Assembly (NCBI RefSeq): GCF_026248685.1
Contig: NZ_CP111041.1
Location: forward strand, 248,001-312,000
From: Haladaptatus caseinilyticus
Lineage (GTDB): Archaea > Halobacteriota > Halobacteria > Halobacteriales > Haladaptataceae
Length of the DNA stretch: 64,000 nucleotides
Direction of reading: 5' to 3'
Shown: positions 1-64,000 of the stretch, one piece after another
Layout of the letters: each line of letters starts with the position of its first letter
Numbering within the stretch: position 1 is the stretch's first letter
Translations under genes and position numbers: made by a program
The notes under the pieces: generated by a model
Databases searched by the model: none
What the model saw: the letters and a program-made list of their open reading frames with translations, nothing else
What the model was told of the DNA's origin: nothing

Positions 1-872
1 CGAACCGTCTCGATAGCCGTCGAGTCGATATTGGCTGTCTTCATTAGCGATAAGGCGGCCGCAACGCCGGGCTGCACCCATCGGCAACACGGATAGGGTT
101 TGAGGTACGCCTCCGTAACGTGATGGACGTCGCCAAATGGGGCGACACTGCCGGTATCGTCCTCGTCGAAGACCGTTCCTGACCCCGTAAACCCCGATTT
201 GGCGAGGTGGGCGGATACAATGCCAACATACGATCCCCACCCGATTCCGTCCTTCGTCATACCTGGACGTTCGACCCCACGCATGATGGGTGTCCGAGGC
301 GCGTGATACTCGGCGACGCCAAGCGCATGAGCCGTCTGTTCGGGCGAAAACTCACGTATTCGGGCGACGGCCGCGCCAGCACCGACCGCACCCCACGATC
401 CGGTTCCGGTGTACACGCCGTCGATTTCGTGCATCGCCAGTCCGGCTCTGACGCCGACCTCGTAGCCGACGTAGACGGCATCGAGCAACGTTTCGACCGT
501 CGCATTGGCCGACTCCGCTGTAGCGAGTGCGGCCGGAACGACGACTGCGGCTGGATGTCCCTTGACCTCTCGGTGGCCGTCATCGATGTCGAGGGCGTTC
601 GCCGCCGTCGCGTTGGCTAGCGTCGCACCCTCCGACCGCACGCTTGTTCCGCTGCCGTCGAACAGTGTCGCGGTCGAATTACCGCCGAATCGGTCGAGTG
701 CATACTGGCGGACGATATCGACTCCGTCCTGCCGATACCCAGCCGTCATCGCAGCAAGCGTGTCCAGAACCCTGATTCGGACTGCTCGCTCGACCGACAA
801 TGGAAGCTCACGGAGTGAGGCCGAGTGGACGAATGTGACCGCATCGGTCGTGTCTATCGTGTCCATGGTCAT
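1..872 (-). CDS. MmgE/PrpD family protein, N-terminal part (runs off window)
   Basis: The reverse strand is open from an ATG at 872 to the first base of the window, giving about 290 residues without a stop; the C-terminal part lies outside. The family mark is the stretch NALDIDDGH followed by REVKGHP near residue 100, where the family holds substrate-binding residues. The family includes 2-methylcitrate dehydratase and other hydro-lyases or isomerases acting on branched or cyclic carboxylic acids, so the exact substrate is unknown. Its ATG follows the Rieske gene's stop by one base, so it is the third gene of a leftward operon with the Rieske protein and the amidohydrolase. Family call is firm; function is inference. 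Confidence 0.88.
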   Translation of the reverse strand, partial: MTMDTIDTTDAVTFVHSASLRELPLSVERAVRIRVLDTLAAMTAGYRQDGVDIVRQYALDRFGGNSTATLFDGSGTSVRSEGATLANATAANALDIDDGHREVKGHPAAVVVPAALATAESANATVETLLDAVYVGYEVGVRAGLAMHEIDGVYTGTGSWGAVGAGAAVARIREFSPEQTAHALGVAEYHAPRTPIMRGVERPGMTKDGIGWGSYVGIVSAHLAKSGFTGSGTVFDEDDTGSVAPFGDVHHVTEAYLKPYPCCRWVQPGVAAALSLMKTANIDSTAIETV

Positions 873-873
873 C

Positions 874-1356
874 TCAAAGATAGACAACGACCATTTCGTC
901 TTCAACGGTCACGTCATAGGTGGCGACCGGGGGTTCGTCGGCGCTCGAACCACAGTCGCATTCGTCAGGGATGGACGAACAGTCGGCTTCGCTTTCCGTG
1001 GGCTCTTCATCGGCTGGTTCGACCGTGGTCTCGAACGACCGGGCACGGACTTTGTTGGGATTGAACACGGAACGGCCGGTTTCGATATCGAACTCCCAGC
1101 CGTGCCACGGACAGCGCAGAATATGGCCGTTGTCCTCCCAGTTTATCGCGCCGGTATGCTCGACCGACGTCGTGCCGGTCACCTTCCCCATGCACAAAGG
1201 CGCTCGCTGATGTGGGCAGTCGTTTTTCAGCGCGTAGTACTCGCCATCGACGTTGAACACGCCAACTGAGATGCCGTTCAGGTCAGTTATCGTTCGCTCT
1301 CCAGGTGGAAGCTCTGCCGCCGGACAGACCTCGAATCGTTTTTTCATACGTGACAC
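874..1356 (-). CDS. Rieske [2Fe-2S] ferredoxin-like protein
   Basis: This 160-residue protein carries both Rieske cluster motifs: Cys47-x-His49 in CPHQRAPLC and Cys82-x2-His85 in CPWHGWEF. These bind a [2Fe-2S] cluster with two Cys and two His. The size fits a stand-alone ferredoxin component of an oxygenase or reductase. There is no signal peptide or membrane anchor, so it should be cytoplasmic. After the cluster domain there is an acidic, Cys-containing insert (DECDCGSS) before the last beta strands, which is unusual and might bind another metal. It sits one base after the amidohydrolase stop and one base before the MmgE/PrpD start, so the three are almost certainly co-transcribed. Confidence 0.93.
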   Translation of the reverse strand: MSRMKKRFEVCPAAELPPGERTITDLNGISVGVFNVDGEYYALKNDCPHQRAPLCMGKVTGTTSVEHTGAINWEDNGHILRCPWHGWEFDIETGRSVFNPNKVRARSFETTVEPADEEPTESEADCSSIPDECDCGSSADEPPVATYDVTVEDEMVVVYL

Positions 1357-1357
1357 C

Positions 1358-2464
1358 TCACTTGGCGGGGAGACTCGCCGGGTCGTCTGGGAGTCCGTAC
1401 AGTTCCTGTGCGTTTCCAGCCATTACGCCGGCTTCCATCTCCTCGGGCATCGGTGGGATCGCATAGAGCGGTGAATCCGTGTCCCAATGAGGATAATCAC
1501 TGGCAAACATAACCGTCTCTGATGCGTTCATCATCTCCAGAATTTGCAGAAGGTGCTGAGGGTCGTCCGGTTCTTCGATTGGTTGTGTGGTGAACCGAAC
1601 CTGGTCTTTGACGTATTCGCTCGGCGGCTTTTCGAGGTACGGTACCTGGGCGCGGAGCGCTTTCCAGTCCTTGTCCATCCGCCAAAGGAAGTGGGGCACC
1701 CAACTGAGGCCGCCCTCGACGACGACGAAGTCGAGGTCCGGAAACGACGGGAGAACGCCTTCGGCGACGAGGCTCACGAGTTGGCCCATTGCGTAGGTAC
1801 CCAAGAGCGTATGCCACTCGAAGTATGTCCGTGGATATCCGGCACCGGTCGGTGGTCGGGTGACACCGTGGCCCTCAGTGTACGGGTGAAGCGCGATCGG
1901 AAGCCCCATCTCTTCGGCCGCCTCGTACATCGGCCAATAGTACTCGTGACCGTAGGGGAGCTGTGCGGCCATCGGCATCACGACCTGAACGACGCGTGGA
2001 TGTTGGCCGAGATTTCGAATCATCTCCGCCATTCGTTTCGGTTTCTGCGGTGCTGCCAGCAACGACCCGACGAACGGGCCGCCTTCAGACAGCCACCGGT
2101 CGATGGCCCATTTGTTGCTTGCGACGGCGAGTTCGGCCGCGTAATCGTCGTTCGGAAGCGCGGTAAGGTTGAGGTACGAATTGCCCGTCAGAATCGCATA
2201 ATCGACCCCAAACTCGTCGAGATGTTGGTCTTTCATCTTCGGGATATCCGACCCAGGATTGCTCCCGTCGTCCGGAATGGCATCGCGCCGGGAGAACTCC
2301 GCTACGTTGTCATAGAGGATTTCTGGTGCCTGTAACCCCCGGTCTTTGTACTGGTCGGGGAGATACTGGATAACCTCCGATTCGTCTTTCCACCGCTGAT
2401 GGATGTCACAGTCGATGAGCGTCGGTGCGCCATCGGTGGACCGTTGGGTTCGTCGTCTGGTCAT
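1358..2464 (-). CDS. Amidohydrolase-2 family (ACMSD-like) metal-dependent hydrolase or decarboxylase
   Basis: The 368-residue product has the TIM-barrel signatures of the amidohydrolase-2/ACMSD group: LIDCDIH near residue 20, an active-site His in IALHPYTEGHG, FPDLDFVVVEGG, and FASDYPHWD with the catalytic Asp near the C-terminus. Members decarboxylate or hydrolyse aromatic or alpha-keto acids using one metal ion. Here the first metal motif reads DCDIHQR, so the second His of the usual HxH is Gln; metal binding may be altered. It is the first gene of the operon with the Rieske and MmgE/PrpD genes, suggesting a ring- or branched-acid catabolic route. A TATA-like stretch (GGATATATAACCCC) near 2519-2532 lies between it and the divergent nitrilase gene. 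Confidence 0.85.
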   Translation of the reverse strand: MTRRRTQRSTDGAPTLIDCDIHQRWKDESEVIQYLPDQYKDRGLQAPEILYDNVAEFSRRDAIPDDGSNPGSDIPKMKDQHLDEFGVDYAILTGNSYLNLTALPNDDYAAELAVASNKWAIDRWLSEGGPFVGSLLAAPQKPKRMAEMIRNLGQHPRVVQVVMPMAAQLPYGHEYYWPMYEAAEEMGLPIALHPYTEGHGVTRPPTGAGYPRTYFEWHTLLGTYAMGQLVSLVAEGVLPSFPDLDFVVVEGGLSWVPHFLWRMDKDWKALRAQVPYLEKPPSEYVKDQVRFTTQPIEEPDDPQHLLQILEMMNASETVMFASDYPHWDTDSPLYAIPPMPEEMEAGVMAGNAQELYGLPDDPASLPAK

Positions 2465-2641
2465 CGATTGGAAATAGCAACTCGGGAAATCCCGTTATAG
2501 GTCAGGGCGAACTTGTAACGGATATATAACCCCTTCCGGATTCGCCGCTCCGCTAAAAGCCCTTGAGATGTAGGTGCGAAGGGCTACTGTGATGGCTTCG
2601 CTTCGAACAACTATGCAAAGATTCCGTACGGGGATGGAACC

Positions 2642-3421
2642 ATGACGACCCCACGGGTCGCGACGTGCGAGTTCGAACCGAGTCTCGGCGAGACGACCGC
2701 AAATATCGAGTCGATCGCGGAACTGGCACGAAAATTGCCGAATACCGTCGAATTCGCCGTCTTCCCCGAACTCTGTGTGACCGGATACGACCTCACCGAC
2801 GTTTCGAGTGTCGCCACTCCAGTTCCGGGACCGATAACGGACCGGCTCTCGACCGTGGTACGCGACTCCGGGGTTGCACTCGTCGTCGGACTACCGGAAG
2901 CGGACGGAGATACGGTGTACAATTCACTCGTGTACGTCGATAAAAGCGGTGTCTTGGCAACCTATCGAAAACGTCGCCTCTGGGGGGAGGAGGCGAAACA
3001 CTTTCAGGCGGGAATCGGTCCAGTCACTGTCGAGACGTCCGTCGGCACGCTCGGACTACTGCTTTGTTATGACTTGAACTTCCCCGAACTGGCACTCGAA
3101 TATGGACAGGAGAACTGTGACTTGCTCGCAGTGAGTGCGGCATGGCGGCAATCGTTCGAACGCGATTGGCGGCTACTGTGTCGCGCACGTGCACTCGATG
3201 AGACCTGCTACGTCGTAGCGTCGAATCACGTCGGAACACAGGCTGGCCGTCGTCACGGCGGGGAAAGCTGTATCGCGGGACCCCGCGGTGATATCGTCGC
3301 GAAGGCGACGGACGGCAACGAGGCTGTTTCTGCTGCCGTTTCATCGAGGACACTCTCGGAAGCGCGTCGAAAGAACCCGGTCCGAGAGAGTAGGGATCGT
3401 ACCTCGATGCGGTCGGAGTAG
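2642..3421 (+). CDS. Carbon-nitrogen hydrolase (nitrilase superfamily)
   Basis: At 259 residues this matches single-domain members of the superfamily. The catalytic triad is visible: Glu43 in FPELCVTGYD, Lys110 in YRKRRLW and Cys142 in LLLCYDLNFPEL. These enzymes cleave amides, nitriles or carbamoyl compounds through a Cys-thioester intermediate. No signal peptide is seen, so it is cytoplasmic. It is transcribed away from the amidohydrolase-Rieske-MmgE/PrpD operon and ahead of the betaine-type transporter, which suggests that the transporter may bring in a nitrogen-containing substrate. The start is the ATG just after ggggatggaacc. The particular substrate cannot be told. Confidence 0.93.
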   Translation: MTTPRVATCEFEPSLGETTANIESIAELARKLPNTVEFAVFPELCVTGYDLTDVSSVATPVPGPITDRLSTVVRDSGVALVVGLPEADGDTVYNSLVYVDKSGVLATYRKRRLWGEEAKHFQAGIGPVTVETSVGTLGLLLCYDLNFPELALEYGQENCDLLAVSAAWRQSFERDWRLLCRARALDETCYVVASNHVGTQAGRRHGGESCIAGPRGDIVAKATDGNEAVSAAVSSRTLSEARRKNPVRESRDRTSMRSE

Positions 3422-3480
3422 TTGTCTGTGGTCCACTCATCGTCGAATTCTATGAGTATTTGACAACCGACCATGTGTGA

Positions 3481-3696
3481 CGAATCGACTTCGTCGAAAT
3501 TCGTGGACGAAAACAGAATGAGACGGCGGCGGACAGCATCCGCACCGTTGTGGATGGGACGGGAGTCGAGCACCTGTATCTCTCCGGGAGAAAGCATCGT
3601 CCAACCGGAAAGGCTGTGGTCGGAAGTACGCTGCAAAGAATTCTGTTCGATGCCACCGTTCCGATCACCATGATTCCAGCGAGCGCTACCAGATAG
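3481..3696 (+). pseudogene. Orphan C-terminal fragment of a universal stress protein (UspA)
   Basis: An open frame of 71 codons begins directly after a TGA at 3478-3480 and has no start codon in a position that would give a whole protein. It reads like the last third of a UspA domain: a segment HLYLSGRKHRPTGKAVVGST, the place of the usual G-x2-G-x9-G-S/T nucleotide-binding loop, then a hydrophobic strand VPITMIPA. The N-terminal strand and helix are missing, and no matching frame is found in the 60 bases upstream. It is best read as a truncated remnant. It fills most of the gap between the nitrilase gene and the transporter operon. Confidence 0.72.
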
Positions 3697-3773
3697 GGAG
3701 TTATCGTTCTGTCTTATAAATGATGAACTAATACGGGTCAACTGTTAGGCCCCTCTTTCACCAAAGACGGGGT

Positions 3774-4727
3774 ATGCCACAGTCAGTCACACGACGAAGG
3801 TACCTCACGGCAGGAGGTGGTTTAGCCGCTACTGCCGGCTTCGGAGGGCTTTCGGGCTGTCTCACTCTCGCCACTGAGCTCGGGGGTGGGTCGATTAAAG
3901 TCAGCTCCAAGCGGTTCACCGAACAGGAGGTCCTGGGCTACATCGCATACGAGGCGCTTTCTGCGAACACCGATTTGACCATCAACGACCAAGTCGGCCT
4001 CGGCGGGACCACGACCAATTTTCGTGCACTCGATACCGACGAAGTACAGTTGTATTGGGAGTACACCGGGACCGCGTGGCAGACGCTTCCACCGCAGCAC
4101 GACACAGTGATTTCGGACCCGAAGAAGCTGTATCGAAAGGTAAAGACAGAGTTCAAGCAAAAACACGGGCTGACGTTCCTCCAACGTGCAGAACTCAACA
4201 ACACGTACGTCATCTTGGCGAACCCAGACTGGATGAAAAAGACGGGCGTAAAGACGCTATCCGACTTCTCCGATTTCGTCAAAAACGACGGGTCGAATCT
4301 CACGGTCGCACTGAACGCCGAATTTCAAAGTCGAGCCGACGGCTGGCCGGGACTGAGCAAACATTATGGGTTCGCTGACGACCTCGGGAACGTCACTGTA
4401 AACAACATCGGTTCTGGGTTGTTGTACCAAGTCATCGGCAACGGGTCTGCCGACGTCGGCGTCGGCTTTAACACCGACCCACGAATCATTCAGTTCAATC
4501 TCCACGTGCTGAGTGACGACAAGGGATACTTCCCGGTCTACAATGCAGCTCCGTTGGTCAACAGCGGAACGTTGGAGAACCATCCGTCGATCCGACCGCC
4601 GCTGAACGAGGCGAGCAACGGGCTCACGACTGACGTGATGCGACGCCTCAATAAGCAGGTGGCTATCGAGAAGAAAAACCCCCAGACGGTCGCGAAGGAA
4701 TATCTGCAACGGAAGGAGGTTATCTGA
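3774..4727 (+). CDS. Substrate-binding lipoprotein of a glycine betaine/choline-type ABC transporter
   Basis: The 317-residue protein begins with a twin-arginine signal (RRRYLTAG) and a lipobox ending at Cys29 (LSGC), so it is exported and lipid-anchored outside the membrane. The mature part follows the OpuAC/ProX fold: KRFTEQEVLGYIAYEAL near the start, and YWEYTGTAWQTL, which carries aromatic residues typical of quaternary-amine binding. It opens a four-gene operon (binding protein, permease, ATPase, permease) with gaps of a few bases or overlaps. The likely role is uptake of betaine, choline or related compatible solutes; the neighbouring nitrilase gene leaves room for another cationic substrate. 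Confidence 0.93.
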   Translation: MPQSVTRRRYLTAGGGLAATAGFGGLSGCLTLATELGGGSIKVSSKRFTEQEVLGYIAYEALSANTDLTINDQVGLGGTTTNFRALDTDEVQLYWEYTGTAWQTLPPQHDTVISDPKKLYRKVKTEFKQKHGLTFLQRAELNNTYVILANPDWMKKTGVKTLSDFSDFVKNDGSNLTVALNAEFQSRADGWPGLSKHYGFADDLGNVTVNNIGSGLLYQVIGNGSADVGVGFNTDPRIIQFNLHVLSDDKGYFPVYNAAPLVNSGTLENHPSIRPPLNEASNGLTTDVMRRLNKQVAIEKKNPQTVAKEYLQRKEVI

Positions 4728-4731
4728 ATCA

Positions 4732-5463
4732 ATGCTCGAAAGTCACCTTACGCTCTCACACGGGGTCACGCCGCTAGCGCTCGATAGTTACATGGAGTAT
4801 ATCGCGAAAAACCAGTCACTCCTCTGGGAGCTACTCATCAACCATATCATCGTCGTCGTCGACTCAGTGTGGCTGGCGCTGGTCATCGGCGTTCCGCTTG
4901 GAATCGTCGCTACACTCGACGATCGACTCGGGAAGGCCATTCTCTGGACGGCAGGGATGTTGATGACTGTGCCGAGCATCGCCCTGTTTGGCCTCCTCAT
5001 CCCGTTCGTCGGAATCGGCAAGATTCCGGTCGTCATTGCGCTGGTGCTCTACGCACAGCTTCCCATCGTTCGCAACACGTACGTCGGTCTCACACAAGTC
5101 GACTCGGCGACCGTCGAGGCCGGACGGGGAATGGGAATGACTCGACGACAGCGTCTCCGGCGCATCCAACTCCCGCAAGCGATACCCGTCATCATGGCCG
5201 GCGTCCGCAACGCGGTGGTCATTCTCGTCGGTATCGCCGCAATCGGCGCATTTATCGGGGCGAACAACCTCGGAGACCCGATTTTCAACGGTATCAGCGA
5301 GGCCTATCCGGCGGCAATCGTCGTCTCGACTGTAGCGGTCTCGTTGCTCGCACTCGCGTTCGACTACGGTTTCGGCGTGCTGGAACAGTTGTTCCGGCTT
5401 CGAAACGGTGAGGACGTTGAACAAGCGCTTATCACGCGCATCATTCGGCGGTCGATAGCATGA
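4732..5463 (+). CDS. ABC transporter permease, OpuCB/ProW type
   Basis: This 243-residue protein has about six hydrophobic segments and the EAA loop typical of permease subunits, EAGRGMGMTRRQRLRRIQLP, which docks on the ATPase. The ORF begins four bases after the binding-protein stop and ends with ATGA shared with the ATPase start. An alternative start is Met at 4792 (MEYIAKNQ), which is closer to the usual start of the family; the first 20 residues contain no membrane segment. It forms half of the membrane channel, together with the second permease gene at 6505. Confidence 0.93.
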   Translation: MLESHLTLSHGVTPLALDSYMEYIAKNQSLLWELLINHIIVVVDSVWLALVIGVPLGIVATLDDRLGKAILWTAGMLMTVPSIALFGLLIPFVGIGKIPVVIALVLYAQLPIVRNTYVGLTQVDSATVEAGRGMGMTRRQRLRRIQLPQAIPVIMAGVRNAVVILVGIAAIGAFIGANNLGDPIFNGISEAYPAAIVVSTVAVSLLALAFDYGFGVLEQLFRLRNGEDVEQALITRIIRRSIA

Positions 5464-6503
5464 ACGATACACATGAGCCCAAACAGGAGGCAACGAGTAT
5501 GATAACATTCGAAAACGTCACGAAGATCTACCCGGACGATACGGTCGCAATCGAGGACATCACGTTCGAGGTCGAACGAGGGACGACGACGGTTTTCGTC
5601 GGACCCTCCGGATGCGGGAAGACGACGACGATGACGTTAGTCAATCGACTCGAAGAGCCGACCGAGGGAGCAGTCTACTACGATGGAACAGACATCCAAG
5701 AGCTAGAGAAGGTCGACCTCCGACGGGACATCGGCTACGTCATCCAGGAGATCGGGTTGTTCGACCACATGACCGTCGGCGAGAACGTCGCGACGGTGCC
5801 CGAACTCCGCGGATGGGACGAAGCCCGCATCGATAGCCGTGTCGACGAACTCCTCGACTTGATGGACCTCCCGCCTGCGACGTACCGCGACCAATACCCG
5901 AACGCGCTGTCTGGTGGCCAACAGCAACGAGTCGGCGTCGCACGTGCGCTCGCTGCCGACCCGGACGTGATTTTGATGGACGAGCCGTTCGGCGCACTCG
6001 ACCCGATTACGCGGGCCGAACTACAGGACGAATTCCTCGAAATTCAGGAACGCATCGACACGACCATCCTCTTCGTCACTCACGATATCAACGAGGCGTT
6101 GAAGATGGGCGATAAAATCGCAGTCTTCGACGTTGGCGAACTCGTTCAGTACGGAACACCGCGGGAAATATTGGAGAACCCTGCGAACGATTTCGTCAGG
6201 GAGTTCATCGGCGACAATCGGGCGCTCAAAGAGTTACAAATCACCCGTGTCGAGGAGATCATGCGCCCAGCAACGGTCGAGCGGGAAACGCAGGCGACCG
6301 CAGTCGATGGTGGGACTGATACCGAGACGGTATCAGTTGCGGACGTTCACGTGTCGCCGAGCGATAGTGCCGAGGTAGCGCTTTCTCGGATGATCGAAAC
6401 GGATACCGAAGCTCTCCATGTGGTCGAAAACGGCGATGTCGTGGGGCAGGTCACCGAACGGGATATCCGTGACTATCGGTCCACGACCGAGGTGGGTGTG
6501 TAG
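5460..6503 (+). CDS. ABC transporter ATPase with CBS-like tail, OpuCA/ProV type
   Basis: The 347-residue ATPase has Walker A (GPSGCGKT, residues 48-55), the signature LSGGQQQR, Walker B with VILMDEP, and the switch His in LFVTHD. Beyond residue 260 a region with VEEIMRP and VGQVTERDIRDY looks like CBS repeats, which in this family sense ionic strength or nucleotides and gate transport. The ATG overlaps the permease stop (ATGA); an in-frame Met 14 residues in (MITFENV) is the more usual family start. In a salt-loving cell the CBS tail fits osmotic control. Closest families are OpuCA and ProV. Confidence 0.94.
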   Translation: MNDTHEPKQEATSMITFENVTKIYPDDTVAIEDITFEVERGTTTVFVGPSGCGKTTTMTLVNRLEEPTEGAVYYDGTDIQELEKVDLRRDIGYVIQEIGLFDHMTVGENVATVPELRGWDEARIDSRVDELLDLMDLPPATYRDQYPNALSGGQQQRVGVARALAADPDVILMDEPFGALDPITRAELQDEFLEIQERIDTTILFVTHDINEALKMGDKIAVFDVGELVQYGTPREILENPANDFVREFIGDNRALKELQITRVEEIMRPATVERETQATAVDGGTDTETVSVADVHVSPSDSAEVALSRMIETDTEALHVVENGDVVGQVTERDIRDYRSTTEVGV

Positions 6504-6504
6504 T

Positions 6505-7179
6505 ATGAGCGTTCTCGGAACACTCGATGCAGCGCTCACGTACATCCTCTCGCATTCCGATACGTTTCTCTCGTTGTTGCGGGAGCATCTCGCGCTCGTC
6601 CTCATATCGGTAGCCCTCGCCATCGTCGTCGCCATCCCATTAGGCATCCTCGCGACTCGAAACAAACACGCGAAACGTGTAGTGATGAGTGTCGGAAACG
6701 TTGCACAGACGGTACCGACACTCGCGATCATCGCTCTGGTATTCCCGCTGCTCGGCCTTGGGTTCCTCCCGTCGCTCGTCGGTCTGTTCACCTACGCGTT
6801 GTTGCCGATTCTCACGAACACTGTCACCGGTCTCGAAGACGTCGATGAGAGTACGGTCGCGGCGGCCCGTGGTATGGGAATGACCGAGAATCAGATTTTG
6901 CGAAAAATCAAGGTACCGCTCGCTCTGCCCGTTATCTTCGCCGGGATTCGGACGAGTGCGGTTCTCAACGTTGGAACCGCCTACCTCGCATTCTTCATCG
7001 GCGGTGGCGGACTCGGTGTTTGGGTGATCACCGGCATCTCCCTCTTCGATACGCCACAACTCCTTGCCGGGGCGATTCCGGGCGCGCTGATCGCAATCGG
7101 ACTGGACCTACTCTTTGCCTTTATCGAACGACGACTTGGGACCGATACGGTCCAAGCACAGACGATCTCGACCGGATAG
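6505..7179 (+). CDS. ABC transporter permease, OpuCD type
   Basis: This 224-residue second permease starts at the ATG one base after the ATPase stop; a longer reading into the ATPase gene is open but not needed. It shows the same architecture as the first permease: several membrane helices and the EAA-type loop AARGMGMTENQILRKIKVPL. Having two different permeases with the ATPase gene between them is the OpuC/OpuB pattern, so the channel is probably a heterodimer. It closes the operon; the next gene starts about 200 bases away. Confidence 0.93.
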   Translation: MSVLGTLDAALTYILSHSDTFLSLLREHLALVLISVALAIVVAIPLGILATRNKHAKRVVMSVGNVAQTVPTLAIIALVFPLLGLGFLPSLVGLFTYALLPILTNTVTGLEDVDESTVAAARGMGMTENQILRKIKVPLALPVIFAGIRTSAVLNVGTAYLAFFIGGGGLGVWVITGISLFDTPQLLAGAIPGALIAIGLDLLFAFIERRLGTDTVQAQTISTG

Positions 7180-7385
7180 CTCGTTTTCGTCACATCGATA
7201 CTAATTTGGAGGGCGAACCCCCTCTCACGAGCAGCGCACTATCTTCTCATGAACGCTAATATAGCATGGATACAGACGCTCTGAATCGACACAGTGAACT
7301 GTTAGAAGTAGTACCAAACTACATCTATCTGAGAGGTATCGATCGATATCTATATCATCTCACATAACGTATTAGATAGGTGATT

Positions 7386-8165
7386 ATGCCGATTAACATC
7401 ACCAGCATGCTCAAGCAAGGCTACAGCCGCAGTACCAAACGAAATGGGCTCATGCTCATGGGAATTATCTTCGTCGTTTCTGTCCTCAACGGCGTAGTAG
7501 GACTCAGTGTTGACCGATGGGTCACCAGACAGCAGTTTACACCCAGTGGTGTCCAGGCGGATCCGTCGTTGCTCGTCCCACCCCTTGGTGCGAGTATCGT
7601 CTCATTCGTGCTGGGCATCGCGTTACTGGTGGTAAGCATCGCGGCCATTCGCGTGTTCGTGAGCGATGAAACCGAACACCTTCCCCAAGAGTATTTCACT
7701 CGAAATATTGTGTGGGCAGGGGTCAATCTCTTCGTCGGGATGATTGTCTACGGAATCGTTGTCGGACTAGGCTTAGTCGCGTTGGTCGTTCCAGGTATCT
7801 TCCTGCTCGTGACGTTGGCGTTCTGGACGGTCTACGTGGCTGTCGAAGATCAGAACTTCATCACAGCGTTCCGCAGCAGTTGGAGTTTGACGCGGGGTTA
7901 CCGCCTCAACCTCTTGTTCCTGGGTGTCGCAGTCGTGCTCCTCACAGTACTCGTCAATCTGGTCTTTGGTCTCGGAGACCTGGCAAGTGGCAGCTTCGCT
8001 GGCGATATCGTCGCCTTAGTGTTCGCACAGGCTGCGAGCGCGATCACGACGGTCTTCTCGGCTGCTGTGCTCGCAACAGCCTACACTGAACTTACCTCGC
8101 GTGACGATGAGGAGTTTGGTCAGACGAGCAGTGAGGACGCCACCGCTGGACGTCCTGCCGCCTAA
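7386..8165 (+). CDS. Haloarchaeal multi-pass membrane protein of unknown function
   Basis: A 259-residue protein with about six hydrophobic segments; a GTG two codons upstream is an alternative start. It opens with a short amphipathic N-terminus (MLKQGYSRSTKRNGLMLMG), has long hydrophobic runs around residues 60-85 and 105-150, and ends with a charged, acidic tail. The WTVYVAVEDQNFITAFRSSW region resembles DUF7847-like or glycerophosphodiesterase-associated membrane domains common in haloarchaea; that link is from memory of family style and is weak. It stands alone between the transporter operon and the HTH gene. TATA-like bases (ATCTATATCATC) lie near 7345. Confidence 0.72.
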   Translation: MPINITSMLKQGYSRSTKRNGLMLMGIIFVVSVLNGVVGLSVDRWVTRQQFTPSGVQADPSLLVPPLGASIVSFVLGIALLVVSIAAIRVFVSDETEHLPQEYFTRNIVWAGVNLFVGMIVYGIVVGLGLVALVVPGIFLLVTLAFWTVYVAVEDQNFITAFRSSWSLTRGYRLNLLFLGVAVVLLTVLVNLVFGLGDLASGSFAGDIVALVFAQAASAITTVFSAAVLATAYTELTSRDDEEFGQTSSEDATAGRPAA

Positions 8166-8386
8166 CACGGCTGATTTTTGAACAGGAATAGCGCAGAACC
8201 TTCTCATTAACCAAGCCACCACCCAAGATTCACACCGTACTGCTGGTGTCGTTTGATGAGCACGGCGTATTGAACGTCCGCACAGTACTTTATGTTCTGA
8301 ATCCTGAATGTGGTAGGGGAAATCATGCTACACCTCTGTATTTAGCCCCTCTGTCTATACCCATCTAAACGAACCCAAGCAGACGA

Positions 8387-9163
8387 ATGGAAGCTCAACA
8401 TCGCACAATCCGACGAAAAAGGCATAACTCGATGTTCTCCGCAGTAGGAACGAGTCAACGGCGGTCAATCCTTGCAACCCTGAATGATGAGGACGCGGCG
8501 ATGTCCGAGCAAGAACTCGCACTCAGGCTTGCAGAAGGTGATCAAAAAGTTCCAGAAACAGATGTTACCCCCGAAATACAAACCATCCATACGAATCTCA
8601 ACCACGCCCAACTACCACTGTTAGAAGACAACGGCTTCATCGAATGGAACCAAGAGGAAGGAACCGTAACCACGACGGATCATCGTGCGTTCGAAGACCC
8701 ACAGTTCGAGCGATTCCTCGAAATAGAGCACGACGAGGTAGACGATGCGTTGGCTGGGCTGGCAAACAAACATCGACGGCTTCTCCTCGCGATCCTTCGA
8801 GACACCCAGGAATCGATGTCGAAGACAGCACTGGCTCAAAAAATCCATCAACGAGACAACGAAGGGTCAAAATCTACTCAAACAGCGACCAAGGAGCTCG
8901 TTGTGATGTTGTCTCACGTTCACCTCCCCCTGCTGAGTGATGCCGAAATTGTCGAATACAACGAAGCCACGGGGCACGCAGTATACACCGAACATTCAGG
9001 GCTTGAAGAGCTAATCACACATTTTCACCGACCGTATACCCGAATCGTCACGAAGTTAGATCAGTTCTTAGGAGGATTGCTAACGACATATACAAAGGCG
9101 AGCAATCAGACAGCTGATCCCTTTGACTGGCCAACGTCTTGGAGAGATTCCACCCATGGCTAA
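8387..9163 (+). CDS. Double winged-helix DNA-binding protein (DUF7344-like repeats)
   Basis: The 258-residue protein is built of two similar halves. The first has SAVGTSQRRSILATL near residue 22 and HAQLPLLEDNGFIEWN; the second has LANKHRRLLLAIL near 123 and HVHLPLLSDAEIVEYN. Each half fits a haloarchaeal winged-helix unit of DUF7344 style, in which the His-leading helix precedes the wing. It probably binds DNA as an intramolecular pair. Its end overlaps the start of the small membrane protein by eight bases, so the two are translated together. No membrane segment is present in this protein itself. A comparable HTH plus membrane pair occurs at 58209-58890. Confidence 0.85.
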   Translation: MEAQHRTIRRKRHNSMFSAVGTSQRRSILATLNDEDAAMSEQELALRLAEGDQKVPETDVTPEIQTIHTNLNHAQLPLLEDNGFIEWNQEEGTVTTTDHRAFEDPQFERFLEIEHDEVDDALAGLANKHRRLLLAILRDTQESMSKTALAQKIHQRDNEGSKSTQTATKELVVMLSHVHLPLLSDAEIVEYNEATGHAVYTEHSGLEELITHFHRPYTRIVTKLDQFLGGLLTTYTKASNQTADPFDWPTSWRDSTHG

Positions 9164-9542
9164 ATCACCCGAGTTGTGGGCATTCATTCTGTCCAATGCA
9201 CTGTTATTCATCAGTGGAAGTATCTTGCTGGCGCTGAGTTTTCTCGCCTATTACCAAAACCCACGATCCAAATCCTATCGATATGCCACAACCGGCTTCG
9301 GAATTGTCGTTCTGGGTGGGATCGTGAGTCCAGTGTATCGGCTTCTCATACGGAATGACTATCAACTGAATGCCTCCCAACGGTTGCTCCTCCAATCCGG
9401 AAAAAACGTCTTGTTAGCAGTCGGACTAGGATTGGTCTTCTATGCGATCACCCGTCACGATCCCGGGTCGCCAACGATGGGCAATCAGGAATCGATCGAG
9501 ATGGGTCTCGATGAGTTTGATGAACAGCGACATAATGAGTAA
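9156..9542 (+). CDS. Small three-helix membrane protein (DUF7521-like), partner of HTH protein
   Basis: Starting at the ATG that overlaps the upstream HTH gene, the product has 128 residues with three hydrophobic segments (about residues 10-30, 45-65 and 85-105) separated by polar loops: YYQNPRSKSYRYA after helix 1 and RNDYQLNASQRLLLQ before helix 3. The C-terminal 25 residues are acidic. Size and layout match the protein at 58209-58520, which is also joined to an HTH gene. The pairing suggests that the membrane protein sends a signal to, or tethers, the DNA-binding partner; that is inference. Confidence 0.8.
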   Translation: MAKSPELWAFILSNALLFISGSILLALSFLAYYQNPRSKSYRYATTGFGIVVLGGIVSPVYRLLIRNDYQLNASQRLLLQSGKNVLLAVGLGLVFYAITRHDPGSPTMGNQESIEMGLDEFDEQRHNE

Positions 9543-9738
9543 AAGTCAGTAAGTGAACGATCGTCGGTGGGGGAACTCGAGCCCTTCCCGACCCAGCCCG
9601 GATCGACTTAGTCTGTTGAGCCTCAAATCGCCTTGTTAGGCGAATCAAACGTGCTTTCGACAATATTCGTAAGCACACGAATTTCCCCGTAATTACGGCC
9701 ACCAATCTGCTTTTGCTATTTGAACGCATACCATATCC

Positions 9739-11037
9739 ATGAAACGGCGGGGGTTCCTTGAAACCGTGTTTGGAGGTGTCACGGCGGGAATTATTGGAAG
9801 CAAGCAATCCGTCGCTGCCACAGCCCAAATCCGTCCGGATAACACAAGCGGCACTGACGGAAGAAACGTAAACGACCGGATCAAGCCTATTTCGGTCAGT
9901 CTCAAAACGCTCGCGAGCGGGATGCAAGCTCCGATAGATGTCGCTTTTGCGCCGGATGCTGATCGGCGATATATCGCTGATCAGGATGGACGAATCTATG
10001 TACACGAATCGAACGGACTCCGCGACAAGCTGTTTCTTGACTTGCGAGACGCGATCGAGTTCGAGGGTGAAAAGGGACTCCTCGGTATCGCACTTCACCC
10101 TGACTTCGCGAAGAACCGTCGGTTGTTTGTCCGGTACAGCGCACCACGACGACCAGGAACTCCGGCCGACTATAGTCACACATTCGTTCTTGCTTCGTTC
10201 ACGGCAAACCCCGATGGCACGCAAGCCCTCCGTGACTCTGAACGCCCAGTTCTGGAAATTCCTGAACCAGCGAGCAATCATAACGGGGGTTGTATTCGAT
10301 TCGGACCGGACGGCTATCTGTACGTGGCGGTCGGTGACGGTGGAGGTAGCGGTGGGGGTATCGGCGTTCAGAGTACAGGTCAAAATGTGACTGAGGATCT
10401 TCTTGGGAGTATCCTTCGTATCGACGTCGATGGTCGAGATACGTCGACGGAATATACGATTCCCGAAGATAATCCATTGGTCGGCACAAGCGGTCGTGAT
10501 GAGTACTATGCGTGGGGATTTCGAAATCCGTGGCGAATGTCGTTCGATGGGTCCGACCTCTTTGTCGGAGATGTCGGAGAAAGTCAATACGAGGAGGTAG
10601 ACTTGGTCGTAAACGGTGGCAATTACGGTTGGAAGATCAAGGAGGGTACGGACTGCCTTGAAGACGGCTGCTCAGATACCGTACCCACAAATGTTCGAGG
10701 TGACGAACACCTCATCGACCCGATCATAGAGTATCCGCATTTTGGTAGGGATGTTAGCGGAGTTTCGGTTATTGGTGGCTACGTGTATCGTGGGTCGGAC
10801 TTTCCGCTGTTGAATGGGACATATATCTTTGGTGACTATCTGGCGAACGGCCGGTTGTTCGCCGCGACGCGTTCCGAAGATGGCGGTATGTGGCCAACAG
10901 AATTGGTTGAAGTAGCTGACGAAGATAAAAGCAAGCTGGATCTCATCCTGTCATTTGGCCGTGACAACGATGGCGAAGTATACGTCCTTGCCATCGGAAC
11001 CGACGGTGGTGGGTTCCATCGGTTGACCCCTCCCTGA
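9739..11037 (+). CDS. Exported glucose/sorbosone dehydrogenase-like (PQQ-type) beta-propeller protein
   Basis: The 432-residue protein has a Tat-type leader (KRRGFLETVFGG followed by a hydrophobic stretch), so it acts outside the cell. The body is a six-bladed propeller of the soluble quinoprotein dehydrogenase family: GLLGIALHPDF, then NHNGGCIRFGPDGYLYVAVG, GSILRIDVDG, and YAWGFRNPWRMSFD. Family members oxidise aldose sugars with PQQ, although many archaeal homologues have unproven cofactor use. No PQQ biosynthesis genes are seen in the window. It appears to be a single gene, followed by about 1 kb of decayed sequence. Confidence 0.9.
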   Translation: MKRRGFLETVFGGVTAGIIGSKQSVAATAQIRPDNTSGTDGRNVNDRIKPISVSLKTLASGMQAPIDVAFAPDADRRYIADQDGRIYVHESNGLRDKLFLDLRDAIEFEGEKGLLGIALHPDFAKNRRLFVRYSAPRRPGTPADYSHTFVLASFTANPDGTQALRDSERPVLEIPEPASNHNGGCIRFGPDGYLYVAVGDGGGSGGGIGVQSTGQNVTEDLLGSILRIDVDGRDTSTEYTIPEDNPLVGTSGRDEYYAWGFRNPWRMSFDGSDLFVGDVGESQYEEVDLVVNGGNYGWKIKEGTDCLEDGCSDTVPTNVRGDEHLIDPIIEYPHFGRDVSGVSVIGGYVYRGSDFPLLNGTYIFGDYLANGRLFAATRSEDGGMWPTELVEVADEDKSKLDLILSFGRDNDGEVYVLAIGTDGGGFHRLTPP

Positions 11038-11161
11038 ATCCCTCGGTATACATTCAATTTCGTATACCAGACGGCCTAGGAAATGGAGTCACCACTTCCT
11101 ATCATAATCCTTTCTGACGGCGAGGGGAACTACCCGCGGTCGGCTACCGCATCTGTGATCG

Positions 11162-11371
11162 GAATTATGTGATCGAGTCGATCGAGAAGTCACCGTCTGG
11201 AGAGCGCGATTTGGTTCTAACGACACTGTTCACATCATCTACTCACGAGATGTTACAGGAGAGATCCACCTTTCAGTGATCTATATTGACGTCCTTCAAG
11301 ACGATATTCTGTAGTTTAAGCGGTTTCAACAGGAGTTGGCACAGTGGTTCCAGCAACATAGTAGCACGTGA
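11162..11371 (+). pseudogene. Unidentified coding remnant with internal amber stop
   Basis: One forward frame reads as protein-like sequence over 70 codons but contains a TAG at 11312-11314. Before the stop it reads DTVHIIYSRDVTGEIHLSVI and YIDVLQDDIL; after it, FKRFQQELAQWFQQHSST and then TGA. The two halves match in style, with alternating beta strands and then an amphipathic helix. No start codon is found at its left end, where a TGA closes the frame. I do not recognise the family. It seems to be the tail of a lost gene. Confidence 0.42.
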
Positions 11372-11434
11372 AACTCTCCCCGCGGTAAACGACAGAGGAT
11401 CCCACGCCCGATGACGCTGGATTGGGAACTCGAT

Positions 11435-11623
11435 TTAGAACAGGATGCTATCGTAGGAAGCCGATGCAACACCACCGATGACACGATCACAGTGGGGACA
11501 AACGACCAGTCCAGAGGACCCGTTCTTCGTCTCACTGGTCTGGAGAAACCCGACGTCGTCATCAGTCGTAATCGTGCTATCACACTCGGGACATCGAGCA
11601 CTGTCGATAGAGTTGAGCGGCAT
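11435..11623 (-). CDS. Small haloarchaeal zinc-ribbon protein
   Basis: Read on the reverse strand from an ATG at 11623, this gives 62 residues with two CxxC knuckles: CPECD near residue 11 and CPHCDRVIGGV near 43. Such pairs bind one zinc ion, and proteins of this size and shape are frequent in haloarchaea with unknown roles. A TTG five codons upstream is a less likely start. The forward strand over the same bases has no recognisable protein. It lies alone among decayed sequence. Confidence 0.62.
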   Translation of the reverse strand: MPLNSIDSARCPECDSTITTDDDVGFLQTSETKNGSSGLVVCPHCDRVIGGVASASYDSILF

Positions 11624-11721
11624 TTGTGAATGCAACAAAGTGGCCTAAATCAGTTTTTCTCTTGAGATAACGCAGACCTTCGAAACTGTATAATGTTCGG
11701 AACAGAACACCGAACTCGTGA

Positions 11722-11889
11722 ATATCCGTGAAAAGCGTTCTGAGAGTCAGCACGTTGAGGGCAAGTACCTGCAATGCCCTCGGGCACGCGAAGAACGCCA
11801 AAACGAATGACGTGATGGTCACACGACTTGGCTATCGAGAGGCTGTAACCCACTATGGTTGTGTAGTAACGTTAGAACTGGTTCACTGA
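11722..11889 (+). pseudogene. Fragment A of a decayed gene (second copy near 21256)
   Basis: A forward frame of about 55 codons without a good start reads NAKTNDVMVTRLGYREAVTH followed by YGC at 11797-11865. The same peptide, changed mainly at third codon positions, recurs at 21256-21312 (TNDVMV, then YRKVVTHHGC). Conservation at the protein level shows that both come from a real coding sequence. The family is not recognised. No intact copy is in the window. The stretch 11624-12050 otherwise shows nothing supportable. Confidence 0.4.
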
Positions 11890-12050
11890 GGAATGACTGC
11901 GAAGATACCATTTTTGCGGGAATTGATCGTGTATCACTATGAGAGATACACAGTTGAGAGTGGGATATATTATAGACGCTATCTAAAATAGATGTAACAC
12001 ATAAAATACGTTAGTTATACATTTGTTATTTAACCAATGGATTGATATTC

Positions 12051-12066
12051 TACCGAACGTTCAGTA
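12051..12066. promoter_or_regulatory. Probable TetR operator before the P450 gene
   Basis: TACCGAACGTTCAGTA is a 16-base palindrome with one mismatched pair. It ends six bases before the P450 ATG and lies just downstream of a TATA-like TTATTTAA at 12027-12034, where a bound repressor would block transcription initiation. A 14-of-16 match lies at 13383-13398 upstream of the TetR-type gene. Confidence 0.6.
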
Positions 12067-12071
12067 AACAC

Positions 12072-13256
12072 ATGGCATCCTCAGACCAAGACGGTGTGAT
12101 TCAGGATCCATTGCACCAGCCGCAGCCTGAAGAATTGTCCACAGATAAGGCACAGCTCCGTAGACCGAGTTGGTACGCCGAGATGCGTCAAGAACAACCC
12201 GTGCGATACGATGAGGAGCGTAATCGGTGGGACGTATTCCGTTATGAAGACGTCAATGCCATCCTTCGCGATCACGAAACGTATACCACTACTTTTGGCA
12301 ATACCACCGAAGGGAAGTCGATGTTTACGGAGGATCCACCCGAACACGGACGCCTCCGTAATTTCGCGAGTAATTGGTTCTCTCCGCGCACGTTGAGAGA
12401 AAAACGGCCACGTTTCGAAGAGATCGCTGACGAGCTTATCGATGAGATCGAGCCGGGGAACGTCGATATCATCTCGGAGTTCGCACATCCGTATCCAGTC
12501 ACTATTATTGCGGAGTCGCTAGGGCTTCCGATCGAAGACTACGAACAGTTCATCGAATGGTCCGACGCGTCCTTACGTGTGCCCCCTCGAACTGATGACG
12601 ATGAGATGGCAACCCCCGAAGAGCAGGAAACGGCGATTCGGGAGATGAGTCAATATTTCTCAGAACTAGTTCATGAACGCGCCGACGGGGATGGCAGCGA
12701 CCTGATTACGATTGCCGCGACAAACGACGACTTGAGTCACAAAGAGAAGGTTACTTTCTGCCACGGAATCCTCGTCGCGGGGAACGTCACGACGATCAAC
12801 CTCATCACGAACGCCCTCTGGTGTTTCGAAGAATTCGATCTAATCGACGATATCCGTTCGGGGGCAATCGATCGAAAGCAAGCGATCGAGGAGGTCCTTC
12901 GCTACCGGTCTCCCGCGCAGTCTCTAGTACGAAGAACGACGCAACCCGTGGAAATCGGCGGCAAGGAGATTCGAAAAGGCGAGTTGGTTACTGCGTGGAC
13001 CGGATCTGCAAACCACGACCCAGCAACGTTTGATGCTCCTGAGGAGTTCCGTCCCGAGCGAAAACCGAATCGTCATATTTCGTTCGGGGGAGGCATTCAC
13101 ATCTGCTTAGGGGCACCCCTCGCTCGATTAGAAGCGGATATCGCTCTTGAGAGGCTTCTCGATCGATTCGAAGTCGTCGAACCAGATCTCTCTGATCTGT
13201 CTCCTCAAGCGACTCCATTCGGTCTCCAATCCCTCCCCTGCTATCTAGAGAAATAG
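12072..13256 (+). CDS. Cytochrome P450
   Basis: Taking the ATG at 12072 gives 394 residues, usual for soluble class I P450s; a TTG ten codons upstream would place the palindrome inside the gene and is unlikely. The heme-binding loop FGGGIHICLGAPLAR has its Cys at residue 345, and the K-helix ExxR motif is EVLRYR. The I-helix segment reads AGNVTT (236-241), where the usual acid before Thr is Val. The protein is cytoplasmic and would need a ferredoxin or flavin partner, none of which is adjacent. A TetR gene follows 350 bases downstream, and shared palindromes suggest it represses this gene. The substrate is unknown. Confidence 0.95.
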   Translation: MASSDQDGVIQDPLHQPQPEELSTDKAQLRRPSWYAEMRQEQPVRYDEERNRWDVFRYEDVNAILRDHETYTTTFGNTTEGKSMFTEDPPEHGRLRNFASNWFSPRTLREKRPRFEEIADELIDEIEPGNVDIISEFAHPYPVTIIAESLGLPIEDYEQFIEWSDASLRVPPRTDDDEMATPEEQETAIREMSQYFSELVHERADGDGSDLITIAATNDDLSHKEKVTFCHGILVAGNVTTINLITNALWCFEEFDLIDDIRSGAIDRKQAIEEVLRYRSPAQSLVRRTTQPVEIGGKEIRKGELVTAWTGSANHDPATFDAPEEFRPERKPNRHISFGGGIHICLGAPLARLEADIALERLLDRFEVVEPDLSDLSPQATPFGLQSLPCYLEK

Positions 13257-13382
13257 AAACCTAACAGTTGCTCTGTAAGCCCAATACATCAGTATTCACG
13301 CGATGGCACCGTCGCTCGACTGATCTAGGTTCGTTTGGAGGTCGCACGTCGAATTGGGGATTTCGATCTTTCATATCCTACT

Positions 13383-13398
13383 TACCGACCGTTCAGCA
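13383..13398. promoter_or_regulatory. Second copy of the probable TetR operator
   Basis: TACCGACCGTTCAGCA matches the palindrome before the P450 at 14 of 16 bases. It lies between the P450 stop and the TetR gene, 215 bases before the chosen TetR start, so it may be used for autoregulation if transcription starts near it. The rest of 13257-13612 shows no gene. Confidence 0.52.
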
Positions 13399-13612
13399 AA
13401 GACGGTATCCGGGATTTGTCTTCGTTAGACTGTCAAACGCAGGTACAACAAAGGTTGAATGTAACGGTGTGAATTTCTCCTCGAGTCATAAACAGCTGTT
13501 ACAAATTATCAATAGGTAATCTCCCCCTCGCCGTTCCAGCGAAGTGTTTTTGCCATCAAATACCCATTCGGTAGATAGAAGAAAAAGTGATACCGATGAA
13601 AGTGTGGGCGAA

Positions 13613-14218
13613 ATGATGACATCGGATTCATCTGGAAGAGAGTGGAGCAAATCCGAAGAACGGATTATGGAATCAACGCATCGTGCACTACTCCGATATG
13701 GGTATGCACAACTCTCTATTTCGCGGATAGCCTCCGAATTGGACCAATCGAAAGCCTCCCTGTATTATCATTATGACTCGAAAGAGGACCTCTTACTATC
13801 ATTTCTGGAGTACGTAACCGATCAATTAGAATCGAATATCTATACGGATAATGACGAACCTCCAAGTCAGGAACTTGAACGATTCATAGAGACGCTTCTT
13901 CCGTTACAACTTGACGATGATGAGAGCCAACTACGAGCTGCAATGGTCGAACTCCGTGCACAGGCAGTAAAAGACGAGGAGTTCCGTGAACAGTTTACGG
14001 AGATCGATGACCGAATCGTAGACCACCTCGAAAAGATCATTGATCGAGGGATTGACGAAGGCGAATTTCGAAACGTCGATGCCACACGAATTGCGGAACA
14101 CATCTTTGCAACGATCAATGGGGTAATGTACAACCGAGCAACGACCAATCGAGAAAACGCATCCGCAGCAGTTCGCGTCTCGCTGTCATCATATGTCAAC
14201 AAAGAGCTATATCGTTGA
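13613..14218 (+). CDS. TetR/AcrR family transcriptional regulator
   Basis: The 201-residue protein has a TetR N-terminal HTH: HRALLRYGYAQLSISRIASE and then ASLYYHYDSKEDLLLSFLEY, the classic YYHF/Y-DSKEDLL signature around residues 50-65. The rest is an all-helical ligand domain. A GTG at 13544 gives 23 more residues of low complexity, so the double ATG at 13613 is preferred. It follows the P450 and precedes the HtpX protease gene. Palindromes at 12051 and 13383 are good candidates for its sites, implying ligand-relieved repression of the P450. Confidence 0.9.
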   Translation: MMTSDSSGREWSKSEERIMESTHRALLRYGYAQLSISRIASELDQSKASLYYHYDSKEDLLLSFLEYVTDQLESNIYTDNDEPPSQELERFIETLLPLQLDDDESQLRAAMVELRAQAVKDEEFREQFTEIDDRIVDHLEKIIDRGIDEGEFRNVDATRIAEHIFATINGVMYNRATTNRENASAAVRVSLSSYVNKELYR

Positions 14219-14268
14219 TGGACGTGAAAATACGAATATTTTAGAACTACGACTTGCATTTAGCTACC

Positions 14269-15273
14269 GTGATTTCTAGACCGACCAGACTTCAAGCAGG
14301 AATGATCGCCGCCATCGTTGGACTGTTCCTCGTCACAGGTGGATTCCTCATGGGAGTTTGGGCGGTCTTCTACGGCATCCTCGTTTTGTTGGACATGGCG
14401 TCTGCCATGCAGATAGCGTTCGGTATTACTGTTATGACGCTGTTGACAATTGGCTATCTCGAGTACACACATCTCGAGACAATCGAGCGGCTTGCAGATG
14501 CCCAACCAGTAGATCGAGAAACGGCACCGGAATTATACAAAACGGCAACACGGGTCGCTGCTCAACTCGATATTCCTGTGCCGACAATCGCTATCTCAGA
14601 GCGTACTGCTCCCGAGGCACTAGCCGTCGGCTTCCGACCGGAAAATATCCATTTAGTACTTTCACTTGGAGCCATCAATACACTAAGCAAACAAGAGGAG
14701 ATGGAGGCAGTAATTGCACATGAACTTGCTCATGTGAAAAACCGGGATGCAATGGTCATAACGGTCGTGTCGCTCCCTATTGTTCTCGCTGATGGATTGC
14801 GATCGCGAATCCTTACTGACGGTCTGAATACACGATTTGGGCAGCTAAAGGACATGGGATGGGGCGCAATCATAACGATCCCTCTTGCATTTCTGTCGAA
14901 TATTGTCTGGACGGTTGGAAGAGCAATCATGGCTCGTTTTTCCAGAACCAGAGAGCTAGCGGCAGATCGGTCAGCTGTCGAGGTGACTGGATCTCCGATT
15001 GCCTTAGCCAGTGCACTCAAGCGACTCGATCAGGAAATCAGTGAAACGCCTGAGCGCGATCTCCGAGAAGTTTCAGGTGTTTCGTCGTTGTCGATTCTCC
15101 CACTCGAACCGAGAGAATTGGAAAAAGTAATGCTCGGGCCGGAGGGTGACATCGAACCGTCGTATTGGTGGCTCCGAAAACGCCTCCATCGGTTCCGTCG
15201 CTGGCTCTTTACAACTCACCCACCAACTGAAGAACGTCTCGAAATGCTCGCCCAAATCGAACGCAACCAATAG
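14269..15273 (+). CDS. htpX: M48 family membrane metalloprotease, HtpX-like
   Basis: The start chosen is a GTG at 14269 (334 residues); an ATG at 14302 is possible. Two hydrophobic segments lead (about residues 10-35 and 45-60), then the zinc motif HELAH at about 151-155 and the downstream RELAADRSAVE, whose Glu is the third ligand. A further hydrophobic stretch lies around residues 195-220. HtpX-type enzymes cleave misfolded membrane proteins on the cytoplasmic side. It begins about 50 bases after the TetR gene and could be co-transcribed with it, linking membrane stress to P450 control, though that is inference. Confidence 0.9.
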   Translation: MISRPTRLQAGMIAAIVGLFLVTGGFLMGVWAVFYGILVLLDMASAMQIAFGITVMTLLTIGYLEYTHLETIERLADAQPVDRETAPELYKTATRVAAQLDIPVPTIAISERTAPEALAVGFRPENIHLVLSLGAINTLSKQEEMEAVIAHELAHVKNRDAMVITVVSLPIVLADGLRSRILTDGLNTRFGQLKDMGWGAIITIPLAFLSNIVWTVGRAIMARFSRTRELAADRSAVEVTGSPIALASALKRLDQEISETPERDLREVSGVSSLSILPLEPRELEKVMLGPEGDIEPSYWWLRKRLHRFRRWLFTTHPPTEERLEMLAQIERNQ

Positions 15274-15484
15274 CGGGATATCTATTCAACTTTCTCGATT
15301 ACTTCCCAATTCAAAGATTCGAGATCACCAACTCGTTCGGATCAACCGCCCAACGTTCTAGCCGATCAACCCACGATCACAATCCCTCACAGACAGCTTC
15401 TAGATCACGATATCCGTCTATCATTCGCACCATGCGACCTCCCCAATCGACACGTGATTTCCCAAGACAGGGACTGAAGAATTG

Positions 15485-16306
15485 TCACCGAAAGATGAGA
15501 ACCATCAACACGAACACGAAAATTGCGACCAGCACGATCGTTCCGCCAGCAGCCAGTCCGTAGGCATACGAGAGCGTGATTCCAATGATAACGGCGATTT
15601 CGCCGATGATTACGCCTAGGACAATCGACTGGCGGAAACTCTGTGCGACCTGCGCCGCGGCAGCAACGGGAACGACCAGCATCGCCGCAACGAGGATGAC
15701 ACCCATTATCTGCATGGCCGCGACGACGACCAACGAGGTCAACACGACGAGCAATCGATTGTACCGTCGTACCGGAATTCCGGACACACGGGCCGCCGTC
15801 TCGTCGAACGTGACGGCGAACAGTTGTCGCCGCGTCACGCTGACGACACCGACCACCAACGCCGACAGCGCAACCATCACCTGGACGTTTTTGAACGTGA
15901 CTGTCGCCAAACTGCCAAACAGATACTGGTCGATACCCACCGCGATACCACCGTCAGATACACTGATCAGGACGCTTCCGAGGGCGAATCCAGCCGATAG
16001 CACAATTGCCATCGATACGTCACCGTACGCGTCGGTGTGCTCCGCGAGCGCTTGAATTGCCAATGCCGCAACCACCGAGACTACCAGCGCGGTAAGATAC
16101 GGTGACACAACGACGTTCAGGCTTCCAAGGAACAGCCCAACCGCAACTCCTGCAAAGGCCGAGTGAGCCAACGTGTCGCCGATGAGGGCCATTCCCCTGT
16201 GGACGAGAAATGAGCCCACGAGAGGTGCAACAAGACCGACACAAAGTCCGGCCACAAGCGCAAGGCGCATGAACCGATAGCTCAGCATCTCCCCAAGATC
16301 AATCAT
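15485..16306 (-). CDS. znuB: Metal ABC transporter permease, ZnuB/MntB type
   Basis: From the ATG at 16306 the product has 273 residues with eight or so hydrophobic segments, fitting the ABC-3 permease family. Motifs include GLVAPLVGSFLVHRGMALIG followed by DTLAHSAFAGVAVG near the N-terminus, a hallmark of Zn/Mn permeases. The start overlaps the end of the ATPase gene by eight bases. It ends the leftward operon binding protein-ATPase-permease. Upstream in-frame codons inside the ATPase gene were not used. Confidence 0.92.
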   Translation of the reverse strand: MIDLGEMLSYRFMRLALVAGLCVGLVAPLVGSFLVHRGMALIGDTLAHSAFAGVAVGLFLGSLNVVVSPYLTALVVSVVAALAIQALAEHTDAYGDVSMAIVLSAGFALGSVLISVSDGGIAVGIDQYLFGSLATVTFKNVQVMVALSALVVGVVSVTRRQLFAVTFDETAARVSGIPVRRYNRLLVVLTSLVVVAAMQIMGVILVAAMLVVPVAAAAQVAQSFRQSIVLGVIIGEIAVIIGITLSYAYGLAAGGTIVLVAIFVFVLMVLIFR

Positions 16307-17036
16307 GGTCGTGGTGAAGTCGGCGCTGATTTGCACCGTACGCGTCGGTCAGCACGTCACTGGCTTCGAACTCGTCCGTGTTCCCGTGGAAGTATAGCAT
16401 TCGGTTCAGGCAGGCAACTTTGTCCGCGTGTTCGGTGACGACGCCAATGTCGTGCTCCACGAGAATGACTGTCAAGCCGTCCTCGTTCAGGTCGTGCAGA
16501 AGGGCGTAAAACTCCTTGCGAGATTCGGCATCGACACCGACGGTTGGTTCGTCCAACACAAGAATCTCTGCGTCGGCAGCCACCGCGCGAGCAATGAATG
16601 TACGCTGTTGCTGGCCGCCGGAGAGTCGGCCGACCCGACGATCCGCGAGGTTGGCGATTCCAACAATTTCCAAGGCGTGTTCGATGGCTCTTCGATCTTT
16701 CTCCCCAGCGAAACCGAACCCGAGGTGAGAACTCCGACCTGCGGCGACGATCTCTCTAACCGTCACCGGCATTCCCGAAACCGCCGCCACGTCCTGCGCG
16801 ACGTAGCCGACCCGTCCATCCTTTCGTCCCTCTTGAGGCGGCTGGCCAAACAGACGAACCGACCCCTCGTCTGGTTCGTATAGGCCGAGGACGAGTTCCA
16901 ACAACGTGCTCTTTCCCGATCCGTTCGGTCCAACGAGTCCGAGAAACTCGCCGTTTTCAACCACTAACGAAACGTTCGAAAGCACGGGGCGATCACCGTA
17001 TCCGAACGACATCTCTTCGATTTCGATGGCCGTCAT
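16299..17036 (-). CDS. znuC: Metal ABC transporter ATPase, ZnuC/MntA type
   Basis: Starting at the ATG that overlaps the binding-protein stop (ATGA), the ATPase has 245 residues. Walker A is GPNGSGKS (36-43), the signature is LSGGQQQRTFIARAV, Walker B ends ILVLDEP, and the switch His is in ILVEHDIG. A reading beginning 22 codons earlier overlaps the upstream gene and is not needed. It powers uptake through the adjacent permease. Confidence 0.94.
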   Translation of the reverse strand: MTAIEIEEMSFGYGDRPVLSNVSLVVENGEFLGLVGPNGSGKSTLLELVLGLYEPDEGSVRLFGQPPQEGRKDGRVGYVAQDVAAVSGMPVTVREIVAAGRSSHLGFGFAGEKDRRAIEHALEIVGIANLADRRVGRLSGGQQQRTFIARAVAADAEILVLDEPTVGVDAESRKEFYALLHDLNEDGLTVILVEHDIGVVTEHADKVACLNRMLYFHGNTDEFEASDVLTDAYGANQRRLHHDHD

Positions 17037-18094
17037 TTCACACCAAGGGCCGTTTTCAGAGAGGGGAGATTGACCCGTTCCATGATTTCGATGTAGCCCC
17101 ATCCTTTCTTATTCCATTCCTCGGTGACACCGGGTATTGGCGTAACTGGCAAGTGGTCTTTTGCGTTGGTTTCCGAAACGAGTTGTTTCGCGGCCCTGTT
17201 AGACTCGAACACCGGCGCGAGGATGTGCTCGATGCCGTGTTCCTCAACGAGTTTTTGCGCACGTCGAACGTCCGCAGGACTCGGCGAGGCATCCGGCGCG
17301 AGTCCAGTTAGCGCATGAATTTCGAAGTCATATCGCTCGCCGAGATACTGGAAGGCGTTGTGTCCTGCGACGAGAACTGTGCCTTGCTTCCTCGATTCGA
17401 GTTCGGATTGGAATTTTGCATCGAGTTCGTCCAGTTGATTTCGGTAGTTCGTCGCGTTTTCGGCGAGCACATCATCGGAGAGGCCGTCTACTTTCGAAAG
17501 ACCGTCTTCGATCGTTGTAACTGCCTCTTTCGCCCGTTGCGGGTCGAGCCAAAAGTGGGGGTCACTCGTCCCATGGTTGTGTTTCTCTTCGTCTGTCCCA
17601 TGATCGTGGTTTCCTTCGTCCGTTCCGGAGTCAGTTTCGTCCCCGTGGTTTTCGTTGTGTCCGCCTTCCTCCTCGTGGTGTTTGCTTTGTTTTTCTTCAT
17701 GGCTCGGCGGAGATAGGAGGTCGATGTCGTGTCTGGCCTCGATAATGGTGCTTTCGGGGCGTTCGGATTTCACGTTCTCCACCATCTTGTCGGCCCACGG
17801 CTGAAATCCCTCACCCATGTAGACGAGGGCGTCGGATTGGAGTGCGTCCCTCTGCACTTGCGCCGATGGCTCCCACCCATGGCCGTGCTGCCCGATTGGA
17901 ACCAAACTTTCGACGGTCGTGGCGTCTTCCGTGACATTTCGCGCGAAATCAGTCAAAACAAAAAATGATGTTCGAACCGTCGTCTGACTCTCAGTATCGT
18001 TGCCGGAAGAGGCACCGAGGCAACCAGAAACGGCTCCGCTTGTGATCATCGCAGTTCCGATCTCAAGAGCACGTCTTCGAGTGAGTGTCGTCAT
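17033..18094 (-). CDS. znuA: Metal-binding lipoprotein of the Zn/Mn ABC transporter, ZnuA type
   Basis: The 353-residue protein has an Arg-rich leader (TRRRALEIG) and a lipobox ending at Cys25 (VSGC), so it is lipid-anchored outside. Between residues 135 and 180 there is a long Asp/Glu/His-rich loop with repeated DHGTDEEKHNHG-type units, typical of zinc-selective ZnuA proteins, then the conserved DPHFWLDPQ with a ligand His. Other ligands fit GHNAFQYLGERY and the C-terminal VFESNRAAKQLVSETNA. The His-rich loop favours zinc over manganese. First gene of the operon; AT-rich DNA with an inverted repeat lies directly upstream. Confidence 0.94.
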   Translation of the reverse strand: MTTLTRRRALEIGTAMITSGAVSGCLGASSGNDTESQTTVRTSFFVLTDFARNVTEDATTVESLVPIGQHGHGWEPSAQVQRDALQSDALVYMGEGFQPWADKMVENVKSERPESTIIEARHDIDLLSPPSHEEKQSKHHEEEGGHNENHGDETDSGTDEGNHDHGTDEEKHNHGTSDPHFWLDPQRAKEAVTTIEDGLSKVDGLSDDVLAENATNYRNQLDELDAKFQSELESRKQGTVLVAGHNAFQYLGERYDFEIHALTGLAPDASPSPADVRRAQKLVEEHGIEHILAPVFESNRAAKQLVSETNAKDHLPVTPIPGVTEEWNKKGWGYIEIMERVNLPSLKTALGVK

Positions 18095-18122
18095 TGATTC
18101 GTTGTTAACGTTGATCTTCTAG

Positions 18123-18160
18123 TTAATAACTACTACTATACGAATTCGAGAAGTTATTAA
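18123..18160. promoter_or_regulatory. Inverted repeat in the znuA upstream region
   Basis: TTAATAACT (18123-18131) is repeated inverted as AGTTATTAA (18152-18160), 20 bases apart, within a very AT-rich stretch 30-65 bases before the znuA start. It could hold the promoter plus a metal-sensor operator. The remaining divergent spacer to 18456 shows no gene. Confidence 0.42.
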
Positions 18161-18456
18161 TAATGTCACTCTCCGATTCCCTCTATTTACCGTTATAATC
18201 GACTACCGTCGATATCGACAAATGACAACGATGTAGCGAAGTATCAAGGACGAAATTTCCACCCCAACGCGTTTCTCTAAATCGAAACTTCGGAGCCACG
18301 TCGACATTCTGCAGTCATTACTTTGCCTGCGAACGCATTTCAGAGGGGATAATTAGCTATCATCTCGGCGGCTATGACCGCAGAGGGGAACCATTTGTAT
18401 CGACGTCGTTTGCTTCGAGCTAATGATTTACATGACCACTACGTCCATCTCAAACG

Positions 18457-19851
18457 ATGGCAACTACTCCCCTTTCAGCAGAAACCACCCGCGACGTCGA
18501 ATCATTTGTAAGTCAGTGGGTTCGTGACGAAGGTGTTCCGGGTGTAAGCGTGGCGATTGTCGACAAGACAGATGTCCTCTATACCAACGGGTTTGGGGCA
18601 CGGAACCTGGAAACAAATGCACCAGCGACGCCAGAGACGCTCTATGGTATCGGTTCTTGCACGAAATCGATTACCACTGTAGCGATCTTGCAGTTGGCTG
18701 AAGACGGACAGCTCACACTCGATGATTCCGTCGATACCTATCTACCCCACCTCCGTGAAGTCAACGCCGACCCAATCACGATTCATGAGCTACTCACACA
18801 TTCGTCGGGAATGCCCAGTGACGGCAGTCTTTCAGCCCTCATCACACGTCTCACAGGCCGCAGTGAGCAGGATCCAAATCAGCCATTAAGCAGTGATGAC
18901 GATTTTCGACGACATATCGAGGGATCCGTCGATGAACGACTGACCGATCGTGACCGGTTTTTCTACTATAACACGGGCTATTATCTCCTCGGCGAAGTCA
19001 TCGAATCAGTCACTGAGCAATCGTATGCAGGGTATATTCGTGATCGGATCCTCGAACCATTGGCGATGACTCGGTCGTTGTTTTCCAAAACGGACTTCGA
19101 GGCAGTAGAAAATCGAATGACACCATACAACCGGGAGGATGGAACAGCCGTCGAGGGTAAGCTAGCGTTCGATGAACGACTGTATGCCGCGGGCGGAATG
19201 ATTAGTTCGGTCACGGAGATGGCGAACTATCTCCAGATGTTCCTTCGGGAAGGAACGTTCGACAATCAAGAGATACTCTCATCGGAATCGATCGACTCGA
19301 TGACCAAGCCATATGCAACACGTGAGGAATATCTTGACGAGCGTGAACAGGGATACGGGTATGGCGTCGCCGTCGAGGCATTTCTTGACGATACACTGGT
19401 AAACCACGGTGGGATGATGGGGACGACGACAGCCTGGTTTGGCTATCTAGCCGACACTGGGATCGGTGTCGTAACGATGTGCAATACCGCTCCCGAGAAA
19501 CGTCCCTCTGATTTAGGCAAGGCGCTTCTCGCCATTACACAGGATGAACCGCCATCAGCAGTGGTACCAACGTATATGCTTGAGCAGAAAGCAGAACCGT
19601 TGCTCGGAGAATATGCATCGTATCATGATATTCGAACGGCAACCGTCTCAAAGAACGATGGCGGCCTCAATATTTCGTTCGACGATCCAGGGTGGTCAGC
19701 CGATCACTACGTCTATCCCAAGCGGCTACAATCGGACGACTATCAGTACTCATTTATCACTGACACTGGGAAACAGGTGCCGGTAGAGTTCCACGTAGAC
19801 GATGACGGAGTGAGTATGCTGTTTCAGCGGTGGCAGCTCCACAAACAGTGA
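18457..19851 (+). CDS. Serine hydrolase of the beta-lactamase/penicillin-binding class C family
   Basis: The 464-residue protein has the active-site motif SCTK (Ser67-Lys70), the second motif Tyr-x-Asn in YYNTGYYLLGEV, and an HGG motif (NHGGMMG) replacing the KTG box, as in class C-like esterases. A separate C-terminal beta domain begins near residue 375. No signal peptide is visible, so it may be cytoplasmic. Family members hydrolyse peptides, esters or lactams; archaea lack peptidoglycan, so esterase or peptidase action is more likely. It is not clearly in an operon. Confidence 0.9.
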   Translation: MATTPLSAETTRDVESFVSQWVRDEGVPGVSVAIVDKTDVLYTNGFGARNLETNAPATPETLYGIGSCTKSITTVAILQLAEDGQLTLDDSVDTYLPHLREVNADPITIHELLTHSSGMPSDGSLSALITRLTGRSEQDPNQPLSSDDDFRRHIEGSVDERLTDRDRFFYYNTGYYLLGEVIESVTEQSYAGYIRDRILEPLAMTRSLFSKTDFEAVENRMTPYNREDGTAVEGKLAFDERLYAAGGMISSVTEMANYLQMFLREGTFDNQEILSSESIDSMTKPYATREEYLDEREQGYGYGVAVEAFLDDTLVNHGGMMGTTTAWFGYLADTGIGVVTMCNTAPEKRPSDLGKALLAITQDEPPSAVVPTYMLEQKAEPLLGEYASYHDIRTATVSKNDGGLNISFDDPGWSADHYVYPKRLQSDDYQYSFITDTGKQVPVEFHVDDDGVSMLFQRWQLHKQ

Positions 19852-20166
19852 CGAGGATACGCTACATTAGAAAGAAAGACTGGCATGGGCCGGTCGCAAA
19901 ACACTCAACGTGCTCTATCTATGTTCTTAATTCAGCTATCCTTGCTCAGTATGGACAGAGGCTCAGATCTCATTATCTGAGTATCAGACGCGCACGGTGG
20001 CATAACATACCTCGAATTCTACAGAATGGGTCGAACGCTGGCTGTACTACTTGATACACGATCCATCGCTTATTCAATCAGAAGTCATATCAAGTCTTTA
20101 CTAGAGGATAGCCCACGAGATGGGAAGCTATGAAGGGCATATGGAACGACGTATGGACGGTATTCG
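19852..20166. other. Intergenic region, nothing identified
   Basis: No supportable gene or repeat is seen between the serine hydrolase and the membrane protein. A short in-frame ATG region near 20130 might be a leader of the next gene but shows no family features. Confidence 0.5.
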
Positions 20167-20919
20167 ATGTTCGAACTGCCCCCTGAAACAGTCGTTCGTC
20201 CATCGTTCTGCGCTTTTCTATTAGTTCTAATTCCGCTATTTATAAGCCGACTCAATCTGTTGGATATGCTCTCCCGAAGCCGCTGGCTCTCATTTGCAGG
20301 TGGTGCTTCGGCAGCGTTTGTATTTGTTCACGTATTTCCTGAACTCAGTGAGGGGAGCCGAACTGTAAAGCAAGCAGACCCGTTTTACGTGATTTCTGAA
20401 CAGCACGTCTATGTTGTTGCTCTTGCTGGGTTTACCCTGTTCTATGGACTCGAACAATATGTTCAAGATTCACCCATACATTTTGGCGACAGCCAGAACG
20501 GTCAGGGGAATGCAGGTACCTTCTGGGTACAATTGGGTCCCTTTGCCTTCTATAGTTGTCTTATTGGATATCTACTCTTCCACCGGCACCAGCCGGGTCT
20601 GGACAGTCTGGTCTTCTTCGCTATCGCGATGGGGCTTCACTTCATGGAAACCGATTATGGCCTCCGCGAAATCCATAGCGAATTATATGATCATATCGGC
20701 CGGTGGATACTGGCAGTAGCAACAGCGATTGGAGCGACGATTGGAGTTTTGGTTAAATTCAATGATGCCGTGGTTGCAATTCTGTTTGCTTTTTTGGCTG
20801 GCGGTGTCGTTCTTAACGTGACCAGAGAGGGACTTCCGGGGGAGCGTAAGATTCGGTTTCGGGCTTTCGTGACTGGCGGAACGGTCTATACGGTATTGCT
20901 ACTTCTGAGTGGGTTGTGA
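20167..20919 (+). CDS. Multi-pass membrane protein, ZIP-transporter-like
   Basis: The 250-residue protein has about seven hydrophobic segments. Two places recall ZIP metal transporters: GGASAAFVFVHVFPELSEG, like the H-x2-PE segment, and LAGGVVLNVTREGLPGE, like the ZIP C-terminal helices. In between it has HFMETDYGLREIH with clustered His/Glu, which could bind metal. The classical HNxxD and HExPHE motifs are not evident, so transport is uncertain. It lies within about 2 kb of the znuABC-like operon, which makes a metal role more credible. Otherwise a haloarchaeal protein of unknown function. Confidence 0.6.
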   Translation: MFELPPETVVRPSFCAFLLVLIPLFISRLNLLDMLSRSRWLSFAGGASAAFVFVHVFPELSEGSRTVKQADPFYVISEQHVYVVALAGFTLFYGLEQYVQDSPIHFGDSQNGQGNAGTFWVQLGPFAFYSCLIGYLLFHRHQPGLDSLVFFAIAMGLHFMETDYGLREIHSELYDHIGRWILAVATAIGATIGVLVKFNDAVVAILFAFLAGGVVLNVTREGLPGERKIRFRAFVTGGTVYTVLLLLSGL

Positions 20920-21255
20920 TTTGAGACATCCTTCGTGGCGATCGAGCGTACAATCCTATTGTACGTAGAAGTGAGCGGAATACAATATCCCGGAGCAATC
21001 ACATACAACCCCAATCCAGCGGATCGCAGAGGTTGGATTCATCAGCGACGAAATTGCACTCGATTAGTGGATCGCTGGCGAATGAATCGAGCGCGAACGT
21101 ACTACCAGGATGGACTAGCCAACAGGAACTAGCAATGGTGCTTCTCAAATTAGCTACCCACACACCGCGATATTATTGACCTCGTCCGAGTTCGCTACGA
21201 GTGCGTCTATGAATGAGGGTCTGGCATTTCTAACACGATCGGTGGTTATCAGACT

Positions 21256-21378
21256 AATGATGTAATGGTCGCATAGCCCAGCTACCGAAAAGTGGTGACC
21301 CACCACGGCTGTACGGACAAAAGCGATGGCTATCGTATTAGCAAACGACCATCACAGCGTGTGAAAATTACTTTCTGA
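21256..21378 (+). pseudogene. Fragment B of a decayed gene (copy of 11722-11889 peptide)
   Basis: A forward frame reads TNDVMVA, a TAG stop at 21274-21276, then PSYRKVVTHHGC and a polar tail to TGA. It shares TNDVMV and YR-x-VVTH-x-GC with the fragment at 11797-11865 with mostly third-position changes. The tail overlaps the last bases of the PrpF-like gene on the other strand. The family is not recognised. The rest of 20920-21255 shows nothing supportable. Confidence 0.4.
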
Positions 21379-22492
21379 CCGTATAGAACGCTGTCCCCTC
21401 CATAAGACGTCGTTGTGTCCGCGATATAGTTACTGACCGAACTGTTCCGTTTTCAACAGTGGCTGAGACGGACATAGTCCCTTGTGGATGACCGAGTACC
21501 ACTTCGCTTCCTGCTGGTGTCGCAACTGTATTCGGAATTGTTCCAGGAAGCAACGTTGCTGCTGCCGTACATGCCGCACCAGTCACTGCATAGATTGGGT
21601 GGAGATATTGCATGCTCATGATACGGGCGCTAACGTCGATTTGATCGTCGACAACGCGTCCAGATTCTGTTTCATACGATTGAGGTTCAGAAACGAATGC
21701 AAGCTTCGGAAAACCAGGGGATTCCTGTGTTGCGTCGTCGGGGTCAGCGACGAGTCCAAGCTCAGCACAAACGTGGGCCCGAATCCGTTCGATTCGTTCG
21801 AGAAGCTGCTGATCGTTGTCCACTTGTTCTGGCGCTTCGGTTCCACTCAGATTGAGGTCAGACGCCTGAAGGAAAACGACGGGCGTCGTCACATCTAGTA
21901 CCGTTGCTTCGATTCGTTCGAATGCGGTTTCGATCGGTACCGTCGGCCCTCCAAGTGGAAAGAGCGATCCTGTTTTCGATCCACCTGGATCGAGAAACGT
22001 CGTATCGACACGGGCACCGTTTCCGGGAACACCCTCGATAGAGAACGAACCGGACGATACTGTTTTTGAGTCGTGAACTGGAAACGACTGTTCGAGTGCC
22101 GTCTCTGTGTTCGTATTGTAGAGCGAGAGCGATACACGCCCATCATCGTCGGGAACTGCTTCGATGAGCCCTTCGTCGTACGCAAACGGCCCGACTGCTG
22201 TCGTCATATTGCCACAGTTGCCTCCGTAATCGATCAGTGGCTCCGTAACACCGACTTGCCCGAAGGTGTAGTCGACGTCCACAGTAGGCCGTGAACTCGG
22301 GGAAACGATCATCAGTTTCGATGTCGTGGAAGTAGCACCACCGAGACCATCGACTTGTCGTGGTTCATGGCTCCCGAAGAGCGAGAGTATCGCCTCATCG
22401 TGGTTCGTCGTGGGAAGTTCACGACTAGAGACCAAGACTCCCTTACTTGTACCGCCCCGTACCAACGCACAGCGAATTGTCTCTTGAGACAT
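21368..22492 (-). CDS. prpF: PrpF-family isomerase (aconitate/methylaconitate isomerase-like)
   Basis: The 374-residue protein has the PrpF opening CALVRGGTSKGVLV and the conserved YGGNCGNMTTAVGPFA near residue 90. PrpF has a diaminopimelate-epimerase fold; family members isomerise 2-methylaconitate, aconitate or oxalomesaconate by moving a proton. It lies 35 bases after the TctA-like gene and is read the same way, so it belongs to the tricarboxylate operon. In that setting an aconitate isomerase or delta-isomerase is the most natural role. Function is inferred from family and context. Confidence 0.88.
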   Translation of the reverse strand: MSQETIRCALVRGGTSKGVLVSSRELPTTNHDEAILSLFGSHEPRQVDGLGGATSTTSKLMIVSPSSRPTVDVDYTFGQVGVTEPLIDYGGNCGNMTTAVGPFAYDEGLIEAVPDDDGRVSLSLYNTNTETALEQSFPVHDSKTVSSGSFSIEGVPGNGARVDTTFLDPGGSKTGSLFPLGGPTVPIETAFERIEATVLDVTTPVVFLQASDLNLSGTEAPEQVDNDQQLLERIERIRAHVCAELGLVADPDDATQESPGFPKLAFVSEPQSYETESGRVVDDQIDVSARIMSMQYLHPIYAVTGAACTAAATLLPGTIPNTVATPAGSEVVLGHPQGTMSVSATVENGTVRSVTISRTQRRLMEGTAFYTVRK

Positions 22493-22527
22493 TGTTATTA
22501 TCGTTCGAAAGAGGATTTATTGTTGAA

Positions 22528-24036
22528 TTACTGATTAGTTGTTTGCCGATGCAATTGATCGAATAAGGGTCGCACATAGGGCCCAGCGATTACGAGCAAA
22601 ATCATTACGACGAGCGCGATTCTGAGCGGGGTTGCTAAGAAAATTTCAAAGCTTCCTCCACTCAGTTGGAGTGACCGATACAGGTTTTCCTCGGCGATTG
22701 GCCCGAGGATGAGCCCTAAGAGGAATGCTACGAGTGAGTAATCATAGGACTCCATCAGATATCCGACAACGCCCATTATCAAGACGACAAAGACGTCGAT
22801 GTAGTTCGAATGAAGGGAGTAGGTGCCCAAAAGCGACAGACAAACGATAATCGGAATGATCAGATCGGTGTTGATCGTCGTGATGTATCCTGCCCATCGT
22901 ACCACGAGAAGTCCGAAGACGATAATCACGAAACCGCAGAGGATGAGCGTCGTGAAGATTGAATAGGTAAGTCCAATTTGTTCGTCGAACAGCGCGGGCC
23001 CTGGACGCAACCCATGTAACATGAGCGCCCCAATGAGTACCGCGGTTGTCGTACTCCCAGGGATTCCAAACGTCAGAGTTGGTATCAATGCGCCACTCAC
23101 GGTTGCGTTGTTGGCTGACTCCGTGGCAATGACGCCGTCTTCGGCACCGCTTCCGAACTCGTCCGGATCCTTGCTAGCCCGTTTTGCTTCACCATACGCG
23201 ATGAACGTCGAAACAGAGCCACCGGAACCAGGAATTGCACCAACCAATAGCCCAATACTGGACGATTTGAGTAGCGTAATTGGATGTGAAATCACTTTTT
23301 TGACACCTGATTTCACGCTTCCGCTGACATCGACATCACCCTCCCGAGAGATACTGCCATCTCGAAGACTGAGGCGGAGCATCTCGGAAATGGCAAAAAT
23401 ACCGATGAGTGCGGCGACGAAATTGACGCCATCATAGAGACCGAGCATTCCGAAGGTGTATCGTTCGGTCACCGACATCGGTGCAACACCGACGGTGGCT
23501 ATCAAGGCGCCGAATCCACCCGCCATCATGTCCTTGAGGAACGATCCATCAGAGACGACGATGATGAGTGACAGCCCGAATATTGCGACCAAGAAGTACT
23601 CCGGTGTTCCGAACATCAACACCAAGGTGACCATCACTGGCATCAGCAGAATGATCACAATCGCACCAAAGAGGTCTCCAAGCCCAGATGAGAGCGCCGA
23701 GATCGTGAGCGCGTCGATTGCACGCCCTTGTTTTGTCATCGGATAACCCTCAAGCGTCGTTGCAGCCGCCGACGAGTCACCAGGGACGTTGAACAGGATC
23801 GACGAGATACTGCCCCCATACATTACCCCGTTATAGATCGCCATGAGGAAGATGATTGCACTCGTACTCTGCATCTGCAGCGTAAATGGCATCGCGATAG
23901 CAACGGTCAGTGCGCCACCAACGCCCGGTAGCGCACCACCGAGTATCCCGATGAGAACGCCCAGCAGAATGAGCATGATATTTGGCCAGCTAAAGACCAT
24001 TCTCGTCGCATCGGCGAGAAGACCAATATCAGCCAT
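22528..24036 (-). CDS. tctA: Tripartite tricarboxylate transporter large permease, TctA type
   Basis: At 502 residues with about 11-12 hydrophobic segments it matches TctA. Family motifs include GALPGVGGALTVAIAMPFTL near the N-terminus and AIPGSGGSVSTFIAYGEAKR in the middle. TctA forms the main channel that imports citrate-like acids, driven by ion gradients and fed by a binding protein. Its first base overlaps the last base of the TctB-like gene. Substrates of the family include citrate, tricarballylate and other polycarboxylates. Confidence 0.95.
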   Translation of the reverse strand: MADIGLLADATRMVFSWPNIMLILLGVLIGILGGALPGVGGALTVAIAMPFTLQMQSTSAIIFLMAIYNGVMYGGSISSILFNVPGDSSAAATTLEGYPMTKQGRAIDALTISALSSGLGDLFGAIVIILLMPVMVTLVLMFGTPEYFLVAIFGLSLIIVVSDGSFLKDMMAGGFGALIATVGVAPMSVTERYTFGMLGLYDGVNFVAALIGIFAISEMLRLSLRDGSISREGDVDVSGSVKSGVKKVISHPITLLKSSSIGLLVGAIPGSGGSVSTFIAYGEAKRASKDPDEFGSGAEDGVIATESANNATVSGALIPTLTFGIPGSTTTAVLIGALMLHGLRPGPALFDEQIGLTYSIFTTLILCGFVIIVFGLLVVRWAGYITTINTDLIIPIIVCLSLLGTYSLHSNYIDVFVVLIMGVVGYLMESYDYSLVAFLLGLILGPIAEENLYRSLQLSGGSFEIFLATPLRIALVVMILLVIAGPYVRPLFDQLHRQTTNQ

Positions 24037-24563
24037 CAGAATCCTCCCGTCATGAGGTCTAGATTCATTATGATCATGAATCCGTAAGCGACGCTGGTCA
24101 TGATTGCTGTAAGGGCGATTACCTTCCAGAGAGGTTGTTTATTGTACAGGAGGTATAGGAAGACGAAGAGTGGCGTCATCCAAAACAATCCTACAACGAA
24201 TCCACCAAGCACATAGCCTCCGATCAAGAGGCCGAGGACAACCATCGATTCGATAGATATCTCCTCATCGGATTCCGATTCGGAATGGCCTCCACTGAGC
24301 ACTACTTTTTCACTCCGCTTCAGGCCAATGCCGAGATGAGTCACCACCAGTTTCAGTACGCCTGCAATGAGTATTGTTCCGGCCGTTAGACGTGGAAATA
24401 GACGCGCTGAAGCGGAAAAATCCCCAGCAGCGACGAACATGTATCCAGCAGTACCAATGAGCAACCAGAAGAACACTGGTTCGCCATCAATCGCCTGGAT
24501 TACATCTACGATAGGTGTCACCGGGTTGCGTTCGATTATTTTTGTATTTTCTTCGTTGCTCAT
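24036..24563 (-). CDS. tctB: Tripartite tricarboxylate transporter small permease, TctB type
   Basis: The 175-residue protein has four hydrophobic segments with a charged central loop (SESDEEISIE), the normal plan of TctB. It pairs with TctA in the membrane. It overlaps the upstream FAD-dehydrogenase gene by four bases and shares one base with tctA. The sequence of these small subunits is weakly conserved, so the call rests on size, topology and position. Confidence 0.88.
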   Translation of the reverse strand: MSNEENTKIIERNPVTPIVDVIQAIDGEPVFFWLLIGTAGYMFVAAGDFSASARLFPRLTAGTILIAGVLKLVVTHLGIGLKRSEKVVLSGGHSESESDEEISIESMVVLGLLIGGYVLGGFVVGLFWMTPLFVFLYLLYNKQPLWKVIALTAIMTSVAYGFMIIMNLDLMTGGF

Positions 24564-25987
24564 GACTGTATGTACTGGCTTGCTGATTCTGCAGCGATCT
24601 TTCCGTAGACTGCTGCATTCGTTTGCGCTGTCCCACCGGGGTAGTTGTCATAGAACAATTCACCAGTGCTATTTCCTGCAGCATACAGGCCGAGGATAGA
24701 TCGATCGGCAGTGTCGATAACGGTCCCGTCAGTATCGATTTTCACACCGCCGAAGCTGAAGGTGATACCTCCAGTTACGGCATACGCATAATATGGTGGC
24801 TCATCGATTGGGATTGCCCAGTTCGACTTTTCCGGCGAAAGTCCAGTGGTACTGTTTCCGTCAAGCGTCTTTGGCTCGAACTCGTCAGGGTTACACGAAT
24901 CGTTAAACTCGCGTATCGTTTCGACACCGGTTCTCGGATCGCTACATCCAGTGGCTTCGAGAAGCTCTTCGAAGGTATCTGCACGAATCGGATTTGATGG
25001 GCCGGTTGCTCGTACTAGATCATGGATTTTCGAGTCAAGTACGATGTAAGCGACATGATTCGGCTGTTCGAAGATGAGACGACCAAATTTCGCGTACGTG
25101 TGTGCTCGGGCGTCTTCACCTTCATCCACAAACCGCTCACCATGATCATTGAGGATGACACCATATTGATAGCCGTCAACACGATTAGCACCACCTTCTA
25201 CATCCGGAGATGCTGCATCAATGAGTGCCATATGAGCACCACCCCACTGGCCAACGAGATTTGCACCCGCCGACTCTGCCATCATTAAGGCTTCTCCCGT
25301 GTTATACCGGCTGCCCCTGACATTCATTTCATCGTAACCACGACCATAATAGCGGACGCGTTTTTCATCGCTTGAGCCATAGTCACCTGCTGCTAAGATG
25401 ACCGCATTACTGTTGAATCTAATTTTGCCATCAGGTCCCCGTGCAGTAACCCCAACGACCTCCCCACTTGATGAGCGATGAAGCGCTACTGCTTCCGTTT
25501 CAAACCAGAAATCAGCTCCTTCATTTTCAGCAGCCTCGGTGAGTGTCGCGACATATTTTTCACCATCAAACCACGTTCGAGCAGCAGTGTAGCCCACTGC
25601 AAGTGGCTCCATTCGCCAATCGACACCTGCGGCAGTTAGCCACTCTACGGTCTCACCAGCATTCTCGACGAGGACAGTCGCCAACTCATCATCTGCCTTT
25701 CCATTGGTCTGGTTCATGATATCACGGTAGAAATCCTCTTTCGTGTAATCGTCAACGGCGAATTCATAGCCGTATTGTTCCAGCTTCGTCCCGACGGATG
25801 GAACTCGAAAAGATTCACTAAACCGTGTATGGCCACCTTGGTGTTTCTCAGGCGCCTTTTCTAACACTGCAACAGAGTGATCCAGTTCAGCTGCACGAAG
25901 TCCGGCAACAAGTCCAGCAGTTCCGCTTCCAACGACAACGACATCGTAATCTTTTGTGGGAGTATTTTGTTTCATCTTGTTATTCAT
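24560..25987 (-). CDS. tcuA: FAD-dependent dehydrogenase, TcuA (tricarballylate dehydrogenase)-like
   Basis: The 475-residue flavoprotein starts with the dinucleotide fold DVVVVGSGTAGLVAGLRAAE and then LEKAPEKHQGGHTRFSESFR, close to the style of TcuA. The C-terminus has the FAD site GLYAAGNSTGELFYDNYPGG. TcuA oxidises tricarballylate to cis-aconitate and passes electrons to the membrane chain via TcuB; no TcuB is seen here. A fumarate-reductase-like enzyme or another 3-ketosteroid-type dehydrogenase is the alternative, but linkage to a tricarboxylate transporter and PrpF favours TcuA. It overlaps tctC by eight bases and tctB by four. Confidence 0.85.
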   Translation of the reverse strand: MNNKMKQNTPTKDYDVVVVGSGTAGLVAGLRAAELDHSVAVLEKAPEKHQGGHTRFSESFRVPSVGTKLEQYGYEFAVDDYTKEDFYRDIMNQTNGKADDELATVLVENAGETVEWLTAAGVDWRMEPLAVGYTAARTWFDGEKYVATLTEAAENEGADFWFETEAVALHRSSSGEVVGVTARGPDGKIRFNSNAVILAAGDYGSSDEKRVRYYGRGYDEMNVRGSRYNTGEALMMAESAGANLVGQWGGAHMALIDAASPDVEGGANRVDGYQYGVILNDHGERFVDEGEDARAHTYAKFGRLIFEQPNHVAYIVLDSKIHDLVRATGPSNPIRADTFEELLEATGCSDPRTGVETIREFNDSCNPDEFEPKTLDGNSTTGLSPEKSNWAIPIDEPPYYAYAVTGGITFSFGGVKIDTDGTVIDTADRSILGLYAAGNSTGELFYDNYPGGTAQTNAAVYGKIAAESASQYIQS

Positions 25988-26981
25988 TTGCTACCTTGTT
26001 GATGTTCACTTTCTTTGGAATGATTTCAATAGATTCCGTGAGTGCTTTCTTCGCCGCCTTATGATCACCAAATTCGATTACGTTGCCAGTGTTTTCCGAC
26101 CATTTTTGTACCGAATCACTCTGCAGGGCTGATTTTACAGCGTTTTCAATCGTATCTCGCTTTTTTGTATCAGTCCCTTTCGGAAGGAACATACAGCGGG
26201 TCAATTGACCAATATAATCAATGCTCGGCAGCCCCTCGTCCGATGGCGATGGTGCATTCTTGAAGACGTTACTTCCCTCACTCGACAAAATCGAGATCGG
26301 TTCCAGATCGCCAGATTCGACAGCACTCATCGCAGCAGTATCCGTCGTTGCTACGACAGGCACTTCACCAGAAATGGCGGCTTTGATGGCTGGACCTCCA
26401 CCATCATACCCGATATACTTCTCGTAGTTCAGATTATACTCTTGTTGCATCACATTGGCTGCAATATGAACAATCCCACCACGAGCGAGCCCGGAAAACT
26501 TGGAAAGGTCACCGGATTTATACCGATTTGCTAAATCCTTCAACCCCTCTATCTCGAGTTCGGGACGTGCAAAAATCGCGTAAGGAGTCCGAGCGTACGT
26601 TGCAACTGGAACGAGATTCGTGATATCCCAACTCGGATCGTGAACGAGATACGAAATCGGTGTCGAGGGGGGATTAAAACCACCGAACGTGTAACCGTTT
26701 GGTTTTGATTTGAGAATTTCCCCGGATCCCTTTAGGGAGGCTGCCCCAGGGACGTTCTCGATTGCGATGCCAACACCGAGTTCGTTGCCGATTTCGGGGA
26801 CTACTTTTCGAGCATAGGTATCAGTGCCACCACCTTGACTGAATGGCACAATATAGTTCATGTCTTTACTCGGGAATTCCGAATTCCCAGTACTTCCTGA
26901 GCATCCTGCGAGGAAGGTACTGCTTGCTACCGTTCCGGCCAAAAATTTTCGCCGTGAGAGTGGGTACTTGGTACCAGTCAT
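25980..26981 (-). CDS. tctC: Tripartite tricarboxylate transporter binding lipoprotein, TctC type
   Basis: From the ATG at 26981 the product has 333 residues; a GTG two codons earlier is possible. It has a twin-arginine leader (SRRKFLAGTVASS) and a lipobox ending in LAGC, so it is anchored on the cell surface. The fold is Bug/TctC: YIVPFSQGGGTDTYARKV near the mature N-terminus, IENVPGAASLKGSGEILKSK, and the ligand loop NPPSTPISYLV. First gene of the transporter-dehydrogenase-isomerase operon. Confidence 0.93.
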   Translation of the reverse strand: MTGTKYPLSRRKFLAGTVASSTFLAGCSGSTGNSEFPSKDMNYIVPFSQGGGTDTYARKVVPEIGNELGVGIAIENVPGAASLKGSGEILKSKPNGYTFGGFNPPSTPISYLVHDPSWDITNLVPVATYARTPYAIFARPELEIEGLKDLANRYKSGDLSKFSGLARGGIVHIAANVMQQEYNLNYEKYIGYDGGGPAIKAAISGEVPVVATTDTAAMSAVESGDLEPISILSSEGSNVFKNAPSPSDEGLPSIDYIGQLTRCMFLPKGTDTKKRDTIENAVKSALQSDSVQKWSENTGNVIEFGDHKAAKKALTESIEIIPKKVNINKVANE

Positions 26982-27073
26982 CAACACCCACGGTCAATTG
27001 AGAACTAACGTTTAAAGATTTCCCATACTGAGACACATGTTTACATAATAAAAATTCGGATATCGTAAAAGAG

Positions 27074-27844
27074 CTACTGATACTTTAGATCTAGCTCAAT
27101 TTCGTTTGCAACACCGAGCACAATATTAGGAATTTCTTCATCAAACCAATCCCCGGTCAGACGATGTGCGGGTCCTGAGAAACTAATCGCTCCGATCGGT
27201 TCGTCTTCATGTGGCTGAATTGGCGTACCAACCGCACGAAGTCCCGTTATTGATTCTTGTTCGCTCGTCGCATATCCAGTATCGCGAATTGACCGAAGTT
27301 CGGTCAGTAATTCATCTCGATTCGTGATCGTTTGTTGAGTATAGTCAGGCATTCCCCAGCGATCAAGAATTTGATGAACTCGTTCTTTAGGTAGATGTGC
27401 AAGAATTGCTTTACCTGCTGAACTTGCATGAAGATGAATTTTCTTTCCGATGTGAGCATCGACATGGACAGCATTTTCACCAATAGATGTATGGATATAA
27501 TATCCTCGACCATTTTCCTCGACGATAAATTGAACCCGTTCACCTGTTCGCTCAGCTAAATCCTCTAACTTGTTGATTATAAAGTCATATTCACGCTTTC
27601 GTTTGCGAGCATGTCCACCTTTATTTAGAAATTCCAAACCAACGTGGTACGCACCATCTTCATAGGTAAGGTATCCACGATTTTCGAGTGTCTTCACATA
27701 CCCGTGAATCGTACTCTGTGCTAAGCTAAACTCCTGAGCGAGTTCTTGGATGTCTGCACCTTCCCTTCGTTGAATCGTGTCAACAATATCAACAGCAGTT
27801 TCAATCGTTTTTAGCGGTCGGCTTGGGGAAGAACTAGAGACCAT
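27074..27844 (-). CDS. IclR family transcriptional regulator
   Basis: From the ATG at 27844 the protein has 256 residues: an N-terminal winged helix (LKTIETAVDIVDTIQ, then ELAQEFSLAQSTIHGYVKTL) and the IclR ligand domain with IHTSIGENAVHVDAHIGKK and HLHASSAGKAILAHLP. IclR proteins sense small acids and control catabolic operons. It is read in the same direction just upstream of tctC, separated by 92 bases, so it probably controls that operon and itself. Codon use is visibly AT-richer than in the cobalamin genes. Confidence 0.93.
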   Translation of the reverse strand: MVSSSSPSRPLKTIETAVDIVDTIQRREGADIQELAQEFSLAQSTIHGYVKTLENRGYLTYEDGAYHVGLEFLNKGGHARKRKREYDFIINKLEDLAERTGERVQFIVEENGRGYYIHTSIGENAVHVDAHIGKKIHLHASSAGKAILAHLPKERVHQILDRWGMPDYTQQTITNRDELLTELRSIRDTGYATSEQESITGLRAVGTPIQPHEDEPIGAISFSGPAHRLTGDWFDEEIPNIVLGVANEIELDLKYQ

Positions 27845-28375
27845 AGGGAAACGATACCAATACACAGTATTTACAATTTGTGAATCAATGAATGTAGACG
27901 AAAAGAAACGTTACGATGGAAAATTGCGAATTTGAGATGGAATATAGATCAAAACTCCGTTTACAATATGTGAGAACGAGAAATTTAAAATGTAATAGAG
28001 CTTCCCAAATATTTGGGCATGGTGGAAACTATATTATTAATAATAACCCATATGTGGAGAACTAATCGATTAGTATGAGACGAGTATCGGAAGAGGATTA
28101 CAAATTTCGAATAGCGCTAACACCTTATATTCAGACGTTTGAATCCAGAATTAACGCCCTATAGATTAATTCATCAAATTTTTACTAATTTTAAATTTTT
28201 TATTTTTGAAATAAATTGCGCGCAGATGGTGATCAGAAAGATCGAGAGTGAAGAAAACATAGCCTTGGAACCAAAATTCTCGCATCGACACCCGACTACC
28301 TGAGGGGGATCATATTCTGGAGTATGTACTGCGTACAGATCCACTCTTTAGATTCCGGAATCCATATTTGATATC
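27845..28375. other. AT-rich intergenic region
   Basis: About 530 bases with long A/T runs, most striking at 28165-28215, and no supportable gene. It probably contains the IclR promoter; its composition differs sharply from the flanks and may mark an insertion edge. Confidence 0.5.
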
Positions 28376-29395
28376 TTACTCACCAACTGAAATGACGACG
28401 TTCCCTCGTTTGTGCCCTGTATCGACATATCGGTGAGCGTCGGCGATATCGTCCAACGAATACTGTCTATCGATCACGGAATGGAGTTCTCCCGCCTCGA
28501 TGAGTTTTCTCAGGAACCGAAGATGAGCGGCCTTTTCGTCCGGTGATTTCAACCCGGTAGCGGTGAAGACCGCCCGTTTGCTGCCGAATAGCTTTGTCCA
28601 TCCCATCCGGAACAGGATTGCAGATGACGGAACCGTCGTCAGGTACATTCCGTCTCGTGTGAGCGACTCTTTGCACCGCGAATACGAACTCTTGCCTACT
28701 GCGTCGAATATGATATCATATTTTTCACCCATCGTCGTGAAATCCGTCTGTGTATAGTCAATGACCGTATCGGCACCGAGCGATTTGACCAACTCATTGT
28801 TTCTCGTACTACAGACGCCCGTGACCTCCGCCCCGAAGTGCTTGGCAAGCTGGATCGCAAAGGTTCCGATCGATCCGGATGCCCCGTTGATGAGGATCGA
28901 TTGACCACGGTGAATATCAGCCGTATCTCGAAGAAACCCCATTGCCGTGAGTGCTCCATCACAGACGGCGGCAGCTTCGCCATCACTCATATTAGACGGC
29001 AATGCTGCAAGCGCCCCGTCTTCGGGGAGACAAATGTATTCAGCGTGCGCACCACTGTCGGGAGCAGCTGTTCCAAACACCCGATCGCCTTCAGCAAATC
29101 GTGTGACGTCACTACCTACTGCTTCGACCTCCCCAGCTAGTACATCACCCAGGATGGAGTCCGGTTTGCTGAGGCCACTGAAGAACCGCACTAGAAACGG
29201 CTTGCCTTGCCGAAAGGCGGAATCCGATGGGCTAACCGTCGTTGCATTGATCCGAATCAGTATCTCGTCGTCTTTGGGTGTCGGTTTTGCGACCTCTGTA
29301 ACTCGAAGTACATCGGGGGACCCGTATTTAGTGGCCACGACGGCTTTCATTCGAGCATCGGTCTGCGCCGATCGTTCGGTGGTACTCGTGGTCAT
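28376..29395 (-). CDS. NAD(P)-dependent zinc-free alcohol dehydrogenase/quinone reductase (MDR superfamily)
   Basis: The 339-residue protein has the MDR plan: a GroES-like N-terminus with NATTVSPSDSAFRQG, and the nucleotide fold INGASGSIGTFAIQLAKHFG with VIDYTQTDF following. The Cys and His residues that bind zinc in alcohol dehydrogenases are missing, so it is of the quinone oxidoreductase type using NADPH. It appears to be a single gene; no linked pathway is evident. Confidence 0.9.
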   Translation of the reverse strand: MTTSTTERSAQTDARMKAVVATKYGSPDVLRVTEVAKPTPKDDEILIRINATTVSPSDSAFRQGKPFLVRFFSGLSKPDSILGDVLAGEVEAVGSDVTRFAEGDRVFGTAAPDSGAHAEYICLPEDGALAALPSNMSDGEAAAVCDGALTAMGFLRDTADIHRGQSILINGASGSIGTFAIQLAKHFGAEVTGVCSTRNNELVKSLGADTVIDYTQTDFTTMGEKYDIIFDAVGKSSYSRCKESLTRDGMYLTTVPSSAILFRMGWTKLFGSKRAVFTATGLKSPDEKAAHLRFLRKLIEAGELHSVIDRQYSLDDIADAHRYVDTGHKRGNVVISVGE

Positions 29396-29851
29396 ATTGA
29401 CCCCCTATACGGGAGCAAACATCCTAAACTAGCAGTACATCACGCCAGGTACAGAGTGTCTTTGAAGCGTATTTAGAATGTAAGCTGCTACTTTCGATGT
29501 AGATGAAACTAGTTCTCACCACTCACTTCGTTTCAGCGAATTACAACGTCCACTGGAAACTGTCTGCTGGTAACATAGGTGCTACCTCGAAACGTTAAAA
29601 ATCCCGTCCAATGCATATCCGTCGATTATCTCCGAAGGAACGATTGCATACTCCTAAGGATGATTTCGAACTTCAAAGCCGATCGATCGTTGCCAATCGC
29701 GAGAAATCACATCAGAGGGTATAATAAACGTCTTTGTCTTTGGGAGGTTAGATAGTTAACAAGCGTCGAATATGTATCTCGTTTCTAAACAGCAAAGCTG
29801 GGTCCGAACCGGCATCCGACCGTCCTTCCGCAGACACGTGGGTACCGAATA
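29396..29851. other. Intergenic region between divergent genes
   Basis: No coding sequence or repeat can be supported here. It should hold promoters of the leftward oxidoreductase and the rightward Bat-type regulator; a TATA-like GGTATAATAAAC lies near 29718. Confidence 0.5.
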
Positions 29852-32734
29852 GTGCCATCTTCCACAACCATCCTCGATTCATCGGACGTCTTGCTCGTCG
29901 GAACGAGCGAGTGGATCACACGATTCGCTACGTTGCTCAAAACACGAACCGATGCAACTACGCAACGAGTTCAGACCAAATCGAAGGCGCTTGCGGTCTT
30001 CCAGTCGCAGACCATCGACTGCCTCATCAGCGAATACACGCTAAAAGAGACGACCGGCATCGAACTCCTCAGAGCGATCCGTAAGGAGACCACCGCACTC
30101 CCAGTGATCCTCGGCACGACGTCCGGAAGTGAGGCCATCGCTAGCGAGGCTATCGGGGCCAGGGTCACTGACTACATCGCACGGACGGATTCAACCGAAC
30201 AGATGGTTGACGAGCTATTCGATCGAACCGAACGGGCAGTCCGATCCGCACAGCGATCGGCCACCTTACGGGAACGCGCCAGACAGTTCGATGCGATCTT
30301 CAGCGATTCGCGGACGGCGACGTGGGTGCTCGATACGGATGGCGCCCTCACCCGGGTGAACCAGACGGCACGGGAAATGATAAATGAGGACGTCGAAACC
30401 ATCGTCGGCGAGCCATTCTGGACACTTCCATGGTGGTCACAGACCGACGCGACAGAAGTGGAAGTCCGACAGATTGTAGAAAACGCACGTGACGGTACAT
30501 TCGGTAATGTCGTCGTCTCTCAGCCGCCCTATATCGACGACTCGCGCGTGATCGATCTCTCCGTTCGTCCGGTTGAGAACGAACGCGGCAATCTCGTCTC
30601 AATCGTCGTTGAAGGCGTCGATATCACGGATCGCGTCGATCTCGAGCGGGACCTCCGTCAATCCGAGGAACTCCACCGAGTAACGCTCAACAACATGACC
30701 GATACCGTCCTCATTACGGACGAAGTCGGGGAATACACCTACGTCTGTCCCAACGTTCACTTCATCTTCGGGTACACGGCTGCAGAGATTCGTGAACTAG
30801 GCCCCATCGACGAACTCCTCGGCGAGGACCTTTTCGACCGCGACGAACTCGCAAAGAAAGGCGTCCTCAAGAATATCGAAACGACGGCGACGGACAAAGC
30901 CGGTCGTGAACACACGCTTTTGGTCAACGTTCGCGAAGTCTCGATTCAGGACGGAACCCTCCTCATTAGCTGTCGAGACATCACAAAGCGCAAGCAACGG
31001 GAGGAGGCACTTGCAACACTCCACGAGACTGCCCGGGATTTTCTGTATGCCGAAACCCACCAGGAAATCGCCCAGCACGTTATCGATGACACGCCCGGTG
31101 TGCTCAATTTCGATGCGAGTGCCGTCTATCTCTTCGATGCTGATGCCAACGAGCTCAGACCTGCAGCACGTTCCGCGCGGATGAAAGAACTGTATGGACC
31201 GCTCCCAACCATACATACCAACAGCGAAACCCTCCCGAGTTACAGTTTCGTCGAGGACGAGTCGCTATTCTTCGACGACGTCCACGACGCTGACCGGCTC
31301 GAAAATCGGGCGACAGACCTCCGAAGTGCGGTTTACATTCCACTTGGGAACCACGGTGTGTTCATCGCGGGCTCGAACGAAGTCGGGATCTTTGACGATG
31401 TGACCAGAGAATTGGCGGATTTGATCGCGGCGACTGCTGAAGCAGCCCTCGACCGCATCACGCGGGAATCACGGCTCCGGGAGCAAGACCGGACACTCCA
31501 GACACAAAACGAACAACTGACTGCCTTGAATCGCATCAACGAGACGATTCGAGAGATCGATCAAGCCCTCGTACAGGCTGAAACACGCGAAGAAATCGAC
31601 CATACCGTCTGTGAGCTGCTGACCGCCGACGATCGATTCAGGTTCGCCTGGATCGGGACGGTCGATCCAACGACCGACACCGTCGACCCTCGAGCCTGGG
31701 CAGGGGTCAATCAGGGGTATCTGGATAGCCAGCGATTCACTGTCGCAGCCTCAGGGACGGACCCCGCCGGACAAACCGCGGCTGCCGGCGACGTGACGAT
31801 GATATCTAACGTCGCTGCTGGCCTTCGCGACGAAGCATGGCGAAAGGACGCACTCACCCGCGACTATCTCTCGGTGTTGAGTATCCCGCTCGTATACAAC
31901 GAGCTCAGACACGGCGTATTGACGGTCTATGCACCGACACAAGAGGCGTTCGACGACACCGCAAAGGCCGTCCTAGCCGAGCTCGGCGAAACCATCGCGT
32001 CGGCACTCAGTGCGATCGAACGGAAGAACGCACTGCTCACGACGTCGATGACCCGCGTCGAGTTCGCCATCGACGACTCGACGTTCATCCTTTCACGACT
32101 TGCGAAGGACACGGCGTGCACTCTCTCGTATCAAGGTGGTGTTCAGCAATCCACCGAGGGAAGTTACGTGTTCGTCACGGTCGAAGATGCGTCTCCGGAG
32201 GATGTCGCTAAAGCCGCATCACAGCTGGTCGCAATCGACGACGTACAGCAAATCAGTGCAGATGGTACGGGTGGCGTCCTTCGGTTGCGGCTCACACAGC
32301 CGTTTCTCGCCTTAGAATTAGCCGATCACGGTGCTGTCTTCCGAGAGGCGACTGCCGGTTCGACCACCACAACGCTCGTCATCGATATCCCGGATAGTAT
32401 CGACGTCAGAACGATCACACGACTCGTCCGTGAGTCATTCTCCAGTGTCGAACTCCTCTCCAAGCGGACTCTCGACCAAGCGATCGAACACGACCTCTAC
32501 TCGAAGTTTCTCGAAAAGCTGACCGAGCGACAGCTCGAGGTGATTCAGACAGCTTACTACAGTGGCTTCTTCGAGTCGCCACGCGAAAGCACGGGAGAGG
32601 ATATCGCGAGAACACTTGGAATCTCTCCACCTGCCTTCTATACGCATGCACGCACAGTTCAGCGCAAACTGTTTACGACACTCTTCGAAGAGAATAACCT
32701 CGCCGTCACGCCCTCTTCAGGGCAGGTTAAATAA
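29852..32734 (+). CDS. Bat-type sensor-regulator: receiver-like, PAS-PAS-GAF-GAF, HTH_10
   Basis: The 960-residue cytoplasmic protein begins at a GTG. A receiver-like domain spans about 10-130, but the phospho-acceptor position reads CLISEY, with Glu61 where Asp is expected. Two PAS domains follow (about 140-260 and 270-385, the second with YTYVCPNVHFIFGY), then two GAF-like domains (about 390-540 and 555-720), a Bat linker, and the HTH_10 domain near 897-950 (LTERQLEVIQTAYYSGFFES, then GEDIARTLGISPPAFYTH). Such proteins sense redox, light or ligands and activate transcription. Downstream genes in the same direction are a zinc ribbon and glutamate dehydrogenase. Confidence 0.93.
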   Translation: MPSSTTILDSSDVLLVGTSEWITRFATLLKTRTDATTQRVQTKSKALAVFQSQTIDCLISEYTLKETTGIELLRAIRKETTALPVILGTTSGSEAIASEAIGARVTDYIARTDSTEQMVDELFDRTERAVRSAQRSATLRERARQFDAIFSDSRTATWVLDTDGALTRVNQTAREMINEDVETIVGEPFWTLPWWSQTDATEVEVRQIVENARDGTFGNVVVSQPPYIDDSRVIDLSVRPVENERGNLVSIVVEGVDITDRVDLERDLRQSEELHRVTLNNMTDTVLITDEVGEYTYVCPNVHFIFGYTAAEIRELGPIDELLGEDLFDRDELAKKGVLKNIETTATDKAGREHTLLVNVREVSIQDGTLLISCRDITKRKQREEALATLHETARDFLYAETHQEIAQHVIDDTPGVLNFDASAVYLFDADANELRPAARSARMKELYGPLPTIHTNSETLPSYSFVEDESLFFDDVHDADRLENRATDLRSAVYIPLGNHGVFIAGSNEVGIFDDVTRELADLIAATAEAALDRITRESRLREQDRTLQTQNEQLTALNRINETIREIDQALVQAETREEIDHTVCELLTADDRFRFAWIGTVDPTTDTVDPRAWAGVNQGYLDSQRFTVAASGTDPAGQTAAAGDVTMISNVAAGLRDEAWRKDALTRDYLSVLSIPLVYNELRHGVLTVYAPTQEAFDDTAKAVLAELGETIASALSAIERKNALLTTSMTRVEFAIDDSTFILSRLAKDTACTLSYQGGVQQSTEGSYVFVTVEDASPEDVAKAASQLVAIDDVQQISADGTGGVLRLRLTQPFLALELADHGAVFREATAGSTTTTLVIDIPDSIDVRTITRLVRESFSSVELLSKRTLDQAIEHDLYSKFLEKLTERQLEVIQTAYYSGFFESPRESTGEDIARTLGISPPAFYTHARTVQRKLFTTLFEENNLAVTPSSGQVK

Positions 32735-32846
32735 CAAACCACTCCCTCTGTGGAGAGTTTGGTAATTAACACCCGAATATTCCCTCATACACTTATTACG
32801 CTCTTGTAGAGTGCCCCAGAACGCCTGTCGGTGCTCTTGATCTACT

Positions 32847-32990
32847 ATGAGAGATGTCGAAACCAATCCAGACGCGGAACGTCCGTACGAGTGCTTCGAA
32901 TGTGGGAATATCATCATTGTTGATAGCAACCCAGTCTCGTGCCCAGACTGCAGCGGACCGATGCGAAATCGACAGACACCCCTTGAATAA
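32847..32990 (+). CDS. Rubrerythrin-like small zinc-ribbon protein (47 aa)
   Basis: This short gene encodes 47 residues with two knuckles, CFECG (about residue 17) and [11 protein letters not shown] (about 33), the layout of the rubredoxin-like tail of rubrerythrin. It would bind one iron or zinc. The stop ends two bases before the gdhB ATG, so the two are translationally linked. Similar proteins are abundant in haloarchaea with no proven role. Confidence 0.85.
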
Positions 32991-32992
32991 CG

Positions 32993-34294
32993 ATGGCATC
33001 GACATCCAATAGCAGCCACGACGAGTCCGGAGAGACGCCGTCAGGGTCATCCACATCCGAATCCGCACTCGAAACGGCCCGTCGACAGCTGTATCATGCT
33101 GCTAATTATCTCGATATCGATCCCAGTATCGTCGAACGACTCAAGTTTCCAAAAAAGGTTCACGAAGTAACGGTTCCGATCAAACGAGACGACGGAACTG
33201 TTGAGGTGTTCACCGGCTATCGAGCACAACACGACAGTGTCAGAGGGCCATTCAAAGGTGGGCTCCGATACCATCCCGAAGTGACCCGGGACGAGTGTGT
33301 CGGACTCGGCATGTGGATGACCTGGAAGTGCGCTGTCATGGATCTCCCGTTCGGTGGTGCCAAGGGTGGTGTTGCCGTTAACCCCAAGGAGCTGAGTTCG
33401 GCGGAGAAAGAGCGACTCACCAGACGGTTCGCACAGGAACTTCGGGACGTTATCGGCCCCAACCAGGATATCCCAGCCCCAGACATGGGGACGGATCCCC
33501 AAACGATGGCGTGGTTGATGGACGCCTACTCGATGCAGGAAGGCGAAACGACACCGGGTGTCGTCACCGGCAAGCCACCAGTCGTCGGTGGCAGTGAAGG
33601 CCGTGAAGAAGCTCCGGGACGGAGTGTGGCGATCATCACGCAACTGGTTTGCGAGCACTACGACCGCCAACTCGATGAAACGACAGTCGCGATTCAGGGT
33701 TACGGGAGTGTCGGTGCGAATGCTGCACGACTACTCGACGACTGGGGAGCGACTGTCGTCGCAGTCAGTGACGTGAACGGTGCGATGTACGACCCAGAGG
33801 GAATCGATACGGCTTCGGTTCCCTCTCACGACGAAGAGCCAGAGGCCGTCACCAAATACGCGGACGACGTCATTTCGAACGACGAGTTGCTCACCCTCGA
33901 CGTCGACGTACTCATTCCAGCCGCGCTTGGAAACGTGATCACGAAGGAGAACGCGGAAGCGATCGCCGCGGATTTCGTCGTCGAGGGTGCGAACGGTCCG
34001 ACGACGTCCACGGCCGATTCGATTCTCGCCGAGCGCGACGTCGCAGTTGTGCCCGATATTCTCGCCAATGCTGGCGGAGTCACGGTGAGCTACTTCGAGT
34101 GGCTTCAGGACATCAATCGCCGAGCATGGTCGCTTGAACGGGTGAACGACGAACTCGCAGCGGAAATGGAAGCTGCCTGGAATGCGGTTCGATCGGAGTT
34201 CGAACAGCGTGATGTCACGTGGCGCGATGCAGCCTATATTGTCGCCCTCTCACGAATCGCCGAAGCTCACGAAGCACGGGGGTTGTGGCCTTAG
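32993..34294 (+). CDS. gdhB: Glutamate dehydrogenase
   Basis: The 433-residue enzyme has the family motifs [19 protein letters not shown] and [20 protein letters not shown] with the catalytic Lys, PAPDMGTD, and the nucleotide fold [17 protein letters not shown]. It converts glutamate to 2-oxoglutarate and ammonia or the reverse, in the cytoplasm. A Ser/Thr-rich tail of about 30 residues precedes the conserved part, as in other haloarchaeal copies. It follows the zinc ribbon by two bases. NAD or NADP preference cannot be read. Confidence 0.96.
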
Positions 34295-34358
34295 CAATTC
34301 GAGCCACTAGAAATGGGATTCGGCGTACAGAATCCGGTAAAAGAGACTAATCGATCAG

Positions 34359-34793
34359 TTATTCACCGATCGGTAACATCGAAGTCGACCGGTCATCGAC
34401 CACGGTTTCGTCTACCGATAGGTTACCCGCCCCAATCGACATGAGAGCCAACGAAACCAAACATAGCACGATCGTGAGTTCTGAGTCGGAGAATCCTTCC
34501 GGAAGATGGACGAGGAACGTCGCAACGAACATATTGATCGCAACCGCGAGTGCGGCAAACCGCGTGAGAAAGCCCACCAGAATACAGAGACCGCCGACGA
34601 GTTCAACGAGTGCAACGACCCATGCGACGACAGATGGTGCAGGAATACCGAGATTGGCGAGAAATCCCGTAAACTGAGTCATCGGCATCGCGGCTGGACC
34701 GGCCGAGAACATTTTTCCAGCACCGTGGACGACCATAATACTGCCAACCGCCAAGCGAACCAGAAGCGCGCCAATCGAATGATTGAGGGACAT
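34359..34793 (-). CDS. DoxX family membrane protein
   Basis: The 144-residue protein has four hydrophobic segments. Typical DoxX features are LLVRLAVGSIMVVHGAGKMF at the N-terminus and VALVELVGGLCILVGFLTRF in the middle. Family members are linked to quinone or thiosulfate oxidation and oxidative stress, but most are uncharacterised. It is convergent with gdhB and appears as a single gene. Confidence 0.9.
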   Translation of the reverse strand: MSLNHSIGALLVRLAVGSIMVVHGAGKMFSAGPAAMPMTQFTGFLANLGIPAPSVVAWVVALVELVGGLCILVGFLTRFAALAVAINMFVATFLVHLPEGFSDSELTIVLCLVSLALMSIGAGNLSVDETVVDDRSTSMLPIGE

Positions 34794-35214
34794 AGTCGAG
34801 TTCTTTCGAGATGGGATAAATAAGTTTATAATACAGCAGAATATTCCGACTGCTCTTTTTTAGTATTAGTTGGATAGATACACTAGAAGAATCGTAGTGG
34901 ATCGGTTTTTGGATGAGAGTTCTATACGGTGCGTCAACCCACGAGGTCCACGCCGTCAATCTCGCTTGAGCCATCGATTGATCGAGGGTAATCGATTAAC
35001 GGGACTCTAACCAGATCTAATCTTCCGTGCTATGCCGATTGGCTGCCGTAGACAGCAAAAAGACCACATGAAGTGGCAAAAGTGATTTCGGTTAGCTGAC
35101 CGCAGATGCCGTTCCGTCAGTGTGACACTCATGGTGATGTAAGATGATACGTGGTTGGCTGATGGTAGGTAGTCTTTATGTTGCCAGATCGCTTTCTAAA
35201 CGGCGATTGAAGCG
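34794..35214. other. Intergenic region, nothing identified
   Basis: About 420 bases without a supportable gene. A T-rich tract (CTCTTTTTTAGTATT) lies near 34852-34866. Confidence 0.5.
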
Positions 35215-35772
35215 ATGAAGACCCAATACTATACATCAACAAGCATCGACGGGTATCTCGCCGATGAGGATAACTCACTCGACTGGCTGTTCCAATTTGG
35301 AGAAATAGAGGAAATCGACGGCGTGGATGAGGACTTCTCACAGTTCGTAGAGCAGGTTGGTGCCTTGGCTATGGGCTCGACGACATACGAGTGGATCATC
35401 GAGCATGAAAACGTACGCGAGGACCCGGAAAAGTGGCCGTATGAGATTCCAGCGTGGGTATTCAGCAGTCGGAACTTACCGAAGGTCGATGGCGCAGACA
35501 TTCACTTCGTGCAGGGAGATGTTGCACCCGTCCATGCGGATATGGTGAAAGCCGCAGACGGCAAGAATATTTGGCTTGTCGGTGGGGGTGAACTTGTCGG
35601 GCAATTCTATGATCACGATCTACTCGACGAGATCATTCTCAGTGTTGCTCCCGTCACGCTCGGTTCAGGTGCACCACTATTACCGCGTGAGATTACCACT
35701 CCGCCTCTGAAACTGGCTAGCATGCAGAAACTCGGCGATGTTTTCGCGGTTCTAACCTACGAGGTGCAATAG
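35215..35772 (+). CDS. Dihydrofolate reductase-like protein (RibD C-terminal domain)
   Basis: The 185-residue protein fits the RibD_C/DHFR fold: TSIDGYLADEDNSLDWL at the N-terminus, ALAMGSTTYEW in the NADPH region, and NIWLVGGGELVGQFYDHDLL with the GGG loop. This group reduces pterin- or flavin-like substrates with NADPH, but true substrates are mostly unknown; it is not the typical folate enzyme. A truncated enolase-superfamily remnant follows directly downstream in the same frame. Confidence 0.9.
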   Translation: MKTQYYTSTSIDGYLADEDNSLDWLFQFGEIEEIDGVDEDFSQFVEQVGALAMGSTTYEWIIEHENVREDPEKWPYEIPAWVFSSRNLPKVDGADIHFVQGDVAPVHADMVKAADGKNIWLVGGGELVGQFYDHDLLDEIILSVAPVTLGSGAPLLPREITTPPLKLASMQKLGDVFAVLTYEVQ

Positions 35773-35775
35773 CTC

Positions 35776-36117
35776 CACGAGGGCAGAGTCAAGAGATTGT
35801 TTCGAGAGGCAGTCAATGTTCCCATCGCTGCTGACGGGAGTGACTTTACGCCACAAGATGCAATCCAAGTCGAAGTCCAGTATGACCCAGATATCACAAA
35901 TATAAAAATAGGTAAGTCAGGATCGCTCACTGCTGCGGATATTATCGCTATTGCTCAAGGTGCAAATATAGACCTCATGATCGGTTGTCTGCTCGAAAGT
36001 GCTATGGGGATCCCTACGAGTGCACATGTCGCCGCTGGTACTGACGCGTTCTCCTATGTGGACCTCGATGGAAATCGCCTCCTTGCGATGGAATATCTCG
36101 AACGTAGCCTTGCTTAA
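35776..36117 (+). pseudogene. C-terminal remnant of an enolase-superfamily (muconate cycloisomerase/epimerase) gene
   Basis: Directly after the reductase stop and in the same frame, about 113 codons read like the last third of a dipeptide-epimerase or muconate cycloisomerase: VPIAADGSDFTPQDAIQVE, NIKIGKSGSLTAADIIAIAQ with the catalytic-type Lys, then LMIGCLLESAMGIPTSAHVA and YVDLDGNRLL. The capping domain and the first two-thirds of the barrel are missing, so no activity is expected. There is no suitable start codon at the left end. Confidence 0.78.
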
Positions 36118-36244
36118 CATCCCTGTCTCACTGATCTCACACAGAACGCTAATAGTGCCGAATTATCCTGAAGTATCGATTCACATCCAATTTTTCCGAT
36201 GTTCGTCCACCAAATGAACTTTAAACTGTGCATTGTAAGATAGT

Positions 36245-36535
36245 ATGATGGCACCTGTAAAGCGACTGGTTATCGATGTACTGAAACCGCACGAACCGCC
36301 GACAATCGAATTCGCTCAACACATCGCTGGGACGAGCAACGTCGCTGCTGTCAACGCGACACTCATCGAACTTGACCAAGAAGTTAAAAATTTGAAACTT
36401 ACGCTCGAAGGCGATGGAATCGTGTACGACGATGTCAGAACGTCTGTCAAAGATGCAGGAGGAACGATCCACTCGGTCGATCAGGTCGTTTGTGGAGAGC
36501 ACCTCGTCGAAGATGCACCCACGCCTCAGGACTGA
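36245..36535 (+). CDS. DUF211 family protein
   Basis: The 96-residue protein (or 95 from the second ATG) matches DUF211: VKRLVIDVLKPHEPP at the N-terminus, NVAAVNATLIELDQEVKNLK in the middle, and a ferredoxin-like beta-alpha repeat with GGTIHSVDQVV at the end. The family is archaeal, forms rings in crystal structures, and has no proven function. The stop overlaps the next gene's ATG (ATGA), so it is co-translated with the VIT-like membrane protein. Confidence 0.92.
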   Translation: MMAPVKRLVIDVLKPHEPPTIEFAQHIAGTSNVAAVNATLIELDQEVKNLKLTLEGDGIVYDDVRTSVKDAGGTIHSVDQVVCGEHLVEDAPTPQD

Positions 36536-37116
36536 TGGGGGCGGAAAACTCGACGTCCCTTTTGGAACGTATCGATGATAGGATTGGACCCATCGCGAGA
36601 CGATACTTCGTCTCGAATGGATTTGACGGCGCTCTGACTGGCGTCGGTGTTACCGTCAGCGCGTATCTCTCCGGTGTCTCGGATGGGTTTCAGGTCATTG
36701 CGATCGGACTCGGTGGCGCTGTCGGACTGACGACCTCAGGTGTCTGGAGCGTTTGGGAGATCGAACGCGCCGAGATGCGCGCAGAACTACACGATTTGGA
36801 GGATGCAATGCTCACCGACCTGAGCGACACGCGGATTGAGCGCGATAAGACCAGCAACCAGGTCATCAATGCCCTCATGAGCGGTCTCGGCCCGTTATGT
36901 GGGCTCGTGGTGCCGCTCGTTCCGTTTCTGTTTCAGGGCGCAGCACTCTCATTGCTCCACGCAACCATTCTCTCGGTTGCAATCGCGTGCGGCGTTCTGT
37001 TCGCCTTTGGCGCGTACATGGCGTCGATATCGCGTCAGCGGTGGTATGTCGCCGGGATTCGGATGGGAATCGCCGGTATCGTCGTTGCACTCATCAACAT
37101 TTTCCTCCCCGGATAG
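36535..37116 (+). CDS. VIT1/CCC1-like membrane protein
   Basis: Starting at the overlapping ATG, 193 residues contain about five hydrophobic segments. The region FVSNGFDGALTGVGVTVSAY resembles the first helix of VIT/CCC1-type iron or manganese transporters, and the short helical stretch between helices 2 and 3 (ERAEMRAELHDLEDAMLTD) is a reduced form of the VIT metal-binding loop. Metal export is possible but unproven. Genes for DUF211 and this protein are often neighbours in haloarchaea. Confidence 0.8.
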   Translation: MGAENSTSLLERIDDRIGPIARRYFVSNGFDGALTGVGVTVSAYLSGVSDGFQVIAIGLGGAVGLTTSGVWSVWEIERAEMRAELHDLEDAMLTDLSDTRIERDKTSNQVINALMSGLGPLCGLVVPLVPFLFQGAALSLLHATILSVAIACGVLFAFGAYMASISRQRWYVAGIRMGIAGIVVALINIFLPG

Positions 37117-37287
37117 CTCTCATCTCTCGTCAGCAAAGGCGAGAGCGGGCACTTTTCTGGTGATTCGACCGAGATGAGACGAGAACGTAGCACCAGATAT
37201 CGTAGCCTCATCGGCAATAGTAACGGCAATCCGTGGTATGTAGTAAGAGATATACTATCGTCCGTAAAACATCTTCTCACTGTATCG

Positions 37288-38157
37288 CTACTCTGTTTTT
37301 CTAACCGTGATAACGGGGACTGGTGCAGAGCGTACAGTCTTTTCGGCGACGCTGCCGAGCAAGATGCGGTCGGTTCCACGTCTTCCTTTCGTGCCCATCA
37401 CGACGGCGTGGACGTCGTTCGTCTCGATACAGCCTAGGATTTTCGAAATGGGTGACCCGTATTCGACGTGTCGAACGGTGTTCGTAATGCCGTGTGACTC
37501 CGCCTCCGAAAGGAGGTCGTCCACAAATTTGGTCGTTGCCTGCTCAGTCTCCTGGTTCGAGATAGCCGATCGAATGTCCGGACCGAGCGACGTGTCGTCA
37601 ACGACGGACAGGACATGTACAGTTGCATCGAGGGCTGCCGCGAGTGAAATCCCGTGCTGGGCGGCATAAGTAGCGCTTGTACTGCCGTCTGTTGGGATGA
37701 GGATGTTCTCATAAGGGAACGCGAACTGTTCGTCGGGTTGCATCCGAGCCGTGAGAACGGGCACCGAAGACAGGCGCACGACCTTCTCGGACACGCTCCC
37801 GATGAGATATCTGGAGACACCCTCTCTGCCGTGGGTCGGCATCACGATCAAATCGTGATTGTAGCGCTCAGCGTACTCGACGATCGTTGGCGCTGGATTT
37901 CCTTGGACGACGTCGGAGTCGTAGTCGACACCAAGTGTGCGAAGGGTTTCTTTAGCCTCTTCGACGATGGCTTGCCCTACTTGAACAAGTGCATCCACAG
38001 GATGGCCTTCGACGACAGTGATGCTGTCACGAGTGGTGTCAGCTACGTAGAGAACGTGTATTGTCGCATCGCTCCAGTGTGCAATTTCGCTGGCGTGATG
38101 GAGTACTTCCGCCGATCCCTCGGTTCCATCGAACGGAAGCAGAATATCTTCGTACAT
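37288..38157 (-). CDS. Tandem universal stress protein (two UspA domains)
   Basis: The 289-residue protein is two UspA domains in a row: one from MYEDILLPFDGTEGSAEVLH with MPTHGREGVSRYLIGSVSEK, the other from FPYENILIPTDGSTSATYAA with MGTKGRRGTDRILLGSVAEK. Both keep the G-x2-G-x9-G-S pattern that binds ATP. It is cytoplasmic. Similar domains appear in the permease at 38738 and the gene at 40981, so Usp proteins cluster here. Confidence 0.94.
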   Translation of the reverse strand: MYEDILLPFDGTEGSAEVLHHASEIAHWSDATIHVLYVADTTRDSITVVEGHPVDALVQVGQAIVEEAKETLRTLGVDYDSDVVQGNPAPTIVEYAERYNHDLIVMPTHGREGVSRYLIGSVSEKVVRLSSVPVLTARMQPDEQFAFPYENILIPTDGSTSATYAAQHGISLAAALDATVHVLSVVDDTSLGPDIRSAISNQETEQATTKFVDDLLSEAESHGITNTVRHVEYGSPISKILGCIETNDVHAVVMGTKGRRGTDRILLGSVAEKTVRSAPVPVITVRKTE

Positions 38158-38437
38158 GGATGTTGTAGGGAATTACGGGGCGAATCCGCTTATTAGTTTA
38201 CTCGCTTCAGAGCGTGACTCTGTCGAACAGAGAGCGGAGGAATCTATACTGACTCGACTCCTGCAATCGAGTGAACAGGATCGTTGAACGCGAATATTCT
38301 CCTACCTAATCGGATGCATCCCAGAAGACAACGTCGTAGCGGAAAGATTGACCCAACATGCACATACAATCCCTGAGGAATTATCCAGCACAGTCAAAAT
38401 AGAGACCTATACGCTTGTTCCACACAGGGTTTCATAC

Positions 38438-38713
38438 ATGGCGAATTCCAGTCCCGCCGCATTCATACTGGGTATCATGCTCGGAATCGTACTCGTAGTC
38501 CATGGGTGTCGGAGTCTACATATTCTCTGACCTCGCGAGCATCACTGCACTCATTCCAGCCCTCTTCGGTGTTCTCATTACAAGTTTGGGTGGATGGGGC
38601 GCCGGACGAATCGACAACGGTTCGCCGCTTACGGAATCGGCCTACTGGCAGTGCTCGGAGTGTTGGGATCGACGCGTGGCAATTCATATTCAGGTGCAGC
38701 TACCAAACTCTAA
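38438..38713 (+). pseudogene. Small membrane protein gene broken by two frameshifts
   Basis: From an ATG at 38438 the sequence reads a membrane helix (AAFILGIMLGIVLVVHG) and then stops early at TGA. A second frame takes up at about 38504 with VGVYIFSDLASITALIPALF and GVLITSLGG. A third frame takes over at about 38617 with YGIGLLAVLGVLGSTRG and ends at TAA 38711-38713. Joined, they make a normal-looking protein of about 90 residues with three hydrophobic segments. Each shift could be one or two bases gained or lost; a sequencing error cannot be excluded. Confidence 0.65.
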
Positions 38714-38737
38714 ACATGAACTGAGATTTGCGAGAGT

Positions 38738-40984
38738 CTATCGACCCAATAGTCGTTCCCAGAGTGACCGGGTATGGGGCCGCTCGGCAAGGAGTACGGT
38801 CGTGTCGAGGTTGTCAAGTACGGACAGCGTCAGCGATCCGCCGGCGATTCGCGAAAGCACCCCGCGCTCTGTCGCCCCGACGATGACCAATGTCCGGCCA
38901 GTCGCCGCATTCCCGATTGCCGTTTCTACGTCGCCTGTCTCCACCAGTAGTTCGGTCTCGCCTAGCCCATGATCAGCGATCCATTCCTCGATGAACTCCC
39001 GGCCAACCGTCGGATCGTCGGCTACGTGGAGGACAGAGACGTGTGCGTCGACCATCTCCTGTAGTGCCCGTGCGACCTCCGCAGACAAGTCCGAGGAGTG
39101 GCCACCCGCAATCGGCAGTAGAATCTCGCTCGGGTCGAACCCTCCCTCGTCGAGGACGAGTACGTCACACGGCAGGTCGTGGATCAGCTCATCAAGTGTT
39201 CCTTCGGCACGGCTCCCGGCGAGTTGCGTCCCTCTGTGACCCATGATGAGCCTGTCAACGTTGTGGGTTCGAGCCGCATCGAACACCTCATCGAGGGTCT
39301 CGTGTGAGAGGATCGTTCGCGTCTCGATAGGTACTCCGAGCCGTTCGGCGTCGACCTGAGCGTCGGCCAGAAGTTGTTCCGAGGTCTCGGATAATCGCTC
39401 GTGTTGATTGGCCGCAGCCACCAACGACGTCTGGTCTGGCACCTGAATGACATGGGTCGCGAGGAGCTGTCCGCTGTCGTGCTTCGCGAGGGCTGCCGCT
39501 AGTGCGACAAGTGAGTGTTCGGTCCGGGGGTTCGAGAGCGCCACCATCGTCGTTGGAGCATCTCTGCTAACGTCATCCGGAGCGACAGTTGCTGTTGCGT
39601 CGACGACGGGTGAAGGCAGGTCTGCCCCGCGATCCAGAATGCGCCGGCTAAGGAGTCCCTGTCCGTTGACCCGACTGCGTGCGTATGCGAAATACCACAG
39701 TACGGCCGCGATGACGAAAACTGCCGATAGGAGCAGTTCTTGCTGCCCAACGAATGCCAGCAATCCAATCGAGAGAACCATCCCAAGGAGAGGTGTGAGG
39801 GGATACAGCGGTACCCGAAACGCCGGATTGTAGTCGGGGTCTGTCTCTCGGAACACGATGAGTGCGGCGTTCATCAGCGCGTAGACGACGAGATGGAGAA
39901 CGCTCGCCGCTTTAGCCAGCACCTCGATATCCTGCCCCAAGAGCACGATGAACACGACTATCATTCCACCCGTGAGGACGATCGACCGGAAAGGGGTTGC
40001 ATAGGCGGGATGAATCTCGTTGAGCCAGTTAGTGACAATCCGGTCTCTGCCCATCGCGAAGTTGATTCGCGCCGACGCCAGAATCGATGCGTTTGCGCTC
40101 GATGCCGTCGCGAGCAATGCACCGAGGGTCACGATAGTGACGGCTACACCGACGAATCCACCGGGGAAAGCGATCTGTGTGACCTGGATTAGTGGCGCCG
40201 TCTGACTCAGCTCGGTCCAGGGAACCACGCCGAGCATGACGCTCACGAGGATTGCGTAGACCACCGTTACGATGGCAACGCTACCGATAATCGCAATAGG
40301 CAGGTTCCGGCCGGGATTTTTCAATTCCTCGGCGACGGTCGCAATCTTTGCGTAGCCTAAAAAGGAGACGAATATCAGTGCTGTCCCGGGGAGAATCGCA
40401 CCGTAGCCTAGCGGCACAAGACCACCCTCACTTAGTAGCGTGCTAATGTCGAACGATAGCCAGCCCTGGATTGCGAAGAGAGCGAGAATCAACAACAGGA
40501 TTATCACGATGACTGTCTGGACACCCCCAGTCTCCTTGGCACCGATGTAGTTTACTCCGACGAAGACGATGCCTGCTACAAGCGCTCCAATCTGTATATC
40601 AGTGAGAAAGAGGATGCTTGGAATCGGTAGCAACGTGGTGAGATATTGTCCGAAGCCGATACAGTAGAAGGCCGAGGCGAATGCGAGACCCATCCAGTCG
40701 CCAAGGCCAGCGATGGACCCGAATAGTGGGCCAAGAGCGCGGTTGACGTAGTAGTAACCGCCGCCTGCTTTGGGCATCGCCGTTCCCAGTTCAGAGACCG
40801 ACAGCGCGTTCACCATCGCGATCAGTCCGCCAATCACGAATGACACGACGACGATAGGGCCAGCGGTACTAGCGGCAATACCTGGCAGGACGAAGATACC
40901 CGCCCCGATCATCGTGCCGATTCCGATGGTCAGTGCCGAGAGCAGCCCGAGATCCTTTGCGAGTTCCGTGTCGCTGGTGCTCAT
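38738..40984 (-). CDS. APC-family amino acid permease fused to two Usp domains
   Basis: Residues 1 to about 430 form a 12-helix APC permease: IGTMIGAGIFVLPGIAASTA is the first-helix motif, and AKAGGGYYYVNRALGP-like sequence follows. From about 470 to 748 are two soluble Usp domains, with a G-rich loop at GHRGTQLAGSRAEG in the first and VGATERGVLSRIAGGSLT in the second. The soluble part probably regulates transport by nucleotide binding. It overlaps the next upstream gene, a single Usp, by four bases. Fused APC-Usp transporters are known in haloarchaea; the amino acid carried is unknown. Confidence 0.93.
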   Translation of the reverse strand: MSTSDTELAKDLGLLSALTIGIGTMIGAGIFVLPGIAASTAGPIVVVSFVIGGLIAMVNALSVSELGTAMPKAGGGYYYVNRALGPLFGSIAGLGDWMGLAFASAFYCIGFGQYLTTLLPIPSILFLTDIQIGALVAGIVFVGVNYIGAKETGGVQTVIVIILLLILALFAIQGWLSFDISTLLSEGGLVPLGYGAILPGTALIFVSFLGYAKIATVAEELKNPGRNLPIAIIGSVAIVTVVYAILVSVMLGVVPWTELSQTAPLIQVTQIAFPGGFVGVAVTIVTLGALLATASSANASILASARINFAMGRDRIVTNWLNEIHPAYATPFRSIVLTGGMIVVFIVLLGQDIEVLAKAASVLHLVVYALMNAALIVFRETDPDYNPAFRVPLYPLTPLLGMVLSIGLLAFVGQQELLLSAVFVIAAVLWYFAYARSRVNGQGLLSRRILDRGADLPSPVVDATATVAPDDVSRDAPTTMVALSNPRTEHSLVALAAALAKHDSGQLLATHVIQVPDQTSLVAAANQHERLSETSEQLLADAQVDAERLGVPIETRTILSHETLDEVFDAARTHNVDRLIMGHRGTQLAGSRAEGTLDELIHDLPCDVLVLDEGGFDPSEILLPIAGGHSSDLSAEVARALQEMVDAHVSVLHVADDPTVGREFIEEWIADHGLGETELLVETGDVETAIGNAATGRTLVIVGATERGVLSRIAGGSLTLSVLDNLDTTVLLAERPHTRSLWERLLGR

Positions 40985-41301
40985 TTATTTCCTCGCTCCG
41001 ATATCGAGATAACCGGTCGGTCTGCCTCGATGAGTAGCTGGAGTGAGCGATCACCAGCGAGCCACTTGATGGGGCGTGTGGCTCTACGTGGCCTGAAGAC
41101 AACGGCACTCGCACCGATCTCGTCTGCGACCTCTTCTGATTGCTCGACGGGTATCTTGTCGGGAACTCCCTCTCCCTTCTCAACGACGTGGAGAACAGTA
41201 ATCCACTCGAATTCGTAGGATTCGAGAATCTGTGCTGTTATCCGTGCATCCTTCTGATTGGCGACGGGGACGATGGCGTGTTGGGTCAAGTGACTGGTCA
41301 T
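40981..41301 (-). CDS. Small universal stress-like protein
   Basis: From the ATG at 41301 the protein has 106 residues: HAIVPVANQKDARITAQILE at the front and a truncated Usp fold with VVFRPRRATRPIKWLAGDRS and a final strand RPVISISE. It lacks a clean G-x2-G-x9-G-S loop, so nucleotide binding is doubtful. The frame stays open 52 codons upstream, but that part has no family features. Its stop overlaps the permease-Usp gene, so it likely works with that transporter. Confidence 0.8.
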   Translation of the reverse strand: MTSHLTQHAIVPVANQKDARITAQILESYEFEWITVLHVVEKGEGVPDKIPVEQSEEVADEIGASAVVFRPRRATRPIKWLAGDRSLQLLIEADRPVISISERGNK

Positions 41302-41468
41302 ATATGTGTTACTCAAGATTGGGGTGGACGATGTCGTCGGATCCGCAACCCGAGCAGGTGTCTGGTTGCTCATCGAGCGTTCCTCCACAGTTTCGGCGTC
41401 CGTACAAACCGGCTCTTCGGCAAACCTGTGTCGGGTTCGCTGGACGAGTGAAACCATTTCGGTTCATC

Positions 41469-42245
41469 TCACGATGTTGTCTCCTCTGGGGGAGGGACCT
41501 GAAACGCCTCGAATGCACGAGCGTCGGTGCGATGGCGTGAGAGCAGTGTTACAATGTCATCGGACTGGATGACAGTGTCGCCGTGTGGCATAATCTCCTG
41601 GTTGTCCCGTTCGATGGCAATGACTAGGGTATCCTCGTCGAGAATTCCCGTCCGGTTGGCCTCTTCCAGTGACATACCCGTAATCGGAGCTTTGGCGGCG
41701 ATGTTCACCGTGAGTATTTTCGCGTTCCCTGTGAGATCGATGAAGTCGTTCAATGCCGGCGTTCGCGGCCTGTCATCGGGGTTGAATGGCTCGTAGGGAT
41801 CGAACAGTTCGTCTTCGAGCAAGTCTTCGTCTTCGATCTCGATACCAAGTTTGGAGAGACTTCGAGAAATTCGCTGCAGATCTTTCGTGCTCTCACCGAT
41901 AGCCAGTACGTGGAGATTCCGACGTCCTGTCATCAACGATCGAACGTTAATTACACCAGGGATGGCCCGAGCCTCGTGAGCGAGTGCCTCACGCTCCGGG
42001 ACGGAAACGTTACACAGGTAGAGATTTCTGAGTTTTCCCCCGGCCGTCTCGAAGTCGATGTGTGCCTGATAGCCCGTTATGATACCGAGATCTTCGAGTT
42101 TATCGATTCGATTACGCACCGTTGCTCCTGAAACGTTAGTGTTCTCGGCAATCGAGGTAGCTGTGGCCCGGCCTTCTCGCATGAGAGCGTAAATGATGCG
42201 CCGATCGAGGTCATCAAGCCGGTATCCCTTCTCATCCATCGTCAT
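41469..42245 (-). CDS. Lrp/AsnC regulator with TrkA_C domain
   Basis: The 258-residue protein has an AsnC-type HTH (LDDLDRRIIYALMREGRATA, then NVSGATVRNRIDKLEDLGII), a RAM-like beta region to about 150, and a C-terminal TrkA_C domain with APITGMSLEEANRTGI and a tail matching ligand-binding RCK-C folds. This combination is common in haloarchaea and controls amino acid or potassium transport, probably by sensing a nucleotide or ion. It lies just upstream of the Usp-permease pair and reads the same way. Confidence 0.93.
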   Translation of the reverse strand: MTMDEKGYRLDDLDRRIIYALMREGRATATSIAENTNVSGATVRNRIDKLEDLGIITGYQAHIDFETAGGKLRNLYLCNVSVPEREALAHEARAIPGVINVRSLMTGRRNLHVLAIGESTKDLQRISRSLSKLGIEIEDEDLLEDELFDPYEPFNPDDRPRTPALNDFIDLTGNAKILTVNIAAKAPITGMSLEEANRTGILDEDTLVIAIERDNQEIMPHGDTVIQSDDIVTLLSRHRTDARAFEAFQVPPPEETTS

Positions 42246-42322
42246 CGGTCTTGTTTCCTGATTGGTTTCGGAAATCGAAATATTTTCCGCTTACTTTGCC
42301 GTTCCCGGTTCATATACACCCT

Positions 42323-42589
42323 CTAGCTTTGGAAGGACAAATAGTATTGGAAAATCCAGGAGAGTAGTATCCCAGCGAGTATGCTCATCACTGGGAGATC
42401 GAAAGCGCCGATAGGGGTATCAAGCGACTCATTGTTGTTAGGACCTCGAAAAACTCTGTCCTGCGAGACTTCTACATCGTATTCGAATGATTTGTATTCG
42501 ATCCGGCGTACAGTCGACTCGCTCGTCCACATCAAGATGACGAGCGGGTACGAGCAGTTACCCATTGTGACGGCGAACACGATCCTCAC
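42323..42589 (-). CDS. Short hypothetical protein with C-terminal membrane segment
   Basis: A possible 88-residue gene ends in a hydrophobic run (LPVMSILAGILLSWIFQYYL) after a polar part. It could be a small membrane protein or the remnant of a transporter's last helix. There is no family match that I can name, and codon use is not convincing. The remaining sequence from 42246 to 42813 has nothing else supportable. Confidence 0.28.
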   Translation of the reverse strand: MRIVFAVTMGNCSYPLVILMWTSESTVRRIEYKSFEYDVEVSQDRVFRGPNNNESLDTPIGAFDLPVMSILAGILLSWIFQYYLSFQS

Positions 42590-42813
42590 GCTTCCAGAGG
42601 AGACTAGTGTCGGTTAGGGACCGAGTTTTGACACATGAATATCGCTCGATGAACAACTGTGCTGCCTCGAGCAGCCGTTCTGTGGCGGACATGGAGAGAG
42701 GAAGTGATTCGTTAGTTGCTCCAACTGTAGGCGTCCAAGAATTTCGGGATCATATCGTCGAAAAAGGGCCAGTAGTGCACGTCCAGTTGCGTGAATAGCC
42801 GTGCGATTTTGGC

Positions 42814-43695
42814 CTACCAGTCGCGCTCACCGACTTCGTCGACGGTCGCTGCCCAGAGATGCAGCCCGGGGAGGACATCGTCGACCGCACCCTCGTCAAA
42901 CTCTCGAAACAGCTCTTGAACGTCCGTTATTAGGTCGTCGTCGAACCCCCGAATTCTGAGCGAGTCGGGCTCGAGGCGTGGTGAGTAAGGGGTCGCATCC
43001 ACGAACGTGTCGGTACACTCGTCGGCACGGTCACATACGGTCATGAACGTCTCGCTCTCCAACACTGGTCCCAAGTCTTCCCAAAGCGAATTGAACAGCT
43101 TAGGCCACTGTGCGATACACCGGTAAATACTCGGCAACCCGTCTTCGAAGCCGTGGAACTGCTGGAATGCGGCGGCTGTCTCGGCGATATCTGCGGCGAA
43201 TTCGTCGAAGGGGACCATCGACGGGGTGTGGCCACGATCCGCATCGAGCCAATCCGGAAATGGGGCTGTCGTTTCGCGATTGGCTCCCGGTTCAGTGCCT
43301 ACAGAGCCGTCGTGCAGAGCGCGATTCGTTACTCGAAAAAGAACCGCGAGTCGAGGTGCGACGATGTCGAATGTGGCGAGTTGTTCCCGCAGTTCGGTGT
43401 ATTCGGCGGGTGCGACGTCGAGGTTCGTTCGACTATACGTAGGTATCGTGGCATTATCCTCGACGGTTGAAAGGACGACATCACGGTAGCGAACCGAGAA
43501 CCGCGCAAACCCTCGCGTCTCAAAGAGTGGCTTGACCTGCGACCATAGGTACCGACAGAACTCGGGATAATTTGCCATCGTTGTTCGCCAGATCCAGTTG
43601 ACGATGGGTGCACGGAATGTCGCTCGAATGTCATCGTAGATGCCCCGCTTCCACCCTGTTGCCTCCATCTCGTAGAGTTGTTCGCTCGTGTTCAT
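42814..43695 (-). CDS. DehI-like (group I 2-haloacid dehalogenase family) protein
   Basis: The 293-residue, all-helical protein has two similar halves: YDDIRATFRAPIVNWIWRTT then YPEFCRYLWSQVKPLFETRG in the first, and PSIYRCIAQWPKLFNSLWED then LGPVLES in the second. This pseudo-dimer plan is that of DehI, which hydrolyses 2-haloacids through activated water. Haloarchaea hold many such homologues with unproven dehalogenase function, so only the family is claimed. It appears to be a single gene. The recognition rests on the internal repeat and general style. Confidence 0.65.
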   Translation of the reverse strand: MNTSEQLYEMEATGWKRGIYDDIRATFRAPIVNWIWRTTMANYPEFCRYLWSQVKPLFETRGFARFSVRYRDVVLSTVEDNATIPTYSRTNLDVAPAEYTELREQLATFDIVAPRLAVLFRVTNRALHDGSVGTEPGANRETTAPFPDWLDADRGHTPSMVPFDEFAADIAETAAAFQQFHGFEDGLPSIYRCIAQWPKLFNSLWEDLGPVLESETFMTVCDRADECTDTFVDATPYSPRLEPDSLRIRGFDDDLITDVQELFREFDEGAVDDVLPGLHLWAATVDEVGERDW

Positions 43696-44181
43696 GCGGG
43701 GTCATCACTCCCTGGAGTCTTAATTGGTCATCTCGACGTGGGACCTGTTATACGAATCTCTGCGTATCTACATTATAGAAAAATCGATCAAAATAGAATA
43801 CGCAAACCGCAAAGTGGGGAATATCTCGGGCTCGAAGCACGTCACTCTTGCCGACCACCGCATCATGACACAGGCAGGGAATTCAGTGGAGAACTCAGTA
43901 GCGATATGCAACGAATCGGCCGTGTTATCGGTGGAACTGCTCCCAAGAGAACGAACCAGTCCTTACCCGGAACAGCACGCACCTCAAACGAATACCGGAT
44001 CTCAACGTACAGACATGATAAAGAAGCACCAAGGGATTACTGTGATCGAAGCCGCACCGGCAATTCGTCTTCCGTCCACATCGTAATCTCTGACTCGAAC
44101 GAAAGCGAAGCGCCCTCTTCTGCCAACGTCGATGTCCCCAGTAGCGTGGTCGGATCCGAATGAAGACTGGGAGGAAATCAA
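43696..44181. other. Intergenic region, nothing identified
   Basis: About 490 bases. Long forward frames are open here, but their composition (Ser, Arg and Thr rich, no family motifs) does not look like haloarchaeal protein, so none is called. Confidence 0.5.
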
Positions 44182-45678
44182 TTACAGATCGATATCGGGA
44201 AATTCCCGAAATAGATGGGGTACGTTCCGCTCAAGGAGATCAGCAGCAGCATCGTAGGGAGACTGAAACGAATCCCCCTCATCGAGGTACGGCTTTCCTG
44301 CTGATTGGAACACTGCCTTCACGAACGCTGTTCGAACATTTTCGTTTTCAAAGAGACCGTGGAGGTACGTACCAAGGATGGAATTCACCGCGGCGCTCCC
44401 TTCACCAAGCGGTCTCTCGACTGACTGAATTGCGGTCGTTTGGCCCATGTGAATTTCGTACCCCCGAACCGTACCGCTCGTCCCAGCCAGTAATCCAACC
44501 GAGTTTATCGTCCGAGTGACTCGCTCAACGTGTTTCTCGGTGGTAAAGCGCGTTTCGACGGGAAGTAAACCGAAACCACGCACGACGTTGTGGTCGTCAG
44601 TACTTTCGAGTGCGGCGTTCGTGATTCGTTCACCAAGCATCTGATAGCCACCACAAAGCCCGACAATAGGTCCAGAGAAGTTCGCTAACTGCTCGCCGAA
44701 TCCCGTGTTCCGCAGAGCGAGCAGATCGTCGACGGTGTTTTTCGATCCGGGGAGCACAACAGCATCGACGTGGGCAAGGGACGACTGGAGAGGAAGGTAC
44801 GCGACACGGACACCCGGCTCGTTCGTTAGCGGTTCGAGATCGGTGAAATTCGAGATGCGTGGTACCCGTGGAACACCGATCGTGACGGCACGAGAGTCCG
44901 GAATACCGTCATCGTCACCGATAATCTCCAGCTTCTCTTGTTGTGGCAGTGAAACACTGTCCTCCTCCGGGAGACCGGGATCGTCATACGGTAATATGCC
45001 GAGAATCGGGACGCCCGTTCGATCTTCGATCAATTTGATACCGGGGGTCAACAACGTCTCGTCCCCACGGAATTTCGTGATGACTGCCCCCTGAACACGG
45101 TCACGGACATCATCGGGCATGAGTTCCAGCGCTCCGTACAAACTGGCGAACGCACCGCCCCGTTCGATATCGACGAGTAAGAGGATCGATGCGTCCGCAA
45201 ACCGTGCGGTCTCCACATTCGAGAGGTCCCGGTGGTGAAGATTGATTTCAGCGATGCTACCGGCTCCTTCAGCGACGATGACATCGTGGTTCGTTGCCAG
45301 TCGTTCGTAGGATTCGAATGCAGCGCGTTTGGCCCGCTCCCACTGTGACTCGTAATACGCTCCAGCGGCAACGTTTTCGACGGCCGTCCCTTGGATTATA
45401 AGTTGGCTTTCACCATCTCCACGTGGTTTGAGCAGAACGGGGTTCATATCCGTCGTCGCCGGGATTCGAGCTGCTCGTGCCTGTGTGTGCTGTGAAACGC
45501 CGATTTCGCCCCATTCTCCGTCTGGAGCAACGGCTACCCGAGCGTTGTTGCTCATGTTTTGTGCTTTGAACGGTGCGACCGACACGCCACGTCGGGCAAG
45601 AAGTCGGCACAGTCCCGCAGCAACGGTGCTCTTTCCGACGTGACTTTCGGTCCCCGCGATGAGCACCGTCTCCGTCAT
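44182..45678 (-). CDS. cbiP: Cobyric acid synthase (glutamine-hydrolysing)
   Basis: The 498-residue protein joins an ATP-grasp-like dethiobiotin-synthetase domain ([20 protein letters not shown], then [14 protein letters not shown]) and a class I glutamine amidotransferase domain with the catalytic Cys in [13 protein letters not shown]. It amidates four side chains of adenosylcobyrinate a,c-diamide to make adenosylcobyric acid. Also called CobQ. It shares one base with cobA upstream, making a leftward operon cbiA-cobA-cbiP in pathway order. Confidence 0.97.
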
Positions 45679-46391
45679 CAGTACTCGGTTCCTTTGCGGG
45701 CACGCTGCCCATCGTCGATGGGGTGTTCTTCCTTTCGGACGTTGGTGACGAGGTTCGCATGGTCGTAGAGGTACTCCGGTTTCCGATGGCCGCCCGTCAG
45801 GACCAACTCCAGATTATCCGGCTTGGATTCGATGAGAGTAATGAGCGATTCCGGATCGACCAACTCTCGATTCACCGCATAGATGATTTCGTCTAGAATC
45901 AGCATGTGGACTCCGTCCTCGGGAGGTCCGTCGAACGGAAGCGGTTCATCGAGCGATGCCTCGTCCGCTGCGTGGACGAGTTCTTTGGCCCGAGAAAACC
46001 CGGCCTTCGCCTTGGCAACGTGTTCGTCGTCGTCCGACCCGTCGAGGAATCCATGCCAACCGTAGTTCCCAGTGTTTTCGTACGTAAATCCGGGAACGTG
46101 CTCGATGGCGTTGTACTCCCCACGGACGTCTTCGACGCTCGACGCGCCCCCCTTCATGAACTGAAGCATGTGAACGCGATACCCATGTCCTGCGGCGCGA
46201 AATCCCATCCCTAACGAAGCGGTGGTCTTTCCTTTCCCATCGCCCCACCAAACTTGAACGAGGCCAAATTCGTCGGGAGCATCGGGTTCGATGGGTCGGG
46301 CCGTCGGTGTCCGTCCCTTGCCGGGGGTTTGCTTCAGCTGTTCGGTACGGTTCGTCTCGGTGGGATTGGAGTCGTTTTCTGACATTGTCAC
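45678..46391 (-). CDS. cobA: Cob(I)yrinate a,c-diamide adenosyltransferase, CobA/BtuR type
   Basis: The 237-residue protein has the P-loop [12 protein letters not shown] and the CobA-type LQFMKGG, then [12 protein letters not shown] (Walker B region) and [10 protein letters not shown]. It attaches the 5'-deoxyadenosyl group of ATP to the cobalt of corrinoids. A Thr/Pro-rich N-terminal extension of about 40 residues precedes the core. It overlaps cbiA by four bases. The name CobO is used for the same family. Confidence 0.96.
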
Positions 46392-47686
46392 AATGAATCG
46401 ATAAAGGCGTCGAACGCGCCACTCGCGGCGTGCACGTGACAGTACGTGCCGATCGTCTCGAACTCCGTCAATCCGTCATGCTCCCCGTCGATGCCGGTTC
46501 CTCGCCTCACATCGAAGGCGAAAGTGGCATCGCGTGCGACATCCGCGCTCGAATAATGAAATTCGTGTCCCCGAATCGTCGTTCCACTATCGAAATCGAA
46601 CGGCTTCGAGCGGGCACGGAGTTCGACGTGGTCGAGTGCTTGGTATCGTTCGTGCATTCGGACGTCAGCAGGTAGTACTCCTGCCATCGAATACGTTTGC
46701 TCGTCCGTCGTGGTAAGTGATTCAGCTAATACCATTAGACCACCACATTCACCGAAAACCGGTAGTCCATCGCTCGCTCGCTTCGAAAGCGTCGAAAGCG
46801 ATGGACTGTCGGCGAGTCGTTCTGTATGCAGTTCCGGATAGCCGCCAGGGAGATAGACGCCGTCGCAGTCTGGAAGGTCGTCACCTGCCGTTGGCGCGAA
46901 CGTCACCACTTCTGCGCGGGCTCGAAGTCGTTCCATGACTGCGGGATAGACGAAGCGGAAGGCTGCGTCCTGAGCGACTGCGATACGACGATTCCGAGCG
47001 GAATTTGGTTCCCGCGTCGGTAGGCGAGGAGGCTCACGTGCGATATCCAGCAGTTGGTTTTCACGGAGATGTGTCGCAGCCTCATCGAGTGCATCCGTTT
47101 CTACTGGGTGTTCGTCACCCATCTGTAGTCCGAGGTGACGGTCCGGGATTTCGAGACCGGATATCGGTGGAATTCGACCGAAGTATGCCAACTCATCCGG
47201 GAGCGCTTCGCGGATACCTCGCTCATGACGCCCGCCGTGGGCGCGTTGGGCGATGATCCCGGCGACATCGATATCTCGACCCGTCCGTTCGGCGTACTCT
47301 CGGAACCCGAGTGCGGTCGCCGCGACGCTCTCCATTCCGGCGCTGGCATCAACGACGAGCACGACCGGAAGGTCAAGGACATCGGCGACCCGTGCAGTGC
47401 TCGACTGGTCTCCATCGTAGAGTCCCATCACGCCTTCGACGACGCAAACGTCACCGTTTCCACGGTCGTAATTTCGTCGCACTCCTTCTTCCCCCTCAAG
47501 CCACGTATCGAGTGTGCGAGAGGGTCGCCCCGCAATAGCGGCGTGATGACTCGGGTCGATGAAATCCGGGCCTGCTTTTGCGGGTTGGACTGTTTGACCC
47601 ATCGCTTCGAGAGCGCGAATAACCGCGAGTGTTACGACGGTTTTGCCGACACCCGATGCCGTTCCAGCGATGACGAATCCGTTCAT
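46388..47686 (-). CDS. cbiA: Cobyrinate a,c-diamide synthase
   Basis: The 432-residue protein begins with the P-loop GTASGVGKTVVTLAVI and contains the amidotransferase nucleophile in GECGGLMVLAESL, fitting CbiA/CobB. Using ATP and glutamine it amidates the a and c side chains of cobyrinic acid. It is first in the three-gene operon with cobA and cbiP. The divergent btuF-like gene begins about 170 bases away. Confidence 0.96.
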   Translation of the reverse strand: MNGFVIAGTASGVGKTVVTLAVIRALEAMGQTVQPAKAGPDFIDPSHHAAIAGRPSRTLDTWLEGEEGVRRNYDRGNGDVCVVEGVMGLYDGDQSSTARVADVLDLPVVLVVDASAGMESVAATALGFREYAERTGRDIDVAGIIAQRAHGGRHERGIREALPDELAYFGRIPPISGLEIPDRHLGLQMGDEHPVETDALDEAATHLRENQLLDIAREPPRLPTREPNSARNRRIAVAQDAAFRFVYPAVMERLRARAEVVTFAPTAGDDLPDCDGVYLPGGYPELHTERLADSPSLSTLSKRASDGLPVFGECGGLMVLAESLTTTDEQTYSMAGVLPADVRMHERYQALDHVELRARSKPFDFDSGTTIRGHEFHYSSADVARDATFAFDVRRGTGIDGEHDGLTEFETIGTYCHVHAASGAFDAFIDSL

Positions 47687-47852
47687 TTTTCGAGGGGATG
47701 GTGTGGGGGGACTGCCGTTGTGAATCGAACGATGAGTGAAACCTCGTCATTCGAGTCGGTTGTGCATCTCAAATGGACTAGCGATATACTCGACATATGA
47801 AAGTAAGGTTGTGTTAGGTAAATATTTATTGTATACGTCCAAAGGCAGTTAC

Positions 47853-48911
47853 ATGCGACAGAGGATACTCCTCATCAGTCTACTCCTGGTAGCAACGTTT
47901 GCGGTTCCACCGACAGCGACCGCAACAGCAACCCAACAGTCGAGCTGTTCGTTTCCAGTTTCAAAAGTGGATGCGACCGGGACGAGCGTAACGCTCGATG
48001 AAGAACCACAACGGGTCGTCACGCTCTCGCCGAGTGCTGCACAGATCATGTGGGAGATCGGTGCGAAGGACAAGGTTGTCGGTGTGACCCAGTACGCAAG
48101 TTACCTCAAAGATGCGGATAAAAAGGCGAACGTCTCCAGTACAGGGGAGTCGTTCGCAAACATCGAAACGGTAGTTTCGCTCGAACCGGATCTCGTTCTC
48201 GCTCCGAACTCCGTCTCGAAAAAGACGGTCAGAAAGCTCCGCGATACTGGTTTGACTGTGTACTACTATCGACAGGCGACTTCGGTTGAGGACGTATACC
48301 GTGACACGAGCGTCACCGGGACCCTCGTCGGTGAATGTGGTGGTGCAAAGAAAACCGTCTCGTGGATGAAAGACCGTATCGGAACCGTCCGAGAAGCAAT
48401 AAAAGGAGAGCAACGCCCGGACGCACTCTACCTTTTCTATGGATATACGTCCGGAAAAGGGACGTTCGTTGACAGTATTATTCAAACCGCAGGTGGAAAC
48501 AACGTCGCGACCAAAGTAGGGATCACCGACTATAAGCAGATCAACAAGGAAGTCGTTGTAAAGCAGAACCCCGATTGGATCATCCTCAACGACCAAGACC
48601 CAACCGTCCCGGACGAAACTGGATATCAGAATCTTACCGCTGTGCGGAACGACCGGACCATCGTAGTCCCAATCGAATACATGAACCAACCCGCACCGCG
48701 AGTTGTCTATGCCATCACGAATTTCACGAAACATTTCCATCCGGATGCATATGCGGCGGCGAACGCGACCATCACAGACGCTACGGCTGAAACCACTACC
48801 GATAGCGAAGAAACAACGACAACGGAATCGAACGGACAGCCGGGATTCGGTGTGACCAGTGTCGTCATCGGGATGCTCGGCGCACTACTCATCGTCCGTC
48901 GGTGGCAGTAA
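47853..48911 (+). CDS. btuF: Cobalamin-binding protein, BtuF-like, with PGF-CTERM anchor
   Basis: From the ATG at 47853 the product has 352 residues: a Sec signal peptide (LISLLLVATFAVPPTATA), a periplasmic-binding fold with RVVTLSPSAAQIMWEIGAKD and GESFANIETVVSLEPDLVLA, a Thr-rich linker, and a PGF-CTERM tail (QPGFGVTSVVIGMLGALLIV, then RR) that archaeosortase would replace by a lipid. It binds corrinoids outside the cell for a BtuCD importer. Permease and ATPase genes are not in the window. Longer upstream frames start before the likely promoter (AAATATTTATTG near 47820) and were not used. Confidence 0.92.
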   Translation: MRQRILLISLLLVATFAVPPTATATATQQSSCSFPVSKVDATGTSVTLDEEPQRVVTLSPSAAQIMWEIGAKDKVVGVTQYASYLKDADKKANVSSTGESFANIETVVSLEPDLVLAPNSVSKKTVRKLRDTGLTVYYYRQATSVEDVYRDTSVTGTLVGECGGAKKTVSWMKDRIGTVREAIKGEQRPDALYLFYGYTSGKGTFVDSIIQTAGGNNVATKVGITDYKQINKEVVVKQNPDWIILNDQDPTVPDETGYQNLTAVRNDRTIVVPIEYMNQPAPRVVYAITNFTKHFHPDAYAAANATITDATAETTTDSEETTTTESNGQPGFGVTSVVIGMLGALLIVRRWQ

Positions 48912-48938
48912 GGGAAAACCAATACCGGTGGTCGGTTT

Positions 48939-49646
48939 TTAAAGGCGAAACGTTTCCGGTTGCACCGTCGTTGTGACGCCATACTCCGCTTCATCGACTG
49001 ACGACGGAATCGTTCGTGTCGCATAGCGCGAGCGCAGGCTTGCTTGGACAGCGTCACGGACGCACGCCCTCGCTGCTGCCCCAATCGGCGTTCCGCTTCC
49101 AGCGAAGGTCGTCTCATCTCCGGTCGGGTCGCACGCAGCGATAACCGCGTCCGTCGTCGTGCCCGGAAACCCCGTTTCGGCGAGCAGAGTCGCAGTTTTC
49201 GCTTCGACGGCAACAGCTAGCAGGGTGGCGAGGCTTCCGTCGTCGAGGGACTGGGTCGTTCCCAAAATGATGTTCACGGTCCCGAAGTCGGACAGCTCAT
49301 TCGATGCATCAGTGAGCAACTCCGTTCCGTCGTTTGGGTCGATAGGAAGCGCCGCAGGATTCGAGATACCGGCAGTAACGACAGCTTCGACCGACTCACA
49401 TCGTGCCCCGTAAGCGTGGCAAAGGTCGACGCCGGTCAGAAGTGTCGGACCGGAATGGTCGAATCCCGCCACTGCCCGGCGTTCGTCGATGTAGGTATCC
49501 AAATCCGTTCGCTCGAACCCCTCCGGAACCGAGATATTGTAAGCGGCGTTCGCATCGGTGAATCCGCCGTTCCATCCGCTACTGAGCCATCTGGTATCGG
49601 GGCGAGCGAGTCGAAGTACGTCATTCCGGACAGTCGGCTCAAACAT
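48939..49646 (-). CDS. cbiZ: Adenosylcobinamide amidohydrolase
   Basis: From the ATG at 49646, which overlaps the cobD stop by eight bases, the product has 235 residues. It fits CbiZ: SSGWNGGFTDANAAYNISVP near residue 22, TGVDLCHAYGAR, VTAGISNPAALP, and NIILGTTQSLDDGSLATLL. CbiZ removes the aminopropanol side chain of salvaged cobinamide to give cobyric acid, which CbiB then rebuilds. Archaea use it in place of a CobU kinase for salvage. It is the last gene of the large leftward cobalamin operon. Confidence 0.95.
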   Translation of the reverse strand: MFEPTVRNDVLRLARPDTRWLSSGWNGGFTDANAAYNISVPEGFERTDLDTYIDERRAVAGFDHSGPTLLTGVDLCHAYGARCESVEAVVTAGISNPAALPIDPNDGTELLTDASNELSDFGTVNIILGTTQSLDDGSLATLLAVAVEAKTATLLAETGFPGTTTDAVIAACDPTGDETTFAGSGTPIGAAARACVRDAVQASLRSRYATRTIPSSVDEAEYGVTTTVQPETFRL

Positions 49647-50649
49647 CGTCAAGCACGTCCAAGAGTCGGTCATTTTCGTCCGGCAAGCGCACTGCCACTC
49701 GTATATGTGAATCGAGGCTTCGGAACGTCGTTGCATCGCGGACGGCGACGCTTTGCTTGTGAGCGGTCTGAACGATCTTATCGGGTTCCCGCTCACCGAC
49801 GTTCAACAACAGGAACGGAGCCTCCGAGGGATAGACATCGAACGAATCCGCGAGTGCTTCGATCATCCTGCTGCGCTCCTGCCGGACCCGTTCACGGGAC
49901 TCGGCGATAAACTCGGTACAGCCCATACTGTACGTCCCAACGGCAGTAGCGGGAGTGCCAACCGTCCACGGACGACGGACAGTTTCGAGTCGGTCCCTGA
50001 ATGAGTCTGTCGCGACCGCGAATCCAGCACGCAACCCCGGCAAGCCGAATAGCTTCGTCAACGAGCGAGCGACGACCACACCCGACCGACCTGCCATCGA
50101 CTCCAGTTCGGTGAAGCCGAGAAACGCTTCATCGACGAGCAGTGGTGTACCGACATCCCGACACCGCTCCGCAAAGTGACGGATTTCATCGGCATCGTAT
50201 GTGTCGCCAGTCGGGTTGTTCGGATTGCAGATAATGACGAGAGCGTGGTCGGTTGGATCCGTTTCGAGGATGCGGTCGTGAGGAACGAGTTTCGGGGTCG
50301 CACCTTGGAGGCGTACTTCACGATGATACTCGCCAAAACTGGGGAACGGAACGAGTACCGAATCACCCGTCGAAACTGTCGTTTCGATGGTCAGGCGAAT
50401 TGCGGCGAGACCACCCGGCGTCGGAACTACTTCCTCAGGTGTACAGCCGACATAATCCGCCGCTGCCTCACGATACTCGGGATAATCGTCCGCTGGATAC
50501 GTTCCGGATCGTCCCAGTGCATCACGATACACGGCTTCTACGCCGTTGGGTGTTCGCGGGTTGATGTTGGCACTAAAATCAAGCATTTCTGGATCGTCGG
50601 AACTTCCGTGGGGAACGCGCTCGACCGTGTCTATGGCGTCACGGTCCAT
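49639..50649 (-). CDS. cobD: L-threonine-O-3-phosphate decarboxylase, CobD type
   Basis: The 336-residue protein is a fold-type I PLP enzyme: [14 protein letters not shown] near the N-terminus, [24 protein letters not shown], and [14 protein letters not shown] with the PLP-binding Lys. CobD makes 1-aminopropan-2-yl phosphate for the nucleotide loop. HisC-like aminotransferases are close relatives; the setting inside the cobalamin operon decides for CobD. It overlaps cobT by 11 bases. Confidence 0.94.
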
Positions 50650-51640
50650 TTACGTCACCGTTGAGTCGGTTATACACTTCGATGACGCTGTCTCGGATCG
50701 AATCCATATCGACAGCTGCTCGATCAGCGAGCGCGAGCGCACCACCCATTCCAACCCCCTCTTTGCCTTCCCCTTCGATGTATCGCTGCATCGAGACGTG
50801 GTCGCCCTCGTCGAATCCCGGGTCGGTGACTTCGAGGTCGAGATCGTGCCTATCGCATGCTCGGTCGAGCGCGACCGTCTCGTCGTCGGCGACGAACGAT
50901 GTCGTCGCCAATCCAAGCGGACCGTCGATTCCGGCATGGCGAACGAGCGCCGCTGCTGCAAGCATTTGAGTCCCACCGGCGAGGGTTACGTCGATTCCGG
51001 ATTCGAGAGCACCGACTGTGAATCCCGCCACTGTCGCGAGAACGGGATCACCCATGCTGTTCACCGCGAAGACAGGGTCACCGGCTGCGTCTCCCCGGTC
51101 GATATCGCTTGCGGATAGTGCCTCCGAGACGACGGTTCGTTTGAGGCGAAGTGGGTTGTCCGGGAGTGATGACGAAACGGTGATATCTTCATCTAATGCC
51201 GTGAGAACCCCCAAAGCAGTTGTTGTCCCGCCGGGTATCGTCTCGCCGATCATGACTGAGTCGTCGGGGAGTGCCGCGCCAAATCGTCGAGTTTCTTCAT
51301 AGACCTCCTGTGCACATGGAACCGGCTCCGTCTCTCGAACGTCTTCACCTCGCTGTGCACCGACCGAAACCGTCGGGGTCCTCGTCGGGCGTATCAACCC
51401 GGCATCGATAACGGTTAGATCGAAATCGATCCGTTCCCGGACGGCACGCGTGATGACTGCGGGTGTCGGACAACCGCTTGGACTGACTGGCACGATCGGT
51501 GCCCGAACCGGTCGTCCGTATTCGACGATTTCGACGTCCGCACTGGGCGTGTGTGCCATCAGATCCGGAGCTGCACCGGCAGCACTAATCCCGTCGATTT
51601 CGGCAGTACGTGTCGCCCCCGCAGCGAGGACGAACCTCAT
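50639..51640 (-). CDS. cobT: Lower-ligand phosphoribosyltransferase, archaeal CobT type (TIGR00303-like)
   Basis: From the ATG at 51640 the product has 333 residues; the frame upstream of it lies within cobY and was rejected. Characteristic parts are [20 protein letters not shown] at the front, [36 protein letters not shown] and [15 protein letters not shown] near the end. CobT transfers phosphoribose from nicotinate mononucleotide to dimethylbenzimidazole, making alpha-ribazole phosphate. Its start overlaps the cobY stop (ATGA). Confidence 0.94.
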
Positions 51641-52197
51641 ATGAATGCCTCCGCCACGGCCGCGTCGGTCTGTCGGTTCACGTTGACAGCGAGACGTGCA
51701 TCGTAAGTAATATACGTGGTTTCGGCATCGCCGTTGCCCACGACGTTGAGGCCTGTCGGAGCAAGTTCCCGTCCTTCGTGCTCGAACGTCGTGTCGGTTC
51801 CCACTCCCAACTGCTGCTTGAGGGCGACGGGTGCACAGACCGTGAGCGAACCACGGTCGTGTTCGGAAAGGATGCGATCGATACATACCCCATCAAGGAG
51901 CGGGAGGTCCGACACAACGGTGAGAACCGGTAATTCGACTCGTTCGAGTGCGTACGAGAGGTCTTCGACGTATCCGTCACCGGGTGCGTCGATAATGGAG
52001 AGCGCACGGGAGTCGAGATGACGCCTGGTTGCCGGAGTATGTGGAGAGACGACTGCATGAACAGTATCAATTCGGCTCTCGGCGAGAGCGGCGCAGACGT
52101 GGTCTCCCATCGGGGAACCGTCGATTTCGAACAGGGGCTTCTCGACTGATGCGGCGAGTCGCGTTCCTTTGCCACCACACATCAAAAGAGCGTCCAC
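51637..52197 (-). CDS. cobY: GTP:adenosylcobinamide-phosphate guanylyltransferase, CobY
   Basis: The 186-residue protein starts at a GTG. It has the nucleotidyltransferase signature [11 protein letters not shown] followed by [11 protein letters not shown], and the metal Asp in [10 protein letters not shown]. CobY is the archaeal non-orthologous replacement of CobU and gives AdoCbi-GDP. It overlaps cobS by 16 bases at its start and cobT by four at its end. Confidence 0.94.
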
Positions 52198-52922
52198 GTG
52201 ACCACCCCCATCTGAAGTGCGATCAGTCGGGAGAGTTCGTTTGTAGCCCCGAATACGTCACCGCTGACACCGCCGAGCCACGACCGCGCCCACTGACCGA
52301 CGACGGCAGTAGTGAGCAGACTGGCACTCATCATTACGATACCCACCAGTGGGGACCCCGAAAAAGCTAGCGCTGGAACCGAGACGATGACCGCGATAAC
52401 AAATCCCCGTGGAGTCTGGTCCAGTAGTTGTGACCCCAGTCCCTCGTGTGCGGGCGATCCGAACGCGGCCAATCCCGCCATCCCCAGTTTCGCGCTCACT
52501 TCCGCGGTGACCACGATGACGACGATGGCTTCGAGTGGAAGCCCGACTAACCCGACCGCGGCAAGCGAAAGTCCAGCGATGAGGAGGGCGACGGCGAGTA
52601 GGGCACCGACACCGACATCCGTATCTTTCATCACCGCATGGCGTTTCTCCGCACCGTGTACTGCGGCTGCGTCACCGAGGTCGGCCAGTCCGTCGACGTG
52701 ATTGATGCCTGTAACCCCATACACGGTCGCGAGGAACAATGTGGCATTGATGGACGCGGGAAGGGGGAGCAAGAGCGGAACGGCAAGGAACACCCCGATA
52801 ACATATCCCGCCAAGGGAAATGCAATCGAACTGCGTCGAAACGCCTCCCATGCACTTTCGTCGTGTCCTACCGGAAGCCGGCTCAAAAATCCGAGCGCAC
52901 CGCGAACCGCCGTTAGAACCAT
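52182..52922 (-). CDS. cobS: Adenosylcobinamide-GDP ribazoletransferase (cobalamin synthase)
   Basis: The 246-residue integral membrane protein has about six hydrophobic segments and the CobS motifs GALGFLSRLPVGHDESAW at the start and NHVDGLADLGDAAAVHGAEK, in which the Asp cluster binds magnesium. It joins AdoCbi-GDP to alpha-ribazole phosphate. It overlaps cbiB by ten bases. Confidence 0.95.
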   Translation of the reverse strand: MVLTAVRGALGFLSRLPVGHDESAWEAFRRSSIAFPLAGYVIGVFLAVPLLLPLPASINATLFLATVYGVTGINHVDGLADLGDAAAVHGAEKRHAVMKDTDVGVGALLAVALLIAGLSLAAVGLVGLPLEAIVVIVVTAEVSAKLGMAGLAAFGSPAHEGLGSQLLDQTPRGFVIAVIVSVPALAFSGSPLVGIVMMSASLLTTAVVGQWARSWLGGVSGDVFGATNELSRLIALQMGVVTWTLF

Positions 52923-53815
52923 GCAATCACCGCCGTGAGGATGTACGCGAGAAAGCTCGCCCGTCGAACGATACGCACTCCTTTTCCCACATCAGCAGTG
53001 GCCGGGAGCTGTGCCCGGGGATTGAGCGTGTAAACGCCCGACTTTTCGAAACGGGTGTCGAGTGCCGCAGCGAGGGTCGCCATCGGCCAGCCGGAGTTCG
53101 GCGAGGGGGGTTCGTGGGCCCACGAACGGGCATCTGAAAGGTAACCCGTTCCGAGACTGACGACCGCGATGAGTACGGCACTGATTCGTGCTGGAATCCA
53201 CATCACCGCATCGTCGAGTCTTGCGCTCGCCCACCCGACAGGTTTCGACCGATAGCCCAACATGGAGTCGAGCGTGTTGATTGCCTTGACCCACGTTGCC
53301 GCAGCGGCGGCCAACGGAAGCGAAATGGGTGCACAGATGGCGAAGGCAAACAGAGGTGCAACGAGGCCATCGGCCAAATTCTCGGAAAGGCTTTCAGCGA
53401 CTGCGCTTCGAATTTCTCCCGGCGAGAGTGATGATGCGTCGCGACCCGCAAGCGCTCGTACCTCCTTCCGAGCGGTCACGATATTCGTCTCGGTCAATTC
53501 CGTCACGTCCGTCGCAGTTTCGAGAAGCATTCGTAGGCTCGTCGTCGTGAACAGTACGATGCCAGCGAAAACGGAAGCAACGAGGGGGTGCACTGTAAGG
53601 GCTATCTGAACCACGATACCGATACCGATAGCAGCTATCGCAGGCAAACCTAACGCGATTAGCAGGCCAGTCTGTCGAGGGGCCGACCATTCGCGGTCAG
53701 TCACAGCGATCATTTTCCCAAACCAGACGACAGGATGCACCCGCGTCGGTGGTTCCTTGAAGAACCAATCTAACAAGAACGCGATCGCAACCGAAAGAAC
53801 GCCATAGAAAGTCAT
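52913..53815 (-). CDS. cbiB: Adenosylcobinamide-phosphate synthase, CbiB
   Basis: From the ATG at 53815 the product has 300 residues with several membrane helices. Family features are LDWFFKEPPTRVHPVVWFGK near the N-terminus, ALAGRDASSLSPGEIRSAVA, ESLSENLADGLVAPLFAFAI, and a C-terminal PNSGWPMATLAAALDTR. CbiB couples cobyric acid with aminopropanol phosphate. The start overlaps the HAD gene stop (ATGA). An in-frame start three codons upstream is possible. Confidence 0.95.
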   Translation of the reverse strand: MTFYGVLSVAIAFLLDWFFKEPPTRVHPVVWFGKMIAVTDREWSAPRQTGLLIALGLPAIAAIGIGIVVQIALTVHPLVASVFAGIVLFTTTSLRMLLETATDVTELTETNIVTARKEVRALAGRDASSLSPGEIRSAVAESLSENLADGLVAPLFAFAICAPISLPLAAAAATWVKAINTLDSMLGYRSKPVGWASARLDDAVMWIPARISAVLIAVVSLGTGYLSDARSWAHEPPSPNSGWPMATLAAALDTRFEKSGVYTLNPRAQLPATADVGKGVRIVRRASFLAYILTAVIAWF

Positions 53816-54510
53816 TCGGAGCACTCCATTTCCCTCGAAACGTCGCTCAGCGTACTATCATCGAGTAGAATCGCGGTGGCCCCCGCGTCGGTTGCCCCAC
53901 CATCCGTTTCTGGATCGTCACCGATGTGCGTGAGTTCCGAAAGTGGAACGCCGAGTCGATCAGAGATTTCGCGAAACGCACGCACATCCGGTTTCCTCCA
54001 TCCACACTCGACACTACTGACGACTGCATCGAAGGCATCCGGATCAAGCCCCGACTGGGAAAGGGTACGTTGTACGAGTCCCGGGACACTACAATTCGAG
54101 AGAATCCCGATCGGTCCACACCGTTCAGCGACGGTAACAGCAGTGTGTGCCCCCTCCCGAGTCCGAATCGGGGTGTCGAACGCATCGAGGAGTGCCGCTC
54201 GAACGACGGGGCGTGAGACGTCTCTGTCGCGACTCTCTAGTCCCGTTTTCACGTGGTCGACAAGCGAGAGTTCTGCACCCGGGGGAACATCGAGATGAGG
54301 GGTTGTATAGACATGCTCCCAGTCAGACGGGACGGAAACAGCTCGCTCGGAGAGTGCAGTCGCAACAGCCCCCGCAGGGTGATCTGGCGGTGCGACTTCG
54401 ACGAGCGTACCGAAGAGGTCGAACGAAACTGCCACGACTGAACGATATGGAGACCATCTATTTGAATGCGGAGGAACTCCCCCGACTTTGAGAACACCTC
54501 GATCGGTCAT
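53812..54510 (-). CDS. HAD-superfamily phosphatase heading the cobalamin operon
   Basis: Up to 232 residues from the ATG at 54510; the HAD core begins near residue 26 with VSFDLFGTLVEV (nucleophile Asp), and a GTG at 54435 could be the real start. Later motifs are GILSNCSVPGLVQRTLSQSG, WRKPDVRAFREI with the Lys, and THIGDDPETDGGATDAGATA with the metal Asp pair. It is a cytoplasmic phosphohydrolase. Its stop overlaps the cbiB start, tying it to cobalamin synthesis. A plausible role is removal of the phosphate from alpha-ribazole phosphate or cobalamin phosphate, which lacks an obvious CobC or CobZ here; that is inference. Confidence 0.88.
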   Translation of the reverse strand: MTDRGVLKVGGVPPHSNRWSPYRSVVAVSFDLFGTLVEVAPPDHPAGAVATALSERAVSVPSDWEHVYTTPHLDVPPGAELSLVDHVKTGLESRDRDVSRPVVRAALLDAFDTPIRTREGAHTAVTVAERCGPIGILSNCSVPGLVQRTLSQSGLDPDAFDAVVSSVECGWRKPDVRAFREISDRLGVPLSELTHIGDDPETDGGATDAGATAILLDDSTLSDVSREMECSE

Positions 54511-55013
54511 CTCCCGCGCCTATTTTCAAATGAGAATTTCTCACTCAGTTTCTGCTATCTGGGCTCGATAACTCCGAGACGAGACGGTCGACGACCTCCT
54601 CGAATAGGAACGAACAATACAAGGAAGGAAAAAGTGGGCTGTCCAAGGCCGTCAAGACCGTCACCAGTGGCTCAAAGGATCCGAAGAACGACGAGCGATT
54701 TGTGTGGTATGATTCGGGGCAGTTCTGGCCCGCTGGTTCGCACTCACAAGAACGACGGCATCAGGAGATGCAAAAGATGGGCAAGTGTTCTGAACAATGA
54801 TCTGGGATAGCTGTCCTTTTGATCAATAAATTTACGAATCGAGTGCTGAACACGGAGGGGATAATGGGCAAACGGTCATTGCTTGTTCCAATCCATCAAC
54901 GACGGACTATTCAATAGATTAAGTTGCAGATCGGCTAAGGAGTTGCATAGTACCCTTGCACTTCGAAGGTAGCTGAGTGTTTTTGAGCTCATACCATGAA
55001 GAGGTGGTTCAAA
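54511..55013. other. Intergenic region with possible coding remnant
   Basis: No intact gene. One forward frame, open from about 54534 to 54799, reads NEQYKEGKSGLSKAVKTVTS and later ERFVWYDSGQFWPAGSHSQE but has no start codon and no known family; it may be the tail of a lost gene. The left edge should include the promoter of the cobalamin operon. Confidence 0.4.
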
Positions 55014-55820
55014 TCACCAGCCCATCCCGGGATTCTCGGCGGCTTGCCGAACCCATGAAGCAACCTGCTCATCGTCTAGCGTATCTGTTTCCTTCAAATC
55101 TAGGGCCTGTCGTTCCGGAGCCGTCCCGCTCAGCGGCGCTGGCTCAAGGTGCGTTTCACACACAAATGACAGTTTCACGTGTTTCGAGAACGCACTGAAT
55201 GACGCAAACCATCCCTGATTCTTGACACCATAGAACGGCTGGTGATACTTCACGGCGGGGCGTACATCGGGTACTTCGCGGTGGATAATCTCGTCGAATT
55301 GTGTCGCGACGTCCCTCTTCCACCCCGGTAACGCTGCAATGTAGGCCTCCACCGCTGTCGATCCATCAGCATCATCCTTCCTTCGCATCGCCTGATATCG
55401 TTTTTGCCGTCCCTCCCATTCCTCCTGTGTCGGAACCTGCTCCGACAGCACGATTTTTCCGAAGTCCTCGTCCACGATGGTTTTCTTTCCCTCACGTCCC
55501 GACATTGCAGTCACGACTACGATCGAGTCTGACTCTTTGGGTCCTGAAAACAGGTCGAAGTCCACCCGCAACGTCGCTCCTCGCCAGTGACGAGCGAAGC
55601 CTACCCAGCCGTCGGGATGATCGTCCCGGATGTCTTGCTCGACTCGGAAAAGTCCCATCAAGGCCGGAATAACGTCAGCACCCCATTGGAGCCCCCTCTC
55701 GAGATCCGTGAAACGAACTCCCTCGTCGTGGGAGGACTGATAATAGGGTGCTCGGATTGCTTTATTCGCCATCACGAGGTCGGAGACCTGCTGGGTCGTA
55801 AGTGGGGTGGACACGCTCAT
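55014..55820 (-). CDS. DUF1801 domain protein with N-terminal extra domain
   Basis: From the ATG at 55820 (MSVSTPLTTQQV) the product has 268 residues. The last 120 residues are a DUF1801/YdhG-like domain: VEAYIAALPGWKRDVATQFD, EVPDVRPAVKYHQPFYG and FSAFSKHVKLSFV. The first half has WGADVIPALMGLFRVEQDIR and a separate beta region of unknown type. DUF1801 relates to frataxin-like iron chaperone folds, but function is unproven. A longer frame upstream has no family features. Confidence 0.82.
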   Translation of the reverse strand: MSVSTPLTTQQVSDLVMANKAIRAPYYQSSHDEGVRFTDLERGLQWGADVIPALMGLFRVEQDIRDDHPDGWVGFARHWRGATLRVDFDLFSGPKESDSIVVVTAMSGREGKKTIVDEDFGKIVLSEQVPTQEEWEGRQKRYQAMRRKDDADGSTAVEAYIAALPGWKRDVATQFDEIIHREVPDVRPAVKYHQPFYGVKNQGWFASFSAFSKHVKLSFVCETHLEPAPLSGTAPERQALDLKETDTLDDEQVASWVRQAAENPGMGW

Positions 55821-56040
55821 AATCACGTCCCATATGTGGTATGGGATTATCAATATTTCCACAAGATGTGGGTATCGATCAATCCGTAGCGATCCGTTGT
55901 ACGAGATACGTACCTTAGCGCTCATTATCGACTCGATGAATTCGGGAGTTTAGTGTTGGTGACAAGGTATAGATGTTCACTTTCGGTCCTCTAGGCGAGC
56001 GTTTTTCCTCCTGAACGGCTTCGATAGAGACGAGGAAACA

Positions 56041-56457
56041 ATGATTGAAAAACTCCGGCTCACAACCCGCATTGTTAGCGACCAAGACGAAGCACTGAAC
56101 TTTTACACCGAGAAGCTCGGCTTAATAAAGAAAGCAGACGAGACGTTTGGCCCCGACGACCAGCGTTGGGTTACTGTCGCAGCCGAACAGGACGACACTG
56201 TAGAAATCGTTCTCGAACCAATTGACTGGTTTGAGGGTGAAGAAGCTGATCGGCGCTCTGCAATGATCGGGGAGCAACCAGCACTCGCCTTTACTGTGGA
56301 TGATTGTCAATCTACGTATGAAACACTGCGTGAACAGGGAATCGAATTCACATCCGAGCCAACAGAACAGCCCTACGGAATCGAAGCTATTGCAACAGAC
56401 CTCTATGGAAATGGGATCGTCCTTGTCGAACATCCCTCAGATGCAGAGACGATATAA
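56041..56457 (+). CDS. VOC family (glyoxalase/bleomycin-resistance-like) protein
   Basis: The 138-residue protein begins TTRIVSDQDEALNFYTEKLG, a classic VOC opening, and repeats the beta-alpha-beta-beta-beta unit with LAFTVDDCQSTYETLREQGI and ATDLYGNGIVLVEHP, whose Glu is a possible metal ligand. Such proteins isomerise, open or bind small molecules at a metal centre. Its role here is unknown; it stands alone. Confidence 0.92.
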   Translation: MIEKLRLTTRIVSDQDEALNFYTEKLGLIKKADETFGPDDQRWVTVAAEQDDTVEIVLEPIDWFEGEEADRRSAMIGEQPALAFTVDDCQSTYETLREQGIEFTSEPTEQPYGIEAIATDLYGNGIVLVEHPSDAETI

Positions 56458-56745
56458 TACCACAATTTTTGGAGTAAGCAGTCGACTTCTCGACACACCC
56501 TATACGTTAATACTACGGCTATATTCCTGGACTCGGTAACCGCTAGAATTCACAATAAGGAAACGGAATTCGTTCCGAGACCGGACGTTAGCTGTTGGCG
56601 AGTGCCCAATCTGGTATTGCTGAATAATCTTCGACTGGTTCTGAACCGACGAGTCAGCGGTTGAACGCAGTCTTCCAATTACTGTTAGGGATGATGTGAT
56701 TGGTATATAAACAGTATTCAGCTGGCTACATTTGCTCCAACCAAT

Positions 56746-57872
56746 CTATGACGAGCCAGCCATCCCCGATTTTGATTGTACAACAACCGAATCGCCGTCC
56801 GATCGAGACGAGAGGTGCTCGACTACGTGTTTGGCATCTCGGCCGACCCCACAAAGTATCTCCGACGATGCAGCGTATAGGAACAACAGCCCGACGAAAT
56901 ACAATCCCGGTTCGTCCGCCACGATACCCCGATAGTGGTTCGGCTCCATCGGATCGTCACCCTCGAAGATCGAGAGGTCAATCCAGGAGAAGTCAGGACG
57001 ATATCCCGTGGACCAGATGATGTTCTCAACTTCTAACACGTGGTCATCTCCGATCAGAGGCAGGCCGTCTCGTACCCCAACCGTTCTCGGGACACGTTCG
57101 ATACCCGCCGCGACCAAATCTTCGGGTTTGGTCCGCACTAGAATGGTGCCCTGGGAGAGAAACTTCGGTCGTACCTTCCGGCCGATGGGCGTGTCCATGG
57201 TCAAGACGCGGTGGAAGAGGAACCGCAGCACAAATGGAACACCGAAGTGCCGTCCCACGAATGAGTCAATGTGGAACGGGACGTGTCCAACGTCCCGTCC
57301 GGACAGCCAAGTGGAGTGATCATTCACCGCCTCTAAGGCGATTTCGGCACCTGAGTTACCCGCACCCACGACCAGAACTCCCCCATCTTGCAACTGGCTG
57401 GGGTTACGATATTCACTGGAATGCAACTGGATGATGTCTGAATTCAACTCTTTAGCGAAGTCTGGCACCAGGGGAACCTGGTGTGTCGCCATAGCCACCA
57501 CTACATTATCGGCAAGGAAGTGTCGCTCGCCCGCCTCAACAACGAATCTGCCCTCTTCTTTCGTGAGATGATCAACTCTGACGCCCAGCTCGACCGGCAG
57601 CTCAAATCGTTTCGCATACGCTTCTAAATAGTCGGCCATCTCGTCTTTGGTGGGGAACGCATCCGGTGGGCCCGGGAAGGACATACCGGGAAGGCCGCTG
57701 TAGCGGGCGGGGGTAAACAGCCGTAGTGAGTCCCACCGGTTTCGCCAAGCGTCTCCAATTCGCGTGCCTGCATCGAGGATAACGAAGTCGATCGCCTTCT
57801 TCTTCAGATAGTATCCGGTTACCAGTCCGGCTTGGCCCCACCAATAACGACGGTGTTATAACTCTCAGTCAT
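56746..57872 (-). pseudogene. Flavin-containing monooxygenase broken by a one-base frameshift
   Basis: From an ATG at 57872 the frame reads TESYNTVVIGG and then shifts and stops at TAA; adding one base to the run of four Gs at about 57836-57842 restores GGGQAGLVTGYYLKKKAID and then WRNRWDSLRLFTPARYSG, joining smoothly to the long frame that continues to 56746. The rest has ATHQVPLVPDF, the second dinucleotide motif VVGAGNSGAEIALEA, and ENIIWSTGYRPDFSWIDL. The family oxidises nucleophilic substrates with FAD and NADPH. The break falls in the FAD-binding Gly-rich loop, so the product is dead unless this is a sequencing error or the cell shifts frame. Confidence 0.85.
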
Positions 57873-58208
57873 GGCTTCACTTCCTTGGATATCGCTGTCG
57901 ACCGGTGTTGGTAGATTTCGTCGGAAAAGGAAACCGCAGTTAGTGCTGTGGCCCCTACGGTGGCTCGTTCTCGTTTGCATGCCCACACAGCCACACGTGG
58001 TTCATCGACGGTCATGTTTCCTCGAATTCCTATACGCCCACCAGCAACATATAAATGTCTTGTGAAATATTTCACCCCGTGAAGATAGCGAACTTCGCCA
58101 CACGTACTTGAAGGCGTTCACTGTCCTCTGGACATCAATGTTCGCCATCGTGGTCGCCGTGGGTGTATTATCTCCGTCGGTGTCTGGGTTTGACTACGTG
58201 CGGGTGAA

Positions 58209-58520
58209 CTACCCACGCGAATGCAACGAGTAGGCGATCAGTAAAACGCCGAGGAACTGAAACAGCCGCGTGATGAGTGTGAGCAATTGTTGATACTGCA
58301 GAGCGAGGTAGCCCTCCCGAAGTAGCAATGAGCCGACAAAGGCGATACTGAACGCAACAGCCGTGAGAAAAAACAGGCCGATGGAGAGCGCTTGCATCGT
58401 TCGGCTATCGTGGCGACGATACCCACGGTAGGCTTGATATCCTACATATCCGCCGACGAGTGTCGATCCGATGGCGAGCGCGATGATAATCCAGTCAACA
58501 ACGGCGGCCATAGGTGCCAT
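58209..58520 (-). CDS. Small three-helix membrane protein (DUF7521-like), second copy
   Basis: Starting at the ATG one base after the HTH stop gives 103 residues (an ATG three codons later is also possible). Hydrophobic segments lie near residues 6-25, 45-65 and 80-100, with YRGYRRHDSRTMQ after helix 1 and LREGYLALQYQQLLTLITRL before helix 3. The plan matches the protein at 9156-9542. Both are directly behind an HTH gene, so a sensor-regulator pair is likely. Confidence 0.82.
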   Translation of the reverse strand: MAPMAAVVDWIIIALAIGSTLVGGYVGYQAYRGYRRHDSRTMQALSIGLFFLTAVAFSIAFVGSLLLREGYLALQYQQLLTLITRLFQFLGVLLIAYSLHSRG

Positions 58521-58521
58521 T

Positions 58522-58890
58522 TCAGAGATCCTCCCACATTTTCTTGAAGCGGTCGGCGGTGTCGCTCTCCCGTTCACCGGGGAACGATTCGTCTGTACGC
58601 GTCACAACTGCCTCGAAAGATCCGGTGTCCAACTCGAGACAGACCTCCGATAACGTAGCCGTATAAACGCTATAGTGGTTGTTGTCGGTTCGAATCTTGG
58701 TCTGTTCTTCGAGGAGCCCAAATGCTTGTAATCGGTCCACTCGGCGGTAGACCGTCGGTGGAGACATCTCACATTCGTCGGCGAGCTGTTGTGCGGACAT
58801 TGGTTTGATACTTGTTGCTGCGAGGATATCTCGGGCGTACTCGTCACTGAGGACGTCAAGAAGCTTACCCAGCGCAGGATCCTCACTCAC
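58522..58890 (-). CDS. ArsR-type winged-helix regulator paired with membrane protein
   Basis: The 122-residue protein starts at a GTG. Its N-terminal 75 residues are a winged helix: LDVLSDEYARDILAATSIKP, ADECEMSPPTVYRRVDRLQA, then LLEEQTKIRTDNNHYSVYTA. The last 40 residues are polar. No Cys pair of a metal-sensing ArsR is present. Its stop is one base before the membrane protein start. Confidence 0.9.
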   Translation of the reverse strand: MSEDPALGKLLDVLSDEYARDILAATSIKPMSAQQLADECEMSPPTVYRRVDRLQAFGLLEEQTKIRTDNNHYSVYTATLSEVCLELDTGSFEAVVTRTDESFPGERESDTADRFKKMWEDL

Positions 58891-59179
58891 GTTTCGGTCG
58901 AAAGATTGCCTGTCGGTGTAAAAGACCCATGGATTTTAAACGTGAAAGGTCGCGGCGATCGATTTCGCGAGTATGGCAGGGTGGTATCGTGCTACTGTGG
59001 GAGGGCACGTGCGTCAGCGGTAACCGCGATGGGAGGTCTCGTGCTGTCAGAGGCCACATTACCATACTACCAGTGTGGGAGCACGTTGTTTGATCGTTGG
59101 ATCCCATCGCATTTCGATGGACGAACCGGTGGATAATATAAAAGTAGGGCGAGTTTCTGACCCAGAAATTCGCGTGGTA

Positions 59180-60364
59180 TCAGGCTGGACAGCCGACCGA
59201 CTGGCCAACTTCGATCATACGATCCGTTTTGACACCTGTTCCCCGGACGGTGTAGCCGTAGCCATTGCAGTTCCACGAGAGTGAGGTGGTCGGCCCGTAG
59301 TCGAAGGTTGCCGGTTGGCCGTTGAGCGTCACGTCTTGCTCGTCGGGATCGATGTTGAGGGTGTAGTTAAACTTCGCGACCGTGAGCTCGCGACCGTTAG
59401 CGGCGTAACGGAGTCCGACCCCGCTGATACGGCCGGTCGTTCGTGTCGCGTACACCAGTTCAAACGCGGATGGAACAGTCGGATCGGGCACCGAGATCGA
59501 ACTCTGTGCCTTCAGGTTGGCTCGGCGTCGATACCACTCCGTTTCTGGCGTGTCCGGCCGCTTGACTGACGTATCTGTGCCTATCTCGGGGCGAAACGCG
59601 TCCGCCGAGACTTGTGGGTTGATGGTTACGTTCGTGTAGGTCGTTGTTACTGATTGCTGGGTACCGTCGGTGTTCCATGCCGTCTGCTTACGCAGTGGAT
59701 AGAATCGTTCGGTGTCAACCCACAGCCGTTGTCGGTAGTGAGCGTCGCTCTGATTGGTTTTGGGAGTGATATCGAGTACGTACGCGTCGTGCTTGCCAAC
59801 AGTATCGGTTTCCACGAACTCAACGGTGAAACTACGGTTCGCGTCCATTTGAGGGGCAGTGCCAGAGTGTCGAGGTAAGACAGGTAACGGCGACACGCCG
59901 ATAGATTGTGGCCGACCCATGTCGTCAGTCAACCCTGCGGCCGCGACGAGCTGTTGGATTCTGACAGCCATTTGGGAATCAGCCGGTGGACCCGTCAACT
60001 CGATTTCGGTCACAGCGTTTTGGTCAGTATCGTGGAGCCAGAGCGTCGACCCGTTCGAAACTTGCAGGTCGTACTGTCGATTCGACGTGTTCCGAAAGCG
60101 GATCCGTTTCCGGTCAGTACCGGGGACGAGCATGACAGTAGCGACGTTTCGAGATGCGATGGAACCATTAGTTCGCATCGTTACTGTCTGCGTTCCGGTG
60201 AGCGCGTTGATGGATCGGTAGCGCTCAGTCACATTGGCGTCAATCGAGGGGGTCGGGTCCTCCGTCGTACCCCCCGTTGCCCAGAAGATTGCTGGAAGCG
60301 TGACGCCAAGGAGCAACAGTACGACGAGTATGTGTCGGTTGAATCGGAATATTGGATGTGTCAT
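59180..60364 (-). CDS. LolA-like exported or membrane-anchored protein
   Basis: The 394-residue protein has a hydrophobic N-terminal segment (HILVVLLLLGVTLPAIFWAT) acting as signal or anchor, then a large beta domain of the LolA/outer-membrane-lipoprotein-sorting type: ERYRSINALTGTQTVTMRTN, MLVPGTDRKRIRFRNTSNRQ and DTERFYPLRKQTAW. There is a second beta repeat toward the C-terminus. Haloarchaea have many such paralogues; they may bind lipids or lipoproteins on the surface. Function is unknown. Confidence 0.8.
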   Translation of the reverse strand: MTHPIFRFNRHILVVLLLLGVTLPAIFWATGGTTEDPTPSIDANVTERYRSINALTGTQTVTMRTNGSIASRNVATVMLVPGTDRKRIRFRNTSNRQYDLQVSNGSTLWLHDTDQNAVTEIELTGPPADSQMAVRIQQLVAAAGLTDDMGRPQSIGVSPLPVLPRHSGTAPQMDANRSFTVEFVETDTVGKHDAYVLDITPKTNQSDAHYRQRLWVDTERFYPLRKQTAWNTDGTQQSVTTTYTNVTINPQVSADAFRPEIGTDTSVKRPDTPETEWYRRRANLKAQSSISVPDPTVPSAFELVYATRTTGRISGVGLRYAANGRELTVAKFNYTLNIDPDEQDVTLNGQPATFDYGPTTSLSWNCNGYGYTVRGTGVKTDRMIEVGQSVGCPA

Positions 60365-60552
60365 ATTTATAGTATTGTGAGTAGACGTTTAATTATGTAT
60401 GGATAACCGGTAGAGAGATACGTCCGGATGTTCAGCATCTGGTTTCTCATGGCCACGTCATCATCAATAACATTGTGATACAGCTATTGGATTCAACGAC
60501 GGACGCTTTCCGATAAAGCGGATCGTGAGGTTCTTCGAACGACTGCTGTACT

Positions 60553-60885
60553 GTGCGTAGGAACCGTGCCGAGACTCTCAAAAGAGGGCGATCGATATCT
60601 TTCCACAACGGAAAAAGGATTTCACACGATGACCCTTTTAAAGAACTGAATCAGGGTTCGCCTTTGTTAGTATCGCCAATTCCACGAACTGATGGCCAGT
60701 ACGTGTCCGAACCACGTCCACTACAACACATCCTACAAGCATATAGCCGGCATCAAAACACGACCGATGACGGGATACTCAATTCTTTCTCGTCGGAGAC
60801 CGAAAACGATGCAGAACCGGACGACTGCGGCTGCGACGGCCGCAGTGGCTTTCCGTACCCGATTGATGATTACTCCCCGGTTTAG
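60553..60885 (+). CDS. Hypothetical protein, uncertain
   Basis: A GTG-started frame of 110 codons ends in a Cys- and acid-rich tail (ENDAEPDDCGCDGRSGF) that looks haloarchaeal, while the first half has no recognisable pattern. No neighbour supports it, and 60365-60552 shows nothing. Treat as a possible gene only. Confidence 0.28.
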   Translation: MRRNRAETLKRGRSISFHNGKRISHDDPFKELNQGSPLLVSPIPRTDGQYVSEPRPLQHILQAYSRHQNTTDDGILNSFSSETENDAEPDDCGCDGRSGFPYPIDDYSPV

Positions 60886-60936
60886 CGATCATCGACGAGA
60901 CTACGCTTTTCCTTCAGTAGTCCGTTCTTACAGCAT

Positions 60937-61119
60937 ATGGGCGATACGTGTACGTACTGTGAGAGTGATGTGAATGCGCATGAGCCCGTTTTTGTCGACG
61001 AGGAACGAGGGGGAGAACGAACCACTGTCGGACAGTTCTGTAATTATGCGTGTTTGGCCCGGTACATCGAGGAGAACGAACTCGAAACTGGCACCTGCTG
61101 TCGACTTGATTTCACCTAG
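60937..61119 (+). CDS. Small zinc-finger protein (60 aa)
   Basis: The 60-residue protein has CTYC near residue 5 and CNYAC near 35, with a further Cys pair near the end (GTCC). The fold is that of small haloarchaeal zinc fingers with an N-terminal CxxC knuckle and a helix carrying the second pair (FCNYACLARYIEENELETG). Function unknown; it stands alone before the cupredoxin. Confidence 0.75.
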   Translation: MGDTCTYCESDVNAHEPVFVDEERGGERTTVGQFCNYACLARYIEENELETGTCCRLDFT

Positions 61120-61293
61120 CCACAGATGTTGTATCTTGGTTCAGTGACCGACGATACCTCTATGTATCAATCACCCTGCTTATCTGGGTGCAAATGCAGA
61201 CTGTACTAACACGAGTTCGTTAATTTTATTTCACAATTTCATATAGTGGCCAAAACCTATCTAATGCTTCCGCTGGTAGCTTTCGTTCCACCC

Positions 61294-61758
61294 ATGACCG
61301 ACCAACCCCGCACCAGCCGACGCACCGCACTCAAGCTCACGGGCAGTGCCCTCACAACGACAGCTCTTGCTGGCTGTACTGGCAGTTTACCCGGCAGTGA
61401 TGATGGCAAACAAGAGGGCGGTTCGAAGAATAAGAAAAAAGGAAAGGAGATCCGCTTAGGGGCGGAGCAAAGTGGTTGGAAAGGCCGTGCCCCAAAGTCC
61501 ATCAAAGGCAAGAAAAACCCGACGCTGACGCTCAAACCCGGGCAGAAGTACACGCTCACGTGGGAGAATCTGGACGGCAAAGAACACGAACTCTACATCG
61601 TCAACAAAGAGGACAAACCGGTCGTCAAAAGCGAAGATGCCGAAGAGAAAGGAAAAACGGTGAGTACGACCTTCACCGCCTCGAAAAAGATGACCCAATA
61701 CTACTGCGAATACCACCCCCAATCGATGCGTGGGGACATAAAACTCCAGCAAAAATAA
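61294..61758 (+). CDS. Cupredoxin (blue-copper) lipoprotein
   Basis: From the ATG at 61294 the product has 154 residues, with a twin-arginine leader (SRRTALKLTGSAL) and a lipobox at Cys28 (LAGC). After a Lys/Gly-rich linker comes a cupredoxin domain with the type-1 copper ligands His98 (GKEHEL), Cys138, His141 and Met145 (YYCEYHPQSMRG). It carries electrons on the outer cell surface. The linker is basic, unusual for a haloarchaeal protein. A longer frame upstream is not needed. Confidence 0.92.
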   Translation: MTDQPRTSRRTALKLTGSALTTTALAGCTGSLPGSDDGKQEGGSKNKKKGKEIRLGAEQSGWKGRAPKSIKGKKNPTLTLKPGQKYTLTWENLDGKEHELYIVNKEDKPVVKSEDAEEKGKTVSTTFTASKKMTQYYCEYHPQSMRGDIKLQQK

Positions 61759-62140
61759 ATATCGATTGTCGATCACCAACCCTAAACTACCGTTTTCGTC
61801 CCTTTTATAGTCGCTTTCTACGGCCCTGCAACAACGAGATTCCGCTTGCACTCACATGGGACGTATGCGAGTAGCGCGAATAGGTACATTCAACTCGACC
61901 GGTCGCTCGTTAGACGGACACCTTCGACACGAAACGGTACTGCGAACGATTCAGATCGCAGAATAGGTAGGCGGTTCGTGAGGACTGGGATAAACGACCT
62001 GCGCGTTACCAACAGGTAAAGGCCGTCAAACACACACTGAGAGTACAGTTTCGGCGACTACAGATGACCTTTCGTAAGTATTCGAGTTTGTCGGGAGATC
62101 CTCGGCAAGAATGTCCTTCGGGGATCGGTCAGAGACTCAC
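61759..62140. other. Intergenic region, nothing identified
   Basis: About 380 bases between the cupredoxin and a short leftward gene; no supportable gene or repeat. Confidence 0.5.
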
Positions 62141-62293
62141 TTACGTCCTTTCTACGTAGCGGAGACGATCGTAGGGGATATATCCGACAATCTCATTTTC
62201 CTCGTTACGCAGCTGTAAACCGTTATCCCCTTCTTTTATATTGTGACACTCTATCTCCTTGTTATCTGTCGTAATCGCTACTAACTTTCCCAT
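62141..62293 (-). CDS. Small haloarchaeal protein (50 aa), unknown function
   Basis: Read leftward from the ATG at 62293, the 50-residue product MGKLVAITTDNKEIEC..., with LRNEENEIVGYIPYDRLRYV near the end, looks like the short acidic beta-rich proteins of haloarchaea that end in an IPY-D/E-L-x-YV motif. Codon use is protein-like. It is too short to be found by most gene finders. No function is known. Confidence 0.68.
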   Translation of the reverse strand: MGKLVAITTDNKEIECHNIKEGDNGLQLRNEENEIVGYIPYDRLRYVERT

Positions 62294-62471
62294 GGATCAA
62301 GAGGCGAGTTCAGAGCTATTGAAGGTTTTCAGCATGTAATTCTCTGCTACACGATGGTTCAGGATTGGCTCCGACAGTTGAGACAACTGCATAGATCGGT
62401 CTGTTCTAGTGGTCCTTTCTCCATCGTCAAGCACCACATAACAATACCCGAAACACGCATTAGAAAAACTG

Positions 62472-62518
62472 CGAGCGTCGCACTACACTAGTCAGGTCAC
62501 CATGTCATGCGACGCTCG
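62472..62518. repeat. Perfect 11-base inverted repeat (hairpin) left of the tRNA-like element
   Basis: CGAGCGTCGCA (62472-62482) pairs with TGCGACGCTCG (62508-62518) around a 25-base loop. The GC-rich stem in AT-moderate DNA should be stable. It may be a transcript end, part of a small RNA, or a recombination site. Confidence 0.62.
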
Positions 62519-62598
62519 AGCATCGTCAAAAACAAACGCCGTGTCTGATGCCCAACATCCATGCGTGGTTATACCATACACCACGCACCGTTTACCAA

Positions 62599-62688
62599 GA
62601 ACGGGTTGCTTGTTGGTAGAAGCACCATCGACTTGATGTCGGTGGCGGCCACTTCGTGGCCCCGGTGGTTCGATTCCACCCCCGTTCG
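62599..62688 (+). tRNA. Class II tRNA-like element, tRNA-Ser(UGA)-like with odd anticodon arm
   Basis: The acceptor stem GAACGGG (62599-62605) pairs fully with CCCGTTC (62681-62687). The D-arm is GCTT-GTTGGTAG-AAGC. The long variable arm is GGCCAC-TTC-GTGGCC (62647-62661). The T-arm is GGTGG-TTCGATT-CCACC (62664-62680). The base after the acceptor is G (62688), as in archaeal tRNA-Ser. The anticodon stem can form seven pairs (62625-62631 with 62639-62645) around loop CTTGATG, giving anticodon UGA; a normal tRNA has five. This is either an unusual tRNA-Ser or a decaying copy. Confidence 0.6.
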
Positions 62689-62710
62689 TCGATTGCAATG
62701 TCTTTCGTGA

Positions 62711-62753
62711 CTGCTTGGAGATCGGATTACGAATTAAAAGTGCCTCCAAGCAG
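62711..62753. repeat. Perfect 10-base inverted repeat (hairpin) right of the tRNA-like element
   Basis: CTGCTTGGAG (62711-62720) pairs with CTCCAAGCAG (62744-62753) with a 23-base loop. With the hairpin at 62472 it frames the tRNA-like element. Confidence 0.62.
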
Positions 62754-63125
62754 GATGAGTAGCACATCAGTCACCATCACCGAAACCATATATTTTGGGC
62801 AATAACCTCAGCTAGATTTTTCGTAACAAGCCTATAGATCCCCATAACTACGATTCTGTGCTAGAACACACTCTTTGCACGAAGCCGGTAAATCTGGGCA
62901 ATGCGGTCACCAATATCCCCCAATCACTCTCTCGAAAGTGAGGATCGAATTTTTATTCTATATTTCGTATTGCTTTATATGATACTTTGAGGGATGCAAA
63001 GCCTTATTTGGCATGGTACTACTTAACATAATAGGGAAAATGTACACCAATTACACGCCATATTTAAATAATGTACTTCACAGACGGAGGAAATGGGGAA
63101 ACAATCTAGGCCGAGGTGAGATCAA
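62754..63125. other. AT-rich upstream region of the symporter operon
   Basis: No gene is seen. The AT-rich tract 62945-63075, with TATTTAAATAATG near 63060-63072, probably contains the promoter of the two-gene symporter operon. Confidence 0.5.
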
Positions 63126-63269
63126 ATGATTCCCGGGCTTGGCCTCAAACCAGCGATCCTTCTCTTTGGCTGGATACCCTTCTGGTGGTGTGTTGCTCTT
63201 ATTTCACTCTACCGCATGAAACGAAACGACGAACAAACTGCACGACAAAACGAGGCCGATAGCGTATGA
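63126..63269 (+). CDS. Small membrane protein ahead of a sodium:solute symporter (47 aa)
   Basis: The 47-residue protein has one long hydrophobic segment (AILLFGWIPFWWCVALISLY), then a charged tail (RMKRNDEQTARQNEADSV). Its stop overlaps the symporter start (ATGA). This DUF3311-like arrangement, a tiny membrane protein right before an SSS-family transporter, is known in bacteria and archaea; it likely assists the transporter. Confidence 0.78.
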   Translation: MIPGLGLKPAILLFGWIPFWWCVALISLYRMKRNDEQTARQNEADSV

Positions 63270-64000
63270 ATTGGGTACTCATCGTCCCCTTTGTCGTCTA
63301 CCTCCTTGGACTCCTCATCTTCGGTTATCTCGCTAGCAAAAAACTAGACGACTTGAGCGACTATTTACTCGGCGGCCGCACGATCGGAAGCGGCGTCACA
63401 GCACTCACACTTCAAGCAACTTCCATGAGTGGTTTCATGTTCATGGGCGGCCCTGCACTCGCATTCAAACAAGGACTTTGGGCGCTCTGGTACGCTGCTG
63501 GCGACTTCGGTGGTGGCCTTGTCAACCTCGCCGTCCTCGGCCGAAACCTCCGGCGAATTACCGAAGCACTCGGCTCACTCACACCAATCGAATGGCTCGA
63601 AGACCGCTATCCCCACCCCAGTATCAGAATCGCTGGCGCGACTATCTCGATCGTTTTCCTCGCTGCATACGTCTTCGCCCAATTTATCGCAGCGGGCAAA
63701 GCAATCGAATCCATTAGCGGACTGCCGTTTATCTATGGTCTTCTCATTGGTGCGGGAATCATTATCTTGTACACTTTCGTTGGTGGTTACCTTGCCGTCG
63801 CCTGGACGGACGCCTTCCAGGCAATCGTCATGGCCGTCGGCATCAACATCATCCTGGTCGCGGCGATACTCGAAGTAGGCGGGATCAGTGCTCTCTTCGC
63901 TGAGATCGCTACAACGGATCCGACTTACCTTTCGATCTGGGGGAAAGGCCTTGAACACGTCGGTGAGTGGGGCGTCGTTGCTGGTGCTGTGCTCATCTAT
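63266..64000 (+). CDS. Sodium:solute symporter (SSS family), N-terminal part
   Basis: Open from an ATG at 63266 to the window end, 245 residues with at least six hydrophobic segments. The SSS hallmarks are YLLGGRTIGSGVTALTLQAT near residue 33, SGFMFMGGPALAFKQGLWAL, and the Gly-rich VGGYLAVAWTDAFQAIVMAV. PutP-like transporters take up proline, acetate or similar solutes with sodium. The C-terminal half is beyond the window. Confidence 0.94.
   Translation, partial: MNWVLIVPFVVYLLGLLIFGYLASKKLDDLSDYLLGGRTIGSGVTALTLQATSMSGFMFMGGPALAFKQGLWALWYAAGDFGGGLVNLAVLGRNLRRITEALGSLTPIEWLEDRYPHPSIRIAGATISIVFLAAYVFAQFIAAGKAIESISGLPFIYGLLIGAGIIILYTFVGGYLAVAWTDAFQAIVMAVGINIILVAAILEVGGISALFAEIATTDPTYLSIWGKGLEHVGEWGVVAGAVLIY

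Follow-up and report, generated by a model that had tools for sequence, protein, structure and literature searches.

Two gene pairs in the analysed window, a 64,000-nt stretch of the Haladaptatus caseinilyticus genome, each consist of a winged-helix (HTH) gene, encoding the DNA-binding head, followed directly by a gene for a three-helix membrane protein of the DUF7521 family, and represent a gene pair that is near-universal in haloarchaea. The same membrane protein stands behind three unrelated kinds of regulator, making it probable that DUF7521 is an interchangeable membrane partner that reports cell-surface events to the regulator. With slightly better than even confidence, we interpret the pair as a one-component regulator that is split over two genes, linked to the membrane and similar in its mode of action to SdpI/SdpR. 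Haloarchaea possess many regulators of unknown input; a near-universal pair that combines a defined membrane partner with an operator, the latter predicted for a subset, would make a whole class of archaeal surface sensing directly testable. Exchange of the head while the membrane partner stays constant would also point to a natural, portable device that couples signals at the membrane to a DNA-binding protein of choice.

Pair 1 lies on the forward strand and is composed of an HTH gene (8387..9163, 258 aa) encoding two DUF7344 winged helices with a C-terminal helix and tail, and a membrane gene (9156..9542, 128 aa) encoding a divergent DUF7521 protein with three hydrophobic helices. The two open reading frames share 8 nt at 9156..9163 (ATGGCTAA), covering the head stop and the membrane-gene start. 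Head 1 matches DUF7344 (PF24035) over two stretches with 95.1 bits (E 3.4e-27; cut-off 27.8 bits), and its AlphaFold2 model (mean pLDDT 74) displays two winged helices, after which come helices of low confidence; a Foldseek search of this model against solved structures returned no significant match. Membrane protein 1, modelled as three long helices at low confidence (mean pLDDT 58), scores 22.6 bits against DUF7521 (PF24365; E 1.3e-4), below the gathering cut-off of 27 bits, and is placed within the family by the tree and by an iterated HMM.

Pair 2, on the reverse strand, comprises an HTH gene (58522..58890, 122 aa) with a single HTH_20 (ArsR-like) winged helix (PF12840, E 1.1e-10) and, after a one-base gap, a three-helix DUF7521 gene (58209..58520, 103 aa) that matches PF24365 with 43.1 bits (E 5.5e-11), above the same 27-bit cut-off. 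Both pairs described in the earlier note are thus real as open reading frames, with the overlap and the gap it gave, and their heads do belong to different Pfam families. A LolA/RseB-like exported protein with an N-terminal membrane anchor is encoded at 59180..60364 on the same strand (PF17131, E 1e-7, over the cut-off; MucB_RseB match weak). This gene precedes the pair 2 orthologues as well, in an order kept in six species of four genera. In Haloferax mediterranei ATCC 33500, E6P09_RS16765/RS16770 is the orthologue of pair 2. The ~290 nt between it and the pair 2 HTH gene (58890-59180) carry a conserved ATGCGATGG and a TATA-like box of their own, and perhaps represent a leader or a small transcript.

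BLASTP of membrane protein 1 against membrane protein 2 reveals no similarity. Together with the position of membrane protein 1 under the Pfam cut-off, this would suit the view that the window pairs are unrelated look-alikes, small membrane proteins lying beside HTH genes by chance. That view is rejected as exceedingly improbable, since profile search, multiple alignment and tree all group both proteins in DUF7521. The relatedness proposed earlier from likeness seen by eye is accordingly family-level, as the pairwise comparison is empty; a Gln-rich stretch before helix 3, offered as a shared trait, is not found family-wide.

DUF7521 was found in 144 of 145 haloarchaeal genomes, covering all 58 genera sampled, and relatives of either window membrane protein were absent from the viral contigs searched. 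PF24365 and PF24035 are Pfam families of unknown function, and a full-text literature search retrieved no paper naming DUF7521 or DUF7344. The H. caseinilyticus genome encodes six DUF7521 genes: four behind HTH_20 genes, one DUF7344-headed (pair 1) and one without an HTH neighbour. The earlier description of two copies therefore holds for the window, where the pairs are real, and is too narrow in scope for the genome and for haloarchaea.

Pairing was counted for 88 DUF7521 genes in ten genomes, covered as fully as the listings allowed, with an HTH gene taken as directly upstream when it lies on the same strand and ends ≤150 nt before the DUF7521 gene. The earlier note had named homologues mostly without HTH neighbours as the outcome that would speak against it; the count came out in its favour. 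Of the 88 genes, 66 (75%) possess such a winged-helix gene directly upstream, with a median gap of 1 nt, and 50 of these 66 overlap it or start within 10 nt of its end. A further ten come second in a tandem that follows an HTH gene, and 12 have no recognised HTH gene in front. With only 71 HTH_20 matches in the whole H. caseinilyticus genome, this rate is far above chance, for which we estimate about one HTH_20 neighbour among 88 genes.

DUF7521 genes without an HTH neighbour are exemplified by L008, L108 and L261 (similarly L083, on the + strand, and L159), with L008 and L108 both located behind FAD or Fe-S oxidoreductase genes. At two loci (L138, G106:C3; L146, G142:C3), a single open frame encodes a pair of DUF7521 domains with about seven hydrophobic segments, and elsewhere separate DUF7521 genes lie in tandem behind a single HTH gene.

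Among 160 non-redundant pairs, 150 carry HTH_20 heads and ten carry double DUF7344 heads, the latter all (10/10) overlapping their membrane gene by an equal length of 8 nt. Six Haladaptatus loci from named genomes are all DUF7344-headed, some being the same genes seen again. The DUF7344-headed membrane proteins and one HTH_20-headed relative (L039) form one clade (support 100/96), the tree nests the DUF7344-headed clade among HTH_20-headed proteins, and a single origin of the DUF7344-headed proteins is not rejected (AU p 0.58). This nesting means that pair 1 is best read as a product of head replacement. HTH_20 is the rule, and double DUF7344 a rare replacement whose distribution is compatible with a single event.

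Beyond haloarchaea, DUF7521 relatives occur in six of 69 sampled genomes of the wider phylum, and a seventh genome was found afterwards; at six of these seven loci, a regulator gene immediately precedes DUF7521. The front regulators tested by Pfam belong to Lrp/AsnC, with an AsnC-type HTH and a ligand-binding domain. By domain match and gene position, Lrp/AsnC is a third head type, seen in genomes outside haloarchaea and occupying the same place before DUF7521. The idea of one membrane partner with differing DNA-binding heads, drawn earlier from two pairs, therefore extends to HTH_20, double DUF7344 and Lrp/AsnC. CsmR of Haloferax volcanii was considered as a described member and set aside; it is Lrp/AsnC-like, and the accessible part of its published description names no membrane partner. 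At five loci (L010, L014, L068, L069 and L092) a gene for a regulator like the bacterio-opsin-activator type precedes the pair; at L092 it lies directly before DUF7521 (118 nt) and is possibly a fourth head.

Double DUF7344 proteins without DUF7521 mostly carry another C-terminal domain instead. In L189 (3007-4167), L097, L099-L101 and L190, the double DUF7344 is fused to a C-terminal domain of ~170 residues; the one copy of such a domain that was tested resembles the TrmB effector domain (PF11495), scoring just below the cut-off. The H. caseinilyticus genome holds 66 DUF7344 matches, and its best-scoring single DUF7344 proteins mostly bear membrane helices in cis, one or two at the C terminus; these best-scoring proteins are a large set of uncharacterised, predicted membrane-tethered DNA-binding proteins. 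Because DUF7344 elsewhere carries membrane helices or a TrmB-C-like domain in cis, DUF7521 stands at the sensor or anchor position. As predicted from domain layout, the DUF7344 DNA-binding family has its sensor or membrane part in cis elsewhere and receives it in trans, as DUF7521, here.

Three hydrophobic segments are present in 149 of the 160 membrane proteins. Loop 1, which connects helices 1 and 2, has on average 3.56 Lys and Arg residues per protein; the N terminus has 0.12 and loop 2 has 0.71. By the positive-inside rule, this places loop 1 and the C terminus in the cytoplasm. The predicted topology thus has the N terminus outside, with a conserved Arg-rich loop 1 (AYRRtgS..LR.L) and the C terminus inside. 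None of the 160 heads contains a transmembrane segment, and no natural HTH-DUF7521 fusion occurs among the 160 pairs.

A candidate docking element is the C-terminal helix and tail, conserved in alignments of DUF7521-paired DUF7344 heads and located at 9035..9160 (+) in head 1 (..RIVTKLDQFLGGLLTTY...DPFDWPTSWRDSTHG). HTH_20 and DUF7344 heads have similar C-terminal helices (DLVDKFxxFWxDL and LVDKLDGFLGGL, respectively). In a profile comparison across heads, the match beats column-permuted profiles (0 of 299) but nearly equals its reversed control (17.3 against 15.9), and direct single-sequence HMM scoring of window head 1 gave no signal for this helix. Homology of the helix across heads was therefore set aside and the element kept as a candidate only; the likeness may be generic amphipathicity.

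Co-inheritance was examined for 64 HTH_20 pairs from ten genomes with a Mantel comparison of head and membrane-protein distances, using random re-pairing within each genome as the null. The observed r of 0.727 lies far above this null (mean 0.016, maximum 0.139), so the pairs diversified as units. Such co-diversification, which physical linkage of neighbouring genes can also yield, is evidence for a unit and falls short of proving contact.

Palindromes are present at several pair promoters. Pair 2 and its orthologues are preceded by the palindrome TTTCTGnnnCAGAAA, with a second copy at -57 from the HTH start in four species. In the window, the perfect palindrome TTTCTGGGTCAGAAA (59154..59168, - strand), followed by a TATA-like TTTTATATTAT, sits between the LolA-like gene, ~12 nt behind it, and the pair 2 HTH gene; it is conserved in six species, and the genome has no other perfect copy. 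A subset of HTH_20 pairs carries TTTCnGnnnCnGAAA at about -56, just upstream of the TATA element, visible in pair promoters as an A+T-rich signal at -33 to -26. The core TTCnGnnnCnGAA, a pattern spotted before it was counted, occurs at one mismatch in 36 promoters; the stretch immediately upstream yields 8, the mirror pattern 6, and the next stretch, which holds the first copy of the pair 2 relatives, 16. Its positions cluster at -55 to -58. At pair 1, a putative operator-like imperfect palindrome, CCTCTGTATTTAGC (8333..8346, + strand), recognised in an alignment of seven promoters, lies upstream of a TATA-like CTATAC (8355-8360), and two Haladaptatus relatives have perfect palindromes at this position. 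Palindromes showed no general enrichment upstream of all heads, and a genome-wide count of TTTCTGnnnCAGAAA as a regulon marker equalled its mirror control, with no excess. For a subset of HTH_20 pairs, these sites are suggestive of autoregulation from a promoter-adjacent position.

In the mechanism we propose, the winged-helix protein encoded by the upstream gene would be soluble and, at least for a subset of pairs, would probably bind the palindrome beside its own promoter; the downstream gene would encode the three-helix DUF7521. DUF7521 would bind its cognate HTH protein at the cytoplasmic face, probably with loop 1 contacting the C-terminal helix of the HTH protein, and would hold or release this protein depending on a membrane or surface signal, with different DNA-binding heads fitted to the same membrane partner. 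In some subfamilies, an exported neighbour (a LolA/RseB-like protein or a Tat lipoprotein) may provide this signal. Physical contact, sequestration, signal direction and autoregulation are all steps that we infer. In its broadest form, to which we give not quite an even chance, DUF7521 would serve throughout haloarchaea as a module for docking and sensing to which ArsR-like, double DUF7344 and Lrp/AsnC factors have each been fitted. The resulting kinase-free, trans-acting surface-to-gene signalling class would number about five copies in each genome, and LolA/RseB-like proteins or Tat lipoproteins would feed some of them.

SdpI of Bacillus subtilis sequesters SdpR, an ArsR-type autorepressor, at the membrane (PMC1626106), the mechanism that by analogy would apply to DUF7521. 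Both systems are two-gene operons in which an ArsR-like winged-helix regulator is followed by a polytopic membrane protein with no kinase. They differ in that head 2 scores 25.4 bits against a 100-bit cut-off for the SdpR model, that no SdpI family appears among the Pfam/NCBIfam matches of either membrane protein, that DUF7521 has three helices, and that its heads are swapped among three families; with neither profile reached, membership of the SdpR/SdpI system was rejected. Transmembrane transcription regulators (TTRs), including archaeal ArnR/ArnR1, combine DNA-binding and membrane parts in one polypeptide (PMC10269533, PMC6396743) and resemble the DUF7521 pair as one-component systems with a membrane-linked DNA-binding domain and no partner kinase in the unit. 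The DUF7521 system consists of two genes rather than one chain, and the lack of membrane segments in its heads excludes it from the TTRs in the published sense. In the Sigma-E/RseA/RseB envelope-stress pathway, an extracytoplasmic sensor feeds a membrane-bound inhibitor. Pair 2, behind its LolA/RseB-like exported protein, recalls this arrangement in the neighbour's position and fold class only; it has no sigma factor and no RseA homologue, and its RseB match is weak.

The main competing explanation makes DUF7521 itself the effector, acting in stress, immunity or membrane homeostasis. The HTH protein would be its local regulator, with no contact between the two, and head replacement a plain exchange of local regulators. 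Solitary DUF7521 genes (12/88), some behind FAD/Fe-S genes, and the palindrome that a subset of pairs has at its own promoter would fit this account, and tandem and fused copies behind one HTH gene look like dosage of an effector. We nevertheless judge it rather unlikely: the co-diversification of cognate paralogues exceeds what local autoregulation needs, though linkage alone could cause it; the conserved DUF7521 feature is a cytoplasmic Arg-rich loop; and DUF7521-paired DUF7344 heads carry a C-terminal extension that is missing from DUF7344 doubles with a sensor in cis.

Alternatively, DUF7521 could be a constitutive tether that keeps the HTH protein at the membrane, where this protein itself would receive the signal, as TTRs do. 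Membrane-tethered winged helices are indeed common in the H. caseinilyticus genome (single DUF7344 with C-terminal membrane helices), and TTRs occur widely among prokaryotes (PMC10269533) and include archaeal ArnR (PMC6396743). Separate genes, never fused in 160 pairs, suggest reversible binding instead, and we regard a permanent tether as improbable beside a partner that holds and releases its regulator.

Other neighbours of DUF7521 genes vary among subfamilies. A lipoprotein gene with a Tat-like signal lies 95-125 nt before an HTH_20-DUF7521 subfamily at six loci (L114, L116, L126, L145, L253 and L254), and most other HTH-DUF7521 pairs have neither a LolA-like nor a lipoprotein neighbour. 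At L004, L017 and L087, high-scoring DUF7521 genes adjoin a copper-type P-ATPase gene.

What the first reader, a model, noticed from the sequence alone, without database searches (positions are those of the whole stretch)
53812..54510. HAD phosphatase may fill the last missing step of cobalamin synthesis
A HAD-family phosphatase gene heads the operon HAD-cbiB-cobS-cobY-cobT-cobD-cbiZ and its stop overlaps the cbiB ATG. The six enzymes behind it account for the nucleotide-loop steps, but no CobC or CobZ phosphatase is visible. The HAD protein has all catalytic motifs and is therefore a good candidate for removing the phosphate of alpha-ribazole phosphate or adenosylcobalamin phosphate.
Basis: inference. 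Interest (0 to 1): 0.6.

Follow-up and report, generated by a model that had tools for sequence, protein, structure and literature searches.

The report
Haloarchaeal vitamin-B12 operon phosphatase candidate
The first gene of a salt-loving archaeon's vitamin B12 finishing operon encodes a HAD-type enzyme that probably removes the last phosphate; this was already proposed in print but never tested as far as found, and the enzyme lacks one residue that such phosphatases normally use.

Summary
A HAD-family gene heads HAD-cbiB-cobS-cobY-cobT-cobD-cbiZ in a Haladaptatus genome, with an ATGA overlap into cbiB. The genome has no CobZ-type (PF04608) or CobC-type (PF00300) match. Two details are wrong: the start is very probably GTG 54435 (207 aa), and the catalytic set is incomplete. 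The usual general acid/base Asp (nucleophile+2) is Phe, in 84 of 84 orthologues.

The idea is not new. The gene at the same operon position in Haloferax volcanii, HVO_0586, is listed as a predicted EC 3.1.3.73 enzyme (PMC8305020), credited to Rodionov 2003. No test of it was found.

My evidence supports the prediction. In 118 relatives, HAD and CobS co-occur in 79 genomes (3 HAD only, 9 CobS only, 27 neither), and 76 of 79 are linked to cbiB. Across 392 genomes of the phylum, the HAD was found only in Halobacteriales, where CobZ was not. Most copies in CobS-less genomes are eroded or broken. AsDMS shows that a HAD lacking Asp+2 can hydrolyse phosphomonoesters.

Against it: 9 CobS-positive genomes lack the HAD, and substrate and activity are unproven. 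Best reading: AdoCbl-5'-phosphate phosphatase, about 0.6.

The parts
53812..54435 (-). Positions counted from ATG 54510: D31 nucleophile, F33 in place of the acid/base Asp, T35, S138-N139, K173, D198-D199, D203
   Evidence: PF00702; start from orthologue starts, in-frame stops and conserved upstream box; residues
54461..54466 (-). TTCAAA, likely TATA box of a (near-)leaderless promoter, about 31 nt upstream of the GTG
   Evidence: Read in the sequence; TTCAAA/TTCAAG at the corresponding place in most orthologous loci listed; function inferred
52913..53815 (-). cbiB, adenosylcobinamide-phosphate synthase; ATG overlaps the HAD stop (ATGA)
   Evidence: PF03186 3e-73; TIGR00380 over cut-off; overlap read
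52182..52922 (-). cobS, cobamide-5'-phosphate synthase
   Evidence: PF02654 2e-38; TIGR00317 over cut-off
51637..52197 (-). cobY-like AdoCbi-P guanylyltransferase
   Evidence: PF12804; TIGR00454 5e-36 and NF045495 2e-30, both below their cut-offs
50639..51640 (-). cobT, archaeal-type NaMN:base phosphoribosyltransferase (start corrected to ATG 51640)
   Evidence: TIGR00303 3e-72, over cut-off
49639..50649 (-). cobD, L-threonine-O-3-phosphate decarboxylase, 336 aa
   Evidence: TIGR01140 7.5e-85, 285 bits against a cut-off of 290.6
48939..49646 (-). cbiZ, adenosylcobinamide amidohydrolase, last gene of the operon; no CobZ domain attached
   Evidence: PF01955 4e-42; matches only positions 10-195 of the 335-position CbiS model

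Best explanation
The HAD protein is the haloarchaeal replacement for CobC/CobZ: a Mg2+-dependent phosphohydrolase that works on the CobS product. D31 attacks the phosphate of adenosylcobalamin-5'-phosphate (or, less likely, alpha-ribazole-5'-phosphate) and forms an aspartyl-phosphate. S138, N139 and K173 hold the phosphate; D198, D199 and the backbone carbonyl of residue 33 hold Mg2+; water releases phosphate and adenosylcobalamin. It does this without the usual general-acid Asp, as the HAD domain of AsDMS does. It is made together with CbiB and CobS and may sit with these membrane enzymes. Shown here: operon position, co-occurrence, motif set, predicted fold, decay in most genomes that lost the pathway. 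Inferred: substrate, chemistry and complex.
For: Gap: no PF04608 or PF00300 in the genome, although CobS should yield a phosphorylated product needing a phosphatase (PMC8749415 passages). Co-occurrence over 118 relatives: 79 both, 3 HAD only, 9 CobS only, 27 neither. 76 of 79 lie directly upstream of cbiB (75, plus the window). Complementarity over 392 genomes of the phylum: HAD profile in 71, all Halobacteriales; PF04608 over cut-off in 200, none of them Halobacteriales; CobS in 368. Decay: G015 (no CobS) lost D31, K173, D198, D203; G016 and G020 (no CobS) are the only 2 of 84 with R172 and S166 changed. All three sit beside the same peptidase gene as intact operons in that genus. G326 (no CobS) has a broken copy, and the extra unlinked copy in G409 lacks D31. 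Precedent: the AsDMS HAD domain (D43-L44-G45, N139, K171, D195, D196) hydrolyses a phosphomonoester without Asp+2 (PMC12365925 section 10).
Against: Nine of 88 CobS-positive relatives (G030, G032, G039, G059, G064, G077, G091, G096, G105) have no HAD orthologue. Four of these nine also have no PF04608 and no PF00300 match, so another phosphatase must exist and could also serve here. Three genomes (G031, G068, G076) carry HAD and operon far apart. G439 has no CobS match but keeps an apparently intact HAD. Asp+2 is missing. PF00300 enzymes occur in 28 of the 79 HAD+CobS+ genomes, so the HAD is not always the only candidate. The selection test gives only a modest signal. HAD enzymes are promiscuous, and linkage does not name the substrate.
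Confidence: 0.62

Rival explanations
1. The HAD belongs to the same pathway but does another phosphate job: for example clearing aminopropanol phosphate or AdoCbi-P, or a phosphotransfer filling the second open gap, L-threonine kinase (EC 2.7.1.177). A HAD without Asp+2 could in principle act as a phosphotransferase.
For: It is coupled to cbiB rather than cobS. The L-threonine kinase gap is also open in haloarchaea (PMC8305020 table). Asp+2 is absent.
Against: A kinase would need a nucleotide-binding feature; none was sought or seen. The HAD is absent from 9 CobS-positive genomes. Close structural relatives with names are mostly hydrolases and phosphatases.
Confidence: 0.17
2. The HAD is a general or damage-control phosphatase that rides in the operon; the last step is done by another, unidentified enzyme also present in the HAD-less genomes.
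For: 9 of 88 CobS-positive genomes lack it; 4 of these lack PF04608 and PF00300 too. G439 keeps an intact copy without a CobS match.
Against: 76 of 79 linkage, and erosion or breakage of copies in CobS-less genomes.
Confidence: 0.16
3. It is a dehalogenase-like hydrolase, not a phosphatase, because motif I (DLFGT) resembles the DxYGT of 2-haloacid dehalogenases.
For: Phe at +2 in 84 of 84; dehalogenases among sequence and structure matches. The DxYGT pattern is recalled.
Against: Motif IV keeps the Mg2+-binding Asp residues D198 and D203 in nearly all (83 and 82 of 84). Dehalogenases are recalled to be Mg2+-independent and to lack them. A dehalogenase has no place in this operon.
Confidence: 0.04

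Closest known systems
HVO_0586 / VNG_1577C (HSL01294), predicted EC 3.1.3.73 in haloarchaea (Rodionov 2003; Pfeiffer and Dyall-Smith 2021, PMC8305020)
   Same: Same position before cbiB in the same gene order (HVO_0586 to HVO_0592); same proposed role
   Different: Only a table entry and a prediction; passages read give no catalytic residues and no test. That HVO_0586 is a HAD was inferred from position, not checked by sequence
CobZ (PF04608-type) of methanogens, and the CbiS fusion
   Same: Fills the same pathway step (recalled, and the NCBIfam CbiS title); in some phylum genomes it lies next to cobS, as coordinates show (e.g. G449)
   Different: Unrelated family; no match over cut-off in any Halobacteriales genome searched
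CobC of enteric bacteria (histidine phosphatase, PF00300)
   Same: Same step; purified CobC associates with CobS in liposomes (PMC8749415 passages)
   Different: Unrelated fold and mechanism (recalled); no match in this genome
AsDMS HAD domain and YihX
   Same: HAD phosphatases; AsDMS lacks Asp+2 (D43-L44-G45) and relies on S138, N139, K171, D195, D196, the counterparts of S138, N139, K173, D198, D199 here (correspondence by motif is my inference)
   Different: Terpenyl or glucose-1-phosphate substrates; Gly rather than Phe at +2 in AsDMS; no cobamide link
PH0459 (1x42), Thermococcus onnurineus HAD phosphatase (4ygq), HDHD3 (3k1z)
   Same: Among the closest solved folds or sequences; PH0459 also lacks Asp+2 (FDFVGTL)
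   Different: About 20% identity; physiological roles not established in anything read here

Membership tests
Canonical HAD phosphatase (C1 cap) | Motif I DxDx(T/V) with nucleophile and acid/base Asp | tested here: not met
   Motif I is DLFGT; Phe at +2 in 84 of 84. Definition from PMC8069645 passages
Canonical HAD phosphatase (C1 cap) | Motifs II (S/T), III (K), IV (acidic, Mg2+) | tested here: met
   S138 84/84, K173 83/84, D198 83/84, D203 82/84
HAD superfamily | HAD Rossmann-like fold | tested here: met
   PF00702 over cut-off; model pLDDT 92.4; best VIA-align Z 20.3, rmsd 3.8, 191 aligned, to 4ygq
CobZ (PF04608) | PgpA-like domain | tested here: not met
   No Pfam match of the HAD to it; none in the genome
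CobC (PF00300) | Histidine phosphatase domain | tested here: not met
   No match of the HAD; none in the genome
AdoCbl-5'-P / alpha-RP phosphatase (EC 3.1.3.73) by function | Hydrolysis of AdoCbl-5'-P or alpha-RP | not testable with these tools
   Needs an enzyme assay or mutant
AdoCbl-5'-P / alpha-RP phosphatase (EC 3.1.3.73) by function | Present whenever CobS is present and no CobC/CobZ is | tested here: not met
   4 of 88 CobS-positive relatives have none of HAD, PF04608, PF00300: G030, G039, G064, G096

The most novel reading that the evidence does not exclude
A third, unrelated class of cobamide-phosphate phosphatase, after CobC and CobZ: a Halobacteriales-specific HAD that works without the general-acid Asp, replaced CobZ in the haloarchaeal lineage and is translationally coupled to the membrane enzymes CbiB and CobS. 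R172, S166 and E80, altered together in two CobS-less genomes, would be parts of its cobamide-phosphate site.
Probability: 0.5. Interest if true: 0.55.

Novelty: already known. Interest (0 to 1): 0.38.

Why it matters
If right, it closes the last phosphatase gap in haloarchaeal B12 synthesis, predicted but open since 2003, with one assay or one gene deletion. It would show that this step has been solved by three unrelated enzyme families, and give another HAD phosphatase that works without its textbook general acid. If wrong, the nine HAD-less genomes show where to look for the real enzyme.

Tried and rejected
Checked and set aside: (1) a substitute phosphatase in the HAD's place. In six loci (L036, L037, L038, L042 and L044, from genomes without a HAD orthologue; L050, where the HAD lies elsewhere) I saw cobB/cbiA-like, BtuF/BtuC/BtuD-like or unrelated ORFs upstream of cbiB. 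Nine HAD-less loci were listed with flanks. Names were given by eye from translations, not by profile, so a missed gene is possible. (2) PF00300 as the general substitute: found in 5 of 9 HAD-less genomes, all one genus, but also in 28 of 79 HAD+CobS+ genomes and 6 without CobS. (3) Papers: four-term search, none; locus tags, only PMC8305020; two broader searches, listings only; 'Asp+2', none. Rodionov 2003 is not held, so its content is known to me only through PMC8305020. The Halonotius paper had none of the six terms. (4) Whole-genome scripting: not available.

Weak results kept: the pN/pS comparison. The HAD/PepQ ratio was 2.65 for the CobS-less pair L047-L048, 1.0-1.6 for the six pairs among four operon-bearing loci, 1.7-2.2 for pairs with L046 and about 1.5-2.4 for the other mixed pairs. 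All HAD values stay below 0.5, and only seven loci of one genus were used.

Dropped rows: nine duplicate loci (L001, L002, L005-L010, L034) were left out of the 84-sequence set. These and L003, L004 were left out of the linkage count. Structure alignment A1 used 53 sequences. L101 (G106) has a copy lacking much of the cap, perhaps an assembly fault; it counts as HAD+.

Full report
WHAT IS THERE. The window lies in a Haladaptatus-like genome (4,818,353 bases, 7 contigs; closest named relative Haladaptatus litoreus, 87% over the HAD). On the minus strand a HAD-family gene is followed by cbiB, cobS, a cobY-like gene, cobT, cobD and cbiZ. The HAD stop and the cbiB start share ATGA, and the following genes also overlap, so one transcript is very likely. 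Plasmid orthologues are annotated only as 'HAD family hydrolase'.

TWO CORRECTIONS. First, the start. In orthologous loci a GTG or ATG lies four codons before the motif-I Phe in most cases, several have in-frame stops a few codons further up (L105 of the same genus seven codons before Phe; many others twelve), and a TTCAAG or TTCAAA box stands at a fixed distance upstream in many loci across families. The start is therefore very probably GTG 54435 and the protein has 207 aa; the low model confidence of residues 1-20 agrees. Second, the active site. In 84 orthologues D31 is kept in 83, T35 and S138 in 84, N139, K173 and D198 in 83, but the residue two after the nucleophile is Phe in all 84. In ordinary HAD phosphatases that residue is the general acid/base Asp (PMC8069645, passages).

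DOES THAT EXCLUDE A PHOSPHATASE? No. The HAD domain of the drimenol synthase AsDMS has D43-L44-G45, binds its metal with D43, D195, D196 and the carbonyl of G45, needs D43, G45, N139, K171, D195 and D196, and hydrolyses its monophosphate intermediate with kcat 0.56 per second (PMC12365925, section 10 read). S138, N139, K173, D198 and D199 here correspond to its set (my alignment by motif, inference). The solved relative PH0459 has FDFVGTL, also without Asp+2. The model (mean pLDDT 92.4) is a HAD fold with a small helical cap; best VIA-align match 4ygq, Z 20.3, rmsd 3.8 over 191 residues. A shared fold shows no function.

IS THE STEP MISSING? CobS should make AdoCbl-5'-phosphate, which needs a phosphatase (PMC8749415, passages). 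The genome has no PF04608 (CobZ type) and no PF00300 (CobC type) match.

CO-OCCURRENCE. In 118 relatives, 82 have a HAD orthologue (best E 5.3e-22 or better), 89 have CbiB and 88 have CobS: 79 HAD and CobS, 3 HAD only, 9 CobS only, 27 neither. Of the 79, 76 have the HAD directly upstream of cbiB on the same strand: 75 of 81 loci examined, plus the window; G031, G068 and G076 do not. In 392 genomes across the phylum the HAD profile (E 1e-20 or better) is found in 71, all Halobacteriales; CobS in 368, of which I count 75 in Halobacteriales, 69 of these with HAD; PF04608 over cut-off in 200, none of them Halobacteriales (one weak sub-threshold match, G038). So CobZ and this HAD exclude one another by lineage, though other phylum genomes have CobS and neither.

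WHAT HAPPENS WHEN THE PATHWAY IS LOST. Three genomes in the window's family have the HAD but no CobS or CbiB match. In all three the HAD sits downstream of the same peptidase gene that precedes intact operons in that genus, so the rest of the operon was probably lost in place. In G015 the HAD lost D31, K173, D198 and D203; in G016 and G020 R172 and S166 are changed, and in no other of the 84 (E80 is also changed there, and in one other, L096). G016 and G020 look like sisters (peptidase 95.5% identical), so this is probably one event. In the phylum set, G326 (no CobS) has a copy broken by a frame change and a deletion, while G439 (no CobS) keeps an apparently intact one; G409 has, besides an intact copy, a second one next to the peptidase gene that lacks D31. 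A pN/pS comparison with the peptidase gene shows modest relaxation.

RESULTS AGAINST. Nine CobS-positive relatives have no HAD orthologue, and I saw no obvious substitute near their clusters (by eye). PF00300 occurs in 5 of these 9, but also in 28 of the 79 with HAD and CobS. Four of the nine have none of the three families. The HAD is therefore not the only way haloarchaea finish cobamides, or those four carry an unknown enzyme.

PRIOR KNOWLEDGE. Pfeiffer and Dyall-Smith 2021 (PMC8305020; passages and table rows read) list HVO_0586, directly before cbiB HVO_0587, as predicted EC 3.1.3.73, credited to Rodionov and others 2003 for HSL01294 (VNG_1577C), and note that CobC has no haloarchaeal homologue. 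The gene order HVO_0586 to HVO_0592 equals that of the window. The 2003 paper was not held. No experimental test appeared in the searches made (listings only). The novelty rating refers to the idea; a proven Asp+2-less HAD of this function would be a new variant of a known kind.

VERDICT. A well-placed and already published prediction, here strengthened by distribution and decay evidence and qualified by the missing Asp+2. I give 0.62 to the AdoCbl-5'-P/alpha-RP phosphatase role; AdoCbl-5'-P is preferred because its dephosphorylation is described as the last step (PMC8749415).

Noticed in passing
window 54420-54470 (-) and orthologous loci: DNA just upstream of the HAD start is unusually conserved; many loci show TTGCACTAA-N8-TAGTGGCAG or close variants, an imperfect palindrome overlapping the GTG start, possibly an operator. 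The window itself has a different spacer.
   Followed up: partly
window 48939-54435; G001, G003, G005: In Haladaptatus the HAD-cbiB pair is on plasmid records in three named species, and 3 of 9 genus members searched (own genome included) lack a HAD orthologue, CbiB and CobS altogether.
   Followed up: partly
L142 (G409) 7700-8290 and L046 (G015) 7385-7990: Two HAD copies from different families both read FALFDTL (nucleophile D to A) and both also lost D198, beside the same peptidase gene; parallel decay or a kept dead copy.
   Followed up: partly
window 49639-50649 (-): CobD is 336 aa; the L-threonine kinase step (EC 2.7.1.177) is still listed as a gap in haloarchaea (PMC8305020).
   Followed up: no
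L077 and L102 (G084): One genome carries two cob clusters, one with the HAD before cbiB and one without it.
   Followed up: no
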